NCBI RefSeq assembly: GCF_000010165.1
Contig: NC_012491.1
Location: forward strand, 669,001-733,000
Reading direction: 5' to 3'
From: Brevibacillus brevis NBRC 100599
Lineage (GTDB): Bacteria; Bacillota; Bacilli; Brevibacillales; Brevibacillaceae
DNA: 64,000 nucleotides
The notes under the pieces are model-generated. The model saw only the letters and a program-made list of their open reading frames with translations, ran no database searches and was not told the DNA's origin. The position numbers and the translations under genes were made by a program. How positions within the stretch are numbered: position 1 is the first letter of the stretch; every line of letters starts with the position of its first letter. This document shows, in pieces, positions 1 to 64,000 of the stretch.

Positions 1-1883
1 GAAAGAATGCCGGCCCTGTCTTGCAACGCTTTACTGAAAATGACCTCAGATTCGATCAATGCCTGAACCCGTGTCCGCACACCCTCTAAAAATTCTTCAT
101 CCACGTAAGCATCGAAAGTTTTGTTGGTCAGCGCCCATTCCATGAGTGCTTCCAGAATGCTTTGGCCGTCTGTCAGGCGCGAGGCAAAAATCATGTCGTC
201 CATCAGGTGGGAAGGAAATTCTTTGGAACCAAGGATGTCTTCCAAAAGATGAGCGGGCAGTAAGCGCAAGATGGTTGCGAAGACCATTTCTTCTGTCAGG
301 AGACTTGGGCGTACATTTTCCAGATTGGCGAAAATGTCATCCTCATCCTGATAAAAGGATGGCTTAGGTGCTTTGCCCCCACTAAGATCGATGGCGCGTT
401 CCTTTTCCCAAAGATGAGCAGCATGTACGAGCTTGCGATCTGCGCGAAGGTCATCCTTGATGATTGAAGTGGGACGAGAAAGATCTTTCTTTCCGAGTTC
501 GAAGTGCTGGGGAATCCAGAGCGGATTGGTTTTCTCTCGAAGAGAATCATTGATGGGATTGGGAACAAACAAGAGGTGACTGTTGTGTCGGGAGCTTTGT
601 TCCAGATAGGTCATGAGCGATGCATCTGTTTGAATCGTTCGGGTTCCCGTAATCTGTGATAGGAAAATAGCGAGCTCTGAAACTACGTCCCGATTACCAA
701 GAGCATATTCCGTGATGAGTGTGCCTGAGGATTGATAGGGACGAGTAGCATGGAGTCGAGAGCGATTGATGAATAAGTCATTTTGGTATGGTCGGAAGGC
801 TGTTGGTGAAAAGGAATCGAGGGAGAGAAGACGCGTGAAATCTCGATAGCCCCAGTCGCGATTCTGTAAAAGGGAAACATCTTGGAGCATGGTTCGAAAA
901 CCTGTAGAAGCCCAATGGATCGTTAAATCTTGCGTAGCGATCCTGCTTGCACGTTGAAGGAAGTGCAGCAAGGCGTCATACTGACGGGCTTTGAGGTAAG
1001 CCCAGTCCATGTCGCGAAGCACTTTCGTCGGCTTTGTTTTCATTCTGTGGAAGGCTTGCACGAAGTGTCGGGTCATTTGGAAGGAAGTATGTCGCTCGCC
1101 AATGGAGTAAGACCAATCCGTAAACATGGTATGTCTGTTGTTGCGGTTGGAAAGAGGTAGGCGGTTCTCAATAGATAGGTGATGAGTGATCGATCTGGTT
1201 GCGTATTCTCCTTCCATCTGTACAAAGAGAGAAGCCCAAAACTTTCGCTCAGCCAAGCTTCTTTCGGTGTTGACGAATAAATTGAACGTGGAAGCACGCT
1301 CTCCCGTGAACCACTCGTCTATCTTTTTTCCGGCGAAACGCTCGGTTCGTATTGCTCCAGGTTGTTCTTTCCTGACGACAGCTTCTGACGATATGGAACG
1401 ACTTGCCGATGCTGGCGGTAAATCAATATGCAGCTCATCCTTATTCACGCGTACGGACATTTGGGCAGGGTTGAGCTTTGCCATTCCTGCTGCTTTAATC
1501 CGATCTGAGAAATGAACACGACGAATGACTTGTAGCGGTTGCTTAATGGTTCGGTCAGCATCCAAGGTCTCGTCTTGGAGCAAGCTCTCTTTCAGCGGCG
1601 AGCGATCGGATACCACGACCAGCTCCATGGGATTGGCCATGCTAGTATCATTCCGGATCATATCCTGCAAGGAGTCTTGAAGGTCAGCGGCAAACGATTT
1701 CCGATTCGCGAGCAAATAATCCAGCATGACCATACTGGCACTTTGTCCGTAGGGAATATAGACGAAGGAATACTTACGGGAGGGCGAAGTCGTGAAAGTT
1801 ACTTTTCCGATATAGTTGCGAATAGAAGCGTAGTGATCTGCAAGTCTGAATTGATAGGCTGCTAGAGAAGAAATCCCGGTCAA
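1..1883 (-). CDS. Large tail-operon protein, unknown function, 3' end outside window
   Basis: An open frame runs without a stop from a TTG codon at 1883 to the window edge, at least 627 codons. The TTG is chosen because GGGAGGTG sits six bases before it. The translation starts MTGISSLAAYQFRLADHYAS. It is hydrophilic, with no signal peptide, membrane segment or catalytic motif that I recognise, and many aromatic and charged residues, as in virion structural proteins. It is the last tail-operon gene visible and follows the two fibre-like genes, from which it is separated by a terminator-like hairpin. A role as a further baseplate, fibre or accessory particle protein is inference from position only. 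Both the continuous frame and the good ribosome site argue that it is a real gene. Confidence 0.75.
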   Translation of the reverse strand, partial: MTGISSLAAYQFRLADHYASIRNYIGKVTFTTSPSRKYSFVYIPYGQSASMVMLDYLLANRKSFAADLQDSLQDMIRNDTSMANPMELVVVSDRSPLKESLLQDETLDADRTIKQPLQVIRRVHFSDRIKAAGMAKLNPAQMSVRVNKDELHIDLPPASASRSISSEAVVRKEQPGAIRTERFAGKKIDEWFTGERASTFNLFVNTERSLAERKFWASLFVQMEGEYATRSITHHLSIENRLPLSNRNNRHTMFTDWSYSIGERHTSFQMTRHFVQAFHRMKTKPTKVLRDMDWAYLKARQYDALLHFLQRASRIATQDLTIHWASTGFRTMLQDVSLLQNRDWGYRDFTRLLSLDSFSPTAFRPYQNDLFINRSRLHATRPYQSSGTLITEYALGNRDVVSELAIFLSQITGTRTIQTDASLMTYLEQSSRHNSHLLFVPNPINDSLREKTNPLWIPQHFELGKKDLSRPTSIIKDDLRADRKLVHAAHLWEKERAIDLSGGKAPKPSFYQDEDDIFANLENVRPSLLTEEMVFATILRLLPAHLLEDILGSKEFPSHLMDDMIFASRLTDGQSILEALMEWALTNKTFDAYVDEEFLEGVRTRVQALIESEVIFSKALQDRAGIL

Positions 1884-1897
1884 ATGGTTCACCTCCC

Positions 1898-1942
1898 AAA
1901 AAGAAGGGGGAACACCAGAGATGCGTTCTAGTTTTCCCCCTT
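1898..1942 (-). terminator. Hairpin terminator or attenuator between tail genes
   Basis: Read on the minus strand, AAGGGGGAAAAC (1942-1931) can pair with GTTCCCCCTT (1913-1904), followed by CTTTTT. It lies between the 362-residue fibre-like gene and the partial gene at the window edge. It could end the main tail transcript or lower expression of the last gene. Confidence 0.7.
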
Positions 1943-1974
1943 TTGCTAGCTATACGGTTTTAGAGGGACTTCTT

Positions 1975-3063
1975 TTAGTAGCGAACTTCCTTCAGGAAAG
2001 CGACCCCCATTTTTACGTTGGCGGAGTAGTTCATGAAATTCTGTTCGGTATTGTGGTCGAAATAGCGGTACACTTCCTGCTTGTGTTTCTTGGTCGTGTC
2101 GCTTGGATCGACATCAATGATCAATTCATCCAAGTGGAGAATGTTGTTTTTCGAAACAGCAATGCATGCATCCAAGCTGCCGCGGTATCCATCATATCCG
2201 TGTACGACATAAATCGGGCTCAAATGGTAACGGCGTGTCCAAGCAGATGCGTTAAAGCCTTGGGGCTCTAGAAGAAGACCGGTATCGCCGAGCTTGCTAT
2301 CGGAATATGCTTTGCCCGGCTGTGGAGCTTGGGTAATGAAGGCAGGGTAGTGTTTTTGGAAGCGAATGCCCGATTTTGTCGCCAGCATTTGCAAGGTGTT
2401 GTTACCAAAAGAGGTGTATTGACCATAATCGTGTGGGGCGATTGGAGCAGTAGGCTCTGTAGAGACAGCTCCAGCCGTCAGCATGATGTTTCCAACCACA
2501 TCATCCATGTTGTACTTGAACGGCTTAAGTGCTCCTACGTACAGGAAGCTCTTGCGATAATCTTCAAAGTGAACAGCCGGATCGCCAACGGCAACCAGAG
2601 AAAGGCGGTTGTTCATCACGTTCATGTACAGGTAGACAGGTTTATCAATCGTACGATCTGTCGGTTTGCCATTCACGACGAATTTCTCGTCGGCCCATTC
2701 GAAATTGACTGGATGTCCTTCTGTTGCGAAGGTTTTGGCTGTGGCATTGTAGTCTGTCAATACTTGTACCGTCAAGGAGCTATGTTCCTTCGGGTTTGTG
2801 AAGCCTGGATTGACGAATTTTACATAAAACTCTTTGGTCTCAGTGTTAATTTTGGAGATGCCCTTCAGGACAAGCTCGGAGGTTTTGCCAGAAGCGGAAT
2901 CTTTTTTGGTGAGATCTGTCATAACTGTCCAGGTTGATTTTTCTTGTGTCTCTCCGGCAGCTGGGTTAAAGGTATAGTTAGTAAGTTGTTCGATTTCAGA
3001 TTTAATCGTATCCAGGAGCTCTTTAGAAGTGGTGATTTTTTCAATGTATTTAAAATTGGCCAT
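1975..3063 (-). CDS. Fibre-like tail protein, shorter paralogue
   Basis: A 362-residue protein with no recognised enzymatic domain. The ATG at 3063 is chosen over an upstream in-frame start because AAGGAGG lies nine bases ahead of it. Its C-terminal part matches that of the 602-residue neighbour in the same order: YPAFITQ, then a segment with SPIYVVHGYDGYRGSLD (SPIYLVHQFEGYRGYLD in the neighbour), then LDELIIDVD versus KDELVVDTE, and finally a closing ILKEVY/FLKEVR motif. The two genes therefore arose by duplication. Position after the tip proteins suggests a receptor-binding or fibre subunit, but this is inference. No chaperone-type C-terminal domain or collagen-like repeat is visible. Confidence 0.8.
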   Translation of the reverse strand: MANFKYIEKITTSKELLDTIKSEIEQLTNYTFNPAAGETQEKSTWTVMTDLTKKDSASGKTSELVLKGISKINTETKEFYVKFVNPGFTNPKEHSSLTVQVLTDYNATAKTFATEGHPVNFEWADEKFVVNGKPTDRTIDKPVYLYMNVMNNRLSLVAVGDPAVHFEDYRKSFLYVGALKPFKYNMDDVVGNIMLTAGAVSTEPTAPIAPHDYGQYTSFGNNTLQMLATKSGIRFQKHYPAFITQAPQPGKAYSDSKLGDTGLLLEPQGFNASAWTRRYHLSPIYVVHGYDGYRGSLDACIAVSKNNILHLDELIIDVDPSDTTKKHKQEVYRYFDHNTEQNFMNYSANVKMGVAFLKEVRY

Positions 3064-3077
3064 GTGAAAATCCTCCT

Positions 3078-4886
3078 TTAATATACTTCTTTTAAGATGG
3101 CGATGGTGCAATCGGTAGGGTTAGGGGAGTACTTGAAGAAATTAACAGGGGTATTGATTCGGAAGAACTTGTATACCTCTGTCCAAGTTCCGGCAGCAGG
3201 GTTCTTCGGATCTTTTGGTTCCTCGGTATCGACGACGAGCTCGTCCTTGTTGATCAGATTATGGTCCTCGATTGCTACGACACTGTCGAGGTAGCCGCGA
3301 TAGCCTTCGAACTGGTGTACCAGATAGATCGGTGATGCATGATATTTCTTCGTCCATTTCGAGCTTTGGAAGCCGTTTGCTTCGAGTACCATTTTGGAGA
3401 GCTCAGGAGGGAGAGTGCCCACTCCATCGTATTTGGGGAGCTGGGTAATGAAGGCAGGGTAGTACGCCTGGAAGTAGACGGAGCTTCGGGTTTGCAGCAT
3501 GGAGAAGGAGTACATGCCGTTGGAGGTATAGCGTCCCCAGCCCGAATAGTTAGGATTGGTGTCCTGCTTGATGTCGGCAGGAAGGAAGCTTGATTTTTCT
3601 TTTGTCAAATCACCCATGCCGACTGTGATGCCAAAATTGCCTTTGTGGTCATAGTCAGCAAAAGGAATCGTTTTTCCGATATAAGCAAAGCTGCTGTAGT
3701 AGGCATCCATATCAGGCGAAGGGTCGCCCTCAATTACGATTGCTACACGATCATTACTGACGGATAGGTTGTATTCAACCCAATAATCTGGGCGACGCTT
3801 CTTGTTCGGTACCCAAGAGACGATAGAGTCGGCGCCGTAGAAAAAGTGGGAGGAAGGGCTTTTGATTTCGACCTTGTCGTCGTAATCGAGTGCCCATGCT
3901 TCGTGAGGCGGAGTGTATTTCTCGGTGTCGTCAGGATTGTTCCATTTGTTGTATTGAAGCTCGGCTTGTTTTTGGTCGAGGACGACAGGTACTTTACCGG
4001 GAATAACTGTGCTCATATCGCAGGCAAGCAGGTACGTATCGGCAGAGTTTCCAACCGGATTTTTGCCTGTGAAGCCTTTGCCGTAGGACACATCCAAGTA
4101 GTTGTATTGCTGGATGGGATGTTTTAGCATGACAAAGTAGTCGTTAGGCGTTTGGCCTGTAGGTACGTCTGGAACGGCTTTTAGGACGACAGTGCGGTCG
4201 TAGTGATGGACGGGGTTGGCAATGTATTTGACCATTCCGAATTTGTATAGTTGGGCACTAACGTAAGTGGTGTAACCTCCCGAATAATAGGTAGTCCATT
4301 TAGCTTTTGAAAGTAGGTCATTCCAATCGGAAGGCATTTGTGTAATGATCTTGTACTCGTTCCATTCGACACCGGGTGTAAAAGTAACCCCATCAAGCTC
4401 GTATTTACCTTGAAGTAGTACATAGGCTTTCTTACCGACGGTGTTTGAAGGATCAAGATCATCGATATTAACCACCGGTAGCCCTGGTACAGAAAGGGTA
4501 ATATCGTTACCTTCAGTATCTTTGTAGACAAATTCTTTTACCTGAATTTTTTTACCAGATTTCGTGTTGCTAGTGCCGAGAGTTTCATAGACATATCCGT
4601 CTTCATCAACGAGCGGAATATCATTGTACGAGGATCTCAATTCCCGCAAATCTGGTAACTTATAAACCGGATAAGTCTTCCCATCCGTATGCTTGTAAGT
4701 CCCTTGCGTATCGGCAACAATCGTCTTCTTAAACGTAACCCACTTATCTTCATTAACCTCGAACACCTTTTCCCAGCGGTTCTTCGTATCCGGGATTTTG
4801 GCATTGACGATTTCATCAGCCAGCTTGTTGATGAGCAAATCGGCTGTGACCTCGCCCTCGATCCAAGCTACTTGTTTACTAGGCAT
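3078..4886 (-). CDS. Fibre-like tail protein, longer paralogue
   Basis: A 602-residue protein starting MPSKQVAWIEGEVTADLLIN, with AAAGGAGG seven bases before the ATG. The C-terminal ~280 residues are related to the downstream 362-residue protein. The N-terminal half is additional and rich in Tyr, Lys and Asp, with repeated 'VFEVNEDKWVTFKK'-like beta-strand patterns. No signal peptide or transmembrane segment is seen. Gene order (tape measure, distal tail, tip lysin, small proteins, then this) suggests a baseplate or fibre component that touches the target cell. No family name can be assigned by eye. Confidence 0.8.
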   Translation of the reverse strand: MPSKQVAWIEGEVTADLLINKLADEIVNAKIPDTKNRWEKVFEVNEDKWVTFKKTIVADTQGTYKHTDGKTYPVYKLPDLRELRSSYNDIPLVDEDGYVYETLGTSNTKSGKKIQVKEFVYKDTEGNDITLSVPGLPVVNIDDLDPSNTVGKKAYVLLQGKYELDGVTFTPGVEWNEYKIITQMPSDWNDLLSKAKWTTYYSGGYTTYVSAQLYKFGMVKYIANPVHHYDRTVVLKAVPDVPTGQTPNDYFVMLKHPIQQYNYLDVSYGKGFTGKNPVGNSADTYLLACDMSTVIPGKVPVVLDQKQAELQYNKWNNPDDTEKYTPPHEAWALDYDDKVEIKSPSSHFFYGADSIVSWVPNKKRRPDYWVEYNLSVSNDRVAIVIEGDPSPDMDAYYSSFAYIGKTIPFADYDHKGNFGITVGMGDLTKEKSSFLPADIKQDTNPNYSGWGRYTSNGMYSFSMLQTRSSVYFQAYYPAFITQLPKYDGVGTLPPELSKMVLEANGFQSSKWTKKYHASPIYLVHQFEGYRGYLDSVVAIEDHNLINKDELVVDTEEPKDPKNPAAGTWTEVYKFFRINTPVNFFKYSPNPTDCTIAILKEVY

Positions 4887-4899
4887 CCATACGCCTCCT

Positions 4900-5319
4900 T
4901 TACAGTTTCTTGCGTAAAAATTTCACATTGTACCAAACTTTCTTTTCCGTACCTGAAATGTTGTGGAAGTCAAAGCGGATCTGCGCATTTGGCTTTAGCG
5001 GATAGACGATCCCAAAGCTGTTACCCATCGAGACGGACTCCGGTAGCTCTTTGGTATAAATCGTTTCACAGACCTTCACGCCGTCCAGACTCAGCTCCCA
5101 GTAATCGCCGACGCAGTAATTATTGGTGGCAAACGCCACGGATAAAAATTCTGTCGGGTAGGGAAGGGCATAGGTATCGGAAAAGACTTGCTTGGACGCA
5201 GTCACATCAATCATGCGTCCGCGAATGAAGGGCTCAGTAAATTTGGAAAAGTGCGGGTAGGGGAGCTCTCGTACCTTGTCGATCACGCCCCCGCCCGAAT
5301 AAACAACGGAGAAGCCCAC
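4900..5319 (-). CDS. Small baseplate-type protein, unknown
   Basis: A 139-residue protein starting at a GTG (5319) with AGAGGTGA six bases upstream. It is beta-rich in appearance (VKVCETIYTKELPESVSMG, FDFHNISGTEKKVWYNV), soluble, and lacks recognisable motifs. The alternation of short hydrophobic strands suggests a jelly-roll or immunoglobulin-like fold, which is only an impression. It lies a few bases after the preceding 139-residue gene, so the two are probably co-translated tail components. Confidence 0.7.
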   Translation of the reverse strand: MGFSVVYSGGGVIDKVRELPYPHFSKFTEPFIRGRMIDVTASKQVFSDTYALPYPTEFLSVAFATNNYCVGDYWELSLDGVKVCETIYTKELPESVSMGNSFGIVYPLKPNAQIRFDFHNISGTEKKVWYNVKFLRKKL

Positions 5320-5325
5320 TTGTAC

Positions 5326-5745
5326 TCACCTCTCTTTCTCTATACGAAGGACATCGGTGCCAGTTAAGAGGCCCCTCGTATCATAGAGTAGACGGATCAG
5401 ATAAGATCCTACCGTTTTTCCATCAGGTGCGTAGCCCGCAGCGGTAACCGAGGTTAATCGCCATAGAGAATAGTACTCCCAGTCTGGATGGAGCTGATCG
5501 ACCTCAAGCGGGAAGGTGGTCGTGTCTGCAGAGCCAAATGTGAGGGAAATATCCAGCATATAGCCAGACTCGTAGAATAGCTTTGCACCCGTGACCTTTT
5601 CCGGATCGAGGGGATGCTCCCGGATTAGACGTACGGAGGGTTCCTCGACGAACGGGTCTGCTGTTACTGTCTTGGTACGGTGGACTTCATCGCGGATCAG
5701 ATCGAGGATTGGATAAATCAAATAATCATTCGCAATCCCGGCCAT
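5326..5745 (-). CDS. Small baseplate-type protein, overlaps tip lysin stop
   Basis: A 139-residue protein starting MAGIANDYLIYPILDLIRDE. Its ATG overlaps the TAA of the tip-lysin gene in a TAATG junction, which indicates translational coupling and fixes the start; a longer in-frame extension upstream would lie inside the lysin gene. No known domain is apparent. Coupling to the tip protein suggests a stoichiometric partner at the distal tail. Confidence 0.75.
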   Translation of the reverse strand: MAGIANDYLIYPILDLIRDEVHRTKTVTADPFVEEPSVRLIREHPLDPEKVTGAKLFYESGYMLDISLTFGSADTTTFPLEVDQLHPDWEYYSLWRLTSVTAAGYAPDGKTVGSYLIRLLYDTRGLLTGTDVLRIEKER

Positions 5746-8700
5746 TACACAATCGCCCCCTCGTTGTTGCTCCAAAATAAATCGAGGATTTGCATATAGC
5801 CGTTCTGCGCATCGAACATCGAGCGGATTCCTTTGATGGTATACGCTTCGCGGGTGGTTGTATTGGAGTCGATAATGTAAATACGATCGAGGACATCCAA
5901 GGCAGGGTTACCGGGGATGGAAATTTGCAGCGTACGGCACAAGCGTTTTATATCAAAAAATGTTCGTCGCGCGGCCAGTCGCTTCAATTCGTCTGTCTTC
6001 GCAGAAGGAACGTGCCTAACGCCTGTGCGGACCTCGCCTTTTAGCTCCATCAAAATCTCGGTATCTACGAAATGACCAGCCTTATTTTCTTCGTCCAAAA
6101 TGACAAGATGGCTCCTGCCACGGGAGAAATCGATCGTCTTATGAATCGTGATCAAATTGTCGTGCTCCGTATAAGTAGCTACAATCGGCCGATTCATATC
6201 AATCTCTTCCAAGCGATACGTACCGTAACGGTCACAATAGGAACGGAATTCTGTATCTTTCATGATTTCCGCGATGGCTTCTCCCACTTTGTATTGATAC
6301 GATTCGAATTTGCGTCCTGGCGGCTCAATAAAAGGATTTTTCCAACCTTTTGGGGTCAAAATGGATTCGGCATCGACTTCTACGAATTCGCCTTCTTTAT
6401 CCGGTACAGCCTTGAAAACCTTGCCTGTCGCTTGCGTCGCGTGGGTATAGCTCGTCTCTTGTACAATGGCATAGGGGTAGTAAATGTCTTGCGGATTGCT
6501 GCGCCAACTATACATTCCTGCATGGGCGATCAAGTCTTGTACGATAGCGGATTTGAGGTAGGCGGCTTTAGCGGTTGGTTCGGTTGGGACAGGTGCAGTA
6601 CCCTCCCACTCGGGGATTTGATCAAACTCCGTGCTGGAACGGAACTTTTGATAGATTTGCCACACACTGTTATACCAATTCGTATCGCTTGCCCATTGGT
6701 AAGCTCCTTTGTCTCCTCCTTGCCAAAAATATTTGACGTCGTCGACAGATTGGAAGCGCCAGCCTTTGCTCGCCATGGCTTCCCGATAGCGAACGGCTCC
6801 GCGATAGAGCTGTCGTTCGATTCCTTGGTATTGCGGATCGCATTTTTCACCGGTGTAGCATCCATATCCGAGAATGAAGTCTCCTGGAGGCAGCCCTTTC
6901 CCGAGCGTCCCCATTTTTGTCTCATGCTCGGCGATGGCTAGCAGAAATTTATAATCGAGCTCTGGGCCCTGCTGTTTGGCCTGCTTTTTGGCCATCGAGA
7001 TGATTTTGTCCCGACGAGTCATCGAGGAAAAAACATTGGTATCATGTGCAGCAGAATGTCCGACATCTGGGGGATATTGCTTGTCCTCGGTAATGACCTT
7101 GTTCATGATCTTCTTGTACATATCGCGGCAGTAAATGGTCATGGTCGATTCCTCGCCATTCAAATCGAGCTTGTCGATCAGACCAGTAAACACCCGCATC
7201 AAATTCAGACCATAACCCATGTAGATCCGGACAGGAGTATTTTCGGAGAGAACGCCAACATGGAATCCATTCACAAAATAAGACCAAGGGGTTTCCTTGT
7301 AGGTTTCGGGAAAGTAAAACGGATTATAGTCCGGGCTGTAGTAGCCGCCCGGGTTTGAAATCGTGATCCGTGCCTCACGTGAATCCATTTCAAACTGGTC
7401 GTCCATTTCGATGTGGTTAATATTGTCCAGAGTAAGGGTGTCCATATAGACGAACTTTCCGACCTGGAGCGATACTTTTCGCGGCTGACCAGGCATGAAG
7501 GTGCTCGTAATTTCCCGTTCCTCAAAAAACTCCTGCTGTATCGTCGGATCGACTTTGTCTTTGTTCCCGTACAGATCGGGTCGCCCTTGCAATTCCTTGA
7601 TCTGAATGTACTGGAGGGAAAAGCGATTGACTTGTTTTCCATTCCAAAACAGCTCGATACGGATTTCCATTTCGCCATTGGGAAAGGGGATATCACGAAT
7701 CTCTACGTTTTCTGTCCCAGAGAATTTGTTGACCTTGATTTGCATTTTTCCATTGAAAAAAACGCGCAGCTCGCCGGCACCTTCACCGAAGTTGGTGGAG
7801 AACCCCATGCTGAAAATGCCGGGGTGAGCGGAGGTCAGCTTGAGATTCATACCTGTCGTAACGGTAGGGGAGGGGAAGAGAGTCTTGTACCCTTTGGGAT
7901 CAAAAGTAAAGGTGAGGTTGCTATGCTCCGTCGAGCTTCTCTCGATCATGGATAGCTTTTTGGCCAGCTCGTCTACTTTGTAGACAGATTTTGTGTGCCA
8001 CGTATTATTGGTAAAGCGTTCGTCAAAAAGAGTTGCTCCTGGCGTTCCAACAAAGGTGACATCGGTTGTGACTCCTGCGCCGTTATTCGAAGAGGCAGCG
8101 AACAGATACTTCGAGCCATTCATATAAGGAAAAGGATCAATGACGGCTTGTCCGTTCCAGACTTCAAAGTGCAGATGAGCGCCTCTTCCTTTTGAGCGGG
8201 GGGAATTGGGATCGTCATAGGTGCCCATGTTCGTAACGCCGGCAGAGCGGACGTCTCCTGTATTGCCGCTTTTTCCGATAATAGTGCCTTGCGTGACATA
8301 ATCCCCGGTTTTGACGTGGATTTCGCTCATATGGGCGTAACGGGTCCAGATGCCATCCGCATGCTGAATTTCTACGCGAAAGCCAAAGCTCGTATATTTT
8401 TCAGACACGGTCACTTTTTTTACTTTGCCAGCCCAGGCAGCTTTGATGGGCGTACCGACCGGACAAGCGATATCAATCCCTTTGTGGTTGCGGTTGTCGC
8501 CCATATAGGCTGTAATATCTCGGGTGCTTTTGCCCTCGACAGGAAAGACAAAAGAAATCTTGGATAGAGCAGTTCCGCCCTCTTTTGAACTATCTTGAAT
8601 GATGGTGCGGGTCAATGTTTTCTCTTCCCGCCGATCACTCATAATGAAATCGAGTTCTTCGGTACGGCCCGGCACGAAGATGAGTCGATCTATCTCGACG

Positions 8701-8780
8701 CGGCACGCGGGCTTCGATAATTCTCCGAGTTTGAGTCTTTCGGAGAGAATTCTGCGCAGCTCATTGGACATCGTTTGCAT
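5745..8780 (-). CDS. Tail-tip protein with M23 endopeptidase and second lytic-type domain
   Basis: A 1011-residue protein with AGGAGGTG five bases before the ATG. Residues ~75-210 form an M23/LytM zinc peptidase. The ligand motif HKGID has H99 and D103, followed by a YAH motif with H150 and the HLHFEV motif with H202/H204. All metal and catalytic positions are present, so activity on peptidoglycan cross-bridges is expected. A second region, near the protein centre, has FLLAIAEHETKMGT followed by a Gly/Trp-rich stretch with YFWQGGDKGAYQWAS. This resembles glucosaminidase or lysozyme-like tail enzymes, with the Glu of AEHET as candidate catalytic acid. The remainder resembles baseplate hub protein. 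Families of this kind (tail-associated lysins, Tal) open the wall during docking. Here two different cuts may be combined in one protein. Confidence 0.85.
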   Translation of the reverse strand: MQTMSNELRRILSERLKLGELSKPACRVEIDRLIFVPGRTEELDFIMSDRREEKTLTRTIIQDSSKEGGTALSKISFVFPVEGKSTRDITAYMGDNRNHKGIDIACPVGTPIKAAWAGKVKKVTVSEKYTSFGFRVEIQHADGIWTRYAHMSEIHVKTGDYVTQGTIIGKSGNTGDVRSAGVTNMGTYDDPNSPRSKGRGAHLHFEVWNGQAVIDPFPYMNGSKYLFAASSNNGAGVTTDVTFVGTPGATLFDERFTNNTWHTKSVYKVDELAKKLSMIERSSTEHSNLTFTFDPKGYKTLFPSPTVTTGMNLKLTSAHPGIFSMGFSTNFGEGAGELRVFFNGKMQIKVNKFSGTENVEIRDIPFPNGEMEIRIELFWNGKQVNRFSLQYIQIKELQGRPDLYGNKDKVDPTIQQEFFEEREITSTFMPGQPRKVSLQVGKFVYMDTLTLDNINHIEMDDQFEMDSREARITISNPGGYYSPDYNPFYFPETYKETPWSYFVNGFHVGVLSENTPVRIYMGYGLNLMRVFTGLIDKLDLNGEESTMTIYCRDMYKKIMNKVITEDKQYPPDVGHSAAHDTNVFSSMTRRDKIISMAKKQAKQQGPELDYKFLLAIAEHETKMGTLGKGLPPGDFILGYGCYTGEKCDPQYQGIERQLYRGAVRYREAMASKGWRFQSVDDVKYFWQGGDKGAYQWASDTNWYNSVWQIYQKFRSSTEFDQIPEWEGTAPVPTEPTAKAAYLKSAIVQDLIAHAGMYSWRSNPQDIYYPYAIVQETSYTHATQATGKVFKAVPDKEGEFVEVDAESILTPKGWKNPFIEPPGRKFESYQYKVGEAIAEIMKDTEFRSYCDRYGTYRLEEIDMNRPIVATYTEHDNLITIHKTIDFSRGRSHLVILDEENKAGHFVDTEILMELKGEVRTGVRHVPSAKTDELKRLAARRTFFDIKRLCRTLQISIPGNPALDVLDRIYIIDSNTTTREAYTIKGIRSMFDAQNGYMQILDLFWSNNEGAIV

Positions 8781-8791
8781 GAAAGCACCTC

Positions 8792-10207
8792 CTATTTAAA
8801 CCGTTCCAGGGACCATTTTCGAAAGCGATTCAAAAAAGAGACGGCCTGTGCCCGGGTGAGCAGCGAGTAAGGCATAAACCATTTTTCTTTCTCTTCCGCG
8901 TTGGATGACGATACCTCGTACATATGGTTAACGACAGCGGCTCCATCGGCGAAATTGTTGATCGCAATCCCTTCGACCAGGTAATCACCGTTGCCAAATC
9001 GCTCGTCTTCCATAGAAAGGACGGATGGTGCCCACCATGAAGGCTTGCTGCCTGTCATCCCGCCGTTTAGCGCAATTTTTTCCCCGGTGTTGCTGTTGTA
9101 CATATATTTTTCGCGCCCGACATCTTCAAAGCGGGTGCTCGTCTCTTTGACATAGAGGAAATGAAGGTTTTTTCCCGCCTCAAGCGGCATGTTAAACAGT
9201 ACCGTATGATCATCAAATTCTTGATAATCGGAACTGTTGACCACTTTTCCATCCACTTTGACGACAAGCAGCTTTTTACCCGCAGGATAGGTACCGTTTA
9301 GACGAAAAACACGTTGCCCCTCGTATGCCGTATGGGATTCATCCAGCCGCTGAGTGGGAGGTTGTGAATCCGTAAAGCGTTGGTAAAAAGAGCGCCGAAG
9401 CCGGTCAATGAGCAGAAAAGCCTCTGCCCGATTGATGTAGGCATTGGGAAAGAAGCGATCGTTTCGCCATACGCCAGGACTTTTTACCGAAAAATACCCG
9501 CCTCGCATAAACAGAGCGCCGTTTTCGTAGCTGTTGTAGATGAAGCGCACCTGTACGCCGTTTAGATTGTAGGGAAGATAAATCGTTGCACCCGGAGCAG
9601 GACTGACCATGTAGACGTCTTGCTTGAGTCCGATATATTTTTTGGCGAGTTCTTGGGCAGGTGTCGATTTCCATTCCTCTTCTGGCACATCCATTCGCTT
9701 CAAGGAGCGACCATATGCGTACAAATACTCGTTGAATTGGCGGCTAAACGGATTGTAGAAATACGTGCCTCCGTTATCGAGGCGTTTGTTCGGGTAAGCA
9801 AAGGAAGAGGAGTTGGGGGGAATCGGTTTGCCAAAACGGTCCAAGGCAGGCTTGCCGAAGCTGGAAAAAGCGACAACCGAGTTGGCAGATGGTGCGTAAT
9901 ACAGCTCGACGTCCGTTTTGTTCGGGTCTGTTTGATTCGGCCGAATTTCTTTGAAAAGGGTTTGCGTGCCGTCAATATAGACAAAGAGGGGGTTGTCTGC
10001 ACCCGGTGTCAATTTGGCTGCGAGCGTAAATACTTTTTGTCCGGTGGAGCCCTTGTACTCCTCATGCAAGTAAGGAGCATTGCTTTCAAAGGAGCCATAA
10101 GCAATTCCTTGAATAAACGGTTCTCCGTCAGCCATCAAATAATTGCTGGCCTCCATTACTTCATTAAAAAACCAGTCTTTTTCATTCACATCAGCCCAGC
10201 TGATCAT
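8792..10207 (-). CDS. Tail protein with split SLH-like motifs
   Basis: A 471-residue protein. The third of three closely spaced ATGs (10207) fits the spacing to AGGAGGTG best. The N-terminus, SWADVNEKDWFFNEVMEA, looks like the first half of an SLH repeat (F/W-x-D-V ... W). INRAEAFLLIDRLRR near residues 258-272 and LLTRAQAVSFLNRFRKW near 449-465 look like second halves, including the TRAE-type motif. PSWWAPSVLSMEDERFGNG supplies another first half. The halves are separated by beta-rich segments, so this seems to be a set of SLH-like units with inserted domains. It follows a protein with a cleaner SLH domain, so wall-polymer recognition is the likely theme. The assignment of the halves is by eye. 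Confidence 0.7.
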   Translation of the reverse strand: MISWADVNEKDWFFNEVMEASNYLMADGEPFIQGIAYGSFESNAPYLHEEYKGSTGQKVFTLAAKLTPGADNPLFVYIDGTQTLFKEIRPNQTDPNKTDVELYYAPSANSVVAFSSFGKPALDRFGKPIPPNSSSFAYPNKRLDNGGTYFYNPFSRQFNEYLYAYGRSLKRMDVPEEEWKSTPAQELAKKYIGLKQDVYMVSPAPGATIYLPYNLNGVQVRFIYNSYENGALFMRGGYFSVKSPGVWRNDRFFPNAYINRAEAFLLIDRLRRSFYQRFTDSQPPTQRLDESHTAYEGQRVFRLNGTYPAGKKLLVVKVDGKVVNSSDYQEFDDHTVLFNMPLEAGKNLHFLYVKETSTRFEDVGREKYMYNSNTGEKIALNGGMTGSKPSWWAPSVLSMEDERFGNGDYLVEGIAINNFADGAAVVNHMYEVSSSNAEEKEKWFMPYSLLTRAQAVSFLNRFRKWSLERFK

Positions 10208-10223
10208 TTTCATCACCTCCTAT

Positions 10224-10237
10224 ATAGAGTAGACAGA
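10224..10237 (-). promoter_or_regulatory. Copy C of the CTGTCTAnTCTAt motif
   Basis: On the minus strand the sequence TCTGTCTACTCTAT lies directly before the AGGAGG of the 471-residue tail gene. It is one of four near-identical copies at intergenic positions of this region. I see no shared -35 element. It follows a small hairpin, GGAATAGC/GCTGTTCC, that overlaps the stop codon of the preceding gene. Confidence 0.45.
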
Positions 10238-10255
10238 AACCCGGAACAGCCTCAG

Positions 10256-10867
10256 CTATTCCCGAATCATCCGTTCTACCAGCCGCCTTGTCCGATTCAA
10301 AAAAGCAATAAATTCGGCGCGTGTCACGAAATCATTGGGGCGGAAGTAAATGATGGGCTTCCCGTCTCGGGTAATGACCGTGATTAGCCCGAGATCGGCC
10401 ATTTCCTCAATGTTTTTCTGTGCCCAATGCCCTTCAATATCTTGAAACTGAAAGCGTGATTCGCGTTCAATTGAGTCTTTTTTGATGAGAATCAGATCGA
10501 CGTTTACGCTGTAGCGCCGTCCTGCCTCAAGGACTTGGGGGGTAATAGATTCTGCGCTTCCGAGAAAAATGCTTCCCTTTTCATCGTAAAACTTGTGGGT
10601 CCAGCCTGCGTAGCTCAAGTACTCGTTATACGATTCCTTGTCTGGAAAAAGCAAGGTCAATGAACACTGGTAGCTGCTAAAACCGGAGTGGTGGATGTGC
10701 GAGGGTGCGTTGATGATTTTGATTTCGCGCAAGGAAGGCTGGGGGCTTGGCGGAGAATACGGCTCGATGAGACGGGCGTTTACTTCGATAAACTCAAAGC
10801 CAGTATCAAGGAACAGCTTTTTTTTGTAGCGCTGATTGGCAGTGCCAAAGGCGTATTGTTGGGTCAT
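10256..10867 (-). CDS. Distal-tail-type protein with C-terminal SLH domain
   Basis: A 203-residue protein starting MTQQYAFGTANQ, with AGGAGG before the ATG. Residues 1-135 have the character of a small distal tail or baseplate protein (beta-strand patterns, position right after the tape measure). Residues ~141-192 read as one SLH domain: FQDIEGHWAQKNIEEMADLG, then a loop, then FRPNDFVTRAEFIAFLNR with the TRAE motif at 182-185. SLH domains normally anchor bacterial surface proteins to pyruvylated secondary cell-wall polymers. Finding one on a tail component suggests that the particle docks on that polymer. The family assignment for the N-terminal part is inference. Confidence 0.8.
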   Translation of the reverse strand: MTQQYAFGTANQRYKKKLFLDTGFEFIEVNARLIEPYSPPSPQPSLREIKIINAPSHIHHSGFSSYQCSLTLLFPDKESYNEYLSYAGWTHKFYDEKGSIFLGSAESITPQVLEAGRRYSVNVDLILIKKDSIERESRFQFQDIEGHWAQKNIEEMADLGLITVITRDGKPIIYFRPNDFVTRAEFIAFLNRTRRLVERMIRE

Positions 10868-10879
10868 TTCTGTACCTCC

Positions 10880-13800
10880 TTACAATCTCGTGTAGCTCGT
10901 GGCGATTCCAGAGCGGACTTGTTGGCTTAATTCGGTGGAAAGGCTTGCTTGTGTATTGCGAACGGCTTCGCTGACGGTCGAGCCGAGGCGTTGGAGGTCA
11001 GCTTCCGTTCCGCTCATGTTGGCGATGGTAATGTTCACATTGCTGTCGCCGCCATAGGTAAAGTCGTAGGTGCTATGTGTTCCATTGGCCGTTTGCATGC
11101 CCCAGTAGGTCAGTGGCTGCAAGCCGTCGGGCATGTTGAAGGTTCCTTTGGTGGGCTGCTTGGACATGTGCAGAGATACGAGATTGTCGTATTTGGCTTT
11201 TTCGAGGCCTTTTTTAAAGTCCTCGATGATTTTCTTTAATGTTTCGTTGTTTTGGTACTCAGCCAAAAGAGAATCCATGTCAGAATTCCCTGCATCTAAC
11301 GAATCAATCGTACTGCGTAAATATTTTTCCTCGAGATTCTTCATGAATTCAGAATTGGAACTGTGACCAGCTAAGACTGCTTCGCTTCGGTCAATGTAAT
11401 ACTGATGCTCTTTATTTTCCAGGTCAGAGCTCACTTTGCTCATCGCAGATTTAATTTTTGTGCCGGAGGTATGGTTGTTTTTATCGAGGTTATTTTGGGC
11501 GATAGAAGCCTTTATATCAGCGATTACTGAGTCTACTACGTCAGAGGCATCTGAACCCTTAGGGATTTTAGCGAATACCTCTTCGAAAAAGGCTAAGTGT
11601 TCATTCTGTTTCGTATTAATGCCACTGTAGTAATCATCATAGGCTTTCAGTATTTCTGGAGAATCTTCGGATTTACCTTGATTTCTAAGAGTAGCCTGCG
11701 TTCTCTTTAATTCGGATCTTAACTTGCCTTCCTCTAGAGAGAGGCTTTCCAGGTGATGACCAACCACTTCTTTGCCAAGGTCGAGTGTTTTGACCTCTTC
11801 CCATGAAGTAATTGGGGTATTGTCCAGCTTGGAGCCGCTGTCATCGATATCGATAAGCAATGAGTTCTTGTCTTTTTCCTCACGTTTTTTGTTCGCAGCT
11901 TTGTATTTATCGAATTCGAGTTGAGCTTCCTTCTTGTCTAACTGGAAGGTATTATCTAACTCATTTGTGAGGTCTTTGTCATCATATTTGGAAGCAGCTT
12001 CGAAAGCGTTATAGTAATCGCTAAATGAAGGAGTAGTGCCACCCAGTAAGTTGATCAAACTATCTTTAATACCTGTAATGGCGGTATCTACAAAAAAAAG
12101 ATGCTTTAAACCAGGAGGCATTTTGTCAATACTCGTGATTTTGTCCACGAGGCCTTTTTGATTTTCCAACACTCTGCTTTGCCGCTGGGTATCGGACATA
12201 AACATAGGTTGCACCCAATCTGTGTTTAAGCCATCCAAAAATTCTGCCGCTGTCATGGCAACGCGTGCGAGAGCAACACCTTTTAACAAGTTCCCGGCGG
12301 CTTTTAATCCTTTTCGCCATAGTGGTTCGTTTGGAGGGGGAGGGGGAGGGGGTGGGGGTGGGGGTGGGGGTGGATTTCTGTCTGCGCTCCCTCTCGGTGG
12401 GGTATCCTGCGTGGAGCTTGACTCATTCGTATCGTCCTCCGTATCGTCCGATTCTTTCTTGTCATCCTTCTTTTTGAGCTTTTCCTGTATCTTCGTCTTG
12501 AGATCACCTGAGAACTCCTCAAAAAGGAGAGCAGCAGCAACTGGGGGGAGTTTGCTTGCGGTAGAGGATGAACTGCTGGCGGCTGGAGCTGAGGGAGCAG
12601 CCTGAGGACCCGCTGCGGCACTCGGAGGTTTGGGTACAGCCGTGGACAGTGCTTCTGTCAATTCCCTCAAGGCTTCCCGTGTTTTCTGGAGCTGTTTTTC
12701 CTGCTGCTTTAAGTCACTGGTCATGTTCTTGATTTGCTCATCAGTAGCAACAGACGTATCAGAGAGAGCACGCAGTCTCTCGTCCAGCGAGGTGACGGCA
12801 GGAATCAAGGTGGTAATCGTGTTTTGCAAACCACCGAATGCCCGCTGGGTCAAATGAATTCGGCTGGCGAGCAAATGTGCCTGACGCTCTACATCGCGCA
12901 TCTTCAGCCGGAGCAGATGCAACTGTTTCAGCAGCTTTTTCTCTTCTGCAATCAGTGCTTTTAACAATTTGCCATTGTGCGGATACAGCTCTTGGACCTT
13001 TTTCTGTTCGAGCCTGTTGCGAATCAATCGAGTGCGGGCTGCCTGATAGGAAGACAGATTTTGCAATTGCCAGGACTGGATCTCCAGCGCTTCTTGTGTA
13101 AAGGGAGAAGAGGATTGACCAAGCAGTGCGGTAACACGCTCTTGTCTTCGCTGCTCACTTCCTTCATGAAGATTGCGCCGGGCTTTGACGTAGGCGGCTT
13201 TTCCTCCGTATTGATCCGCAGCATTTTTTAACAGACGAACAGCTAGCGATAATTGGCTCTGACTTTCCCTCATGCGCTGAAGCAGGTGCAACAAAAGCGC
13301 GGGAAAGCTACGGGGCTGATTTTTAAAAATATCGAATGCTTCAAGGGAGGCTGCCTGCCAGATGGTTTGCATCCGGGTTTGGGGAGCAAGAGGGTCATTT
13401 GGTAACATGGCTGCCTTCTCCCGAATATTGGCTACCGCTACATGCGGGTCATTTGATCGGCGAGAAGACGTATAGTAGGCTCTGGTTACTTCTTCAAGGC
13501 TGACGGCATGTGTTAGCGCGATATCCCGCAGGTCTTGCTTGACTCCTGATCGCAAGTATTCGCGCAAGCCATGTGCTTCTTCTTCCACTTGTTTCTGATT
13601 CGACGTTCGTCCTGAAACGCGTGCCTGAGCCAAGTCCATCATGTTTGTATCCTTGAACAAAAAATTGCGCTCTGCTTTTTTTATCAGGCGGTTCAAAGAT
13701 TTCGCTGACTCCCAATTTTCGATATCCATCGAGGCGATAAGCGTATGAAGGCCGTTGCTCATCATGTTTTGCAACACATCTACGGCAACCTCTTCCCATG

Positions 13801-14146
13801 CTTGTGGGTAAAGGGTGCTTCTTTTGCCGTAGGACTTTTCCGTTCTTTTAACGGGAGCATTAGGGACAGTAGCAAACCGGAACGGGGAAATGGCTCCTGT
13901 ACTAACGGACAGCCGGGAAGCAGGAGCAGCCTGGGAAACTGGCTGAGACTCGTACTTACGGGAAAAGCTGAGTGGCTTCGACTCGATGTCTCGTATCATC
14001 TGGCGTAATTCATACAGTTGCTGATTCATTGCTTGAAAAAATGGGATAGCTTGCTCGGCTCGAAATGGGGATGCCGACTGCTCTACAGAACTCCGTGCAG
14101 CATTCGTTATAGAGCGGAGGGCATCGGTCAAACGTTGAGTTTCCAT
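10880..14146 (-). CDS. Tail tape measure protein
   Basis: A 1088-residue, mostly helical protein starting METQRLTDALRSITNAARSS. The ATG at 14146 is preferred because GAGGAAGGTG stands six bases ahead; an in-frame ATG six codons upstream has no site. Long Leu/Gln/Lys/Arg-rich coiled-coil stretches occupy residues ~160-520. A Ala/Ser/Pro-rich linker and a run of 14 prolines (residues 592-605) follow, then another helical part. Size, helicity and place after the frameshifting chaperone gene are diagnostic for tape measures. At about 0.15 nm per residue, a fully extended ruler would give a tail near 160 nm, longer than most tailocins if all residues count. The Pro-rich linker is unusual for the family. 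Confidence 0.88.
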   Translation of the reverse strand: METQRLTDALRSITNAARSSVEQSASPFRAEQAIPFFQAMNQQLYELRQMIRDIESKPLSFSRKYESQPVSQAAPASRLSVSTGAISPFRFATVPNAPVKRTEKSYGKRSTLYPQAWEEVAVDVLQNMMSNGLHTLIASMDIENWESAKSLNRLIKKAERNFLFKDTNMMDLAQARVSGRTSNQKQVEEEAHGLREYLRSGVKQDLRDIALTHAVSLEEVTRAYYTSSRRSNDPHVAVANIREKAAMLPNDPLAPQTRMQTIWQAASLEAFDIFKNQPRSFPALLLHLLQRMRESQSQLSLAVRLLKNAADQYGGKAAYVKARRNLHEGSEQRRQERVTALLGQSSSPFTQEALEIQSWQLQNLSSYQAARTRLIRNRLEQKKVQELYPHNGKLLKALIAEEKKLLKQLHLLRLKMRDVERQAHLLASRIHLTQRAFGGLQNTITTLIPAVTSLDERLRALSDTSVATDEQIKNMTSDLKQQEKQLQKTREALRELTEALSTAVPKPPSAAAGPQAAPSAPAASSSSSTASKLPPVAAALLFEEFSGDLKTKIQEKLKKKDDKKESDDTEDDTNESSSTQDTPPRGSADRNPPPPPPPPPPPPPPNEPLWRKGLKAAGNLLKGVALARVAMTAAEFLDGLNTDWVQPMFMSDTQRQSRVLENQKGLVDKITSIDKMPPGLKHLFFVDTAITGIKDSLINLLGGTTPSFSDYYNAFEAASKYDDKDLTNELDNTFQLDKKEAQLEFDKYKAANKKREEKDKNSLLIDIDDSGSKLDNTPITSWEEVKTLDLGKEVVGHHLESLSLEEGKLRSELKRTQATLRNQGKSEDSPEILKAYDDYYSGINTKQNEHLAFFEEVFAKIPKGSDASDVVDSVIADIKASIAQNNLDKNNHTSGTKIKSAMSKVSSDLENKEHQYYIDRSEAVLAGHSSNSEFMKNLEEKYLRSTIDSLDAGNSDMDSLLAEYQNNETLKKIIEDFKKGLEKAKYDNLVSLHMSKQPTKGTFNMPDGLQPLTYWGMQTANGTHSTYDFTYGGDSNVNITIANMSGTEADLQRLGSTVSEAVRNTQASLSTELSQQVRSGIATSYTRL
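12332..12373 (+). repeat. G-rich hexamer microsatellite encoding poly-proline
   Basis: Forty-two bases of GGGGGT/GGGGGA-type hexamers encode 14 consecutive prolines in the tape measure on the opposite strand. Each 6-base unit equals two prolines, so slippage would change linker length without shifting frame. The G-rich strand has several G5 runs and could form quadruplexes. Confidence 0.9.
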
Positions 14147-14167
14147 GAATATCACCTTCCTCAAAAG

Positions 14168-14205
14168 AAAAATCCCGTTCTGGTCTTAGAATAGACAGAA
14201 ACGGG
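14168..14205 (-). terminator. Terminator-like hairpin carrying copy D of the shared motif
   Basis: On the minus strand CCCGTTTCTG (14205-14196) pairs with CAGAACGGG (14182-14174), followed by ATTTTTC. It lies between the chaperone and tape-measure genes. The loop side contains TCTGTCTATTCTAA (14199-14186), a copy of the motif found before the tail operon. It may therefore end the upstream message and restart transcription; the two readings are hard to separate by eye. Confidence 0.55.
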
Positions 14206-14939
14206 TTATAGACCACCTAACACTTTGCCAAGTACGGCAATATCGTCTTCGGAAATCTCCTGATAGTCTTGCGAACTAGATGCATGGGGAGAACTGGCAG
14301 CAGAATTCGTACCCTTTCTTCTCATAAAAGGAAAACCCATGCGTGTCTCTACCTCAAATTGAATGTATTTGTTCACTCTCTTCATTAATTCTGCTACTTG
14401 GGGAAGGGTGTACTCCCAAATATCCCATTTCTTCAAACCACAATCCTTGTGGAGATGAAAAAATAGATCGCCCCAATCAAGTGGCTCACCAGATTCCGTA
14501 TCGCGAATGGTGGAACTGTCACCCTCGCCACTCTCTACTTTTTTAAGCCGTTTAGACCAATGAGAATGTTAATAAGCTTTTTGGCCGTCTCCAAATCACA
14601 ATGTTCATCCAAGTACTCCCGAGTAACAGTAGGGTAGTTGCGAAAGCCCAGAAGCAGGATATCGAACAAGTCTTCTTCCTTGTTTTCGTACGGGAGAAAA
14701 TTAAGGATAATCGCGTCGATATGAACGGTTCCTAGCTTTTTCATCAGGATGCGGGCGTCTTTTAAGGTCACAGGCGGAATCCGGTAGGTTTTGCCGTCAC
14801 GCAGCCTGATTTCACTATCATCTTCAAAGAAAATAGCCTCTATCAGATCAGCCTCCTGCTGTTTTTTGATCCGCTCTACAGCTTCCTGGTTCATCATCTC
14901 TGCGTGTTTTTTTTCCAAATCTTCTTGGTGGTTTAGCAC
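14206..14939 (-). CDS. Tail assembly chaperone GT, -1 frameshift product
   Basis: Reading from 14939 in the G frame and slipping one base back at the A AAA AAG heptamer (14544-14538) continues for about 110 further codons to 14206, giving a ~244-residue fusion. The extension reads VESGEGDSSTIRDTE ... WDIWEYTLPQVAELMKRVNK and ends LGKVLGGL. The downstream frame has no convincing independent start: its first candidate is a TTG without a ribosome site. In long-tailed phages the G and GT chaperones load the tape measure for tube polymerisation. Gene position directly before the tape measure fits exactly. Confidence 0.8.
14535..14939 (-). CDS. Tail assembly chaperone G, unshifted product
   Basis: A 134-residue protein starting at a GTG with AGGAGG nine bases upstream. 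It is acidic and helical (YRIPPVTLKDARILMKKLG), as is common in G-type chaperones of siphophage tails and of PBSX-type elements. The frame ends in NGLKK and a TAG that directly follows the slippery heptamer, so most ribosomes should stop here and a minority make GT. It precedes the tape measure, as expected. Confidence 0.8.
   Translation of the reverse strand: MLNHQEDLEKKHAEMMNQEAVERIKKQQEADLIEAIFFEDDSEIRLRDGKTYRIPPVTLKDARILMKKLGTVHIDAIILNFLPYENKEEDLFDILLLGFRNYPTVTREYLDEHCDLETAKKLINILIGLNGLKK
14538..14544 (-). other. Programmed -1 frameshift slippery heptamer A AAA AAG
   Basis: In the zero frame the codons are TTA AAA AAG TAG, which gives the classic X XXY YYZ heptamer A AAA AAG immediately before the stop. 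The -1 frame is open for about 110 codons and carries the second half of the chaperone. GTGG and CCAC segments just downstream could form a stimulatory stem, but the structure is only suggestive. Confidence 0.8.
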
Positions 14940-15108
14940 GGAAGAATCCCTCCTAGAACAATGCTAGATTGTATTTGTTAAATATATCTACTTGCTAAAA
15001 TGCGTTGTCGTTCGCTATGATTCGTTGTAAGTTATTCCCTTTGAAAAAATACAAGGCAAGAGCGAAGAGCACGGAGCTCTCCACTCAGCCTGATCACCCT
15101 CGAAAGAG

Positions 15109-15960
15109 TTACACTTTTTTGTTAGACACGAAGCGTTTCACACTGCCTAGCTTGCCATCTGCTCGCTCTGGATCAATAACGGACAAGGAAATAGCGGAAG
15201 TGCTGGCTGTGGAGCGTGCTGCATCGATCGAGAAGCTGCCTTTTGCCATGCAGGAGAACAGCTCTGTTTCAATGCCTGCATAGGTTCCGTCCTTTTGCAG
15301 GAAGGAGCCGTGATGGACGACATGAACCGGGAATGGCACTTCATCCATCAAAATGTCGACCACGTCTACGGTTTCGATTCGCTGATAGTTGAAGACCACA
15401 TCTTCATTGAGCAGGGCAGGAGAGAAGATCAAACGAGTTTTGGTATCGCTGCCGTCATTGAAAGTATCCACCATGAACTCATCAGCTTGTGGCGCAGCAG
15501 ACGTGCTCAACTTCACTTGTTTCAAAAGGCGATTACTATTTTTTAGACGAACAGCAAATCCGCCACCGTTGAAGAGCTTGTCGCCAAACTCGACTTCACA
15601 AACACCAGCGCCACCAGTGGATCCTGTGCGATCCAGGCTGCCAGTAGTGACTGCTTTTTGCTCACCCAGTACATATACATAGTCGCTCTTTTGCTCTTGC
15701 AGCTTGGAGCCCATCATCAGCTCGAGAGCCGCCAAATCAAATTTGGCATCCGTTGCGGTAATCTCAATGCTTTTCGATTTGACGAGAGTGTCAATGGCGA
15801 AGAGTCCATCGCCGCCAAAGATATCCTCCATTTCAACATTCATGTCAATTTTCAGGTCCTGCATATTACCAAGCGTAATGACTTCGACGCCATTTCCATC
15901 CTTGGAAGCGCGTTTGGCAAGAAATTGACCGACACCTTTGATAATCATTTTTTTAGACAA
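15109..15960 (-). CDS. Major tail tube protein
   Basis: A 283-residue protein starting at a TTG with AAGGAG nine bases upstream (MSKKMIIKGVGQFLAKRASK). The pattern of an N-terminal beta-rich half (VITLGNMQDLKIDMNVEMED), regular short strands and a position two genes before the tape measure agrees with tail tube proteins of the siphophage type. No sheath gene neighbours it, which argues for a non-contractile tail. The identification rests mainly on context and size. An alternative is another major structural protein of the particle. Confidence 0.7.
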   Translation of the reverse strand: MSKKMIIKGVGQFLAKRASKDGNGVEVITLGNMQDLKIDMNVEMEDIFGGDGLFAIDTLVKSKSIEITATDAKFDLAALELMMGSKLQEQKSDYVYVLGEQKAVTTGSLDRTGSTGGAGVCEVEFGDKLFNGGGFAVRLKNSNRLLKQVKLSTSAAPQADEFMVDTFNDGSDTKTRLIFSPALLNEDVVFNYQRIETVDVVDILMDEVPFPVHVVHHGSFLQKDGTYAGIETELFSCMAKGSFSIDAARSTASTSAISLSVIDPERADGKLGSVKRFVSNKKV

Positions 15961-16064
15961 TGAAAGTCACTCCTTCTAGATAGGGGATTTGTGTGCTGTT
16001 GCTGAATCGTGTGAAAAGGGAATCGCGATCAGCTTGTCATAGGATAGACGGGGTTTTGAAATGT

Positions 16065-16496
16065 CTAACAAACTTGCAAAGTAAACTTCGTGACCAGTGT
16101 GAAGCAGTACGTAGAGGAATGACCCGTATCGGATTCCTGCTGCGAGACAACGTACATGTCCAAACCTTCTATTCCATTCATCGATAAGCTTTTGCCGTCT
16201 AATAGATGGAAAAGGTGGTTCGCGATTTGATGCGCTAGCTCGATATTGCCAGGCGTGATTACATCTAATCGGAAAAAGCTGGTGAGAAGGAGCGGATTAT
16301 GGGTGTCGCGCTTTCCAGAGGTTGCGTAGAAGGAAAGGAGCGGCTTCGCAACATCAGATAGCGGAGCTAGTTTTCTTCGCTTGATAATCTGCTTGGATAG
16401 GGAGTCCTTGTCTTCTGGAGCAATTCCGAGTAATGCGAGCAACTGACTATCCGTAGAAAGTAGTTCATAGAGATGGTGGTAGAGGTCGACAACCAT
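16065..16496 (-). CDS. Tail terminator/completion-type protein, first gene of tail operon
   Basis: A 144-residue protein starting MVVDLYHHLYELLSTDSQLL. The ATG at 16496 follows a near-perfect AAGGAGGTGA, and the longer in-frame version lacks such a site. The opening 'DLYHHLYELLSTDSQLLALLG' pattern resembles the helix that begins many tail-terminator proteins, followed by a beta-rich body (FFRLDVITPG). It is the first minus-strand gene, just upstream of the tube gene, where the terminator gene usually sits. Function is inferred. No head, connector or portal gene lies upstream of it. Confidence 0.6.
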   Translation of the reverse strand: MVVDLYHHLYELLSTDSQLLALLGIAPEDKDSLSKQIIKRRKLAPLSDVAKPLLSFYATSGKRDTHNPLLLTSFFRLDVITPGNIELAHQIANHLFHLLDGKSLSMNGIEGLDMYVVSQQESDTGHSSTYCFTLVTKFTLQVC

Positions 16497-16554
16497 GAAT
16501 GATTCACCTCCTTTTCTAGGGATTTTTGAAACAAGATGTGCTCCTTCCACGTTC

Positions 16555-16568
16555 ATAGATTAGACAGA
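16555..16568 (-). promoter_or_regulatory. Copy A of the CTGTCTAnTCTAt motif, before the tail operon
   Basis: TCTGTCTAATCTAT on the minus strand lies about 60 bases before the first tail gene, in the divergent gap with the plus-strand regulatory module. It matches copy B, which precedes the module encoding the sigma factors. A role as core promoter or activator site for the tail operon is inferred from position and repetition. Confidence 0.5.
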
Positions 16569-16630
16569 TAGGGAGGATGTCTCCCTTGAAATACATAATT
16601 GGTTCGTATAGAAGCCAGGAGGTCATAACA

Positions 16631-16885
16631 TTGCGAAGTGATCAGATACAAATCATCATTAAACAAACAAAGGAAAAAGTTTCTGCGAAGGCGCTCGAAG
16701 ATCATGAAGCCGTTGTTGGGATTATGGCGATGGCTAAGAACTTCATGCTGAATGAAGAAAGTGTGCGTCACATTATCCACGAGGTTTTTGATGGAGATAA
16801 GGAGCGAATGGCAAAGGCATTGACAGTAGCCAGCCATTTGATTGATGAAAGTTTGATTCAAAAAATCATTGCAGATGTAAAGTAA
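16631..16885 (+). CDS. Small helical protein, unknown
   Basis: Eighty-four residues from a TTG at 16631, chosen because AGGAGGT lies eight bases ahead; an upstream ATG at 16577 touches its own Shine-Dalgarno-like GGGAGG. The product is helical and charged (SVRHIIHEVFDGDKERMAKA, ALTVASHLIDESLIQKII). It is transcribed divergently from the tail operon and closed by its own terminator, so it is a separate unit. It could be a regulator such as a repressor or antisigma-type protein, but no DNA-binding motif is clear. Confidence 0.65.
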   Translation: MRSDQIQIIIKQTKEKVSAKALEDHEAVVGIMAMAKNFMLNEESVRHIIHEVFDGDKERMAKALTVASHLIDESLIQKIIADVK

Positions 16886-16910
16886 GCCCGTCCACAGCGG
16901 GCTTTTTCTT
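16884..16910 (+). terminator. Intrinsic terminator after the small helical gene
   Basis: AGCCCG (16885-16890) pairs with CGGGCT (16898-16903), followed by TTTTTCTTTT. It isolates the next gene, so a new promoter is needed between here and 16979; motif copy B is in that gap. Confidence 0.85.
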
Positions 16911-16936
16911 TTGAAAGGGAGATAACTCATTCCAAA

Positions 16937-16949
16937 CTGTCTATTCTAT
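16937..16949 (+). promoter_or_regulatory. Copy B of the CTGTCTAnTCTAt motif, before the sigma-factor module
   Basis: CTGTCTATTCTAT lies 30 bases before the ATG at 16979 and 27 bases after a terminator. It has the same orientation relative to the next gene as copies A, C and D. This placement is the strongest argument that the motif is part of a promoter. Confidence 0.55.
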
Positions 16950-16978
16950 TTCCAACGAATAAGAATGGAGGGATAAGA

Positions 16979-17239
16979 ATGAGAGATTCCAAAAAAGCCG
17001 TATTGTATGTCGTCATTGTTGCTGCATTAGCTGAATTTCTACTAGGAGAGGATATCGATCGCGAAGGCTGGGAGGAGCTCAGTGACGCGCTTGGCATGTT
17101 GGGAATGGATCTGAACGAGATTTTCACAGAAAATACTTCCTTGTTGCTTGGACTGCAAAAAGTTTGTCAGGAATTTGGGAAGATGAATATCACAGAGGAA
17201 ATGATAGAGGAATTATATGTAGAGGACCAGCTGGAATAA
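16979..17239 (+). CDS. Small acidic protein, unknown
   Basis: Eighty-six residues starting MRDSKKAVLYVVIVAALAEF. GGAGGGA lies before the ATG. The first ~25 residues could form one short hydrophobic helix, and the rest is acidic and helical (EELSDALGMLGMDLNEIF). It is the first gene after motif copy B and is followed by a terminator that overlaps its stop codon. No family is recognised. Confidence 0.65.
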   Translation: MRDSKKAVLYVVIVAALAEFLLGEDIDREGWEELSDALGMLGMDLNEIFTENTSLLLGLQKVCQEFGKMNITEEMIEELYVEDQLE

Positions 17240-17254
17240 ACGGCTGGTTTTTTT
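17226..17254 (+). terminator. Intrinsic terminator overlapping a stop codon
   Basis: ACCAGC (17226-17231) pairs with GCTGGT (17243-17248), followed by a run of seven T. The left arm lies within the last codons of the gene ending at 17239. It may attenuate rather than block transcription into the sigma-factor genes. Confidence 0.8.
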
Positions 17255-17329
17255 ATTTCCAAAATCCGCTTAATTCATCCCAAAGCGCTTCGTATAGATT
17301 CAACAAGAAGCAAAAGGAGGGGAGAAACC

Positions 17330-17497
17330 ATGTACTATCAGATTAGTTTTTCGGCAGATGGAGAGCAGGTCCAGGTCATGAAATATACGTCGACCCAAGA
17401 CACCCCCATAGCCGTTTTGGAAGAGTTCTTTCGCGAGCATGTTCAAGTGAATCCTGCGTCCCTAAAAGGAATTGGGATTGTCAGGATCGGTGAGTAA
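17330..17497 (+). CDS. 55-residue protein, unknown
   Basis: A short gene starting MYYQISFSADGEQVQVMKYT, with GGAGGGG nine bases before the ATG. The sequence alternates polar and hydrophobic residues, suggesting a small beta-alpha fold. Its TAA is one base from the ATG of the Cys-rich gene, so the two are probably translated together. Nothing indicates its function. Confidence 0.7.
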   Translation: MYYQISFSADGEQVQVMKYTSTQDTPIAVLEEFFREHVQVNPASLKGIGIVRIGE

Positions 17498-17498
17498 C

Positions 17499-17747
17499 AT
17501 GGCCTGTCAGGGATGTGATTATGAAAAAGCCTGCCAAAAGAAAATGACAGTCAATGACATCTTGATGTCAGCAAAGGAACAGGATGTCGTGCCCATGACT
17601 TGTCGCTGTGTGGTTCATGACATTTGCCGCGATTGCCAATGGTACTTCAAGCGTCAGTGTGCTTCTTGGAAGATTTTGAATGGAAAAGTATTCACGGCTG
17701 GTACCTTGCAAACTTGCCCGAAAAAAATTTTGAAAGCTGGTTGCTAA
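17499..17747 (+). CDS. Cysteine-rich, probably metal-binding small protein
   Basis: Eighty-two residues starting MACQGCDYEKACQKK. The start is placed at the ATG one base after the previous stop. Cysteines occur in CxxC and related pairs (CQGC, CRC, CRDC, FKRQC, TCPKK, final GC), ten in all, with nearby His residues, which suggests one or two zinc sites or an iron-sulfur site. It lies in the same run as two sigma-factor genes. A regulatory role, such as a redox or metal-responsive partner of a sigma factor, is possible but unproven. Confidence 0.75.
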   Translation: MACQGCDYEKACQKKMTVNDILMSAKEQDVVPMTCRCVVHDICRDCQWYFKRQCASWKILNGKVFTAGTLQTCPKKILKAGC

Positions 17748-17815
17748 AACCCTCCTCCCATTACCTAGTGTGATAGAGCAACTATGAATAGGAGCATGAG
17801 GAGGGGATGAAGTTC

Positions 17816-18370
17816 ATGACAGATCAACTTCACCAAATGGATGAGTTATTTTTCGCAGGGAAAGTCGATGATTTTTTGCAGAAGGCCAAGGAAAACTGTG
17901 AAGCCAAGCTGACAGGGATGACGTTTGCTGGAATGACTCATGATGATGTCGTCCAGGAGGTTCTCTTAAAGGTGTATCGGACGATGAAGGATTACGATCA
18001 GGAAAAAGCCAGAGTGACTACCTTTGTCGATCATGTGATTACGAATAAAATTCGCGACTGCTTGCGAAAAGCCGGCACGCAAAAAAACCTGACAAACAGT
18101 AATGCAGTTCTAGTCTCTAGCGGAGATGAGAATGAAGAGGAAACGATGATCAGCCGTATTGCCGCTCCGAGTGAGGAGTTTCGATATGAGGAAGTAGAAA
18201 TGATGCTCGACATCATGGAGTATATGAAGCTGTCCACGCGAGACAAGCTGATTCTCCAGATGAGAAGCGAAGGCTATTACCATGAGGAAATTGGCCAGAG
18301 ATTCAATATCAGCAAGGAAAGAGTGTGTCAAATCATCAAGGCAATTTTGAAGCAGTACGGTGAGCTGTAG
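17816..18370 (+). CDS. Sigma-70-family factor, phage-control type
   Basis: A 184-residue protein. The ATG at 17816 is preferred to that at 17807 because GAGGAGGGG needs the extra spacing. A region-2-like part, MTHDDVVQEVLLKVYRTMKD with TTFVDHVITNKIRDCLRK, and a region-4 helix-turn-helix, HEEIGQRFNISKERVCQII, are clear. The central linker is short, as in ECF-type and PBSX Xpf-like factors. In PBSX a sigma-like protein activates late genes; a similar role on the tail operon next door is a reasonable inference, with CTGTCTAnTCTAt as candidate target. Confidence 0.85.
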   Translation: MTDQLHQMDELFFAGKVDDFLQKAKENCEAKLTGMTFAGMTHDDVVQEVLLKVYRTMKDYDQEKARVTTFVDHVITNKIRDCLRKAGTQKNLTNSNAVLVSSGDENEEETMISRIAAPSEEFRYEEVEMMLDIMEYMKLSTRDKLILQMRSEGYYHEEIGQRFNISKERVCQIIKAILKQYGEL

Positions 18371-18407
18371 ACATACACAAATAATCGATGAAAAGGAATG
18401 ATCCAGC

Positions 18408-18827
18408 ATGGCAGTTTTGTTGAAAAAGATGAATGAGGAATTAACTGAGGAGTTCTCCCATCAGGTCATTGGAAAATATGTACACGTTCCGACCAATATG
18501 CATACAACACCTACAGCCGAAGGTGGAGAAGAAGAGGTAAATATCTGGTTCGGCGGTTGCGTAGCGGGCATTGAAAAAGCAGTCATTGCTTTCGATTACG
18601 AAAAGCAGGAGTTTCGTGAGGAGCCGTTGACCTACACAAACTTTTTACTGACCGACGGTATGGGATACACGGTAAACCCACTCGACTCCGAGATTTTTGA
18701 GATTACAAAGGAAGAATTCGAGCAAATGCTAGCAGATCATCTGGCAACTCAGGCTGCTGAGCTTGAAGCAGAGAAAAAGCTTCGTGAAGCAGCAGAGGAA
18801 ATCTCGACAAATGAGGAGACGGAGTAG
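18408..18827 (+). CDS. 139-residue protein, unknown
   Basis: The product starts MAVLLKKMNEELTEEFSHQV. It has a beta-rich middle with one Cys (NIWFGGCVAGIEKAVIAF) and a long acidic C-terminal helix rich in Ala, Glu and Lys, suggesting self-association. Its stop is four bases from the next ATG. No family is recognised and no membrane segment is seen. It belongs to the sigma-factor operon and may act in particle expression or assembly. Confidence 0.65.
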   Translation: MAVLLKKMNEELTEEFSHQVIGKYVHVPTNMHTTPTAEGGEEEVNIWFGGCVAGIEKAVIAFDYEKQEFREEPLTYTNFLLTDGMGYTVNPLDSEIFEITKEEFEQMLADHLATQAAELEAEKKLREAAEEISTNEETE

Positions 18828-18831
18828 TGCC

Positions 18832-19407
18832 ATGAGACAGCCCACGATTGTCGCTTTCGAAGGAATTGATGCCAATGCGAAGGAAGCCCAAGCGGCGTTG
18901 CTGGAAGAAAATTTGAGATGCCTCGGATATAAAGTGAAAAGAGTATCATTTCCGCGTTTAGATACCCCGATCGGAGCGGTCATTGGCATGTGGCTTCGCT
19001 GCGAAATTGAGCTGGATGAGAAAGCGGTAGGAAAGCTTTTTGAAGCGGACTTTCTGGACTATCAGCGAGAAATGGCGAGGCTTTCGAAGGAGAACGTTGA
19101 TTTTATCATCATGGATCATTATGAACTGTCCAATTACTACTACTTCTATATAAAAGATACTCCCCTTTCCTGGTATGCCACGATGAGTGATTTGACGAAG
19201 CGACCTGATGCAACCTTTTTTCTGCGAACCGAAGTAGATGCGAATCATGCCATGCTGCTAAAGGTGCAGGAAGCCTATCTTTCCCTTGCCCATGCTTCGC
19301 GCCGATCGGTACATACACTGGATACGGCAATCGGCGTGGAGAGAATGCAGAAAAACATTCTGCAAGTGGTCCATCAGCTACATCTGAAAAAGCGAGTTAC
19401 GTGCTAA
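18832..19407 (+). CDS. Thymidylate-kinase-like protein with degenerate P-loop
   Basis: A 191-residue protein starting MRQPTIVAFEGIDANAKEAQ. The fold signature of dTMP kinases is visible: FEGID at residues 9-13, LEENLRCLGY, a DHYELSNYYYFY segment in place of the DRY motif, and a size near 200. The nucleotide-binding loop, normally GxDGxGKT/S, reads GIDANAKEAQ, with Ala16 for Gly and Glu18/Ala19 for Thr/Ser. ATP binding is therefore probably lost or altered. It overlaps the transglycosylase gene by seven bases. In this context a repurposed binding or regulatory protein is more likely than a metabolic kinase. Confidence 0.8.
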   Translation: MRQPTIVAFEGIDANAKEAQAALLEENLRCLGYKVKRVSFPRLDTPIGAVIGMWLRCEIELDEKAVGKLFEADFLDYQREMARLSKENVDFIIMDHYELSNYYYFYIKDTPLSWYATMSDLTKRPDATFFLRTEVDANHAMLLKVQEAYLSLAHASRRSVHTLDTAIGVERMQKNILQVVHQLHLKKRVTC

Positions 19408-19982
19408 CAAAGCTTATCGGCATTGTTGCCGCAGTGTTCATTCCCGCAAATGCTGTACTGCCAGCCGTAGAAAAGGGACTGTCGGAAGTTCATCCTGTGG
19501 TGAAGCTGGCCGGGGACATAGATAGGCAGTGGCATAGAAAAAAGGAGCTTTCCAACGTAATCACACAGGTTGCACCAAGACTTGATAAAGCTACAGTCGA
19601 GCTTTATACAGAAACGATTTTTAGATTATCTGAGCAATACGAAATAGATCCGCTTTTGATCATGGCGATGATCTGGCAGGAAAGCCGTTTTCAGCACGAC
19701 GCGATCTCCGGCAAGGGGGCAAGAGGATTATTACAAATCATGCCACGTACAGGAAGCTGGCTGGGAGTTCACCCTGATGACCTATTTGATCCCGTGATCA
19801 ATTTACAAACGGGTATCAAGTATGTAGATCTCTTGCAAAAGAAATATGGAAACCTTCGTTTAAGTATCATCGCCTATAACCAAGGCGAGGGAAATGTCGG
19901 CCGAAATCGTTATCACGATGGCTACTATACAAAAGTCATGGCCCACTACAAAAAAATGAGCGGCTTATTAAGAGAATCATAA
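19401..19982 (+). CDS. Exported lytic transglycosylase (SLT fold)
   Basis: A 193-residue protein from a GTG that overlaps the previous gene. The N-terminus, LIGIVAAVFIPANA, is a signal peptide or membrane anchor. From about residue 80 there is a goose-lysozyme/SLT domain: DPLLIMAMIWQESRFQ with catalytic Glu94, AISGKGARGLLQIMPRTG, and LSIIAYNQGEGNVGR. Such enzymes cut glycan strands to 1,6-anhydromuramyl ends. In the control module of a tail particle it could open the wall for release or trimming. No holin-like gene is seen beside it, so the exit route is unclear. Confidence 0.88.
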   Translation: MLTKLIGIVAAVFIPANAVLPAVEKGLSEVHPVVKLAGDIDRQWHRKKELSNVITQVAPRLDKATVELYTETIFRLSEQYEIDPLLIMAMIWQESRFQHDAISGKGARGLLQIMPRTGSWLGVHPDDLFDPVINLQTGIKYVDLLQKKYGNLRLSIIAYNQGEGNVGRNRYHDGYYTKVMAHYKKMSGLLRES

Positions 19983-20004
19983 AGATAGGCTGGGAGGAGG
20001 TATT

Positions 20005-20811
20005 ATGAGTGAGCATGCTGTGTTCGTAAATCAGAGATTGGGCAAGAAAAAAGAACAATACTCCTTGTATAACATGGAGAATATTCGCCGCTGCAAGGAA
20101 GACAGTGAGTATCTAGGTGAAGTTATACTCGCAAATGAAGAGCTCATTTGGCATTCTGTGCACAAATATATCGGAAAGCCGGAGACATTAGTGAAGCAAT
20201 ATTGTTTGGAAAAAGCGGATATTTTGCAATTGGGGAGAATGGGAATCATCAAGGCTATCAAAGCCTTTGATATAGCAAGAGGCGTGAAGTTTTCGTCCTT
20301 TGCAGTCATAACGATTGTGAGGGAGATCAACTGCTTTTTGCGAGATAGCGGAAATATTGTACGGCCGACTAGAACGGCAACAACGATTCTCCATCACATC
20401 AGTAAAATAGAAGCAGACCTAGGATATCTTCCTACCATAGAAGAATTGTCCCTACTGTTGGGTGAAAATGTGGAACAGATCAAAAAAGCGCTGGATGTCG
20501 GGAGACCTGTGAAGTATTTACAAGAGCCATTTTTGAAGGCATCCGCTTCTAGCCATGAAGCTGCCACCGCTATGGATGTCTTGAAGGACGAAGGACGAGA
20601 CGTGGAAGAGTACGTGCTGGACAAGCTATATGTTACTGCTTTGCTTGCGCAACTGCAAAATCAAATTTCATTAAAAGAGTGGCAAGTCCTACAACTAAGG
20701 ATGGCAGGCTACAATCAGACACAAACAGCAGAATTTTTAAATGTATCCCAAATGTGTGTATCAAGGACTATGAAAAAAATACAGAATATTTCGAAAAATA
20801 CACTTTCCTAA
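20005..20811 (+). CDS. SigB/F/G-like sigma factor
   Basis: A 268-residue sigma factor with regions 2, 3 and 4. Region 2 shows YCLEKADILQLGRMGIIKA and FDIARGVKFSSFAVITIVRE. Region 3 has LGYLPTIEELSLLLGENVEQ. Region 4 has LSLKEWQVLQLRMAGYNQTQ and TEFLNVSQMCVSRTMKKIQ-type helix-turn-helix residues. The pattern is that of sporulation and stress sigma factors, but the gene lies in the tail-control operon, separated by 22 bases from the transglycosylase. It may give spore- or stage-specific expression. Alternatively it is a cellular factor that happens to lie at the border; the surrounding operon favours the former. Confidence 0.87.
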   Translation: MSEHAVFVNQRLGKKKEQYSLYNMENIRRCKEDSEYLGEVILANEELIWHSVHKYIGKPETLVKQYCLEKADILQLGRMGIIKAIKAFDIARGVKFSSFAVITIVREINCFLRDSGNIVRPTRTATTILHHISKIEADLGYLPTIEELSLLLGENVEQIKKALDVGRPVKYLQEPFLKASASSHEAATAMDVLKDEGRDVEEYVLDKLYVTALLAQLQNQISLKEWQVLQLRMAGYNQTQTAEFLNVSQMCVSRTMKKIQNISKNTLS

Positions 20812-20834
20812 TCTTATTTTTCAATCCCCACTCA

Positions 20835-20864
20835 AATAGGAGATAATAGAGGAGCACTCCTATT
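20835..20864. promoter_or_regulatory. Dyad between sigma gene and aldo/keto reductase
   Basis: AATAGGAG (20835-20842) and CTCCTATT (20857-20864) form an 8-base perfect inverted repeat with 14 bases between. No T-run follows, so an operator is as likely as a weak terminator. Confidence 0.4.
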
Positions 20865-20886
20865 ATGAAAAGAGGTCGATCACAAT

Positions 20887-21861
20887 ATGAAATACTACCG
20901 ACTCGGTGGCAGTGGATTGAAGGTATCGGCATTGGGATTAGGTACGAACTCATTCGGAGGGCGTGCGGATGAGCAAACGTCTGTAAACATCATTCATACC
21001 GCAATCGAAAACGGGATGACCTTTATTGATACGGCAAATATTTACACGCAAACAGAATCGGAGCGAATCATTGGGCTGGCTCTTGAAGGGAAAAGGCACG
21101 AGGTCGTTTTGGCGACGAAGGCTGGTTTGGTAAAAGGCGAAGGACCAAATCAGAGAGGCTCATCGCGATACCACCTGATGCTGGAGCTGGAGAACAGCTT
21201 GAAGCGTTTGCGCACCGACTATGTGGACTTATATCAAATTCATACGTTTGATCCAGAGACACCTTTGGAAGAAACACTCCGCGCACTAGATGACATGGTT
21301 CGATCCGGGAAAGTGCGTTACATCGGGGCTTCCAACTATGCGGCCTGGGAATTGATGAAGGCAATTGGCATCAGTCAGCGGGAAGGGCTGAATCGATACA
21401 TATCGACACAGGTGAGCTACTCATTGGCAGATCGGACACCGGAGCGTGAACTCGTACCGCTTTGTCTTGATCAAGGGGTGGGAATCATTCCGTACTTCCC
21501 GCTTGCTGGCGGAATTTTGACAGGCAAATATACCTCCGCAGAACAGGCTCCGGCTGGTTCGCGGGCGGACAAGGAGCCGCGTTTCGTCCGGTTGTTAAGT
21601 GAAGACAAGCTGGAGTTTGGACGTAAAATCAGTCGGATAGCGGCGGAGCTAGGTGTATCCTCCAGTGTGCTGTCTCTGGCTTGGCTTATGCACAAGCCGG
21701 CTGTCTCTTCGGTGATCGTGGGTGTGACCAGTGTAGGGCAGCTTACGGATAATTTGCAAAGTACAGCGTTGGCGTTGGATGAAGCGACCTTGGCAGAGCT
21801 AGACCGATTGAGCGATACGTATCGAAATGGGGAACCATTTGCCGTATATCGTTTGCCGTAA
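20887..21861 (+). CDS. Aldo/keto reductase
   Basis: A 324-residue NADPH-dependent aldo/keto reductase. The family's catalytic set is present: Asp in TFIDTANIY with the Tyr of that motif, Lys in LATKAGL, and His in DLYQIHTFD. NADPH-binding segments near the C-terminus (VIVGVTSVGQL) are also visible. The family reduces carbonyl compounds; the particular substrate cannot be read. It stands outside the tail module, after a dyad, and ends at a strong terminator. I see no reason to link it with the phage genes. Confidence 0.92.
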   Translation: MKYYRLGGSGLKVSALGLGTNSFGGRADEQTSVNIIHTAIENGMTFIDTANIYTQTESERIIGLALEGKRHEVVLATKAGLVKGEGPNQRGSSRYHLMLELENSLKRLRTDYVDLYQIHTFDPETPLEETLRALDDMVRSGKVRYIGASNYAAWELMKAIGISQREGLNRYISTQVSYSLADRTPERELVPLCLDQGVGIIPYFPLAGGILTGKYTSAEQAPAGSRADKEPRFVRLLSEDKLEFGRKISRIAAELGVSSSVLSLAWLMHKPAVSSVIVGVTSVGQLTDNLQSTALALDEATLAELDRLSDTYRNGEPFAVYRLP

Positions 21862-21887
21862 CAATGATGACTAACATGTTCAGTCCC

Positions 21888-21915
21888 AAAGCCTCCTTGA
21901 ACAGGGGGCTTTTTT
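21888..21915 (+). terminator. Terminator after aldo/keto reductase
   Basis: AGCCTCC (21890-21896) pairs with GGGGGCT (21904-21910), flanked by A and T runs. One G-U pair lies in the stem. Confidence 0.85.
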
Positions 21916-21986
21916 GCGTTCAGCATAGACCCCACAGCCATGAGGGATAGTAAACATATCCCGAACTGGAAAAAGAGTGATTCGAA

Positions 21987-23498
21987 ATGATGGATACAAA
22001 AAAACAATCCGCGCCTTTTCATTGCTCGTTGGACGAAAATCTGGAAAAGGTGAAAAAAGAGCTGGGTAACAGCACGGATCTCGTGACGAGGCAAGTACGT
22101 CTGGAAGCAGTTGATCAGATTGTGGTAGGGATTTTGTACACCGAGGGTCTGGTCGATAAAAATATGATTAGCAGCCTCATGGAGTCTCTGATGCTCCATG
22201 CAAAAAAAGCGCACATCCCGGCGGAAGCCGAGTGCGAAGAAAGATCATTGATACTAATGAAGGATTTCCTGCTGACGATTGGTGGAGTGGAAGAGGTCTA
22301 TGACTTTGACCATTTGTATGATGCGCTATTGACGGGGGATACCGTTATTTTGGTAGATGGATATTCCAACGGATTTATCGCAAATACGAAGCAGTGGGAA
22401 GATCGTGGTGTTCAGGAGACTTCCGTGCAAACGGTGGTTCGGGGTTCCAGAGAAGCGTTTTCGGAAAACCTCCGAACCAATACGGCTTTGGTGCGCAGGC
22501 GGATCAATAATCGCAATCTTTGGTTGGAGACCGTGCAGATCGGGGACATGACACAGACCAAAGTCGCCATGATGTATATAAAAGGAGTCGTGCAGGACAG
22601 CGTAGTGGCAGAAGTAAAAGAGCGGCTGGGAAAGATTGAGATCGACGGAATTTTGGAGAGCGGGAACATTGAAGAAATGATTCAGGACCATACCTTCACG
22701 CCGTTTCCGACCATCTACAATACAGAGCGTCCAGACTCAGTGGCAGCCGGGCTGCTGGAAGGGCGCGTCGCCATTCTGGTGGACGGTACACCGATTGTTT
22801 TGTTGGTACCAGCCGTCTTTGTCCAATTCTTCCAGTCTCCAGAGGACTATTACATGCGTGCAGATTTTGGGATCCTACGTATTTTGCGGTTTATTTCTTT
22901 TTTTATCGCTTTGCTTGGTCCATCCATTTATGTTGCTATTACCACCTTTCATCAGGAAATGTTGCAAACGAACCTGCTCATGAGCATAGCAGCCCAGCGT
23001 GAAGGAGTGCCATTCCCTGCTGCAGTCGAGGCACTGTTGATGGAGTTTACCTTTGAAATGCTGCGAGAGGCAGGAGTGCGCATGCCGAGGGCGGTTGGAT
23101 CAGCAATATCCATCGTGGGAGCACTTGTGCTGGGGGAAGCGGCTGTGCAGGCAGGATTGGTTTCACCCGCTACGGTCATCGTCGTTTCCATTACGGCAAT
23201 TACCAGCTTTGTCTTCCCTTCCTTTTCCATGTCCATTCCAATTCGACTGTTGCGGTTTGGCTTGATAGCACTTGCCGCCAGCTTTGGTTTTATCGGCATA
23301 TTTGTGGGGATGATCGCCTTGTGCATTCACCTATGCACCTTGCGCTCGTTTGGTGTCCCGTATATGGCTCCGCTGGCCCCTGTGAATCTGGCCGATCAAA
23401 AGGATACGCTGCTTCGGATTCCTATCTGGATGATGCATACGCGTCCCCATTTTTTGCGCCAGAAAAACAGCGTCAGAGAACGAAAAAGTAAAATATAG
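21987..23498 (+). CDS. Spore germination protein, GerA family A subunit
   Basis: A 503-residue protein of the GerAA/GerBA/GerKA family. A soluble N-terminal domain of about 270 residues ends in YNTERPDSVAAGLLEGRVAI, followed by a family segment VLVDGTPIVLLVPAVFVQFF and about five membrane helices (LRFISFFIALLGPSIYVAIT, and others to ~460). The PFP motif-like segment GVPFPAAVEALLMEF and the RAVGSAISIVGALVLG segment are typical. It senses nutrients with B and C subunits in the spore inner membrane. It is the first gene of a four-gene operon. Confidence 0.95.
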   Translation: MMDTKKQSAPFHCSLDENLEKVKKELGNSTDLVTRQVRLEAVDQIVVGILYTEGLVDKNMISSLMESLMLHAKKAHIPAEAECEERSLILMKDFLLTIGGVEEVYDFDHLYDALLTGDTVILVDGYSNGFIANTKQWEDRGVQETSVQTVVRGSREAFSENLRTNTALVRRRINNRNLWLETVQIGDMTQTKVAMMYIKGVVQDSVVAEVKERLGKIEIDGILESGNIEEMIQDHTFTPFPTIYNTERPDSVAAGLLEGRVAILVDGTPIVLLVPAVFVQFFQSPEDYYMRADFGILRILRFISFFIALLGPSIYVAITTFHQEMLQTNLLMSIAAQREGVPFPAAVEALLMEFTFEMLREAGVRMPRAVGSAISIVGALVLGEAAVQAGLVSPATVIVVSITAITSFVFPSFSMSIPIRLLRFGLIALAASFGFIGIFVGMIALCIHLCTLRSFGVPYMAPLAPVNLADQKDTLLRIPIWMMHTRPHFLRQKNSVRERKSKI

Positions 23499-23550
23499 CG
23501 CAAGTATCGTGCCGAGGTGATGAAAAATGATGAACCGAGGTGGAGACGGC

Positions 23551-24753
23551 ATGAAACGAAAAGGGGTGTTCCTACTGACCCTGGCTCTTCTTGTTTTGTT
23601 GACAGGCTGCTGGAACCGTAGAGAATTGAATGATTTGGCGATCGTCATGGGAACAGGTATCGACAAGATTGACGGAGAGTACGTGATATCCACCCAAATC
23701 GTCAATCCGGGAGGGGTAGCGTCAAAGGAGGGCGGGGGGATGAACCAATCATCTGTTGCGACTTACAGCATGCGGGCATCCAGCATTTTTGAGGGAATCC
23801 GGAAAATGACAACGGTAACCCCGAGAAGGCTTTACTTTTCCCATATCCAGGTGCTGGTTTTGGGGGAGCAGATAGCAAAAGAAGGGGCTAAGGAAGTGCT
23901 GGATTTGTTATTTCGCGATCATGAGGTACGGCCTGATTTTTATGTCATTCTAGCCAAGGACGCGACAGCACTACAAATTCTCAGTATGATCGATCCACTG
24001 GAAAAAATCCCGGCGACGAAGCTCTATAAAAGCTTGGAAACAGCAGAGAGTGCCTGGGGATCGATTGTCTCCATTCAATTGGATGAATTTATTGCGGATT
24101 TGCTACGGGATGGGATCGAGCCAGTGTTGGTAGGCGTTAATTCGAAAGGGAAGGTACATATGGGGACTTCTGGGGGGAATTCCCAAAAGGAAAGCCAGTC
24201 ATCGCTGTTGAGGTACCACGAAATCGGTGTCTTCAAAGGAGACAAGCTACGTGGATGGTTTAACGAAGAGGAAAGCATCGGATTCAGCTACATCACAGAC
24301 AGGGTGGACAGTACAGTAGAAGAAATTCCTTGTGATAAAAACAATAAAATTGTCATTGAGATCATCCGAAGCAAAACAACTGTCAATGGCAAGGTGGAAA
24401 AAGGCAAACCACAAGTGGAAGTGAGCATTTTCGCAGAAGGCAATGTGGGCGAGGTAGCATGCAGCAACGATTTGTCCGATCCCAAAACGATCTACAAATT
24501 GGAAGCTGACGTAGAAAAGCAGATCCGAGGCAAAATCGTAAGCGCCATCCATAAAGCGCAAAAGCAATACCGATCGGATGTTTTTGGATTTGGCCAGTCG
24601 ATCTACAAAAATGACCCCAAAGGGTGGGAAAAGGTAAAAGAGGATTGGGATTCTCAATTCCCCAACCTGAAAGTGAAAATCAAAACAGACGTGAAGCTCA
24701 GGCGGACAGGAAAAGTGGGCAATTCGTTTATTCCTTTCATGAAAAAGGAGTAG
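23551..24753 (+). CDS. Germination lipoprotein, Ger(x)C family
   Basis: A 400-residue lipoprotein. The ATG at 23551 (MKRKGVFLLTLALLVLLTGC) has GAGGTGG seven bases ahead; a start at 23527 is in frame but has no site. The lipobox LLTGC follows a hydrophobic leader, and CWNRRELNDLAIVMGTGID is the hallmark beginning of the family. The C-terminus (LNLKVKIKTDVKLRRTGKV-like) is also typical. It is the C subunit of the germinant receptor, anchored by its lipid on the outer face of the spore inner membrane. Confidence 0.94.
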   Translation: MKRKGVFLLTLALLVLLTGCWNRRELNDLAIVMGTGIDKIDGEYVISTQIVNPGGVASKEGGGMNQSSVATYSMRASSIFEGIRKMTTVTPRRLYFSHIQVLVLGEQIAKEGAKEVLDLLFRDHEVRPDFYVILAKDATALQILSMIDPLEKIPATKLYKSLETAESAWGSIVSIQLDEFIADLLRDGIEPVLVGVNSKGKVHMGTSGGNSQKESQSSLLRYHEIGVFKGDKLRGWFNEEESIGFSYITDRVDSTVEEIPCDKNNKIVIEIIRSKTTVNGKVEKGKPQVEVSIFAEGNVGEVACSNDLSDPKTIYKLEADVEKQIRGKIVSAIHKAQKQYRSDVFGFGQSIYKNDPKGWEKVKEDWDSQFPNLKVKIKTDVKLRRTGKVGNSFIPFMKKE

Positions 24754-24822
24754 AGCATAACTTTTTCCATCCATGGAAATGGTAAAGGTAATCCTGCAAA
24801 AAAAGTAGGTGCACGGCACAGC

Positions 24823-25056
24823 ATGTGGACCATCATATTGATTTTTCTGATCAGTCTACTCATTGCCCTCTTTGAGGTGCCTTATTTGAGAAGGAACGCG
24901 ATGAAAAAGGAAATGCTGGTTTTCTTCATTTTGCTTGTAGTTGGGACGGGACTTGGGATAGCCGAATCGCTTAAGGTGAATATTCCCAACCCGTTAGACT
25001 GGATCACATTTGTCTATAAACCATTCAGCGACTTCATTTTGGGAACTGTGGAATGA
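24823..25056 (+). CDS. Small two-helix membrane protein of the ger operon
   Basis: Seventy-seven residues with two predicted membrane helices (IILIFLISLLIALFEVPYL and MLVFFILLVVGTGLGIAES) and a short polar tail. It lies between the C and B subunit genes and ends inside the longest B-gene reading frame, so translation is coupled. Small accessory proteins (sometimes called D subunits) accompany germinant receptors in other Bacillales; this may be one, but the likeness is of size and topology only. Confidence 0.7.
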   Translation: MWTIILIFLISLLIALFEVPYLRRNAMKKEMLVFFILLVVGTGLGIAESLKVNIPNPLDWITFVYKPFSDFILGTVE

Positions 25057-25093
25057 AGCAGTAGCCAGCAGCGAGGCGGGGGAGCGAGAGGAA

Positions 25094-26185
25094 TTGATAG
25101 ACAACGGTCATATTAGCGCAAGGCAATTCATGATACTCGTGGCGCTCTTCGGGATTGGTGATGCGATTTTGTACGTACCATCCCTTACTGCTACCGCTGC
25201 CAAACAGGACGCCTGGATCTCCGCCTTCATGGGGTGGGGGGAAGGCTTTCTTTTAACCTACCTGTATGTTTCGCTGAGTATGCGGTATCCGAACAAGTCT
25301 ATCTTTCAGTTCAGCGAGGAAATATTGGGAAAGTGGATGGGGAAAGCGGTGGCTGTTTTGTTCATCACCTACTTCTTCATCGACGCTTCGCTCATGCTGA
25401 TGGAGATTGGCGATTTTGTCACGACGCAGATTATGCAGGAGACCCCCATTGAAATTATTCTTGTCCTTTTTTTGGTGATCATCGTTATGGGGGTCCGCAG
25501 TGGACCAGAAGCCTTTTCTCGAGTGGGTGAGCTGTTGTTTCCGTATTTTCTGTTGCTTTTTTTTGTCTTGATCGCATTTATCTCCCCCCAGATCAAAATA
25601 GAAAATCTGAAGCCTGTGGTTGCGCATGGAATCGCTCCGGTTATCGGGGGGAACTTCCGATACGTGGGTTATTTGCTGGAAACGGTCATTCTGATCGTGA
25701 TGTTTCCCTTGGTACAAAGACCAGCGCGTGCTGCCAAAGCTTATATCTGGGGCATTCTTTTCGCGAATTTTTGCCTGACGATGATTACTTCTGTGGCAAT
25801 CCTAGTTTTAGGCGCCGATATTACTGTGCTACTCGCCTACCCAAGCTACACACTTGCACAAAAAATCAGTATCGGTAATTTTTTGGAGCGAATAGAAGTG
25901 TTGATGGCCGTCATCTGGTTTATCACGCTTTTTGTCAAAATTACTATTTGCTATTATGCGACGAGCTGTGGAATCGCGTATACAATGGGGTTGCGAGATT
26001 ACCGCCAATTGACACTGCCACTGGGGATGATCATGATTGTGGTGGCATTGGCGACGATGCCTAACCGCCCGTATTTTGATACTTTCGTTTCAGAAATTTG
26101 GATGCCTTATTCCTTGACGTACGGTTTGTTCTTGCCCGTTCTCTTGCTGAGTGTAGGGGCCTTAAGAAAAAAACCAGTCTGCTAG
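25094..26185 (+). CDS. Spore germination permease, GerAB family B subunit
   Basis: A membrane protein of about 363 residues with ten predicted helices, of the GerAB endospore-germination permease family. It begins with GHISARQFMILVALFGIGDA, a strong family opening. I place the start at a TTG (25094) two residues before this block; an earlier in-frame TTG at 25010 lies inside the small membrane gene. Family members resemble amino-acid/polyamine transporters and bind the germinant. Its stop codon lies within a strong convergent terminator. Confidence 0.9.
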   Translation: MIDNGHISARQFMILVALFGIGDAILYVPSLTATAAKQDAWISAFMGWGEGFLLTYLYVSLSMRYPNKSIFQFSEEILGKWMGKAVAVLFITYFFIDASLMLMEIGDFVTTQIMQETPIEIILVLFLVIIVMGVRSGPEAFSRVGELLFPYFLLLFFVLIAFISPQIKIENLKPVVAHGIAPVIGGNFRYVGYLLETVILIVMFPLVQRPARAAKAYIWGILFANFCLTMITSVAILVLGADITVLLAYPSYTLAQKISIGNFLERIEVLMAVIWFITLFVKITICYYATSCGIAYTMGLRDYRQLTLPLGMIMIVVALATMPNRPYFDTFVSEIWMPYSLTYGLFLPVLLLSVGALRKKPVC

Positions 26186-26211
26186 CACTGTGAGCTGCAG
26201 ACTGGTTTTTT
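26167..26211. terminator. Bidirectional terminator between gerB-type gene and IMPDH-type gene
   Basis: A long perfect inverted repeat: AACCAGTCTGC and GCAGACTGGTT are flanked by A7 on the left and T6 on the right, with a loop of 14 bases. The left arm is inside the last codons of the plus-strand gene. It can end transcripts from both sides. Confidence 0.93.
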
Positions 26212-26231
26212 GTGATTACGCGCCGATTGTA

Positions 26232-27731
26232 TTACTCAGCAGCCATGCTGCTTTCTTTCAAGATAACGTCATGTGCGCCGCCTTCTACCAAGCTGGTAGC
26301 AGAGATGACGGTGATTCGCGCTTTTTGCTGAAGCTCTGAGATGGAGAGCGACCCGCAATTGCACATGGTCGATTTGATTTTGCTCAAGGTACGGTCTATG
26401 TTCTCGCGCAGGCTTCCTGCGTATGGTACGTAGGAGTCTACGCCTTCTTCAAAGACGAGACTGCTTTTGCCGCCAGTGTCATAGCGTTGCCAGTTGCGAG
26501 CGCGGTTGGAGCCTTCTCCCCAGTATTCTTTCACGAAGTTGTTGCCGATCTTCACTTTTTTGGTCGGGCTTTCGTCGAAGCGAGCGAAGTAACGTCCCAG
26601 CATGACAAAGTCTGCACCCATAGCCAAAGCCAGTGTCACGTGGTAGTCGTGTACGATTCCGCCGTCGGAGCAGAGCGGAACGTAAATGCCTGTTTCCTTG
26701 AAGTACTCGTCGCGAGCTGCTGCCACTTCAATGAGGGAAGAGGCTTGACCGCGTCCGATTCCTTTTTGCTCACGGGTGATGCAGATGGAACCGCCGCCGA
26801 TCCCTACTTTAATGAAATCTGCGCCCGATTCCACGAGATAGCGGAAGCCTTCCTTATCGACGACGTTACCTGCACCGATCGGAACATTGAAGTTTTCTTT
26901 TACAAATTGAACCGTCTCGCGCTGCCATTCGCTGAAGCCATCGGAGGAGTCGATGACCAGGATATCAACGCCTGCTTCCACCAACGCAGGAACGCGCTCC
27001 TTGTAGTCCTTTGTATTGATACCGGCACCAACGATATAGCTCTTGTTCGCGTCCAAAAGGGACAGCGGATTGTTTTTGCGGGAATCGTAGTCCTTGCGGA
27101 AAACGAGGAAGTCGAGATTTTGATTTTCATCTACGATTGGCAAGCAGTTGAGCTTGTGCTCCCAGATCAGGTCGTTGGCTTCGGAGAGCGTGATGCCGGA
27201 TTTGCCATAGATCAGCTTCGAGAATGGTGTCATGATGTCGCTGACGAGTTTGTCCTGAGAGTCGCGACTGATGCGATAATCGCGACCGGTTACGATTCCG
27301 AGCAGCTTGCCTTTTGCCGTACCATCTTCCGTAATGGCAACGGTGGAGTGGCCTGTCGCCTCTTTCAATTCCAAAATGTCTTTCAGCGTATGGCTTGGCG
27401 TCAGATTGGAACGGCTCACGACGAAACCAGCCTTGTAGCCTTTTGCTTTGCGAACCATGGTTGCTTGGCTCTCGATGGACTGGGAGCCAAAAATAAACGA
27501 AATACCGCCACATCTAGCCAATGCGACCGCCATATGATGGTCGGAAACTGCTTGCATGACTGCTGATGAGAACGGTATGTTTAGTGAGATGGCAGGCTTT
27601 TCACCTTTTTTATACTTGGTAATCGGAGTGGATAAGTCCACATTGTTCGGTGTGCATTCTTTTGTGGTGAGATTTGGCAACAGCAAAAACTCATTAAACG
27701 TCCGAGATGGTTCTGTGTAATAAAAAGCCAC
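26232..27731 (-). CDS. guaB: IMP dehydrogenase
   Basis: A 499-residue IMPDH converting IMP to XMP, the committed step of GMP synthesis. Two CBS domains (around residues 110-230, with [20 protein letters not shown] and [18 protein letters not shown]) interrupt the TIM barrel. The catalytic loop reads [18 protein letters not shown], with Cys317; the usual bacterial wording is GPGSICTTR. A flap-type segment, [14 protein letters not shown], is present. The divergent loop suggests that this is not the standard housekeeping guaB but the second subfamily found in some Firmicutes. The symbol is given for the reaction; a second copy may exist elsewhere. It faces the ger operon. Confidence 0.88.
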
Positions 27732-27958
27732 GATTCTCTCCTCCTAGGTGAAATTGATTTTTGAACTGCTTCTTTAATAGAGAAATTTTTACCATGTTAA
27801 CCGTGAAGTACGACAACGTCAATAGGGAATCGTTAGAAGGAGTGATTTCTTTCCTGAAATTGCGAACAGGTCATGAACACGTGTGTATGAGAAGCTCGGA
27901 TTTGTCACGGTATCTTTCTCCTTTAGAATAGAAACAGAGAGGACAAGTGTCCCCTCTA

Positions 27959-29374
27959 TCAACTTAATCGGCCTTTGAATTCAATGGGTACGATCATCGT
28001 AAAGCAAGGTCCATCTGCATCGTTGCGGGCATCGATCGTCCCTTTATGTGCTTCCAAGACAGCACGGGCAATCGCGAGTCCGAGCCCATGCTTGCCGGAC
28101 TTTCCTTTGCGGAAACGCTGGAACAAATGCGGCAGTAGCGCTTCCTCAATGGGGGGACCATCATTGGAAATCGTGACGACGACGCTTTTGCCCGCTTGTC
28201 TCCCTGAGATCGTAAGTCGGCTGTTGGCGTAGCGCAGTTGATTCTCCATGATATTGACGAATGCAGTGCTCAATTGCTCGCCGTCTCCCTCCACGATCAA
28301 GTCGTCTGCCAGATTTAACTCCCACTCGATTTGCGGATTGAGCACGGAGAGCCGCTGTTTTAACAGGTGCATCATCTCTGACAGGTCGACACGGTCGACT
28401 TGCATCATTTGAGAGACAGACTCGATCTTCGTGATATACAAGAGCTGACCGACGACCTTTTCGAGGCGCTTGCTCTCCTCCATGATGATGGAAAGCCCTT
28501 TTTCAGCCTGGGGACCCTGGAAGACGCCTTCTATGAGTCCTTGCGTGTATCCTTGAATCGCCATGATCGGTGTTTTGAGCTCATGGGAAATATTTTGGAC
28601 AAAATGCTGCTGCGACTCGTCGTATTCCTTCAGTTGGTTTTTCATCATATCGAATGAGCGGGCGAGCTGCCCGATCTCATCCCCGCGATCCATCGCTAGC
28701 GGGATATCGAACTGACGACGAGCGATCTTTTTGCACAGCTCTTCAAGGGTGCGGAGCGGTCTGCTCAAATACCCGCTAAACCACACGGCCAAAAGCCAGC
28801 TTACGAGCAGCAGCAGACCAAAAACGAGTAAAAACTGACGAGTCAAAATCGAATTGATCTGGTTGAGCTCCTGTTCCTTGGAGAACAACACCATGTAGTA
28901 AGGGAAGCCGTGGTAGTCCATTTTTTTGCTGACGAACAAATAGCTCTCGTCTCCACGGTCCAGTGAACCATGCTGCAGCTTTTGACTTGGGTATGTGGCT
29001 GCTTTTAGGAACAGCTCCTTGGAATCCTCATACGGTATGCGGCCGTTGCTATTGCTTCGGCTGCCCAGCTCTTGACCGTTCTCGGCATAGACAATCATAT
29101 CAAAGGAGTACTCATAGCGTTGGAGCAAGAGCTGTAAAAAGTATGGGGCAGCAGCCGGAACAGGCAGGAGCTCATTATGCTCATTGAAGGAGATATGCTG
29201 AGATAATGTGTAAAACTCTTCTTCCAAGAGCGAGTAAGTGTTGGATACCAGATACTGTTTGACAGCCAGTGGATACCCGATGCCAAGGCCAACCCCGAGG
29301 ACGCTTGTCAGGATCATGAACAAAATGAGGATTTGCCTGGAAATCGGCAGGTTTTTCAGCCGGAATTTGCTCAT
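27959..29374 (-). CDS. HAMP-type sensor histidine kinase
   Basis: A 471-residue kinase: first membrane helix at residues ~12-32, an extracytoplasmic sensor of ~130 residues, a second helix (FLLVFGLLLLVSWLLAVWF) near 185, HAMP (RPLRTLEELCKKIARRQFDI), HisKA with ISHELKTPIMAIQGYTQG, and a C-terminal ATPase domain ending RKGKSGKHGLGLAIAR. The phosphorylated His lies in SHELKTP. Its ATG overlaps the TGA of the regulator in ATGA, so the pair is co-translated. The signal is unknown. Its 3' side is 227 bases from the IMPDH-type gene; I see no gene in that gap. Confidence 0.93.
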   Translation of the reverse strand: MSKFRLKNLPISRQILILFMILTSVLGVGLGIGYPLAVKQYLVSNTYSLLEEEFYTLSQHISFNEHNELLPVPAAAPYFLQLLLQRYEYSFDMIVYAENGQELGSRSNSNGRIPYEDSKELFLKAATYPSQKLQHGSLDRGDESYLFVSKKMDYHGFPYYMVLFSKEQELNQINSILTRQFLLVFGLLLLVSWLLAVWFSGYLSRPLRTLEELCKKIARRQFDIPLAMDRGDEIGQLARSFDMMKNQLKEYDESQQHFVQNISHELKTPIMAIQGYTQGLIEGVFQGPQAEKGLSIIMEESKRLEKVVGQLLYITKIESVSQMMQVDRVDLSEMMHLLKQRLSVLNPQIEWELNLADDLIVEGDGEQLSTAFVNIMENQLRYANSRLTISGRQAGKSVVVTISNDGPPIEEALLPHLFQRFRKGKSGKHGLGLAIARAVLEAHKGTIDARNDADGPCFTMIVPIEFKGRLS

Positions 29375-30072
29375 ATACGCGTCATTCGGTAGCCGAAGCC
29401 ATAGACCGTCTCCAATGGAAACTTGGGCATTTTTTTGCGGATGCGCTTCACCAAGTCATCGACAGCTCTATCTGAGCCGATGTAGTCTTCCCCCCAGATG
29501 GAGGTTAGAATCTGCTCACGATTCAAGGCCAGACCTTGATTGTGCAAAAGGTAGACAATGAGTTCGAATTCTTTGGTGGTTAAATCAATAAGCTCGTCGC
29601 CTTCTTTTACTTGTCTGCCTTTTTCTGAGATGATATAAGGATCGATCGTTACCCAATCTTGGAAAGTCTGGGTAGAGGAAGCAGCGGCACCAGGCTTCTC
29701 ATAGGTGCGCTGGAGCAGCTTCTTCGCACGGATGACCAGTTCCCGAGGGAGAAATGGCTTCGCCAAGTAGTCGTCGCTGCCTAGTTCCAGTCCGATGATT
29801 TTATCGACATCCTGATCACGAGCGGAGATGAAGATGATGGGGACATTCGACTTTTCGCGGATAAGACGCAAAAGCTCATAGCCGTCGATGTCGGGCATCA
29901 TGATGTCCAAAATCCACAAATGTGGTTGTGTTTCTTCATCAAGTAACGGCAAGACGTCCTTGCCGCTAGAAAACGCTTTCACTTGCAATCCGGCATTTTG
30001 CAAATACGATTGTAGCAAGTCCAACAGGTTCGTTTCATCGTCCACCAGATAGACGAGGTAGGGGGTATTCAT
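29371..30072 (-). CDS. OmpR/PhoB-type response regulator
   Basis: A 233-residue regulator with receiver domain (VDDETNLLDLLQSYLQ, phospho-acceptor Asp in LWILDIMMPDIDG, Lys in LAKPFLPRELV) and winged-helix output (TTKEFELIVYLLHNQG, SDRAVDDLVKRIRKK). It is the first gene of the pair with the HAMP kinase and is read away from yerB. No target site is apparent in the shared intergenic region besides its own promoter. Confidence 0.94.
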   Translation of the reverse strand: MNTPYLVYLVDDETNLLDLLQSYLQNAGLQVKAFSSGKDVLPLLDEETQPHLWILDIMMPDIDGYELLRLIREKSNVPIIFISARDQDVDKIIGLELGSDDYLAKPFLPRELVIRAKKLLQRTYEKPGAAASSTQTFQDWVTIDPYIISEKGRQVKEGDELIDLTTKEFELIVYLLHNQGLALNREQILTSIWGEDYIGSDRAVDDLVKRIRKKMPKFPLETVYGFGYRMTRI

Positions 30073-30109
30073 AGATTTCGGCCTCGCTTTGCATCTGTTT
30101 TATATCCGT

Positions 30110-30118
30110 ATTGTAGCA
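30110..30118 (-). promoter_or_regulatory. Extended -10 promoter for the two-component pair
   Basis: On the minus strand TGCTACAAT forms an extended -10 (TG-N-TACAAT) 40 bases before the regulator ATG. A -35 is not clear, which is common with extended -10 elements. Confidence 0.6.
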
Positions 30119-30252
30119 TAGCCCAAAACCAGATGTGTGGCACGGACGTATGAGAATCGTGGAAAACGTGTGGAAGCAGGATTCCCCTCTATCCTTCTGG
30201 AAAAAGAAACAGGGAAAAAAAGACAACGAGAGATGGAAAGGAGCGATTCATT

Positions 30253-31308
30253 ATGAAACGAACAGTCAAATCGTCTCTCATGGTACTAGCCTTCATGCTC
30301 TTAACGACGGCTTGCGGTCAAAAGCCAGTGGACACCCAACCTAGTCCGCAGGTACCTGATCCGCTTGTGCAAACGCCACCGGAAACGAATCAGCCCATCG
30401 AATATGCGTATAAGGCACCGATGACAGGAATTGGAAGTCAAGAAAACCTGGGGAGCAAACGCCCGATCATGGTGATGATCAACAACGCTCCGCCAGCACG
30501 GCCACAAACAGGCATCAACAAAGCGGACATGATTTATGAGGTATTGTCAGAAGGGGAAATGACCCGTTTTCTTGCGATATTCCAAAGCCAAAAGCCGGAA
30601 GTAATTGGACCTGTCCGCAGTATCCGCCCTTATTTTATCCAGATCGGGACTGGTTTTGATGCAGTCCTCGTCCACGCGGGAGGCAGTCCAGATGCGCTGG
30701 AAACCTTGGCGCGAAAAGACCTCAGTCATCTGGATGAAATCCCGAACGGTAAATACTTTTGGCGCGAAAAATTCCGCAAAATGCCACATAACCTGTACAC
30801 CAAGCCAGAGCTTTTGGAAAAAGCGATGCAGGATAAAGGGATGCGTCAAACGGCAGAGGTGCCTCGCTTCACGTTCCTGCCGGAGGATACCGAGATCAAG
30901 GAAGGCGAGCCTGCTACACAGGTAGATTTGACGTTCCACTCATTGAATAAAGCGGCTTTTACATATGATGCTGAGCAAAAGAAATACATGCGCTTTACGG
31001 CCGGCAAGCCACATTTGGACTTGAGCGACAAGAAACAGTTGTCCACGACCAATCTATTGGTCATCTCTGCCAAACACCGCGTGCTGGATAAAGAAGGGCG
31101 TCTATCGGTCGATGTAATCGGTCCGGGGGACGGTTATTTGTTCCAGCAAGGAAAAGCGCGCAAGATCAAATGGAAGCGCAGCAATGGTGTCATCCGTGCC
31201 TATGAGGACGCGGCTTTGACGCAAGAAGCACCACTTTTACCTGGAAATACCTGGATTTCTATATTGCCGAACTCACCGGGTCTGTCGAAGTCCCTCAAGT
31301 TCCAGTAA
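30253..31308 (+). CDS. yerB: DUF3048 lipoprotein, YerB family
   Basis: A 351-residue lipoprotein: MKRTVKSSLMVLAFMLLTTACG has a lipobox ending TTAC. The mature part has the two-domain pattern of the YerB family (MVMINNAPPARPQTGINKAD, VIGPVRSIRPYFIQIGTGFD, LPGNTWISILP). AAGGAGCG stands before the ATG. The function is unknown in general. It is followed within 120 bases by yerC and then pcrB, the same order as in Bacillus subtilis, which supports the name. Confidence 0.92.
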   Translation: MKRTVKSSLMVLAFMLLTTACGQKPVDTQPSPQVPDPLVQTPPETNQPIEYAYKAPMTGIGSQENLGSKRPIMVMINNAPPARPQTGINKADMIYEVLSEGEMTRFLAIFQSQKPEVIGPVRSIRPYFIQIGTGFDAVLVHAGGSPDALETLARKDLSHLDEIPNGKYFWREKFRKMPHNLYTKPELLEKAMQDKGMRQTAEVPRFTFLPEDTEIKEGEPATQVDLTFHSLNKAAFTYDAEQKKYMRFTAGKPHLDLSDKKQLSTTNLLVISAKHRVLDKEGRLSVDVIGPGDGYLFQQGKARKIKWKRSNGVIRAYEDAALTQEAPLLPGNTWISILPNSPGLSKSLKFQ

Positions 31309-31426
31309 GGATTAGGGGTTGCGGATGAAGGCGGTTTCTTCTAAGATAATTGGTGAAGCTTTAGTGCTTAAAAATTGTACAGTGAGAAATCGCTCGATAG
31401 ACGGATATATAACAGAGGTGACAGAC

Positions 31427-31717
31427 ATGCAATTGGAAAAATTAAAAGGAAAAGGGCTCGAACAGTTGTTTGAAGCTGTTCTTTCCCTGGAAACGATGGA
31501 AGAGTGCTATCAATTTTTTGACGATCTGTGCACAGTGAACGAAATGCAGTCACTCGCACAGCGCCTGGAAGTGGCGAGAATGCTCCGCAAAGGCTTTACT
31601 TACAATCAGATTGAAGCAGAGACCGGGGCAAGTACGGCGACGATTTCCCGCGTCAAACGCTGTTTGAACTATGGAAATGACGGATACCAGATGGCACTTG
31701 AGCGGATTGGAAAATAG
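31427..31717 (+). CDS. yerC: TrpR-like regulator, YerC/YecD family
   Basis: A 97-residue DNA-binding protein. The ATG at 31427 has GAGGTGA five bases ahead and matches the family length, whereas a frame open from 31319 would add an unlikely leader. A helix-turn-helix is plain in RKGFTYNQIEAETGASTATISRVKR, the TrpR-like arrangement. Its targets are unknown. The gene is 17 bases from pcrB. Confidence 0.92.
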   Translation: MQLEKLKGKGLEQLFEAVLSLETMEECYQFFDDLCTVNEMQSLAQRLEVARMLRKGFTYNQIEAETGASTATISRVKRCLNYGNDGYQMALERIGK

Positions 31718-31734
31718 CTAGGAGGCAGGCAACG

Positions 31735-32430
31735 TTGATTGACTATCGTGGCTGGCGCCATACATTTAAACTAGACCCGGATAAAACAATCGATGACGAG
31801 GCCTTGGAGGCGATTTGCGAGTCCGGAACAGATGCGATCATTGTGGGCGGCACGTACGGTGTGACCTATGACAATACACTCGAATTGATGTCGCGACTGC
31901 GTCGTTACGCAGTACCGGCTGTCCTGGAGATTTCCTCGCTGGATGCAGTTGTGCCGGGATTTGATTCGTACTTAATCCCGCTCGTCTTGAACGCTGGCGA
32001 TCCAGACTGGATTTTTGCTCCGCATGTATCGGGGCTTCAAGCGTTTGGTGCTTATATTCATTGGGATGAGATCATTACAGAAGGATATATCATCGCCAAT
32101 CCAGAAGCGGGCGTAGCACAGCTGACAAAAGCACGGCCGATTGCGGATGCCACGCAGGCCAAAGCGTACGCGCAGGTAGCGACGAACATTTGTCGTTTGC
32201 CGATTGTCTACATGGAGTACAGCGGTACATACGGCGATCCGACAATCGTAAAGGCTGCCAAGACAGGCGCGGGCGAAGCCCACCTCTTTTATGGCGGCGG
32301 GATTCGTAACCCGGAGCAAGCGGCAGAAATGGCTGCGATTGCTGATACGGTTGTTGTAGGGAATGTCATTTATGATGATCTCGATGCTGCGCTCGCTACT
32401 GTGAAGGCTGTAAAAGGAACCCAATACTAA
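31735..32430 (+). CDS. pcrB: Heptaprenylglyceryl phosphate synthase
   Basis: A 231-residue TIM-barrel prenyltransferase that joins glycerol-1-phosphate and heptaprenyl diphosphate. Family motifs are present: HTFKLDPDKTID, IIVGGTYGVTYDNTLELMSR, PIVYMEYSGTYGDP and FYGGGIRNPEQA. It starts at a TTG with AGGAGGC eight bases ahead. In Bacillus the next gene is pcrA; here a terminator and a 16-kb block intervene. Confidence 0.94.
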   Translation: MIDYRGWRHTFKLDPDKTIDDEALEAICESGTDAIIVGGTYGVTYDNTLELMSRLRRYAVPAVLEISSLDAVVPGFDSYLIPLVLNAGDPDWIFAPHVSGLQAFGAYIHWDEIITEGYIIANPEAGVAQLTKARPIADATQAKAYAQVATNICRLPIVYMEYSGTYGDPTIVKAAKTGAGEAHLFYGGGIRNPEQAAEMAAIADTVVVGNVIYDDLDAALATVKAVKGTQY

Positions 32431-32437
32431 AAAAAGA

Positions 32438-32490
32438 CCACCACTCCCATGAGCTGTTACAGTCTCGTTGGGAGTGGTGGTTTTATTTTT
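32438..32490. terminator. Strong terminator after pcrB, usable from both sides
   Basis: CCACCACTCCCA (32438-32449) pairs perfectly with TGGGAGTGGTGG (32469-32480), flanked by A-rich and T-rich runs. It separates pcrB from the convergent anti-sigma gene. Confidence 0.93.
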
Positions 32491-32493
32491 GCG

Positions 32494-34203
32494 CTAGTTC
32501 TTCAGTGGAAGTGCTACGCTCCAATCCATATCTTTTGCTTTGTTCACTTGTTCCTCGATCGTAAGCGTCAGCTCTTTCGGGATAACGTCCATCTCATCTA
32601 CGAGTGTACCTTTCATGATAAAATTTCCTTTTTCATCTTTTGTTGTGGAGCCCATGAAATTAAAATCGTATTCTTTTCCCTTGTCATCAGCACCCTGCCA
32701 GGAGTCTAAAAAGATCACACCCGGTGCCAAAGTTGCCTCTAGCTGTAATGTATTACGCAGCCTTTTGATTTTTTCAGAAGTGATTGGGTTTGTTTTCGTT
32801 ATCTCTTCTGAAGCAAAGTTTGAGAAGGTTAGTGTGCTTCCTTCATGCTTTATCGTTACAGGAGTGGTTTTTAGTGTCTCAATGGACAGCTTTTGCTTAA
32901 AATTCGAAGGAACCTGATCGTAATTATCACCGACTCTAAAGGTTAGATTTTTATCCGTTGGCAAGGAATGAAAGCTGATGAAGTGAATATTTTTGTCATC
33001 GGTTGCACGAACGAAATATTCTCTGCTTACATTTTTGAAAAATGGATTCGGATCTTCCCCAAATTCACTCACTAGGTCCAGAGTGCTCCAAGCTGCGAGT
33101 ACAGCCCCCTTGTCGTCCACTACTTCATAAGTTAAGGATGGGGAACTACCGCTTCCTTCCGTATTCTCGATAACGAATTCAGTTTGGCCAGGTGTCACCA
33201 TCACTTGCTTTAGATTAATCACTTCGCCATTGGGAGCGGTAAAATGCTCGTTAATGGGAACAATTCTCGTTTCCTTTTTGGCTTTGGAAATATCAACAGG
33301 GATGGTTACGCTCCAATTTCCGTCAACTTTGTCCAGCTTCTTGATGCGAAGCTCGATGTTTAGTTTGTCAGGAATCTTGCTGACATCTGTAAAATATCGG
33401 CTAATCGGTCGGCTGACCATCAAGTACTCCTCTTTTTCGCCGATGCTTTCCTTCTTGTTATATTTAAGATGGTACTTATCAATTGTTTCAAGAACGTTTC
33501 CGTCCTCGTCTGTGATTTTTATTTCATAGGTTTCGTTCAGTTTATCTTCATCCCCCACTGGAAAATTCCGGAACAACTTTTCAAGCTGCTTGCCATTCTT
33601 ATCCTTGAAGCCGAAAATAATCCGGACATCCCTCGTATCTGCCATAACTTCTTTTACTTCCAGCGTCATTCCGTTGTCGACGGCTTTCAAATCAAGCTTC
33701 TTGTTATATCCTCTTTCAAGTCCACGCTGGATGAGGGCGTCCTCGGGCGCTTCTGCTGCAAACAAGCTACTCTCTGTCTGCTGCGGATCTGATTTTATGG
33801 TAGAGGCATACAAGTTATTTACATAAGTCGCAAAGGATGGTGAAGTCAGTGTTCCAAAATAGACTACTGCTGCCATTCCTGCTACGGCGATGGTTGCTTT
33901 TTTCACGATATCCAGGCTCCTTTTTTTCCAATCGATTTTCTTCTGTATCTTTTGTCTTTCTGATCGTTTCAGGACGTGAATGGGGTAAGGGGGGAGATTC
34001 GCCATAATGTCATGGATGACAGCATCGGATGGCTCATCTGTCGCTAGTGATTCTTCCAGGTCTTCCAGCTCGTCCAGCTCCTGCTTCAACTTCATCTGGC
34101 AATGACGGCACTCTTCCAAATGGGCTGCTATGACCTCGGCTTCCTCTGGCTCAAGAAGGTCGTATAGATACAAAGCAATTTGTCCTTTATCTAAACATTT
34201 CAT
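32494..34203 (-). CDS. Transmembrane anti-sigma factor with DUF4179-type domain
   Basis: A 569-residue protein. Residues ~20-45 hold the zinc anti-sigma motif: HLEECRHC, with an earlier His/Cys-rich stretch. One membrane helix follows near residue 100 (ATIAVAGMAAVVYFGT), then a ~450-residue extracytoplasmic part rich in beta strands and beginning with FATYVNNLYASTIKSD, as in DUF4179 proteins. It overlaps the ECF sigma gene by four bases. It should hold the sigma factor at the membrane until a surface signal triggers release. The very large outer domain may be the sensor. Confidence 0.88.
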   Translation of the reverse strand: MKCLDKGQIALYLYDLLEPEEAEVIAAHLEECRHCQMKLKQELDELEDLEESLATDEPSDAVIHDIMANLPPYPIHVLKRSERQKIQKKIDWKKRSLDIVKKATIAVAGMAAVVYFGTLTSPSFATYVNNLYASTIKSDPQQTESSLFAAEAPEDALIQRGLERGYNKKLDLKAVDNGMTLEVKEVMADTRDVRIIFGFKDKNGKQLEKLFRNFPVGDEDKLNETYEIKITDEDGNVLETIDKYHLKYNKKESIGEKEEYLMVSRPISRYFTDVSKIPDKLNIELRIKKLDKVDGNWSVTIPVDISKAKKETRIVPINEHFTAPNGEVINLKQVMVTPGQTEFVIENTEGSGSSPSLTYEVVDDKGAVLAAWSTLDLVSEFGEDPNPFFKNVSREYFVRATDDKNIHFISFHSLPTDKNLTFRVGDNYDQVPSNFKQKLSIETLKTTPVTIKHEGSTLTFSNFASEEITKTNPITSEKIKRLRNTLQLEATLAPGVIFLDSWQGADDKGKEYDFNFMGSTTKDEKGNFIMKGTLVDEMDVIPKELTLTIEEQVNKAKDMDWSVALPLKN

Positions 34204-34757
34204 AGATGAAAGTCCCCCCCTTGCCCTGCATGTCCGATAGCTTCCCTTAGCTTGTCTTTTCCACGAGACAGGCGCGTCCGCACAGTACTCGATGGAATCG
34301 ACAGTCGATGGCTGATTTCCTCACAACTCAATGATTCGAAGTAGCGCATTTCGAGGACGATCCGATACTTTTCTTCGACGGACATCATCCTTTGACGCAA
34401 CAAGCGCTGCCCCTCCTTATTCAAAAAGGCAACCTCCGGCGTGTGGCTATCCACTGGCTCTATTTCTTCATTCGAGCTGAGCGTAAGCTTGCGTTTACGT
34501 TTACGCAGCTCGTCCAGACAATGGTTGGCAGCAATCCGGTACAACCATGCAGAAAAATCGTAGTTTGCCTTATATTCTGGTAAATGGTAGTACGTCTTAA
34601 TGAAAATTTCCTGCACGATATCCTGTGCATCCGGTGTATGTCCCAACATCTTGCGAAGAATGGAACTTACTTTTCCGTGGTATCTGGCAATGATCTCGGA
34701 GTAGGCGTCTTTGTTCCCTTGCAAGACCCGCCCGATGATCACTCGATCTTCCTCCAT
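34200..34757 (-). CDS. ECF sigma factor
   Basis: A 185-residue factor starting MEEDRVIIGRVLQGNKDAYS. The ATG at 34757 has GGGGGAG before it; a frame open to 34913 would add 52 unlikely residues. Region 2 (YHGKVSSILRKMLGHTPDAQDIVQEIFIKTYYHL, FSAWLYRIAANHCLDELRKR) and region 4 (EKYRIVLEMRYFESLSCEEI, SIPSSTVRTRLSRGKDKLRE) are complete. It is co-transcribed with the anti-sigma gene. It is read divergently from the 18-codon peptide gene, so it might control that system, but no recognisable ECF promoter is seen in the gap. Confidence 0.93.
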   Translation of the reverse strand: MEEDRVIIGRVLQGNKDAYSEIIARYHGKVSSILRKMLGHTPDAQDIVQEIFIKTYYHLPEYKANYDFSAWLYRIAANHCLDELRKRKRKLTLSSNEEIEPVDSHTPEVAFLNKEGQRLLRQRMMSVEEKYRIVLEMRYFESLSCEEISHRLSIPSSTVRTRLSRGKDKLREAIGHAGQGGDFHL

Positions 34758-35105
34758 TTGTGCTCCCCCTAGGCAAAAAAGGCTCGCTGCGCAGCTTTTC
34801 CTTTTTTGATCAAACAAAAGTGATCTTGGTGAAATTTTCTCGTTACATCCTAGTACTACGAATCCTAAAAGGAAAGCGTCCCAAAATAAGAGGTATTTTC
34901 CAAAGAGGATCAAAAGTTTTTTCCTAAAAGAAGGAGTTCTGAGATTTTTAATAGAAAATGGAAGGAAAATACTATTGCATACGAAATAAATAGTCGAATA
35001 TTACCAAAATATATAAAACTTTGCTAATATTTGTAGATTTCTGTAAATTTATGAAATATAATCAACTTGTCTTTATCTTTGAATCAAAGAGAGGAGGAAC
35101 TATCC
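34758..35105. other. AT-rich divergent regulatory region
   Basis: About 350 bases with no gene separate the ECF sigma gene from the peptide gene. They are distinctly AT-rich between 34920 and 35080, unlike the flanks. A perfect TATAAT lies at 35057-35062 and a weaker TTGCTA with 17-base spacing to TAAATT at 35021-35049, both on the plus strand. A G/C-rich palindrome GCTGCGCAGC lies near 34785-34796. Confidence 0.6.
35057..35062 (+). promoter_or_regulatory. -10 box (TATAAT) before the 18-codon peptide gene
   Basis: A consensus TATAAT lies 43 bases before the ATG. The best upstream -35 candidates (TTGTAG or TTGCTA) have wrong or weak spacing, so an activator or a second promoter may be involved. 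Confidence 0.5.
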
Positions 35106-35162
35106 ATGAAAATCCAAGCGAAAAAAGTTGAAAGCGTTCGCACTACTGCAGTAGCAGCTTAA
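35106..35162 (+). CDS. 18-residue peptide, candidate RiPP precursor
   Basis: The gene reads MKIQAKKVESVRTTAVAA and stops at TAA. AGGAGG stands eight bases before the ATG, an ideal site. The N-terminal part is basic and could be a leader for a PqqD-like recognition domain; the C-terminal part, SVRTTAVAA, lacks Cys and aromatic residues. A stable hairpin with a T-run follows 18 bases after the stop, so a short abundant transcript is expected. Two downstream genes encode a ThiF-type activating enzyme and a metallopeptidase. MccB acts on a peptide of only seven residues, so the size is not prohibitive. It could instead be a leader peptide for transcription control, but the ribosome site and neighbours favour a product. 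Confidence 0.65.
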   Translation: MKIQAKKVESVRTTAVAA

Positions 35163-35179
35163 TTCTCTTAAGGAGAGGG

Positions 35180-35209
35180 GGGAATAGCACAAGAGCTATT
35201 CCCTTTTTT
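35180..35209 (+). terminator. Terminator directly after the 18-codon peptide gene
   Basis: GGGAATAGC (35180-35188) and GCTATTCCC (35195-35203) form a perfect 9-base stem with a 6-base loop, followed by TTTTTT. Partial read-through would keep the enzymes well below the peptide, as in many peptide-modification operons. Confidence 0.93.
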
Positions 35210-35257
35210 CATCTAAATTGAGCCGGGTTAGCGAACCTACTATTGGGAGGTGTTTTT

Positions 35258-36412
35258 ATGGAACGTCGTCCTCTATTTAAACCAGTGCATCCCGTCTATG
35301 AAGTGACAGAGCAGATGCTCCGCTTGGGAGAGGCTCCTGGCTATACATTCGAATTGGAAGACGAGAATGGGTCCATCCGCAAGATGATCAAACTGATGGA
35401 TGGCACTCGTACTATCGGTGAAATACATACATTATTGGTTGTCGATTACCCCGAAATTACGTATGAAGAAATAGTGGAAGCAGTGGAATCATTGAGTGGT
35501 TTGGGTTTCCTAATGGATCAGGCGAAGGAAGAGGCTTCCGTTTTGACTTCGGAACAAAAGGAAAGGTATAAAGCGAATATTCGCTACTTCTCCTTGTTTA
35601 CCGATCTCAATCAAAGTCCAAGCGAGCTACAGGAACAGGTAAGTAGAAAAAAAGTGACGATCTTAGGGATGGGTGCCTTTGGCTCTACGCTACTGGTCAA
35701 TCTGGTAGGAGCGGGTATTCAGCATATCAAGCTCGTGGATTTTGATAGAGTAGAGCTTAGCAATTTGAACAGACAAATGGTCTTTAACGAGCAAGATATT
35801 GGTCGCCTGAAGGTAGAAGCGGCAAGTGATTTCATCGGAAGGCTTCATTCTGAGGTCTTGATTGAAACGGAGACGATGCAAATCAAGTCCAGCGAAGACG
35901 TGGAGCGGGTTATTGCGGGAAGTGACCTCGTGATGCTCGCAGCCGATCAGCCCTTTTTCTTTTTGCAGAGATGGGTGAATCATGCTTGCACCAAACTGCA
36001 AATCCCGTTCATTGCCGGGGGATTCAACCTTATCGAAGGACAGTTCTTCATGGTAGAACCGGGCAAGACAGGCTGTATCGACTGCATGCATTTGCATCGT
36101 TCTGCACAGATCGAGGACTATCCGCAGCTGATCCAAAGGCTGCTCGATACCAACTTTATTCTGCCTACTGCCACCATTGCACCCAACACCATGATGATTA
36201 CAGGAATGATGGCTTCCGATGCAATCAGGTATTTGACAGGAATTGCTCCTGTGCAATCGGCGGGCAAATTTATCATTTTCGATTTCAACACGTTGGAAAA
36301 GAGCGTGTTTTTTGAGTGGGAGCGAAATGAAGCCGAATGCCCGACTTGTGGAAGAGGCAGCGGAACGGAGCCGATTTTTCATATCAAAAGAAATGAAGTG
36401 CTCGCAAAGTAA
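35258..36412 (+). CDS. E1/ThiF-like adenylyltransferase with N-terminal PqqD-like domain
   Basis: A 384-residue protein. The ATG at 35258 has GGGAGG seven bases ahead; a TTG at 35243 lies before that site. Residues ~10-90 resemble a PqqD/RRE peptide-binding domain (VYEVTEQMLRLG, LMDGTRTIGEIHTLLVVDYP, EAVESLSGLGFL). From ~130 the E1 fold follows: ILGMGAFG (137-142), DFDRVELSNLNRQ with Asp161/163 and Arg172, and later a CIDC (273/276) plus CPTC (361/364) pair that can hold zinc. Family members adenylate C-terminal carboxylates of small proteins or peptides, as ThiF and MccB do. A peptide-activating role on the 18-mer is inferred. Confidence 0.85.
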   Translation: MERRPLFKPVHPVYEVTEQMLRLGEAPGYTFELEDENGSIRKMIKLMDGTRTIGEIHTLLVVDYPEITYEEIVEAVESLSGLGFLMDQAKEEASVLTSEQKERYKANIRYFSLFTDLNQSPSELQEQVSRKKVTILGMGAFGSTLLVNLVGAGIQHIKLVDFDRVELSNLNRQMVFNEQDIGRLKVEAASDFIGRLHSEVLIETETMQIKSSEDVERVIAGSDLVMLAADQPFFFLQRWVNHACTKLQIPFIAGGFNLIEGQFFMVEPGKTGCIDCMHLHRSAQIEDYPQLIQRLLDTNFILPTATIAPNTMMITGMMASDAIRYLTGIAPVQSAGKFIIFDFNTLEKSVFFEWERNEAECPTCGRGSGTEPIFHIKRNEVLAK

Positions 36413-36448
36413 GGAATCGTTCCTGTAAGAGAGGAAGGTGTTTGACAA

Positions 36449-37687
36449 GTGAATATCTCGGGAGATAGCATTCTCAAGATGCACCCGCTTGCGCGTCGGG
36501 CGGAAAACGAGGAAGAGATCCTCATTGGACGAACGGATATCAGCAATTTCATTGTGCTTCCGGCCATTGGTGTCGAGATCATCGATATGCTGGATGAAGG
36601 GAAGAGCATTCATGAAGTCGCGACGATCATGGAAGAACGGTTGGGCGAACCGGTAGATGTGCTTGACTTTGCGCAGGATTTAATTGCTTCCTATCAATTT
36701 GTCTACATGGTAGATGGAGAAGTTGTCAACGAGCCAGTGCCGGTTGTAGATCATTTCTCTTGGATCAAGCAGGGGACGGGGCAGTTTTTCTTTAATCGCG
36801 TTGCCTTTGGATTATACGGTATCTTGTTTTTCACGGGTCTTTTCATTTGTTTGTTTACGGGCAAGTATATCCCGGTCTATTCCGATATTTTTGTTTCTTC
36901 TTCCGTGACGGTTTCGGTAGTGGTTTCATTTGTGGCCACTTGGGTTTTTCTGTTTTTCCATGAGATGGCCCACTTGATGGCGGCCCGCTCATTGGGGATC
37001 GGCAGTCGTATCGGTCTGGGGCATCGACTTGTTTTTGCCGTAGCAGAGACGAATATGTCCAATATTGTTCTTGTTGAGCCACAGCGCAGATACAGGGCGT
37101 TTTTGGCGGGAATGTCCTGGGATGCGATGTTTATGGGAATCGGTGTGATTTTGTTGTTTGCCAATGATCAAGGCTGGCTGACGCTTTTGCCCTTCATGGA
37201 AGCATTCATTCGCATGCTGAATGTCATTCTTCTCATGGCTTTGGCCTTTCAGTTCATGGTTTTCATGCAGACCGACTTATACTACGTGTTAGCAACCAAG
37301 TTCCAATGCTCCAATCTGATGGTGAATACACGTATGTTTTTGAAAGGGAAATTCCGTTCCTTGACGCAGGAGGAGCAGGAGGAATGGGAGTACGTAGCTG
37401 ACCACGAGAAGAGAGTCATCCGCTGGTATAGCTGGGTCTATTTGATTGGATCAGTGTGGGGAATTTGGTTCTTTGTCCAGTATCAGCTGCGCATGGCGGT
37501 TGATTTCATCTGGATCATCGCTGACGACATGAAAAACGCTCCGCTTCACTCGTGGGAGTTTTGGGACGGCATCCTATTGATCCTGTTGGTGCTAGTTCCG
37601 TTTCTCATTTTGGGCTGGTCGTGGATGAGAGCCTATCGACAACGGAGAAGCGAAAGAGAGCGGACGAAATCCTTGCAGGGCACATAA
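36449..37687 (+). CDS. Membrane metallopeptidase (M50-like) with PqqD-like domain
   Basis: A 412-residue protein from a GTG with AGGAAGG upstream. Residues ~12-88 look like a second PqqD-like module (MHPLARRAENEEEILIGRTD, VGVEIIDMLDEG-type, EVATIMEERLG). Membrane helices begin near 118. The zinc motif HEMAH is at 171-175 in FLFFHEMAHLMAARSLG, and the third ligand is probably Asp276 in MQTDLYYVLA, as in COG1994 peptide metallopeptidases. Four or more further helices follow. It may cleave a leader or act as an exporter-linked processing enzyme. It lies 36 bases after the ThiF gene. Confidence 0.85.
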   Translation: MNISGDSILKMHPLARRAENEEEILIGRTDISNFIVLPAIGVEIIDMLDEGKSIHEVATIMEERLGEPVDVLDFAQDLIASYQFVYMVDGEVVNEPVPVVDHFSWIKQGTGQFFFNRVAFGLYGILFFTGLFICLFTGKYIPVYSDIFVSSSVTVSVVVSFVATWVFLFFHEMAHLMAARSLGIGSRIGLGHRLVFAVAETNMSNIVLVEPQRRYRAFLAGMSWDAMFMGIGVILLFANDQGWLTLLPFMEAFIRMLNVILLMALAFQFMVFMQTDLYYVLATKFQCSNLMVNTRMFLKGKFRSLTQEEQEEWEYVADHEKRVIRWYSWVYLIGSVWGIWFFVQYQLRMAVDFIWIIADDMKNAPLHSWEFWDGILLILLVLVPFLILGWSWMRAYRQRRSERERTKSLQGT

Positions 37688-37766
37688 CTAATTTGTGTCT
37701 TCACCTTGCCAAGCTACCCTGTTACGCTAAGGGGAAGAGAGATACCCAGGCAAAGGAAGTGCTCAC

Positions 37767-38252
37767 ATGAACCCGATGATCCAAAAAATCATTCATCTGC
37801 GAAAAGAAGGGCATCTGGACGAAGCGATCCAGCTTGCCCTTCAGCTCGTCAGTCAATCTCCGACTGATCCTGTCGCCCATTATCAGTGTGCGTGGTGCCA
37901 CGACGCAGCCGGATTGGAGAGGGAAGCTGTTCCCTTTTACGAAAAAGCGATTGAGCTCGGACTGTCTGTCGAAGACGACCTGCAAGGGGCATTACTCGGT
38001 TTGGGCAGTACGTATCGCACGCTGGGACAATACGAGCAGGCAGCAGCTACGCTCGAGATGGGGATGCAACAGTTCCCCAGCGACCGTTCCTTTCCGATTT
38101 TTCTTTCCATGGCGTATTACAATCTCGGGAAGCATCACGAAGCCATGAATCTCCTCCTGAAAAACCTCGCAGAAACCTCAAGCGATCCTACGATTTTGGC
38201 CTATCGAAAAGCGATTCTGTTCTATGCAGATGATCTGAATAAGACATGGTAG
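37767..38252 (+). CDS. Tetratricopeptide-repeat protein
   Basis: A 161-residue protein made of about four TPR-like helix pairs, e.g. GHLDEAIQLALQLVSQSPTD, GLEREAVPFYEKAIELGL, GQYEQAAATLEMGMQQFPSD and GKHHEAMNLLLKNLAETSSD. It has no signal peptide. It lies 79 bases behind the metallopeptidase, in the same direction. It may belong to the peptide operon as a scaffold, or be an ordinary separate gene; no terminator lies between. Confidence 0.8.
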   Translation: MNPMIQKIIHLRKEGHLDEAIQLALQLVSQSPTDPVAHYQCAWCHDAAGLEREAVPFYEKAIELGLSVEDDLQGALLGLGSTYRTLGQYEQAAATLEMGMQQFPSDRSFPIFLSMAYYNLGKHHEAMNLLLKNLAETSSDPTILAYRKAILFYADDLNKTW

Positions 38253-38286
38253 CGTCATACTAATTCCATTTGCAGGAAAACAATCG

Positions 38287-38317
38287 CCTCCCGTTGTACA
38301 AGTACAACAGCGGGAGG
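38287..38317 (+). promoter_or_regulatory. Hairpin covering the ribosome site of the regulator gene
   Basis: CCTCCC (38287-38292) pairs with GGGAGG (38312-38317), the Shine-Dalgarno of the next gene. GTTGT and ACAAC continue the stem, with a 3-base bulge on the right side. Folding would hide the ribosome site, suggesting translational control or a processed leader. Confidence 0.65.
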
Positions 38318-38322
38318 TGCCT

Positions 38323-39927
38323 ATGTATAAGCTGATATTGGTAGATGACGAAGAAGATGTAAGAGAAGGGGTTAGTCAAGAAATTGACTGGCATAGTCAC
38401 GGGTACGAGGTGGTTGCCAAAGCAGAAAACGGCAGAGAGGCATTGGAGCTGGTAGAGAGGCTGCGACCGGACGTCGTCGTAACCGACATCAAGATGCCCT
38501 TTATGAACGGACTTCAGCTGGCGGAGTCCATTGGGCGCGATTACCCTGCCATCCGCATCATTATCTTGACTGGGTTTGATGAGTTCGAGTACGCGCAAAA
38601 GGCCGTGAAGCTGCAAATTGATGAATATGTGCTCAAGCCGTTTTCCGCGAGTGAGCTGATGGAAGCGCTGGACAAGGTAAAGCGACGGATGGACGAAGAG
38701 GCGGCCCATCGGGAAAACGTTCAGCTGTTGCGCGATAGCTATCGAAAAAGCTTGCCGGTGCTGCGGGAGGTTTTTTTATCATCTTTGCTGAGTCGTCAAC
38801 TCGTACAGCACGATGTTTTTTCAAAGGCCTGCGAATACGGGATTGAGCTCAGGAGTCCCGAATATCTCGTGGCGGTCATCTGTGTAGACCAGCCCAAGCA
38901 GGAGGAGCAGCAGCTGTTTCTTTTTGCTGTGAAAAATATCGCAGAAGAGCAGCTGAACGCAAGCAAACAGGCGGGTATTGTTTTTCTCCATGAAGATCAG
39001 GTTGTGCTGCTCATGCGAACAAAAGCAGACGACACGCAGCGAATCGAAGTGCGAGCACAACATATTGCAGAAGAAATCAGGCGAACGATTGAAAAATATA
39101 TGAGCATTACGGTAACGATCGGAATCGGCAACGCTGTGGCAGATATAGCAGCACTCCCTTATTCGTATGAAGACGCCATGCAGGCACTTGATTACAAAAG
39201 CATCCTTGGCTGCAACAGGATGATTGTGATCAATGACGTGGAAAAGCAAGCGAGTGAGCAGATACGCCTCGATGAGAGAAGGGAGCATGAATTGGTTCGG
39301 TGTATCAAAATGGGGACGAGTACGGAGCTTCGGGCCGTGATTGATGAATTGTTTGATCAGGTGGCGGGTGTTCCCGTATCGATTGAGGACTACCGAATTT
39401 ATTTGTTGGAAATTATGACGACCATTTTGAAGACTGCCCATCGTGCCGAAGTTGACATGGATCAACTATTTGGCGGGCAACGTTATCTGTTGCAGGTCAT
39501 GACGACTTTTACCGGTATGGAGGATGCCCGAGAACAGATCACAGATATTTGTGAGCGCCTCATGGCGAGTATCGCAAGCGGACGGCAAACGACGTACAGG
39601 CGATTGATCACACAGGCATTGGACTACACCCACGCACATTATCATTCTCCCGACATATCCATCCACAAGGTGTGCGAGCAACTGCACATCAGCCTCGGTT
39701 ATTTTAGCGGTATTTTCAAGAAAGAGACGAAAACCACCTTTGTGTCCTATCTCCTATCATTGCGCATGGAAAAGGCCAAGGAGCTTTTGCGGACGACCGA
39801 TTTGAAGTCCTTTGAAATCGCGGAGAAAGTAGGATATACCGATCCCAATTACTTTAGCTTCAGCTTTCGCAAGTATACAGGCATGTCCGCTAAAGAGTAC
39901 CGAAGTCAGAGCGAGCAGGAAGGTTAA
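38323..39927 (+). CDS. YesN/AraC-type response regulator
   Basis: A 534-residue regulator. The ATG at 38323 is preferred to the GTG at 38317 because of spacing to GGGAGG. A receiver domain (LVDDEEDVREGVSQEIDWHS, phospho-Asp in VVVTDIKMPFMNG, Lys in YVLKPFSASELM) is followed by a ~280-residue linker and an AraC-type helix-turn-helix pair at the end (VCEQLHISLGYFSGIFKKET, FEIAEKVGYTDPNYFSFSF). It is the first gene of a three-gene sensor operon lying before mglBAC, so it probably activates sugar uptake. Confidence 0.92.
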   Translation: MYKLILVDDEEDVREGVSQEIDWHSHGYEVVAKAENGREALELVERLRPDVVVTDIKMPFMNGLQLAESIGRDYPAIRIIILTGFDEFEYAQKAVKLQIDEYVLKPFSASELMEALDKVKRRMDEEAAHRENVQLLRDSYRKSLPVLREVFLSSLLSRQLVQHDVFSKACEYGIELRSPEYLVAVICVDQPKQEEQQLFLFAVKNIAEEQLNASKQAGIVFLHEDQVVLLMRTKADDTQRIEVRAQHIAEEIRRTIEKYMSITVTIGIGNAVADIAALPYSYEDAMQALDYKSILGCNRMIVINDVEKQASEQIRLDERREHELVRCIKMGTSTELRAVIDELFDQVAGVPVSIEDYRIYLLEIMTTILKTAHRAEVDMDQLFGGQRYLLQVMTTFTGMEDAREQITDICERLMASIASGRQTTYRRLITQALDYTHAHYHSPDISIHKVCEQLHISLGYFSGIFKKETKTTFVSYLLSLRMEKAKELLRTTDLKSFEIAEKVGYTDPNYFSFSFRKYTGMSAKEYRSQSEQEG

Positions 39928-39930
39928 CCG

Positions 39931-41694
39931 ATGAAACGATTGCTTACGGTGATCAAGGTCAAAGGCATTCAATTTATCATCACCACTTCCTTTACACTCG
40001 TGACGGTACTTGTCATGCTGTTTGTCGGGGTGATGCTGTACGGAAAATTTGCGCAGACAGCAGAGCAAAACGCCTATCTGCACACACAGCAAATCCTGGA
40101 ACAGGTGAAATACAATCTGGACAGCTATTTGAATGGGATGACGCAAATTTTCGAGCTCGTCGATGACAAGATCAGAAGAAGCAAGGGACTCACGGCTGAC
40201 AAGCTGAGCGAACAGCTGGAGACAATCGTAGAAACGAGAAAGGACATCGTCTCCATCGCGGTTTTTACACGAGAGGGAACGTTATTGGCCACAACTCCTT
40301 CCAAAGTACTGAGGCAAAACACTCGTTTGACGGAACAGAGCTGGTTCCAAAAGGCGATTGAGGACCCGACGAACATGAACTTTTCGCTCCCGCATATCCA
40401 GAACTTGTTTAAAGGAGAGTACACCTGGGTCGTCTCGATGAGTCGGGAAATTCTTCTCCACGGACCTGATGGAGAAATACCTACCGTACTTTTAGTCGAT
40501 GTGAATTTCAAAGAGATCGATGACCTATGCCAGAGAGTGGGCTTGGGGAAAAAGGGGTACGTCTACATCATCGATTTGGTAGGGAACATCGTCTACCATC
40601 CGCAGCAGCAGTTGATTTACGCGGGATTGAAAAATGAAAACCGTTCCTTGCCGCTGAAGCATTCCTACGGTAGCTATGTTGAAGAGACAGAGGACGAAGC
40701 GCGTTTGATCACTATCAAGACCATCGATCAGCTAGGCTGGAAAATCATTGGGGTTTCCTACATGGACGAGATTGTGACGACCAAAAAAGAAATTAGTCGC
40801 TTCATTTTTTGGTTGCTCATCTTTGTGATTGTCATTGTGTTGTTCGTGCTGCACTATCTCTCTGCAAAAATATCTCGACCGATCAAGCTGCTGGAGCGGT
40901 CCATGGAAAAGGTGGAGCAGGGAGATTTTTCAGAGAGTGAACCGATCCGGGGAAGCCATGAGGTCGAACAGCTTTCCTTGCGTTTTCATCTGATGGTCGC
41001 GAAGGTCAGGGAATTGATGCACCAGATCATTCGGGAACAGGAAGCCAAACGAAAAAGCGAGCTGGAGGTGCTACAGGCACAGATCAATCCGCATTTTCTG
41101 TACAATACGCTGAACTCTGTGGTCAGAATGGTCGGCAACGGAAAAAACGAGGATGTCATCACCACGATTACTTCGTTGTCAAAGCTGTTTCGGATTAGCC
41201 TGAGTAGAGGCAAAAACATTATCACGGTGCGCGAAGAGCTGGATCATGCGAGACATTATCTCATTATTCAAAAAATGAGGTACAAGCAAAAATTTGAGTA
41301 CGAGATCGTCGTTGAGAATGAGGATGAGGTGCTCAACTGTCTGACACTGAAGTTACTGCTCCAGCCAATTGTGGAAAACGCTATCTACCACGGGATCGAG
41401 CATTTGGCTGATCCGGGCCGGATTCGCATATTTGCAGCGATCATCGACGGTAAGGTGTTACTTCAGGTAAGTGACAATGGCTTGGGCATGTCCCCAGATG
41501 TTCTTGCACAAGTAAAGGCTGGCTTTTACAAAAGCGAGGAAGGCTCGGGCGTTGGAATTCAAAACGTGCAAGAGCGCATCCGACTGACCTTTGGCGAACA
41601 GTACGGATTGGAAATCGCAAGCGAACAGGAAGAGGGGACCGTTGTGCGTGTATGGATTCCGCGGCAGGTTGCAGAGGAGCGAGATCGTTTATGA
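39931..41694 (+). CDS. YesM/LytS-type sensor histidine kinase
   Basis: A 587-residue kinase with a first helix at ~12-34, an extracytoplasmic dCache-like sensor of ~240 residues, a second helix near 290-312 (FIFWLLIFVIVIVLFVLHYL), HAMP, the His-kinase box with LQAQINPHFLYNTLNSVVRM and a C-terminal ATPase domain (SDNGLGMSPDV). The phospho-His lies in NPHFLYN. Its stop overlaps the ATG of the binding protein. Such kinases often sense sugars via a partner binding protein. Confidence 0.93.
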   Translation: MKRLLTVIKVKGIQFIITTSFTLVTVLVMLFVGVMLYGKFAQTAEQNAYLHTQQILEQVKYNLDSYLNGMTQIFELVDDKIRRSKGLTADKLSEQLETIVETRKDIVSIAVFTREGTLLATTPSKVLRQNTRLTEQSWFQKAIEDPTNMNFSLPHIQNLFKGEYTWVVSMSREILLHGPDGEIPTVLLVDVNFKEIDDLCQRVGLGKKGYVYIIDLVGNIVYHPQQQLIYAGLKNENRSLPLKHSYGSYVEETEDEARLITIKTIDQLGWKIIGVSYMDEIVTTKKEISRFIFWLLIFVIVIVLFVLHYLSAKISRPIKLLERSMEKVEQGDFSESEPIRGSHEVEQLSLRFHLMVAKVRELMHQIIREQEAKRKSELEVLQAQINPHFLYNTLNSVVRMVGNGKNEDVITTITSLSKLFRISLSRGKNIITVREELDHARHYLIIQKMRYKQKFEYEIVVENEDEVLNCLTLKLLLQPIVENAIYHGIEHLADPGRIRIFAAIIDGKVLLQVSDNGLGMSPDVLAQVKAGFYKSEEGSGVGIQNVQERIRLTFGEQYGLEIASEQEEGTVVRVWIPRQVAEERDRL

Positions 41695-42677
41695 GGACAG
41701 CAGCGGGGAAACGTTTTACCGTATACGGACTGGTCTTTTTGGTAGCGGTGACGCTTTTTTACTCGTGCAGTGCTTCGCTAACGGATGTGGTAGTAGACAA
41801 GAAAAAAACAGTAGCGCTAATCGTCCGTATGAAGCACGGCGATTATTGGCGAACGGTCAAGCTCGGTGCGGAGATGGCTGCCAAGGAATATGAGCGAAAC
41901 TTGAATTTTTACGCACCGGACTATGAGGAGGATGCTCAGAGGCAAATGGAGCTGGTGCAGCAAGCAATCGCAGATGGCTCCGAGACAATCGTGGTGGCAC
42001 CTAGTGACGAACGAGTTTTGCGAGAAGCCATCAAGCTAACAAGGGAGCGGGCCATCCCGATCCTTGTACTCGACACAGTCGGAAATGATTCAGCCGTCAA
42101 GAGCTACATTGGGACGGATAACTACGATATGGGCAGGAAGGCCTTCGAAAAAATGGTGTATCTAATTGAAAAAAAGGGACAAATCGTATTGCTTGGTACA
42201 GATCGGATAAAGGCAAATGCCAAACGAAGAGAACAGGGCGTCCTCGATTTGCTCCCACGGGAAATGCAGGTTGAACTGGTTGCCAACGAAAATGCTCCCT
42301 CGGATAAAAAGCAGATTGGTGAGTGGACGCGCGAACTGATCCGCAAACATCCGCAGTTGAAAGGAGTAATTGCACTCGATTCCAGTACAGCGATTGGTGT
42401 GGCCGAGGAACTGGAAAGCAGTGGACTGCGGGACAAAGTCAAAATCGTAGCAATCGACAGTCCGCCGGAAGTGCTGGAGTATTTGCAGGAAGGAATCATT
42501 TCCGCGACGATCATCCAAAAGCCGCTATCGATGGGATATCTCGGCGTCAAGTACGCGGTCGAAGCGAGCAATGGAGAAGCAGTGCCCAGTCTGGTCGACA
42601 CCGGAACAAAAGTAATCGATCGGGAGAATATGTTCTGGTCGGAGAATCAAAAGCTCCTCTTCCCCTTCGTTAAATAG
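41691..42677 (+). CDS. Sugar-binding protein, probable sensor partner
   Basis: A 328-residue periplasmic-binding-protein of the sugar type (LacI/RbsB fold: ALIVRMKHGDYWRTVKLGAE, DGSETIVVAPSDERVL, VKIVAIDSPPEVLEYLQEGI). The start overlaps the kinase stop in ATGA. The N-terminus has one hydrophobic helix (YGLVFLVAVTLFYSCSAS) without a good lipobox, suggesting that it stays membrane-tethered. It is separate from the transport-linked MglB-type protein downstream. This fits a three-component sensor such as XylFII-LytS-YesN of clostridia, in which a non-transport binding protein contacts the kinase. Confidence 0.88.
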   Translation: MRTAAGKRFTVYGLVFLVAVTLFYSCSASLTDVVVDKKKTVALIVRMKHGDYWRTVKLGAEMAAKEYERNLNFYAPDYEEDAQRQMELVQQAIADGSETIVVAPSDERVLREAIKLTRERAIPILVLDTVGNDSAVKSYIGTDNYDMGRKAFEKMVYLIEKKGQIVLLGTDRIKANAKRREQGVLDLLPREMQVELVANENAPSDKKQIGEWTRELIRKHPQLKGVIALDSSTAIGVAEELESSGLRDKVKIVAIDSPPEVLEYLQEGIISATIIQKPLSMGYLGVKYAVEASNGEAVPSLVDTGTKVIDRENMFWSENQKLLFPFVK

Positions 42678-42740
42678 GCCACCGAAAAACAGATGAGAAT
42701 TTTGATAGAAATGCGCAGGATTTTCGATGGAACACATTCT

Positions 42741-42754
42741 GGAAAACGCTTACA
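42741..42754 (+). promoter_or_regulatory. Catabolite-responsive element before mglB
   Basis: GGAAAACGCTTACA matches the cre consensus TGNAARCGNWWWCA at 13 of 14 positions; only the first base differs. It lies about 50 bases before mglB, consistent with CcpA repression. Confidence 0.75.
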
Positions 42755-42775
42755 TTTGGTGTATATCAGATGTAA
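42750..42775 (+). promoter_or_regulatory. Dyad before mglB, candidate regulator site
   Basis: TTACATTTG (42750-42758) and CAGATGTAA (42767-42775) form a nine-base inverted repeat with one mismatch and an 8-base spacer. It overlaps the cre by five bases, so glucose repression and activation by the YesN-type regulator may compete here. Confidence 0.55.
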
Positions 42776-42802
42776 ATATAGGGGATAAAGGGGGATTATC
42801 GA

Positions 42803-43849
42803 ATGAGAAAGCTGATTGCCACTACACTGGTGGCCGCTGTTACGCTCTCGGTGGTTGGATGCTCACAGTCAGGTGGATCGCAGCCAGCAGCGTCGGGGGG
42901 TGGATCGGCTCCTGCGGGGAATCCCAAAATCGGGGTCGCCATTTACAAGTTCGATGATACGTTCATGACGGGAGTACGCAATGCGATTTCAAAAGCAGCA
43001 GAGGGCAAGGCGGAGGTGGACATTGTAGACAGCCAAAATGCCCAGCCTACGCAAAATGACAAAGTAGATTTGTTCATTAACAAAAAGGTAAATGCCCTCG
43101 CCATCAATCCGGTGGATCGCACAGCGGCTGGCGTCCTTATCGACAAGGCGAAGCAGGCCAATATCCCTGTCGTCTTCTTCAACCGTGAGCCGATGCCAGA
43201 GGATATGCAGAAGTGGGATAAGGTCTACTACGTGGGAGCAAAAGCGGAGGAATCCGGCACGATCTCGGGGCAGTTGATCGTCGATTACTGGAAGGCAAAC
43301 CCGGAAGCAGATAAAAACAAGGATGGTGTCCTCCAATACGTCATGTTAAAAGGCGAGCCAGGGCATCAGGATGCTGAGCTGCGGACGAAGTTTTCGGTGA
43401 AGGCGATTGAAGACGCAGGGATTAAAGTAGAGAAGGTCGCGGAAGATACGGCCATGTGGGATCGCGTAAAAGGGCAGGAAAAAATGGCAGCCTTCCTCGC
43501 AGCTTCCGGTGACAAGATCGAAGCCGTTCTTGCCAACAACGACGATATGGCACTGGGGGCAATTGAAGCGCTGAAGGCATCTGGCTATTTCGCGAATGGT
43601 AAGTACATGCCCGTTGTTGGCGTGGATGCCACAGCGCCTGCATTGAAGGAGCTGGAAGCGGGAACCTTGCTCGGAACGGTTCTCAACGATGCGAACAACC
43701 AAGGAAAGGCAACGCTTAGCATCGCGGCGTCTTTGGCGAAAGGTGAAACGCCAACGAAAGATTCCACAGGCTTTGACATTACGGACGGCAAGTACGTGTG
43801 GGTGCCCTACAAAAAAATCACCAAGGAGAACATGAACGACGCCAAATAA
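42803..43849 (+). CDS. mglB: Galactose/methyl-galactoside-type binding lipoprotein
   Basis: A 348-residue lipoprotein (leader to SVVGC, then a Ser/Gly/Pro-rich linker) of the MglB/RbsB family. Ligand-binding segments include IGVAIYKFDDTFMTGVRNAI, ALAINPVDRTAAGVLIDKAK and ANNDDMALGAIEALKASGYF. It is the binding component for the MglA/MglC transporter that follows. D-galactose or a glucoside is the likely substrate given the MglB-like sequence, though a related hexose cannot be excluded. It is preceded by cre and dyad elements. Confidence 0.88.
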   Translation: MRKLIATTLVAAVTLSVVGCSQSGGSQPAASGGGSAPAGNPKIGVAIYKFDDTFMTGVRNAISKAAEGKAEVDIVDSQNAQPTQNDKVDLFINKKVNALAINPVDRTAAGVLIDKAKQANIPVVFFNREPMPEDMQKWDKVYYVGAKAEESGTISGQLIVDYWKANPEADKNKDGVLQYVMLKGEPGHQDAELRTKFSVKAIEDAGIKVEKVAEDTAMWDRVKGQEKMAAFLAASGDKIEAVLANNDDMALGAIEALKASGYFANGKYMPVVGVDATAPALKELEAGTLLGTVLNDANNQGKATLSIAASLAKGETPTKDSTGFDITDGKYVWVPYKKITKENMNDAK

Positions 43850-43853
43850 AAAG

Positions 43854-43890
43854 CAGGAGAGTCGGTGAAGAGACGAATCCGACTCTCCTG
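43854..43890 (+). terminator. Attenuator hairpin between mglB and mglA
   Basis: CAGGAGAGTCGG (43854-43865) pairs perfectly with CCGACTCTCCTG (43879-43890); only TTT follows. The hairpin can give more binding protein than permease, by partial termination or by 3'-end protection of mglB mRNA. Confidence 0.85.
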
Positions 43891-43931
43891 TTTCGGTGAT
43901 GGGGATGATTTTGCAAAGAGGAGGGCATTCC

Positions 43932-45449
43932 ATGGCCCAGCAGGTGTTTTTGTTGGAAATGAACCACATTCATAAAGAATTTCCAGGGGTCAAGGCACTC
44001 GATGATGTCACGCTAAAAGTCCGGCCCGGAACAGTCCATGCACTGATGGGAGAGAATGGAGCAGGCAAATCGACTCTGATGAAGTGTCTCTTCGGAATTT
44101 ATCGGCCAGATGCGGGAGAAATCGTCTTAAACAATGAGCAGGTGACGATGAGCAGCTCAAAGGACGCGCTGGCACACGGCATCTCCATGATTCATCAAGA
44201 GCTGCATCCGGTGCCCTTTCGCAATGTCATGGAAAACATATGGCTAGGACGCTTTCCGGTCAAAAGAATTGGTCCTTTTTCGTTTGTGGATGAGAAAAAA
44301 ATGCTTTCGGATACGGAGAAGCTGTTTGCTGATCTAGGAATGGACCTGAATCCGCACGCTGTAGTCCGTGACTTGTCTGTATCCAAGGTACAGTCGCTTG
44401 AAATTGCGAAAGCGGTCTCCTACCGATCCAAAGTGATTATTATGGACGAACCGACGTCGTCACTGACGGGAAACGAGGTGGAGCAGCTATTTGCGATCAT
44501 CCGTGAACTGAAGAGCAGAGGTGTCGCCATCATCTATATTTCACACAAGATGGAAGAAATTTTACGGATTGCGGATGACGTGACGATCATGCGCGACGGC
44601 AAGCTCATCGGTACATGGCGGGCAGCTGAGCTAACGACAGACCTGATCATCTCCAAAATGGTCGGACGGGATCTGACGCAGCGTTTCCCGAGTCGCTCCA
44701 ATACACCCGGGGAACCCATTTTGAAGGTAGAGGGATTGACCTCCCCGTTTTCCCAGTCTTTTCAGCACGTGTCGTTTGAATTGCGCAAAGGCGAAATCTT
44801 AGGCGTAGGCGGTCTCGTGGGTGCACAACGAACAGAGCTGATTGAGGCATTGTTTGGACTGCGTGCAGTGTCGTCAGGAAAGGTGTCGATCAACGGTCAG
44901 GAGGTACGGATCAAATCACCGAAGGATGCGAAGAGGTACAAAATGGCGCTCTTGACGGAGGAGCGACGAGTCACCGGCATCATTCCTGTCTTATCGATTC
45001 TGGAAAATACGGTCATCGCGAATTTGGCCAGTTACCAAACACCTTTTCTGCTCCTCAATGAGCGCAAGCGTAGGGCAGATGTCAGCCGAAGCATCGAGAT
45101 GCTCCGCGTCAAGACTCCCTCTATGAAAGCAATGATCAAAAACCTGTCAGGAGGCAATCAGCAAAAAGTTCTGCTAGCGCGGTGGCTTTTGACTGATCCG
45201 GATATTTTATTGCTGGACGAACCTACGCGTGGAGTCGATGTCGGCGCCAAATACGAAATCTACACCATCATCACGGAGCTGGCGAGTCAGGGAAAAGGCA
45301 TCATCATGATTTCTTCGGAAATGCCGGAGTTGCTTGGCATGTCAGATCGAATCATGGTCATGTGCGAGGGGAAGCTCTCCGGTTTTTTGTCAGGGACAAC
45401 GGCAACCGAAGAAGAGATCATGCGGCTAGCTACCAAGCATCTAGCATGA
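43932..45449 (+). CDS. mglA: Sugar ABC transporter ATPase, two ABC domains
   Basis: A 505-residue double-ATPase. The ATG at 43932 has GAGGAGGG before it; an in-frame start at 43896 is less likely. Domain 1: Walker A GENGAGKSTLMK, Walker B VIIMDEPTSSL. Domain 2 has a degenerate loop, GGLVGAQRTELIEALFGL, as in RbsA/MglA proteins, and a good signature LSGGNQQKVLLARWLL. It energises import with MglC. Confidence 0.95.
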   Translation: MAQQVFLLEMNHIHKEFPGVKALDDVTLKVRPGTVHALMGENGAGKSTLMKCLFGIYRPDAGEIVLNNEQVTMSSSKDALAHGISMIHQELHPVPFRNVMENIWLGRFPVKRIGPFSFVDEKKMLSDTEKLFADLGMDLNPHAVVRDLSVSKVQSLEIAKAVSYRSKVIIMDEPTSSLTGNEVEQLFAIIRELKSRGVAIIYISHKMEEILRIADDVTIMRDGKLIGTWRAAELTTDLIISKMVGRDLTQRFPSRSNTPGEPILKVEGLTSPFSQSFQHVSFELRKGEILGVGGLVGAQRTELIEALFGLRAVSSGKVSINGQEVRIKSPKDAKRYKMALLTEERRVTGIIPVLSILENTVIANLASYQTPFLLLNERKRRADVSRSIEMLRVKTPSMKAMIKNLSGGNQQKVLLARWLLTDPDILLLDEPTRGVDVGAKYEIYTIITELASQGKGIIMISSEMPELLGMSDRIMVMCEGKLSGFLSGTTATEEEIMRLATKHLA

Positions 45450-45467
45450 GAAAGGAGGGGAACAGGC

Positions 45468-46487
45468 ATGTCTTCGTTGTCTGCTAAACAGGTGCAAGGC
45501 TTTGTGACGCAAAATGCCATCTATATCGTTCTGGTTTTGTTGATAGCTGGAATTGCGATTTACGATCCCAATTTTCTTTCCATTACAACGCTTCGGGATA
45601 TTTTGATGCAATCCTCCACCCGCGCCATTATTGCCTTGGGTGCTGCGTTTGTTCTTATTACAGGCGGAACGGATCTATCTGCGGGGCGAGTGGTCGGATT
45701 GACGGCTGTCATCTCCGCCTCGATGCTGCAAACTCAAGACTATCCGCGGAGGTTTTTCCCGGATTTACCCGATTTGCCGTTGCTTATCCCCATTCTCATT
45801 GCAATCGCTGCGGGCTTGCTGGTTGGCCTGATCAACGGCATCATTGTGTCTCGTTTTAGTGTTCCTCCTTTTATCGCCACGCTGGGCATGATGGTCATTG
45901 TATACGGGTTCAACTCCATCTATTTTGACAGGGAGCCCAATCAATCTCAGCCAATAGCTGGACTGCGGAGTGACTTCAATCAGCTTGGGACGGGGTACAT
46001 TGGCCCGAGTGGCCCGTATTCGATCCCGTATATCGTCATCATTGCGATCGTGGTTGCGTTCATCGTCTGGGTGATTTTCAACAAAACACGGCTGGGTAAA
46101 AACATGTACGCCATCGGAGGCAACATGCAGGCCGCCACTGTTTCCGGGATCAACGTCGCTTTCAACCTCATGATGATCTATGCTATTGCAGGTGCCCTGT
46201 ATGGACTCGGTGGTGTTTTGGAGGCAGCTCGGACAGGGGGGGCGACGAACAACTACGGTAACATGTACGAGCTGGACGCTATTGCCGCCTGTGTGGTAGG
46301 GGGAGTCTCCACGTCTGGGGGAATTGGTACCGTTCCAGGTGTGCTTGCGGGTGTCCTTATTTTTGGCGTCATCAACTACGGTCTTACGTTTATTGGAGTC
46401 AGCCCGTATTGGCAGCTCATTATCAAAGGACTCATCATTGTGGCAGCCGTTGCTTTTGACATTCGTAAATACTTGGCGAAAAAGTAA
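45468..46487 (+). CDS. mglC: Sugar ABC transporter permease
   Basis: A 339-residue permease with about eight to ten helices. Family segments include RAIIALGAAFVLITGGTDLS (the EAA-like loop region GGTDLSAGRVVGLT), IATLGMMVIVYGFNSIYF and LDAIAACVVGGVSTSGGIGT. It closes the mglBAC operon and ends at a strong terminator. Confidence 0.95.
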   Translation: MSSLSAKQVQGFVTQNAIYIVLVLLIAGIAIYDPNFLSITTLRDILMQSSTRAIIALGAAFVLITGGTDLSAGRVVGLTAVISASMLQTQDYPRRFFPDLPDLPLLIPILIAIAAGLLVGLINGIIVSRFSVPPFIATLGMMVIVYGFNSIYFDREPNQSQPIAGLRSDFNQLGTGYIGPSGPYSIPYIVIIAIVVAFIVWVIFNKTRLGKNMYAIGGNMQAATVSGINVAFNLMMIYAIAGALYGLGGVLEAARTGGATNNYGNMYELDAIAACVVGGVSTSGGIGTVPGVLAGVLIFGVINYGLTFIGVSPYWQLIIKGLIIVAAVAFDIRKYLAKK

Positions 46488-46490
46488 AAC

Positions 46491-46537
46491 GAGACCCCGG
46501 ATCAGCTGTCAACCAAGGCAGCTTTTTCTGGGGTCTC
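46491..46537. terminator. Terminator between mglC and the convergent gene
   Basis: GAGACCCC (46491-46498) pairs with GGGGTCTC (46530-46537), with an inner AGCTG/CAGCT pair and TTTTT inside the right half. It lies between convergent genes. Confidence 0.75.
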
Positions 46538-46544
46538 TGATTGT

Positions 46545-47597
46545 TTATTTTCGCAACGGTGTGATTTTCATATACGTAAATAATCGCCATACCCACTCAA
46601 GTGGCCCCATGCGGAAGACAGACAGCCAGAGTACGCTTACTACCATTTGCACCACGTAGATACCGAGGCAGATCAGTGTCGTTTGCAGATAGCCGAGATT
46701 GCCAAACCAATCGAACACATAGCCTCCCACAAGGATTAATACGGTTTGTCCGACGTAGTTTGTCAATGCCATGCGCCCATAGCTGGTCAGCGGAGAGAGG
46801 ATGGTCTGGACGGTTTTATTTTGCAGCAGCCGAATCAGGGTCGTCGTGTAAAAGGCAGCCATGACAAGACCAGTGGAGGTCAAGGCAATCGTGTAGTTCA
46901 TCAACTGCTGGAGGGTTTCTTCTGACACGGTATCGTCTACAACCAGATTCGCGCCACTCATTGCCAGATCAGCTGGAGTCAGTCGGTATTGGATAAACAA
47001 GCCGATTAACGAAAGGACGAAGGTCACGCCCTGCACTTTTTTAATCACGGGCAAAAATTTCGGGATATCTTGAAAGACCCCGTATTGCCCGACAGCGAGT
47101 CCCAAAATAAATAAGGGAAGCACCAAAAGCGCTTTAAAGCCAAGAGAGCAGACAAGGATAGACAGAATAAGGCCGATGATCAGATTGGTTCGCGCCTTCA
47201 ATCGATAAAAGGGCAGTAAGATGAAGCCGAAAATAGCGTAGATGAAAAGTGCTTCACCAGGGTGAAACATTTTATGCACAAAGCCAAGAGCGAGTAGTGC
47301 AATCAGACGCCGAATGAACAAAACGGTGCTATTGGCCCCTTTTTCTTTTGCTCGACTGATGAAAATATAGAAGCCTACGCCAAACAAGAAGGAGAAGATC
47401 ACGAAGAAGCGAGATTCCACAAAGAAATTGAAAAACTGGAACAGCCAGTGGTCTACACTTCCTATCTCAGGTGTTTGCGCATACAGTAATGCCACGATGT
47501 TGACGAGGAGAATGCCCATTAAGGCGAAGCCCCGTACAGTATCTAATGTATCAATTCGTTGGTTCAACGTAGGTGCGTTTTCTTTCAATCCCATCAC
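46545..47597 (-). CDS. DUF418-family membrane protein
   Basis: A 350-residue membrane protein of the DUF418/YeiB type: LDTVRGFALMGILLVNIVAL near the N-terminus, then a conserved cytoplasmic block FFVESRFFVIFSFLFGVGFY and FIRRLIALLALGFVHKMFHPGE, then more helices, and a final GPLEWVWRLFTYMKITPLRK. About ten helices are predicted. The function is unknown. It is read toward the mgl operon and away from the VanW gene. Confidence 0.9.
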   Translation of the reverse strand: MMGLKENAPTLNQRIDTLDTVRGFALMGILLVNIVALLYAQTPEIGSVDHWLFQFFNFFVESRFFVIFSFLFGVGFYIFISRAKEKGANSTVLFIRRLIALLALGFVHKMFHPGEALFIYAIFGFILLPFYRLKARTNLIIGLILSILVCSLGFKALLVLPLFILGLAVGQYGVFQDIPKFLPVIKKVQGVTFVLSLIGLFIQYRLTPADLAMSGANLVVDDTVSEETLQQLMNYTIALTSTGLVMAAFYTTTLIRLLQNKTVQTILSPLTSYGRMALTNYVGQTVLILVGGYVFDWFGNLGYLQTTLICLGIYVVQMVVSVLWLSVFRMGPLEWVWRLFTYMKITPLRK

Positions 47598-47788
47598 TTC
47601 CTTCTCTTGTTGTTCGTCGCCCGATCGCGCACTTCTCCTATCCTAGCTCAACCGGGGATGGAGGGACATGGCATTTGCTTACGTCTCGCTTACAAAAGTG
47701 TAAGAAGTGAGGGGGGCTCCCGTATTCGACCGCAACTTCATCTCAAATTCCTGCGTCTATTGTAATAATCAGGAAGTTGGGGTGCGCA

Positions 47789-48589
47789 ATGAAACCAATC
47801 GCACGGGGAAAGTGGCGTCTGGCAGCGGGCATGGCCTATTTTCGGTGGAAAAGGTATGTACAATGGACATTTGGTCGAACGAGGTTCGCTCATGAGAAAA
47901 GAAGCGAATGGTTGCGCTATGTCCATTATTCTCATCAAACGATTTTGTTACGCCCATTGCAGAACGTGGAAATGTGGATGCAGCATAACAAAGTGATCAA
48001 TTTGCGGCTGGCCATTGCACGACTGGACGGATTGATCATCCATCCGGGGGAAACCTTTTCGTATTGGAAGCAGATTGGTAAGCCGACCCGAAGCAAAGGC
48101 TATGTAGAGGGGATGCTGCTCTCGCAGGGACGCGTCACGGCCGGAGTTGGTGGAGGGCTTTGTCAGCTCTCGAATCTGCTGTACTGGATGACCCTGCATA
48201 CACCGTTGACAGTGACGGAACGACATCGTCATAGCTTCGATGTTTTTCCTGATTCGCATCGGACACAGCCGTTCGGGAGTGGAGCGACTTGTTTCTATAA
48301 CTATCTGGATTTGCAAATCGCCAACCAGACGCAACAGCCCTTTCAACTGCATGTCTACCTGACCGATACACATTTGGTAGGGGAATGGCGTTCCGACATG
48401 CCACCGACACGGACGTATGTCATTATCGAGAAAGAACATGAGATCCTTCCTTCGATTTGGGGAGGGTATGAACGGAAAAATGAATTGTATCGAGATGTCT
48501 ACACGCTGGAAGGAGAACGGGTGGAGCAAGAATGGCTGACGGAGAATCGGGCTTATTTGATGTACGAGCCATTGCTACCGAAAGGATGA
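47789..48589 (+). CDS. VanW-domain protein
   Basis: A 266-residue protein with a VanW domain in the middle: NLRLAIARLDGLIIHPGETF, SQGRVTAGVGGGLCQLSNLLYWMTLHTPL and RHRHSFDVFPDSHRTQPFGS, with the GGG-LCQLSN and RHRHS motifs. VanW was found in vancomycin-resistance clusters, but its function is unknown. The start at 47789 follows a GGAAGTTGGGG run. There is no signal peptide. It sits alone before pcrA, with an unrelated role likely. Confidence 0.92.
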   Translation: MKPIARGKWRLAAGMAYFRWKRYVQWTFGRTRFAHEKRSEWLRYVHYSHQTILLRPLQNVEMWMQHNKVINLRLAIARLDGLIIHPGETFSYWKQIGKPTRSKGYVEGMLLSQGRVTAGVGGGLCQLSNLLYWMTLHTPLTVTERHRHSFDVFPDSHRTQPFGSGATCFYNYLDLQIANQTQQPFQLHVYLTDTHLVGEWRSDMPPTRTYVIIEKEHEILPSIWGGYERKNELYRDVYTLEGERVEQEWLTENRAYLMYEPLLPKG

Positions 48590-48690
48590 TGTTTCCTGTT
48601 CGGGATACGAACTGGAACTCCACTGCGATCTGTGCGAAAATAGGAACATATGCTTTCGTCTAGGGAACGTGGAAAGGTGGATTTATACAT

Positions 48691-51039
48691 ATGTCTTTTG
48701 CAGATCGTATCACAGCTGGACTAAACCCCGAGCAGCGGGAAGCAGTCCTTACAACAGAAGGTCCCGTCTTGATTTTGGCCGGTGCGGGTAGCGGCAAGAC
48801 TAAGGTACTGACACAGCGTATCGCATACCTGATCAGTGCCAAGCAGGTAGCGCCTTGGAGCATTTTGGCGATCACCTTCACCAACAAAGCAGCGCGGGAG
48901 ATGCAAAACCGTGTGGCTGCCATTATTGGCGGAGCGGCAGCACAGGATGCATGGCTGTCGACGTTTCACTCCTTGTGTGTGCGAATTTTGCGCAGAGATA
49001 TCGACCGACTCGGCATCAATCGCAGCTTTTCCATTTTGGATGCGGGTGACCAGTTGTCTGTCGTCAAGCAATGTTTAAAAGAGTTGAACATCGATCCGAA
49101 GCAGTATGAGCCGCGTTCGATTTTGGCTGCGATCAGCGGAGCGAAAAACGAGCTGACCGATCCAGAAACCTATACGCGTCTTGCGGGCGATCCATTTGCA
49201 CAAGTGGCAGCAAAGGTTTACACGGCCTATCAGAAAAAGCTGAGAAACAATCAATCGCTGGACTTCGACGATCTGATCATGACGACAGTTCGTCTGTTTA
49301 AAGAAGTGCCGGAAGTATTGGAGTTTTATCAAAAGAAATTCCGCTATATACACGTTGACGAGTATCAGGATACAAACCGGGCGCAATACCTTTTGATTTC
49401 CATGCTGGCAGACAAGCACCGAAATGTTTGCTGCGTGGGGGATGCTGACCAAAGTATTTATAAATGGCGCGGTGCCGATATCTCGATCATTTTAAACTTT
49501 GAAAAAGACTATCCCGAAGCCAAGCTCATCAAGCTCGAGCAAAACTATCGCTCCACCAAAACGATTTTGCAGGCAGCGAACCAAGTCATTGCCAACAACA
49601 AGCTGCGCAAAGAAAAGAAACTCTGGACAGAGAATCCTGGCGGCGACAAGATCATGTGCTTCCAGGGTGATTCCGAGCACGACGAGGCGTACTTTATCGT
49701 CGATACGATTCGCAAGCAGATGGCCCAGTACAAGAGCTACGACAAATTCGCGATCCTGTATCGGACGAATGCCCAGTCTCGTGTGGTCGAGGAAGTTTTC
49801 ATCAAATCGAACATGCCGTACACCATCGTCGGCGGAACCAAGTTCTACGATCGCAAAGAGATCAAGGACATCTTGGCTTATTTGCGTCTCATCTCCAATC
49901 CGGATGATGATATCAGCTTGCAGCGCATTATCAACGTACCGAAGCGAAATATCGGGGATACGACAGTAGACAAGCTACAAGCGTATGCGAACGCAAATGG
50001 TCAGTCCCTTTTCCAAGCGATTCAGGAGACGGCTTACATGGGGCTGCCTTCGCGCACGACGAATGCGATCCTGTCCTTTAATGATCTTATCTCGAATTTG
50101 ATGCAAATGACCGATTACTTGAGTGTGACAGAACTGGTGGAAGAAGTGCTGAAGCGCTCTGGATACCGCGATTCTTTAAAAGAGGAGAAAACGCTGGAAG
50201 CACAGGCACGTCTGGAGAATATCGAGGAGTTCCTGTCTGTAACCCAGGAGTTCGAGCGCAAAAATGAAGACAAGAGCTTGCTTGCGTTCCTGACAGACCT
50301 CGCGCTGGTAGCAGACATCGATTCCTTGGGAGATGACGGTGCCCAGGAGGAAGTATCGGCAGAGGGACAGGTTGTATTAATGACCTTGCACAGCGCCAAG
50401 GGACTGGAGTTCCCTGTGGTATTTCTGGTAGGTTGCGAGGAAGGTGTCTTCCCGCATAGCCGCTCTTTGTTTGACGATGCCGAGATGGAGGAAGAACGCC
50501 GTCTGGCTTACGTGGGAATTACACGGGCAGAGGAGCGTCTGTACATGACATGTGCCCGTATGCGGACGTTGTTTGGACGGACGAATGTGAATGCGCCGTC
50601 TCGCTTCCTGCAAGAAATTCCGGCTGAGCTGTTGGAAGGAAATCCAGCGACAGCGGACCGAGGCTTCTCCGGCGGTGGACGCAGCAGTGCATTTGGACAG
50701 CGGGATGGCAGCGCATTTGGACGTGACACGGGAGCGAGACCGTTTGGAGCGCCCTCCTCACAAGCAGGCTCTGCTCCGAAATTTGGCAGTGCTCAGCGAA
50801 CCCCAAGCAGCACACCAGCTACATTTACTCGTCCAGCGGGTGAAAAACTGCCTGGACATGGTCAAGGAGCAGGCGTTGATTGGAAGGTTGGCGACAGAGT
50901 GGCACATGGCAAATGGGGCAACGGTACGGTCGTCAAAGTAAAAGGAACAGGCGACGACATGGAGCTCGACATTGCTTTCCCAAGCCCGACTGGCATTAAA
51001 AAGCTTTTAGCGAAGTTCGCCCCTATTCAAAAAGGATAA
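48691..51039 (+). CDS. pcrA: ATP-dependent DNA helicase PcrA
   Basis: A 782-residue superfamily 1A helicase. Walker A AGAGSGKT (residues 30-37), helicase motifs [50 protein letters not shown] and [14 protein letters not shown] are complete. The C-terminal ~60 residues form the Tudor-like RNAP-binding part ([19 protein letters not shown]) behind a Gly/Ser-rich linker. It unwinds DNA 3'-5' in repair and replication. The gene is 55 bases from ligA, as in Bacillus. Confidence 0.97.
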
Positions 51040-51081
51040 TGTGCAAATACAAATGCAAATACAGGCCAATCGCAAAAGTAA

Positions 51082-53109
<2,028 letters not shown>

Positions 53110-53156
53110 GAAAACGGTGGCGACAACGGATGAGTAAGGGAAGGGACGTGAAGAGC

Positions 53157-54056
53157 ATGAATAGCTTCCTGAAATGGGGAATCGGTGTAGTAGCCATGCT
53201 GCAATTGGTTGGCTGTGGAAATAACAGCAGTACTGGCAGTAAAGAAATCAATGCGAATCCTCCAACAGTTACAGCTGCTGCTCTACAAGGGAACTTGACC
53301 TATCAGGACGTATTGGAACTGGGAGCAACGATTCACAATCTGATGATGACCGATGACGCTCGTCAAGTATGGGTTGGTACGAATGCTGGATTGTATAGCT
53401 CAGCTGGCGGTGGAACGTGGGGATCTCTCTCGACAGATTTAGAGCAGTATGCGATTGAAGGATGGTTTGTGGACCCGGATGATCCGAAGCGAATATTTGT
53501 CGGTGGAATTGATGGGGTTCTTCATTCAACAGATGGTGGTAAAAAGTGGACTTCAGTCAACAAGGGGTTACCAGAGCCAGCGAATATCACCAGCTTTGTG
53601 GGGAATCGCCGAGGAGACGAAGTACGTCTGTTTGCCTTTGTCTCGGGTGAAGGCATTTATCAATCGATGGACGGGGCCCAATCTTGGAGTCTGTGGCAGC
53701 CAATGGACCAGGAAGTATTTGCCATGGACTTTGATCCCGAACAAGACCGACTCTATGTAGCGGCCCAATTCAGCTTGCTCTATAATGAAGAGGGGCAGTG
53801 GAAGACAGAGGAGATTCCCGGAGCACAGCAGATCTATTCGCTCGCTATTAACAGACGAACTGGTACTCTCGCTGTCGCAACCGAAAAAGGTATCTATGAG
53901 AAAATCAAGGGCGAATGGCGTTTGCTGGATGCTCGTTCACCAGAAAAGCTGATTGTCATTGCTTCAGGTGGCGAGGATACAAAATGGGTGGGAATTGGCG
54001 AATCGGCGTTGATCTACAAGCTCGAAGACAATCGATGGGTCAAGTGGAACGAATGA
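53157..54056 (+). CDS. Lipoprotein with BNR/propeller-like repeats
   Basis: A 299-residue protein starting MNSFLKWGIGVVAMLQLVGC, a lipoprotein leader ending LVGC. The mature part has repeats of the BNR or Vps10-like type: VWVGTNAGLYSSAGGGTWG, FVGGIDGVLHSTDGGKKWTS, SGEGIYQSMDGAQSWSLW and VATEKGIYEKIKGEWRLLD, which form a beta-propeller. Such proteins bind or sense at the cell surface; no substrate can be named. An in-frame ATG at 53130 is possible. The gene follows ligA closely and may share its transcript. Confidence 0.85.
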   Translation: MNSFLKWGIGVVAMLQLVGCGNNSSTGSKEINANPPTVTAAALQGNLTYQDVLELGATIHNLMMTDDARQVWVGTNAGLYSSAGGGTWGSLSTDLEQYAIEGWFVDPDDPKRIFVGGIDGVLHSTDGGKKWTSVNKGLPEPANITSFVGNRRGDEVRLFAFVSGEGIYQSMDGAQSWSLWQPMDQEVFAMDFDPEQDRLYVAAQFSLLYNEEGQWKTEEIPGAQQIYSLAINRRTGTLAVATEKGIYEKIKGEWRLLDARSPEKLIVIASGGEDTKWVGIGESALIYKLEDNRWVKWNE

Positions 54057-54097
54057 TTTGTACATCGCCCACCTTTGGATACGAAAAGGAGTAATCT

Positions 54098-55165
54098 ATG
54101 AAAGTGAAGTTTTTGGCAGGATGCAGGTTCTTGACAGCTGTACTTCTTGTGATGGCATTGACTGGCTGCTCGCTGATACCTGGGGGCAAGGACAAAGCTC
54201 CTGAGCCTACTACACCGTCCTTGTCGGAGGTAGTGGAAGTATCCGAGGATTACTACGGAAGCATTACCCCGTACAAGCAAAACCAGACACGAGGAATGCT
54301 TGCTGATACGAAATATCGCGTCGATTTCAGTCACCTTGAATTAGGCTTGATGGAGTTTGCTCGGGAGACATACCCGACGTCCGATTATTATTTCCAAGAA
54401 GGTCAAGTGATAAAAAAAGAGCAAGTTACCCAGTGGATTGCACAGGAAAAGACGGCTGGGGCCAACGGGAAAAAGAAAAACGGAATTCTCGTGCACGTAT
54501 TGGAGCATGATTATCTGAGCAAGAAGGATAAGAGCCTTGCTGGCATGGTGTTGGGCTTGTCGCTTTCGCCGAATTATCAGGATGCAACCGGTCAGGACAA
54601 GGTGTACACGGCACAAGAACTACAAGCAAAAGGTCAGCAGGTTGCAGCTCGTATCGTGCAGTCTGTACGTGCAACCAATCCGGAAGTTCCGATCCTGATT
54701 TTGATGTATCAAGTACCGGAAGTGAATTCTACTCTGGTGCCGGGGCACTTCATCATGTCAGGAACAGTAGGGGCGAATGAAGCAACGATATCCAAGTGGC
54801 TACCGATCGAAGAGGAATATTTCCTGTTCCCGAGTTCAGAGGTTGAACAGAAATACCCAGAGCAGTCGTTGCAGTACGACAAGCTCATGCGTCAATCGAA
54901 GGGCTATTTCCCTGAATATATCGGAATGACTGGTCTGGGACGTTTCATGGACGGCAAGCTCACTGAGATTACGATTACCGCCACTGCAGAGTATGACTCC
55001 AGAACAGAGGCATTGCAGTTTACGCAATTTGCAGCAGGAAGCATCAATCAGCTCTTCGACAAAAGCGTTCACGTCAACCTGTATGTACAGTCGATGAACA
55101 AACCATTGTCGATCTACATTCGACCGACAAGTGGAGAGCCGTATATGCATATTTACAGACAATAA
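54098..55165 (+). CDS. camS: CamS-family lipoprotein
   Basis: A 355-residue lipoprotein (leader to LTGC) of the CamS/YerH family. Family segments: EDYYGSITPYKQNQTRGML, LELGLMEFARETYPTSDYYF, LAGMVLGLSLSPNYQD and PVNSTLVPGHFIMSGTVGAN-type stretches. In Enterococcus and Staphylococcus the leader can yield a pheromone-like peptide; whether this happens here is unknown. Position after ligA is as in Bacillus (yerH). Confidence 0.94.
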   Translation: MKVKFLAGCRFLTAVLLVMALTGCSLIPGGKDKAPEPTTPSLSEVVEVSEDYYGSITPYKQNQTRGMLADTKYRVDFSHLELGLMEFARETYPTSDYYFQEGQVIKKEQVTQWIAQEKTAGANGKKKNGILVHVLEHDYLSKKDKSLAGMVLGLSLSPNYQDATGQDKVYTAQELQAKGQQVAARIVQSVRATNPEVPILILMYQVPEVNSTLVPGHFIMSGTVGANEATISKWLPIEEEYFLFPSSEVEQKYPEQSLQYDKLMRQSKGYFPEYIGMTGLGRFMDGKLTEITITATAEYDSRTEALQFTQFAAGSINQLFDKSVHVNLYVQSMNKPLSIYIRPTSGEPYMHIYRQ

Positions 55166-55177
55166 GGAAAAGCATAA

Positions 55178-55225
55178 AACACCCGAATGATCTCCTGAGA
55201 AGGTGAGGAGGTCGGGTGTTTTTTT
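55178..55225 (+). terminator. Terminator after camS
   Basis: AACACCCGA (55178-55186) pairs with TCGGGTGTT (55212-55220), with an inner CTCCT/AGGAG pair, followed by T5. It ends the ligA-camS run. Confidence 0.88.
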
Positions 55226-55370
55226 GTACACAAAAAATAACGGATTGAACAAATGTGTGAAATGTTGAACGGTGTGTGCACAAAAGTGTTCGAGATACTT
55301 CTTGAATCTTGTCGGTGATTTTTCTGCAAAAATGCAAACACTAATAGAGTCGAGCCATAAATGGTTTTGT

Positions 55371-55386
55371 TGGTATGATCCTTGCA
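55371..55386 (+). promoter_or_regulatory. Sigma-54 (SigL)-type promoter before rocA
   Basis: TGGTATGATCCTTGCA matches the -24/-12 consensus TGGCAC-N5-TTGCA, with the invariant GG and GC ten bases apart. SigL drives roc genes in Bacillus. No clear upstream activator site is seen by eye. Confidence 0.75.
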
Positions 55387-55440
55387 TATGTTTTATGAGT
55401 GATCCGAACATGGAAGATATCGATAAGGAGGCGTCACAAG

Positions 55441-56988
55441 ATGCAAGTGGAATTCAAAAACGAGGCGTTTACCAATTTTAGTCTGCCAGAAAATAAAAAG
55501 GCATTTGAAGAAGCTCTCGCTAAGGTAGAAAGTGAGCTTGGCCTTGAGTATCCGCTTATCATCGGCGGAGAACGCATCACAACTGAAAAGAAATCCAACT
55601 CCTTCAACCCTTCTAATAAAGAACAAGTAGTGGGCGTTGTTTCCCAGGCTGATCAAGCACTGGCTGAGAAAGCGATCCAAACAGCTGCTAGCACTTTCGA
55701 AACATGGAAAAAGGTGCCTGCACAAGCACGTTCCCGCTATCTGTATAAAGCAGCAGCAATCATGCGTCGCCGTAAGCATGAGTTCTCTGCTTGGCTCGTA
55801 AAAGAAGCAGGAAAAAGCTGGGCAGAGGCTGACGCTGACACAGCAGAAGCAATCGACTTCATGGAATACTATGGCCGTCAAATGGATAAGCTGTCCCAGC
55901 GCCATGATCTGCCTCGTATCCCTGATGAAGACAACGAATTGTACTACGTTCCACTCGGTGTAGGTATCGTTATCCCGCCTTGGAACTTCCCTCTTGCGAT
56001 CATGGTTGGTATGACGACAGCAGCTCTCGTAGCGGGTAACACTGTCGTATTGAAGCCTGCTTCTACCACTCCAGTAATCGCTGCGAAATTCATGGAGATT
56101 CTCGAAGACGCTGGCGTACCAGCAGGTGTTGTAAACTTCGTACCAGGTTCCGGTAGCCAAATCGGAGATTATCTCGTAGAGCACAACCTGACTCGTTTCA
56201 TCAGCTTCACAGGTTCCCGTGACGTAGGTCTGCGTATCAATGAACTGGCTGCGAAACATCGTCCAGGTCAAAAATGGATGAAGCGTCTGGTTGCTGAAAT
56301 GGGCGGTAAAGACTCCATCGTTGTTGATAACGACTGCGATATCGAGTTGGCTGCACAGTCCATCGTGGCTTCTGCATTCGGTTTCTCCGGTCAAAAATGT
56401 TCCGCTTGCTCCCGTGCTATCGTTCACCAAGACGTGTACGACCAAGTACTGGGCCGCGTAGTAGAGCTGACCAAACAACTGACTGTGGGTGACATCAGAA
56501 CCAACGATTTCTACACAGGTCCTGTGGTTGACGAGAAAGCATACAACAAAATCCTCGAGTACATCGAGATTGGTAAAACAGAAGGCAAACTGGTTGCAGG
56601 TGGCGAAAAAGGTCCAGAATCCGGCTACTTCATCATGCCAACTGTATTTGCAGATGTAGATCCACAAGCTCGCATCATGCAAGAAGAGATCTTTGGCCCA
56701 GTGGTAGCATTCTGCAAAGCTAACGATTTCGATCATGCAATGGAAATTGCGAACAACACTGAGTACGGCTTGACTGGCGCTGTCATCAGCCGCAACCGTG
56801 AGAACCTGGAGCGCGCTCGCGAAGAGTTCCACGTAGGTAACCTGTACTTCAACCGCAAGTGCACAGGCGCTTTGGTAGGTGTACATCCATTCGGAGGCTT
56901 CAACATGTCCGGTACAGATTCCAAAGCGGGTGGACCAGACTACCTCCTGCTCTTCACACAAGCAAAAATGGTTTCCGAAAAACTGTAA
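55441..56988 (+). CDS. rocA: 1-pyrroline-5-carboxylate dehydrogenase
   Basis: A 515-residue aldehyde dehydrogenase of the RocA/PruA type, converting pyrroline-5-carboxylate (from proline or arginine) to glutamate. The ATG at 55441 has AAGGAGG nine bases ahead. Conserved parts: [20 protein letters not shown] (NAD binding), [14 protein letters not shown] (Glu base), [14 protein letters not shown] (catalytic Cys), and the C-terminal [19 protein letters not shown]. Codon use is strongly biased, indicating high expression. A sigma-54-type promoter fits arginine/proline catabolism. Confidence 0.96.
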
Positions 56989-57003
56989 GCTACACAATAA
57001 AAA

Positions 57004-57034
57004 AAGCTGCCTCCTTTACAGGGGCGGCTTTTTT
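57004..57034 (+). terminator. Terminator after rocA
   Basis: AAGCTGCCTC (57004-57013) pairs with GGGGCGGCTT (57021-57030), with two G-U pairs, flanked by A and T runs. Confidence 0.88.
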
Positions 57035-57104
57035 GTTCCTATTTTGTCCACACTAAAGACAAAATGATGGGCAAAGCAGGTGAGGGTAGCTGTTTACTTA
57101 TATC

Positions 57105-58049
57105 GTGTCAGGACTCTCCTCGTTTTTTGTTGTGTATTTGTTGATGCCGGCAGCAAATTGGCTGGCTTGGAAAACAAAGCTGCTGGATATGCCAAAGGGG
57201 AGAAAGGGACATAGCAGGCCGATCCCATTATCTGGTGGTTTGGCGATGTTTGTCGGTCTCTTGTTGGTGTCAACTTTTTTTGCAGGGGCGCAAAAAACCG
57301 TTGCAGTTTTGGCAGTTGGAGGGGCCGTGTTGGTGGCCATTGGATGGATAGACGACACGTACAAGTCGCAGAAAAAAGAATTTCCGGCACTGCCGAAACT
57401 AATGGTGCAGTTACTGGTAGCAATGATGACATTCCTCATGGATATTCGCTTTCGGGGAATCAATTTGATGTGGCTGGGGGGAGAGGAAGGGACGTACATT
57501 TCATTTCCAATCCTTGTTTCCCTGTTGATGACCGTGCTGTGGATCGTCGGCTTGATCAATATGGTGAATTTTTTGGATGGAGTCGACGGGCTTGCTGCCG
57601 GTGCTACCGCGATCTCAGCGGTGACCTTGTTCTTTTTGTCGATGCTCAAAGGTCAAGAATTAACAGCATTATTGGCAGTTGCACTGGCAGGTGCTGCACT
57701 CGCTTTTCTACGCTTCAATTTCTATCCGGCGAAAATTTTTATGGGTGATGCGGGATCGATGTTTTTGGGATTCGCTCTCGGCGTGATCTCGTTGGAAGGA
57801 ACAATGAAAGGGGCTACGATCATTTCATTAGTCGTGACTGTCCTGGCAGTAGGCTTGCCCGTCGTAGACACCGTGCAGGTCATCATCAGTAGGCTTTTGG
57901 CAGGCTCCCCCATGTACCAAGCGGATCGCCGACATGTTCATCATCGGCTCATGTCCCGGGGGTTGTCAACGAAGCAGACGGTCATCATTTTGTATATGGT
58001 GAGCTTGCTGTTCTCCGTCTTGGCAGTGTTTTTGTTTTACAGTCAATAA
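57105..58049 (+). CDS. Undecaprenyl-phosphate sugar-1-phosphate transferase (WecA/TagO type)
   Basis: A ~314-residue membrane enzyme with about ten helices. It should attach an N-acetylhexosamine-1-phosphate to undecaprenyl phosphate. Motifs: KGRKGHSRPIPLSGGLAM, INMVNFLDGVDGLAAGATAI (Asp-rich motif), ILRFNFYPAKIFMGDAGSM-like, and RRHVHHRLMSRGLSTKQ (His loop). This is the entry step for teichoic acid or wall-polymer synthesis. The start is uncertain: GTG at 57105 is 18 bases from GGTGAGG, and a CTG at 57090 gives better spacing. Confidence 0.9.
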   Translation: MSGLSSFFVVYLLMPAANWLAWKTKLLDMPKGRKGHSRPIPLSGGLAMFVGLLLVSTFFAGAQKTVAVLAVGGAVLVAIGWIDDTYKSQKKEFPALPKLMVQLLVAMMTFLMDIRFRGINLMWLGGEEGTYISFPILVSLLMTVLWIVGLINMVNFLDGVDGLAAGATAISAVTLFFLSMLKGQELTALLAVALAGAALAFLRFNFYPAKIFMGDAGSMFLGFALGVISLEGTMKGATIISLVVTVLAVGLPVVDTVQVIISRLLAGSPMYQADRRHVHHRLMSRGLSTKQTVIILYMVSLLFSVLAVFLFYSQ

Positions 58050-58970
58050 TCAAATGGGGTCAAAGAAAAAGAAACGATTACGGCCTGTCTTTTTAGCCTG
58101 ATAAAGTGCTTTGTCTGCATTGCTCAACAGCTGTTCAGCTTCGCTTGCAGATGCCGGATAGAGGGCAATGCCTATGCTTGTCGAAAACGGTATGGTCCGG
58201 TCCTCAATCATCCAAGGCTCTTGCGTCGCCAGCAGGATACGATTTGCAATTTTTTCAACCTGACGTTCAGAGTGAATGCCGGTCAGGACGATGACAAACT
58301 CGTCTCCACCCAGCCGTGCGACGATATCGCCATCTCGAACAGATGACTTGAGGCGTGTAGCGAGCATTTGCAAAAACAGATCTCCTGTGTCGTGACCCCA
58401 TGTATCGTTGATTTCTTTAAAGCGGTCACAGTCCAAATAGAGGGCAGCGACCATCTCCTCTTTTGATTGGGCAGCACGTAGAGCTTGCTGGAGCTTTTCG
58501 GAGAGGAGGCGCCTGTTCGGCAATCCCGTAAGCACATCATGATACGCCATATAGGCCAGCTGTGACTCCAGGTTTGTGCGCTCAGTAACATCGCGGGTAA
58601 TGGAAAAGACATGCGTGCATACACCATTGCTATCGTAGACAGGAGAAAGAATGGATTCGCCAATGATGTCACCATTTGCAGTAAAATGGATCGGACTCCC
58701 GCTTTTTACAGCTTGTGTGTACATGTGCTGTAATAAGCTGGCTTTTTCATGAGGATACACGTCGTCAAACGTTTTTCCGTATGCTTCCTCGCTCAATAGG
58801 GCGACGTGCATAGCGGATGGATTCATCAAAACATAGCGAAACAGATACTCCCCGTCCGCATCTTGTTCGACAGCCATGAGAAAGAACATGTCCGACATAT
58901 GGTCGAATAGACTGGTTAGGATATCACCATGCTGACTGATAAGTGTAGTAATATCGAATTTCTTCACCAT
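58050..58970 (-). CDS. PAS-GGDEF diguanylate cyclase-type protein
   Basis: A 306-residue protein with an N-terminal PAS-like domain (~15-135) and a GGDEF domain (~140-300). The active-site motif RLGGDEF is intact, and MAYHDVLTGLPNRRLLSEKL is the typical domain beginning. No membrane segment is seen, so it should be a cytoplasmic sensor making cyclic di-GMP. No inhibitory RxxD site is clear before GGDEF. It is convergent with the transferase gene, whose stop abuts its own. Confidence 0.93.
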   Translation of the reverse strand: MVKKFDITTLISQHGDILTSLFDHMSDMFFLMAVEQDADGEYLFRYVLMNPSAMHVALLSEEAYGKTFDDVYPHEKASLLQHMYTQAVKSGSPIHFTANGDIIGESILSPVYDSNGVCTHVFSITRDVTERTNLESQLAYMAYHDVLTGLPNRRLLSEKLQQALRAAQSKEEMVAALYLDCDRFKEINDTWGHDTGDLFLQMLATRLKSSVRDGDIVARLGGDEFVIVLTGIHSERQVEKIANRILLATQEPWMIEDRTIPFSTSIGIALYPASASEAEQLLSNADKALYQAKKTGRNRFFFFDPI

Positions 58971-59129
58971 AACCGATATCTCCTGATAAGTGGCTTCTTA
59001 AAATGATTATAGTATAGCAAGACTGCCGAAGAAAATGATGAACCTCTGGTAATAGTGCGGGGTTTACTGGCTGTTAGCAGAAGTGGTAAAGTAAGGGTAT
59101 TGTTGTTTTACGAAGGAGCATATTTTCTT

Positions 59130-59972
59130 ATGGGCAAAAAGCTGCTCCCAGGTCTCATCCATCGCTTGCCACAAAACGCGATGTCACGGACTATGGGCAA
59201 AATTACCGCTACTCCCTTTAGTCGATTAGCCATTCAACGATACATAAAGCACTATCAAATTGATACGTCGATCATAGAAAAGCCGGCGTCAGAATACCGT
59301 ACGCTGAAGGAGTTCTTCTCCCGACGCTTGAAGCCCGCAGCGAGACCGATTGCACCTGGCCCAGATACCATCGTCAGCCCGGTAGATGGAACTGTTTCGC
59401 AGCTGGGGGATATTTGCGAAGGTACCTTGATTCAAGCAAAGGGAAAAGATTTCAGTGTGAGTGAGCTGTTGGGCGGTTCGGAGGAAGAGGCCAAGCGTTA
59501 CTACGGTGGTAAATTTATCACCATTTATTTGAGTCCAAGGGATTACCACCGGATTCATATGCCAGTAACGGGCGATTTGAGTAGTTACTGCTATTTGCCT
59601 GGCAGACTCTATCCCGTTAACAAGCTCGGGATTGAAAACGTAGACCGTTTGTTTGCTCGCAATGAACGCTTGGTAACTCACATCAAAACAGATAGCTTGG
59701 GCGATATGGCTTTGGTAAAAGTAGGAGCCTTGTTTGTAGGCAGCGTGAAGGTCTGCTACAACACAGCTACGACGAACATCAAGCACGGTCGCCAAACCCA
59801 CGAGAAGATTGCTGGGACACCTCGTTATGAAAAAGGCTCAGAGCTGGGCTGGTTCGAATTTGGATCCACCGTCATTTTGCTGTTGGAGTCCAACGAGCTC
59901 GAATGGGCAACAGGCGTTGAAAAAGGGAAGTCTCTCCTGATGGGGCAGGCGCTCGCGACAAAGAAGGCGTAA
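59130..59972 (+). CDS. psd: Phosphatidylserine decarboxylase
   Basis: A 280-residue proenzyme that makes phosphatidylethanolamine. The ATG at 59130 (MGKKLLPGLIHRLP) is chosen with AAGGAG 11 bases upstream; the frame is open earlier. Family motifs: VSPVDGTVSQLGDI, FITIYLSPRDYHRIHMPVTG, LFARNERLVTHI, VGALFVGSVKV and ELGWFEFGSTVILLLES. Self-cleavage at GST yields the pyruvoyl group. A terminator follows. Confidence 0.94.
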   Translation: MGKKLLPGLIHRLPQNAMSRTMGKITATPFSRLAIQRYIKHYQIDTSIIEKPASEYRTLKEFFSRRLKPAARPIAPGPDTIVSPVDGTVSQLGDICEGTLIQAKGKDFSVSELLGGSEEEAKRYYGGKFITIYLSPRDYHRIHMPVTGDLSSYCYLPGRLYPVNKLGIENVDRLFARNERLVTHIKTDSLGDMALVKVGALFVGSVKVCYNTATTNIKHGRQTHEKIAGTPRYEKGSELGWFEFGSTVILLLESNELEWATGVEKGKSLLMGQALATKKA

Positions 59973-59996
59973 TAACGTACGAGAAGAAGAGTTCAC

Positions 59997-60027
59997 AGTC
60001 CAGGGCAAATGCCTTGGACTTGTTTTT
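59997..60027 (+). terminator. Terminator after psd
   Basis: AGTCCAGGGC and GCCTTGGACT form a near-perfect stem, followed by TGTTTTTT. It isolates psd from the repeat array. Confidence 0.88.
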
Positions 60028-60052
60028 TCTTAGGAGATGAAGATGTGGCTGC

Positions 60053-60532
60053 GGTGGGGAGAAGAATATTTCCAGTCTAGGCTCAGTGCTCCGTCCTGCT
60101 GAGGGTAAGTACTGTCCGCTCCGAAGGGATTCGCGGGGAAACGCAAAAGTGGTAGCCGCTACGTCGTATGGGCACGGTTGCGTTTCTTTTGCCCGCAAAT
60201 CCCTTCTCCGCTTGGTAGGACTCCACAAGTCGCTACGTCTGGAAATATTCTTCTCTGGCGTAACTTCTTACATTCTTCAATCTTTTAAGTTCGTAAAAGA
60301 TCGGTAAACACGGAAAGCTCGTAGAGGAAACAGGAGAAAACAGCGAAGATCTTAGGGACACCGCCCGAGGCGCAATGAAAAAAAGAGAAACAAGCCCTTA
60401 GCGTCCACCTCTGAGACGCTCCCAGAATGGACAACTTTGGACGCGGGTTTCGCTTTTTTCATGGAGCCGTGCAGTCAATCCCCCAGCGGTTGGCCCTAGA
60501 AGCTGAGCGTTTTCTCCTGTTTCCTCCCCACC
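60053..60532. repeat. Tandem structured repeat, copy 1
   Basis: A ~480-bp unit bounded by GGTGGGGAG and CTCCCCACC, which are reverse complements. Arm A (60059-60255) is closed by a perfect 17-base inverted repeat, GAGAAGAATATTTCCAG and its complement. Arm B (60324-60526) is closed by a perfect 18-base repeat, GAGGAAACAGGAGAAAAC and its complement, with further nested pairs (TAGGG/CCCTA, a Lys-codon-like A-run with a T-run). No convincing gene lies inside. It may be a large RNA, a cruciform-forming DNA or an inactive mobile unit. Confidence 0.85.
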
Positions 60533-60571
60533 ACTACAGCAACAGCTCAAGCTCTCTAAATATGTAGCTAC

Positions 60572-61052
60572 GGTGGGGAGAAGAATATTTCCAGTCTAGG
60601 CTCAGTGCTCCGTCCCACTGAGGGTTGGGACTGTCCGCTCCGAAGGGATTCGCGGGGAAACGCAAAAGCGGTAGCCGCTTCGTCGTATGGGCACGGTTGC
60701 GTTTCTTTTGCCCGCGAATCCCTTCGGAGCTCGGTAGGACTCCACAAGTCGCTACGTCTGGAAATATTCTTCTCTGGCGTAACTTCTTACATTCTTCAAT
60801 CTTTTAAGTTCGTAAAAGATCGGTAAACACGGGAAGCTCGTAGAGGAAACAGGAGAAAACAGCGAAGATCTTAGGGACACCGTCCGAGGCGCAATGAAAA
60901 AAAGAGAAACAAGCCCTTAGCGTCCACCTCTGAGCCACCCCTTGAATGGACGACTTTGGACGCGGGTTTCGCTTTTTTTCATGGAGCCGGGCAGTCAATC
61001 CCCCAGAGGGTGGCCCTAGAAGCTGAGCGTTTTCTCCTGTTTCCTCCCCACC
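60572..61052. repeat. Tandem structured repeat, copy 2
   Basis: The second copy, about 95% identical by eye to the first, starting 519 bases later after a 39-base linker. It has the most perfect arm A: GCTCCGAAGGGATTCGCGGG pairs base for base with CCCGCGAATCCCTTCGGAGC. AGCGG/CCGCT in the loop also pair perfectly, where copies 1 and 3 have a G-U. Confidence 0.85.
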
Positions 61053-61091
61053 ACTACAGCAACAACTTAAGGTCTCTAAATATGCAGCTAC

Positions 61092-61572
61092 GGTGGGGAG
61101 AAGAATATTTCCAGTCTAGGCTCAGTGCTCCGTCCTGCTGAGGGATGGGACTGGCCGCTCCGAAGGAATTCGCGGGGAAACGCAAAAGTGGTAGCCGCTA
61201 CGTCGTATGGGCACGGTTGCGTTTCTGTTGCCCGCGAATCCCTTCTCCGCTTGGTAGGACTCCACAAGTCGCTACGTCTGGAAATATTCTTCTCTGGCGT
61301 AACTTCTTACATTCTTCAATCTTTTAAGTTCGTAAAAGATCGGTAAACACGGAAAGCTCGTAGAGGAAACAGGAGAAAACAGCGAAGATCTTAGGGACAC
61401 CGCCCGAGGCGCAATGAAAAAAAGAGAAACAAGCCCTTAGCGTCCACCTCTGAGATACCCCCTGAAAGGACGACTTTGGACGCGGGTTTCGCTTTTTTTC
61501 ATGGAGCCGGGCAGTCAATCCCCCAGCGGGTGGCCCTAGAAGCTGAGCGTTTTCTCCTGTTTCCTCCCCAGC
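61092..61572. repeat. Tandem structured repeat, copy 3
   Basis: The third copy, starting 520 bases after copy 2. It shares TGCTGAGG and the right-arm TCTCCGCTTGG with copy 1 rather than copy 2. Its end reads CTCCCCAGC, one base off the closing repeat. The array ends here and gatC begins 160 bases later. Confidence 0.85.
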
Positions 61573-61668
61573 ACTACAGCGATACAAAGTTTTTTATTGG
61601 CGAATAATCGATCAATATTTTTTTGCCGAAAACATTATTTGTTTTTCCTGACGAAATCCCCGTGAAAA

Positions 61669-61698
61669 TTGACTGAACCCGCTCTTTTCAAGTAAGAT
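61669..61698 (+). promoter_or_regulatory. Sigma-A promoter of gatCAB
   Basis: TTGACT (61669-61674) and TAAGAT (61693-61698) with an 18-base spacer, 35 bases before the gatC ATG. Confidence 0.75.
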
Positions 61699-61732
61699 CA
61701 AAGTTATGTGATACGATTCGGAGGTGGAAAGA

Positions 61733-62023
61733 ATGAGTGCCATTACTCGCAAAGAAGTGGAACACGTAGCTAATTTGGCCCGTTTGCAGCTCACTGAGGA
61801 AGAAGCGGAGCGGTACACAAAAGACCTGAATGCCATTCTCGATTTTGCAGCCAAGCTGAATGAGCTCGATACATCCAATATTGAGCCAACCAGCCATGCG
61901 ACAGACGTGAAAAACGTCATGCGCGAAGACGTAAACAGACCGTCCCTGCCGCGTGAGGACGTGCTGAAAAACGCACCGGATCACGAAGACGGACAGTTTA
62001 AAGTACCGGCTGTATTCGAATAA
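61733..62023 (+). CDS. gatC: Asp/Glu-tRNA amidotransferase subunit C
   Basis: A 96-residue subunit of the GatCAB amidotransferase, which converts Glu-tRNA(Gln) and Asp-tRNA(Asn) to the amide forms. It stabilises Gat[21 protein letters not shown] is the family signature. The ATG at 61733 has GGAGGTGG at good spacing; a GTG nine bases earlier is less likely. It is the first gene of the operon. Confidence 0.96.
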
Positions 62024-62055
62024 CCTACTGGATAACGAGAAGGGAGGAACCCACT

Positions 62056-63528
62056 GTGTCGCTGTTTGACAAGCGATTGTCTGAGATACATAGCGCTCTG
62101 CGCGCAAAAGAGATTTCGGTAACGGATCTGGTGCAGGCTTCCATCGCTAGCATCAAGGAGCATGACGGAGAAATCAAATCCGTCCTGCATGTAGATGAAG
62201 AGGGAGCCTTGGCTCATGCTCGTCAATTGGACGAGCGTCTGGTTAAGGGAAATGAGGAGCTGGGTCTTCTCTACGGCTTGCCAGCCGGACTGAAAGACAA
62301 CCTGGTTACAAAAGACATTCGCACGACTTGCGCGAGTAAATTTTTGGCGAACTACGATCCTGTCCATGACGGGACGGTTTCCAAAAAGGTGAAGGATGCC
62401 GACTCGGTTATCGTTGCGAAGCTGAACATGGACGAGTTTGCGATGGGCGGCTCCAACGAAAATTCCGGCTTTTTCCCAGCGAAAAACCCGTGGAACACCG
62501 ACTACGTTCCGGGAGGCTCTTCCGGTGGTTCAGCGGCGGCAATGGCTGCACGTCATTTCTACTACACACTTGGCTCTGATACAGGTGGCTCCATCCGTCA
62601 GCCAGCTGCTTTTTGTGGCGTTGTCGGCTTGAAGCCTACATATGGACGCGTCTCCCGTTTCGGGCTGGTTGCGTTTGCGTCCTCGCTGGATCAAATCGGG
62701 CCTGTGACGAAAAACGTTGAGGATTCCGCCTATGTGCTGCAAGCGATTGCGGGACATGATGAATACGACTCTACCTCTGCCAATGTGGACGTACCGAATT
62801 ACTTGTCCGCATTGACTGGAGATGTAAAAGGTCTGCGTATCGGGGTACCGAAAGAGTTGATCGGAGAAGGGATTGACCCTGAGGTTCGCGATGCTGTTTT
62901 GGCAGCATTGAAGCAGCTGGAGAGCATGGGTGCTACATGGAGCGAGGTTTCCATGCCGCACACGGAATATGCAGTGCCAGCTTACTACCTCTTGTCTTCT
63001 TCTGAAGCTTCGTCCAACCTGGCTCGTTTTGACGGCGTTCGATATGGTGTGCGTGCAGACAATGCGGCCAACCTGATCGAGCTGTACAAGGAATCCCGCA
63101 GCCAAGGTTTTGGTCAAGAAGTGAAGCGTCGCATCATGCTCGGAACCTACGCGCTCTCGTCTGGTTATTACGATGCTTACTACAAAAAGGCGCAGCAGGT
63201 GCGTACCCTGATCATCCAGGACTTCAACAGCATTTTTGCTGACTACGATGTCATCCTGCACCCAACGACGCCTTCTACGGCTTTCAAAGTAGGCGAAAAC
63301 GTAGATGATCCGGTGAAAATGTATCTGGAGGATATTTGTACCGTTCCTGTAAACCTGGCTGGTTTGCCAGCAATCAGTGTGCCGTGCGGATTCTCCAAAA
63401 ACGGTCTGCCGATCGGTTTGCAGATCGTAGGTCGTGCATTTGACGAATCCACCGTATTGCGCGTAGCCCATGCGTATGAGCAAACCGCAGGCTTCTACGG
63501 GCGCAAACCGGAATGGGTGAGGGGGTAA
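62056..63528 (+). CDS. gatA: Asp/Glu-tRNA amidotransferase subunit A
   Basis: A 490-residue amidase-signature enzyme that releases ammonia from glutamine for the amidotransferase. The catalytic triad is complete: Lys80, Ser155 ([15 protein letters not shown]) and Ser179 ([12 protein letters not shown]). It starts at a GTG with AGGGAGG upstream and ends just before gatB. Confidence 0.97.
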
Positions 63529-63532
63529 GAGC

Positions 63533-64000
63533 ATGAGCAAGTACGAAACCGTCATCGGCTTGGAGGTTCACGCCGAGCTATCGACCAACAGTAAAATCTT
63601 TTGCGGCTGCCCGACTGAGTTTGGTGCACCGCCGAATACACATACATGCCCGATCTGCTTGGGACATCCAGGTGTACTGCCTGTAACGAACAAGCAAGCG
63701 GTAGAGTTCGCGATGAAAGCAGCTCTCGCCCTCAACTGCGAGATTTCCCGCGAGACCAAGTTCGACCGCAAGAACTACTTTTATCCGGATTCCCCAAAAG
63801 CGTACCAAATCTCGCAGTTTGACCAGCCGATCGGCTACAATGGCTGGATCGACATCGAAGTAAACGGTGAGACGAAGCGCATTGGGATCACTCGTCTGCA
63901 TTTGGAAGAGGATGCGGGCAAGCTGACGCACAGCGATTTTGGCGGAGAGTCTCTGGTAGACTTCAACCGCGTCGGGGTACCGCTCGTCGAGATCGTTTCC
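63533..64000 (+). CDS. gatB: Asp/Glu-tRNA amidotransferase subunit B, 5' part
   Basis: The first 156 codons ([20 protein letters not shown]) run to the window edge without a stop. [26 protein letters not shown] and [18 protein letters not shown] are the family's opening motifs, including the Zn-binding CGCP ... CPIC cysteines. It phosphorylates and amidates the misacylated tRNA with GatA and GatC. Confidence 0.96.

Follow-up and report, generated by a model that had tools for sequence, protein, structure and literature searches.

A short peptide gene beside a ThiF-like enzyme and an M50-type peptidase in Brevibacillus brevis: a candidate minimal RiPP system

Could an open reading frame of 18 codons be a genuine gene, and what would the two enzymes encoded behind it do with so small a product? 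The question is raised by a locus in the window, by which is meant the whole stretch of 64,000 nucleotides of the Brevibacillus brevis genome that was analysed. The first-pass annotation had read the locus as a minimal RiPP-like system, and the peptide ORF, its ribosome binding site, the enzyme ORFs and their coordinates check out against the sequence.

The three-gene unit and its conservation

The features of the unit are the following.

35057..35062, + strand: TATAAT, a possible -10 element with no good -35 hexamer at normal spacing
35092..35097, + strand: ribosome binding site of the peptide gene, AGGAGG, 8 nt 5' of the ATG
35106..35162, + strand: precursor peptide gene, 18 codons, MKIQAKKVESVRTTAVAA, with the ATG at 35106 and the stop codon ending at 35162
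35173..35210, + strand: stem-loop and U-run, terminator- or attenuator-like by folding, between the peptide and ThiF genes
35245..35250, + strand: ribosome binding site of the ThiF gene, GGGAGG
35258..36412, + strand: ThiF-like adenylyltransferase, 384 aa (P0001), PF00899 E 3e-53
36449..37687, + strand: putative membrane metallopeptidase of M50 type, 412 aa (P0002), GTG start, by motif, hydrophobic segments and a weak Pfam score
36959..36973, + strand: HEMAH (HExxH) motif, residues 171-175 of the peptidase
37271..37285, + strand: TDLYY with D276, candidate third ligand of the peptidase

The sequence AAATATAAT is kept in the upstream regions of all 11 Brevibacillus loci aligned, and the + strand site at 35057..35062 is not listed by the promoter scan. 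The peptide gene does have, as had been proposed, its own terminator: the stem-loop folds at -23.3 kcal/mol (z -4.1 versus 200 shuffles) and has a run of six U on its 3' side, and it is not among the terminators listed by a simple scan. Such a structure would favour an excess of peptide over enzyme. When 80 nt stretches 3' of the precursors were folded without a shuffle control, 25 of 26 reached -16.6 kcal/mol or lower, and the one in region L046 was weaker at -8.1 kcal/mol. A search of 34700-37900 against Rfam gave no match.

The peptide ATG lies 141-166 bp 5' of the ThiF ATG in the 11 Brevibacillus loci (L008-L018), where 36 of the 42 leader bases are invariant and all six variable columns are synonymous; these changes stem from L017 and L018, the remaining nine loci being identical there. 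By comparison, the same loci agree in 11 of the 20 bases that precede the ATG and in 30 of the 63 that follow the stop codon. The complete peptide is identical in ten of them, and in L017 the same leader is followed by an end reading LLNAT. By these alignments the leader is under purifying selection, and since it is conserved through synonymous changes only, the 18-codon peptide appears to be real. Likewise, among 99 genomes the DNA pattern of the first eight leader residues gave 22 matches, spread over 15 genomes and in 20 cases close to a ThiF gene, against none for the reversed control pattern; hence the matches exceed chance. Of the two matches away from a ThiF gene, one is a G036 orphan separated by 178 kb from that genome's ThiF gene, and the other is in G057 (L092). 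The latter was rejected as a likely chance match, as it is embedded in another ORF of the same strand and its genome lacks both a ThiF (E 1e-100) and an M50 gene. A relaxed leader pattern, applied to 14 genomes, matched solely the G036 orphan already known.

For a wider view, 46 regions with ThiF relatives were taken from searches of 99, 398, 7, 394 and 80 genomes; seven Brevibacillus genomes near that of the window and several weaker matches (e.g. G060, G178, G201, G274 and G303) were left out of this set. In 32 of the 46 regions an M50 gene of the same strand lies no more than 3 kb away; in L132 and L135 it is 5' rather than 3' of ThiF. Among the 99 genomes, the M50 family (E up to 1e-30) and ThiF at E under 1e-100 occur in an identical set of 16; in G083 the ThiF is more remote (E 2e-54) and M50 is absent. 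Peptide, ThiF and M50 are kept together while the tested flanking genes change. For example, the upstream sigma/anti-sigma pair is missing in L040 and L049, and in L041 and L048, relatives at 76-84% identity, neither this pair nor the downstream TPR and response-regulator genes occur in the 13-17 kb surrounding the unit; all four genes were thus rejected as parts. The conserved three-gene unit contains no transporter, exporter or immunity gene, and neither of its enzymes is a radical SAM protein according to the Pfam search.

A constant leader and a variable core

The short ORFs of 45 of the 46 regions, together with L091 and L092, were scanned with a leader profile at E up to 0.05; the profile was trained on many of the same loci, and L050 (partial ThiF, no M50) was left out. 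Leader-type precursors were recognised in 26 of 32 ThiF-M50 regions versus one of 13 scanned ThiF regions without M50 (L046). The conservation of the peptide with the enzymes, whose absence would by the first-pass annotation have refuted the reading, is thus borne out both by this count and by the synonymous-only variation in the 11 loci. When the clade under test was withheld from the profile, precursors were refound in 15 of 28 bearing regions (14 with ThiF and the orphan region of G036), and no other short ORF among 25,276 from 47 regions was picked up at E 0.05; the 13 not refound are L094, L098, L099, L132, L135, L139, L142, L144, L145 and L147-L150. The precursor of L134, which lies outside the training set and between ThiF and M50, was found blind.

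Thirty-three distinct precursors share a leader of 14 residues and carry cores of 4-17 residues. They were aligned with the two-residue starts of two types shifted by one, and short ORFs with other starts before ThiF (L096, L104, L105, L133, L136, L138 and others) were dropped along with L092. Leader positions 1, 2, 3, 8, 9 and 14 hold 3.7-4.0 bits and the last four core positions 0.8-1.65 bits. The C-terminal residue is Val in 11 precursors, Ala in five, Ile, Ser and Asn in four each, Cys in three and others in two. In the window peptide, residues 1-14 correspond to the conserved leader and residues 15-18 (AVAA) to the variable core, a boundary placed by conservation; the peptide has no Cys. 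The most elaborate locus, in G033, has nine precursor genes with seven different cores, two ThiF genes and one M50, eight precursors being 5' of the first ThiF gene and the ninth between both ThiF genes. A conserved leader and a variable core beside a tailoring enzyme are the hallmark of RiPPs, and with 33 such precursors the initial RiPP-like reading is upheld.

There is another way to read a short ORF, a stem-loop and a U-run that precede an enzyme gene: translation of a regulatory leader peptide could control an attenuator before the enzyme genes. However, the amino acids of the leader are kept through synonymous changes while its end varies, up to nine copies occur per locus, one copy is placed between ThiF and M50 (L134) and an orphan copy 178 kb away, and the short ORF has no run of a single codon in the alignment of the 11 Brevibacillus loci. 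Attenuation is therefore very unlikely, and a precursor gene remains the preferred reading of the short ORF.

The leader scan gave no recognisable precursor in six of the 32 ThiF-M50 regions (L042, L097, L102, L103, L107 and L108). The ThiF gene of L103 is about 100 bases from a contig end. L042, L107 and L108 form a B. laterosporus-like group of three genomes, one of which carries an orphan precursor at a distance of 178 kb. In L097 and the partly masked L102 the absence is without explanation. Such systems are easily missed because their precursors are too short for ordinary gene callers.

The two enzymes and their N-terminal domains

The ThiF-like protein comprises a PqqD/RRE-like domain, as predicted by profile comparison, at about residues 13-86 and an adenylation domain at residues 120-362. 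PF00899 matched all 29 ThiF sequences of the family, in which R172, K185, D230, C273, C276, C361 and C364 are invariant and line up with MccB; roles for the Arg, Lys and Asp are those given for EnfB/MccB (PMC12250964). By this alignment the ATP/Mg residues are intact. The profile of the 29 sequences has its best solved match in PaaA (5ff5, E 1e-51, positions 2-354, the N-terminal domain included), in whose alignment the Asp and the first CxxC are missing, and its second best in MccB (3h5a, E 9e-50, positions 97-371). In a tree of 28 ThiF sequences, with several weak branches, M50-linked and other ThiFs are interleaved and form no single M50 clade, which suggests that the M50 coupling has been gained or lost more than once.

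The second enzyme had been called a membrane metallopeptidase, and H171, E172, H175 and D276 are indeed invariant in all 26 aligned M50 sequences, though PF02163 scores the window protein at E 0.022 and reaches E 0.01 in 11 of the 26 homologues. The HExxH at residues 171-175 is presumably the zinc/catalytic motif; together with the downstream Asp it is set in hydrophobic membrane segments, the hallmark of M50 site-2 peptidases. A PDB search with the M50 family matched no chain, and the M50 assignment is drawn from the motif together with the weak Pfam scores.

A PqqD/RRE-like domain is also predicted in the M50 protein, at about residues 28-85. That both enzymes start with such a module was part of the initial reading; it holds in profile comparison, although the window's own proteins stay below the Pfam threshold (PqqD at E 0.032 for M50, none listed for ThiF) and a PF05402 search of their own genome gave no match. 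At E 0.01, PqqD is listed for six of 29 ThiF and five of 26 M50 sequences, the window's two proteins not being among them, and PaaA-like_N for five of 29 ThiF sequences. Across 60 genomes, PF05402 found two M50s and one ThiF above the Pfam cut-off, two of the three only just. When compared profile to profile with 17 PqqD proteins from related genomes, the ThiF N-terminus reached a probability of 89.8% and the M50 N-terminus 89.0%, versus 0.4% for the ThiF catalytic domain as control; the two N-termini matched each other at 63.5%. An RRE-like domain in both enzymes thus has good sequence support, and both are predicted to bind the leader through a PqqD-like winged-helix fold.

Proposed pathway and relation to known systems

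RRE-ThiF enzymes are described as binding the leader and adenylating a carboxylate, which a nucleophile then captures; their products include the phosphoramidate of MccB, the bicycle of PaaA, the thiolactone of GrcB and the indolylamide of IndF (PMC12250964; PMC12150305). The product of EnfB is reported as an imide or an amide, and PMC12150305 calls its structure unsettled. The view that among E1-like enzymes MccB alone is well known to act on so small a peptide is outdated, as PaaA, GrcB, EnfB and IndF are RRE-ThiF relatives, and the precursors of PaaA, GrcB and EnfB measure 30, 39 and 21 residues, respectively (PMC12250964, PMC12150305). By the two TLAT features tested, an RRE fused to a ThiF/E1 adenylation domain and intact ATP/Mg residues, the window system belongs, as far as sequence can tell, to the ThiF-like RiPP systems.

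The unit quite probably encodes a compact RiPP pathway, in which leader-guided C-terminal adenylation and capture would be followed by leader cleavage by the M50 peptidase, and the designation as a minimal RiPP system is well supported by the sequences. We infer the chemical steps, the cleavage site, the release and the biological role, for which either a signal or an antimicrobial is conceivable. The ThiF-like enzyme would take hold of leader residues 1-14 (MKIQAKKVESVRTT) with its RRE-like domain and, to judge from the intact family residues, adenylate the C-terminal carboxylate of the precursor with ATP through its ThiF domain; the acyl-adenylate would then be captured by a nucleophile. Since the core AVAA has no reactive side chain, the capturing group would have to belong to an outside molecule or, for cyclisation, be the hydroxyl of Thr13/Thr14, a backbone amide or a leader lysine. 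Cyclisation onto the peptide itself with loss of water is the most likely outcome, with about an even chance; transfer to an outside amine is rather unlikely and nucleotide attachment improbable. Thr14, kept in 29 of 33 precursors, may be the nucleophile or part of the peptidase site; a Thr14 lactone as the universal product is ruled out by its absence in the other four. C-terminal activation, as had been proposed, agrees with the chemistry of the family, but the Ala-Ala end singled out for it is no feature of the system, the C-terminus being variable.

The M50 peptidase, through its own RRE-like domain, would bind the same leader and, in or at the membrane, cut near the junction of Thr14 and the core, so that a very short modified peptide is set free. 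As the conserved unit has no transporter, the protease may also deliver the product outward. A peptidase with its own leader-binding domain would couple modification to release. It is possible, though offered tentatively, that the enzyme accepts almost any C-terminus with the short leader as its sole guide, and that the M50, by its own RRE-like domain, cuts and releases the product without a transporter. If so, one enzyme set would process a natural library of cores (nine genes at one locus), by a new route for the production and delivery of very small peptides modified at the C-terminus.

The MccB match raises the alternative of a microcin C-like pathway, where the ThiF enzyme puts a nucleotide on the peptide C-terminus and so yields a Trojan-horse inhibitor. 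MccB ranks among the two best solved relatives, its Arg, Lys, Asp and both CxxC pairs align, McC-like precursors (also in Bacillus) are short, four of the 33 leader-type precursors have Asn as their last residue, and in L133, L136 and L138 close ThiF relatives lacking M50 accompany peptides ending in WGxRxxN. However, the N-P bond needs a C-terminal Asn, which one survey found in every MccA peptide (PMC6495379), having also used it as one of its search criteria. Asn is missing from the end of 29 of the 33 precursors, and the nucleotide-tailoring, export and immunity genes of McC-like systems are lacking in the three-gene unit. The window peptide ends in Ala and, having no C-terminal Asn, was rejected as a member of the microcin C group; the microcin C-like reading as a whole is unlikely.

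The leader-guided pathway differs from the named subtypes as well. PaaA of pantocin A is the best PDB match to the ThiF family, spanning both domains, and the pantocin A-type core is Glu-Glu-Asn. This core is absent from all 33 precursors, and the partners of PaaA are an oxygenase and an exporter, without M50. Moreover, PaaP is modified at two internal Glu (PMC12250964). The window peptide and unit likewise do not have the Glu...Cys thiolactone pair with radical SAM partners of the GRC type. The ind and enterofaecin systems resemble the present one in a small precursor and an RRE-ThiF fusion, with a peptidase in the ind cluster, but their C-terminal motif is fixed (NWYFI, WWIVI), and they have transporters and, in ind, an M16 peptidase (PMC12150305, PMC12250964); the present unit has an M50 that itself bears an RRE-like domain, encodes no transporter and shows no fixed C-terminus. 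Endings of the NWYFI/WWIVI type occur in none of the 33 precursors. Hence the window system lacks, by its sequence, the tested hallmark of each named ThiF-like subtype. In those subtypes a fixed motif lies in or at the end of the core, whereas in the present family the leader stays constant and the end varies freely. The family thus lends itself to testing how a leader can guide activation of the C-terminus, and may serve as a tool in C-terminal peptide chemistry.

Epipeptide chemistry is that of radical SAM enzymes and pearlin chemistry that of PEARLs. Both share with the present unit a membrane M50 peptidase that matures a small RiPP (EpeP for the epipeptide EpeX, TglG and TmoG for pearlins; PMC10885120), but here the partner is a ThiF enzyme and the peptidase bears an RRE-like domain. 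TglG and TmoG lend some weight to a scaffold reading, by which enzymes build on the peptide end and the M50, as a carboxypeptidase, frees the end residue so that the scaffold is re-used (PMC10885120). Yet the three-gene unit has no amino-acid-adding PEARL-type enzyme, and the cores, unlike a constant scaffold, are very diverse in length and sequence, which makes this reading highly improbable. The leader-guided pathway thus remains preferred. The combination had been thought undescribed, and in the open-access literature searched no description of a ThiF-M50 RiPP pair was found; the claim stands for the M50-coupled branch only, ThiF-like RiPPs being known. The network of PMC12150305 starts from 27,400 RRE-ThiF fusions, with further candidate ThiF clusters in its Figure S1, and the ThiF proteins described here may be unnamed members of it. 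On this evidence the unit appears to represent a branch of peptide natural-product pathways that has received little study and that also occurs in related bacteria.

The ThiF profile also found in L105, at E 3e-62, a ThiF preceded by an ind-like precursor ending in NWYFI. A likeness between the leader motif KV..VR and the (V/I)R motif of enterofaecin (PMC12250964) is recorded as a lead only.

A second M50 locus in the same genome

The genome of B. brevis NBRC 100599 (G000) encodes a second member of the M50 family of the unit, which lies outside the window:

G000:C1:770463-774037 (= L174:8464-12038 in the fetched region), paralogous M50 locus

The gene order at this locus is a small peptide (MKKITVQKTEPVKLTSVANTMYDCTCEQA), the M50 peptidase and a TPR protein of 731 aa, and ThiF was found neither between these three genes nor adjoining them. 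The M50 paralogue occurs in 8 of the 99 genomes searched, and both of the neighbourhoods inspected (G000 and G033) carry a peptide, M50 and a protein of 730-750 aa. The paralogous locus is possibly a sister RiPP system with a different partner.

Divergent regulatory genes of the window

A pair of genes is transcribed divergently from the precursor gene of the unit:

Window 32494-34913, - strand, ECF sigma factor and zf-HC2/DUF4179 anti-sigma-like gene

Such a pair is also present in the related regions L038 and L039. Comparison of neighbourhoods did not find it in L040 and L049, and it was therefore rejected as a part of the unit.

Precursor content and integrity of the loci

In G033, one locus (L043) combines nine precursor genes with a tandem pair of ThiF genes and a single M50. 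In three B. laterosporus-like genomes (L042, L107, L108), ThiF and M50 are present and no adjoining precursor was recognised. One of these three, G036, has an orphan precursor at a distance of 178 kb:

L091 7993, - strand, orphan precursor MKIQAKKVEQVSPTLMTSV (G036)

The L044 locus (G032) retains its precursor, has an in-frame stop in ThiF and an M50 match without the N-terminal part, and looks to be in decay. In L146 (G817), a precursor with a core mainly of Cys and Gly (VAAGCCCCCGCC) adjoins ThiF and M50.

ThiF relatives without M50

Close ThiF relatives in L133, L136 and L138 lack M50 and are accompanied by peptides ending in WGxRxxN, which look microcin C-like with their C-terminal Asn. 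The related M50-less ThiF genes of L095 and L096 adjoin an ORF resembling an MFS transporter, as judged by eye. L096 also contains a candidate peptide, MIKVEKGASLAGVVVALPG.
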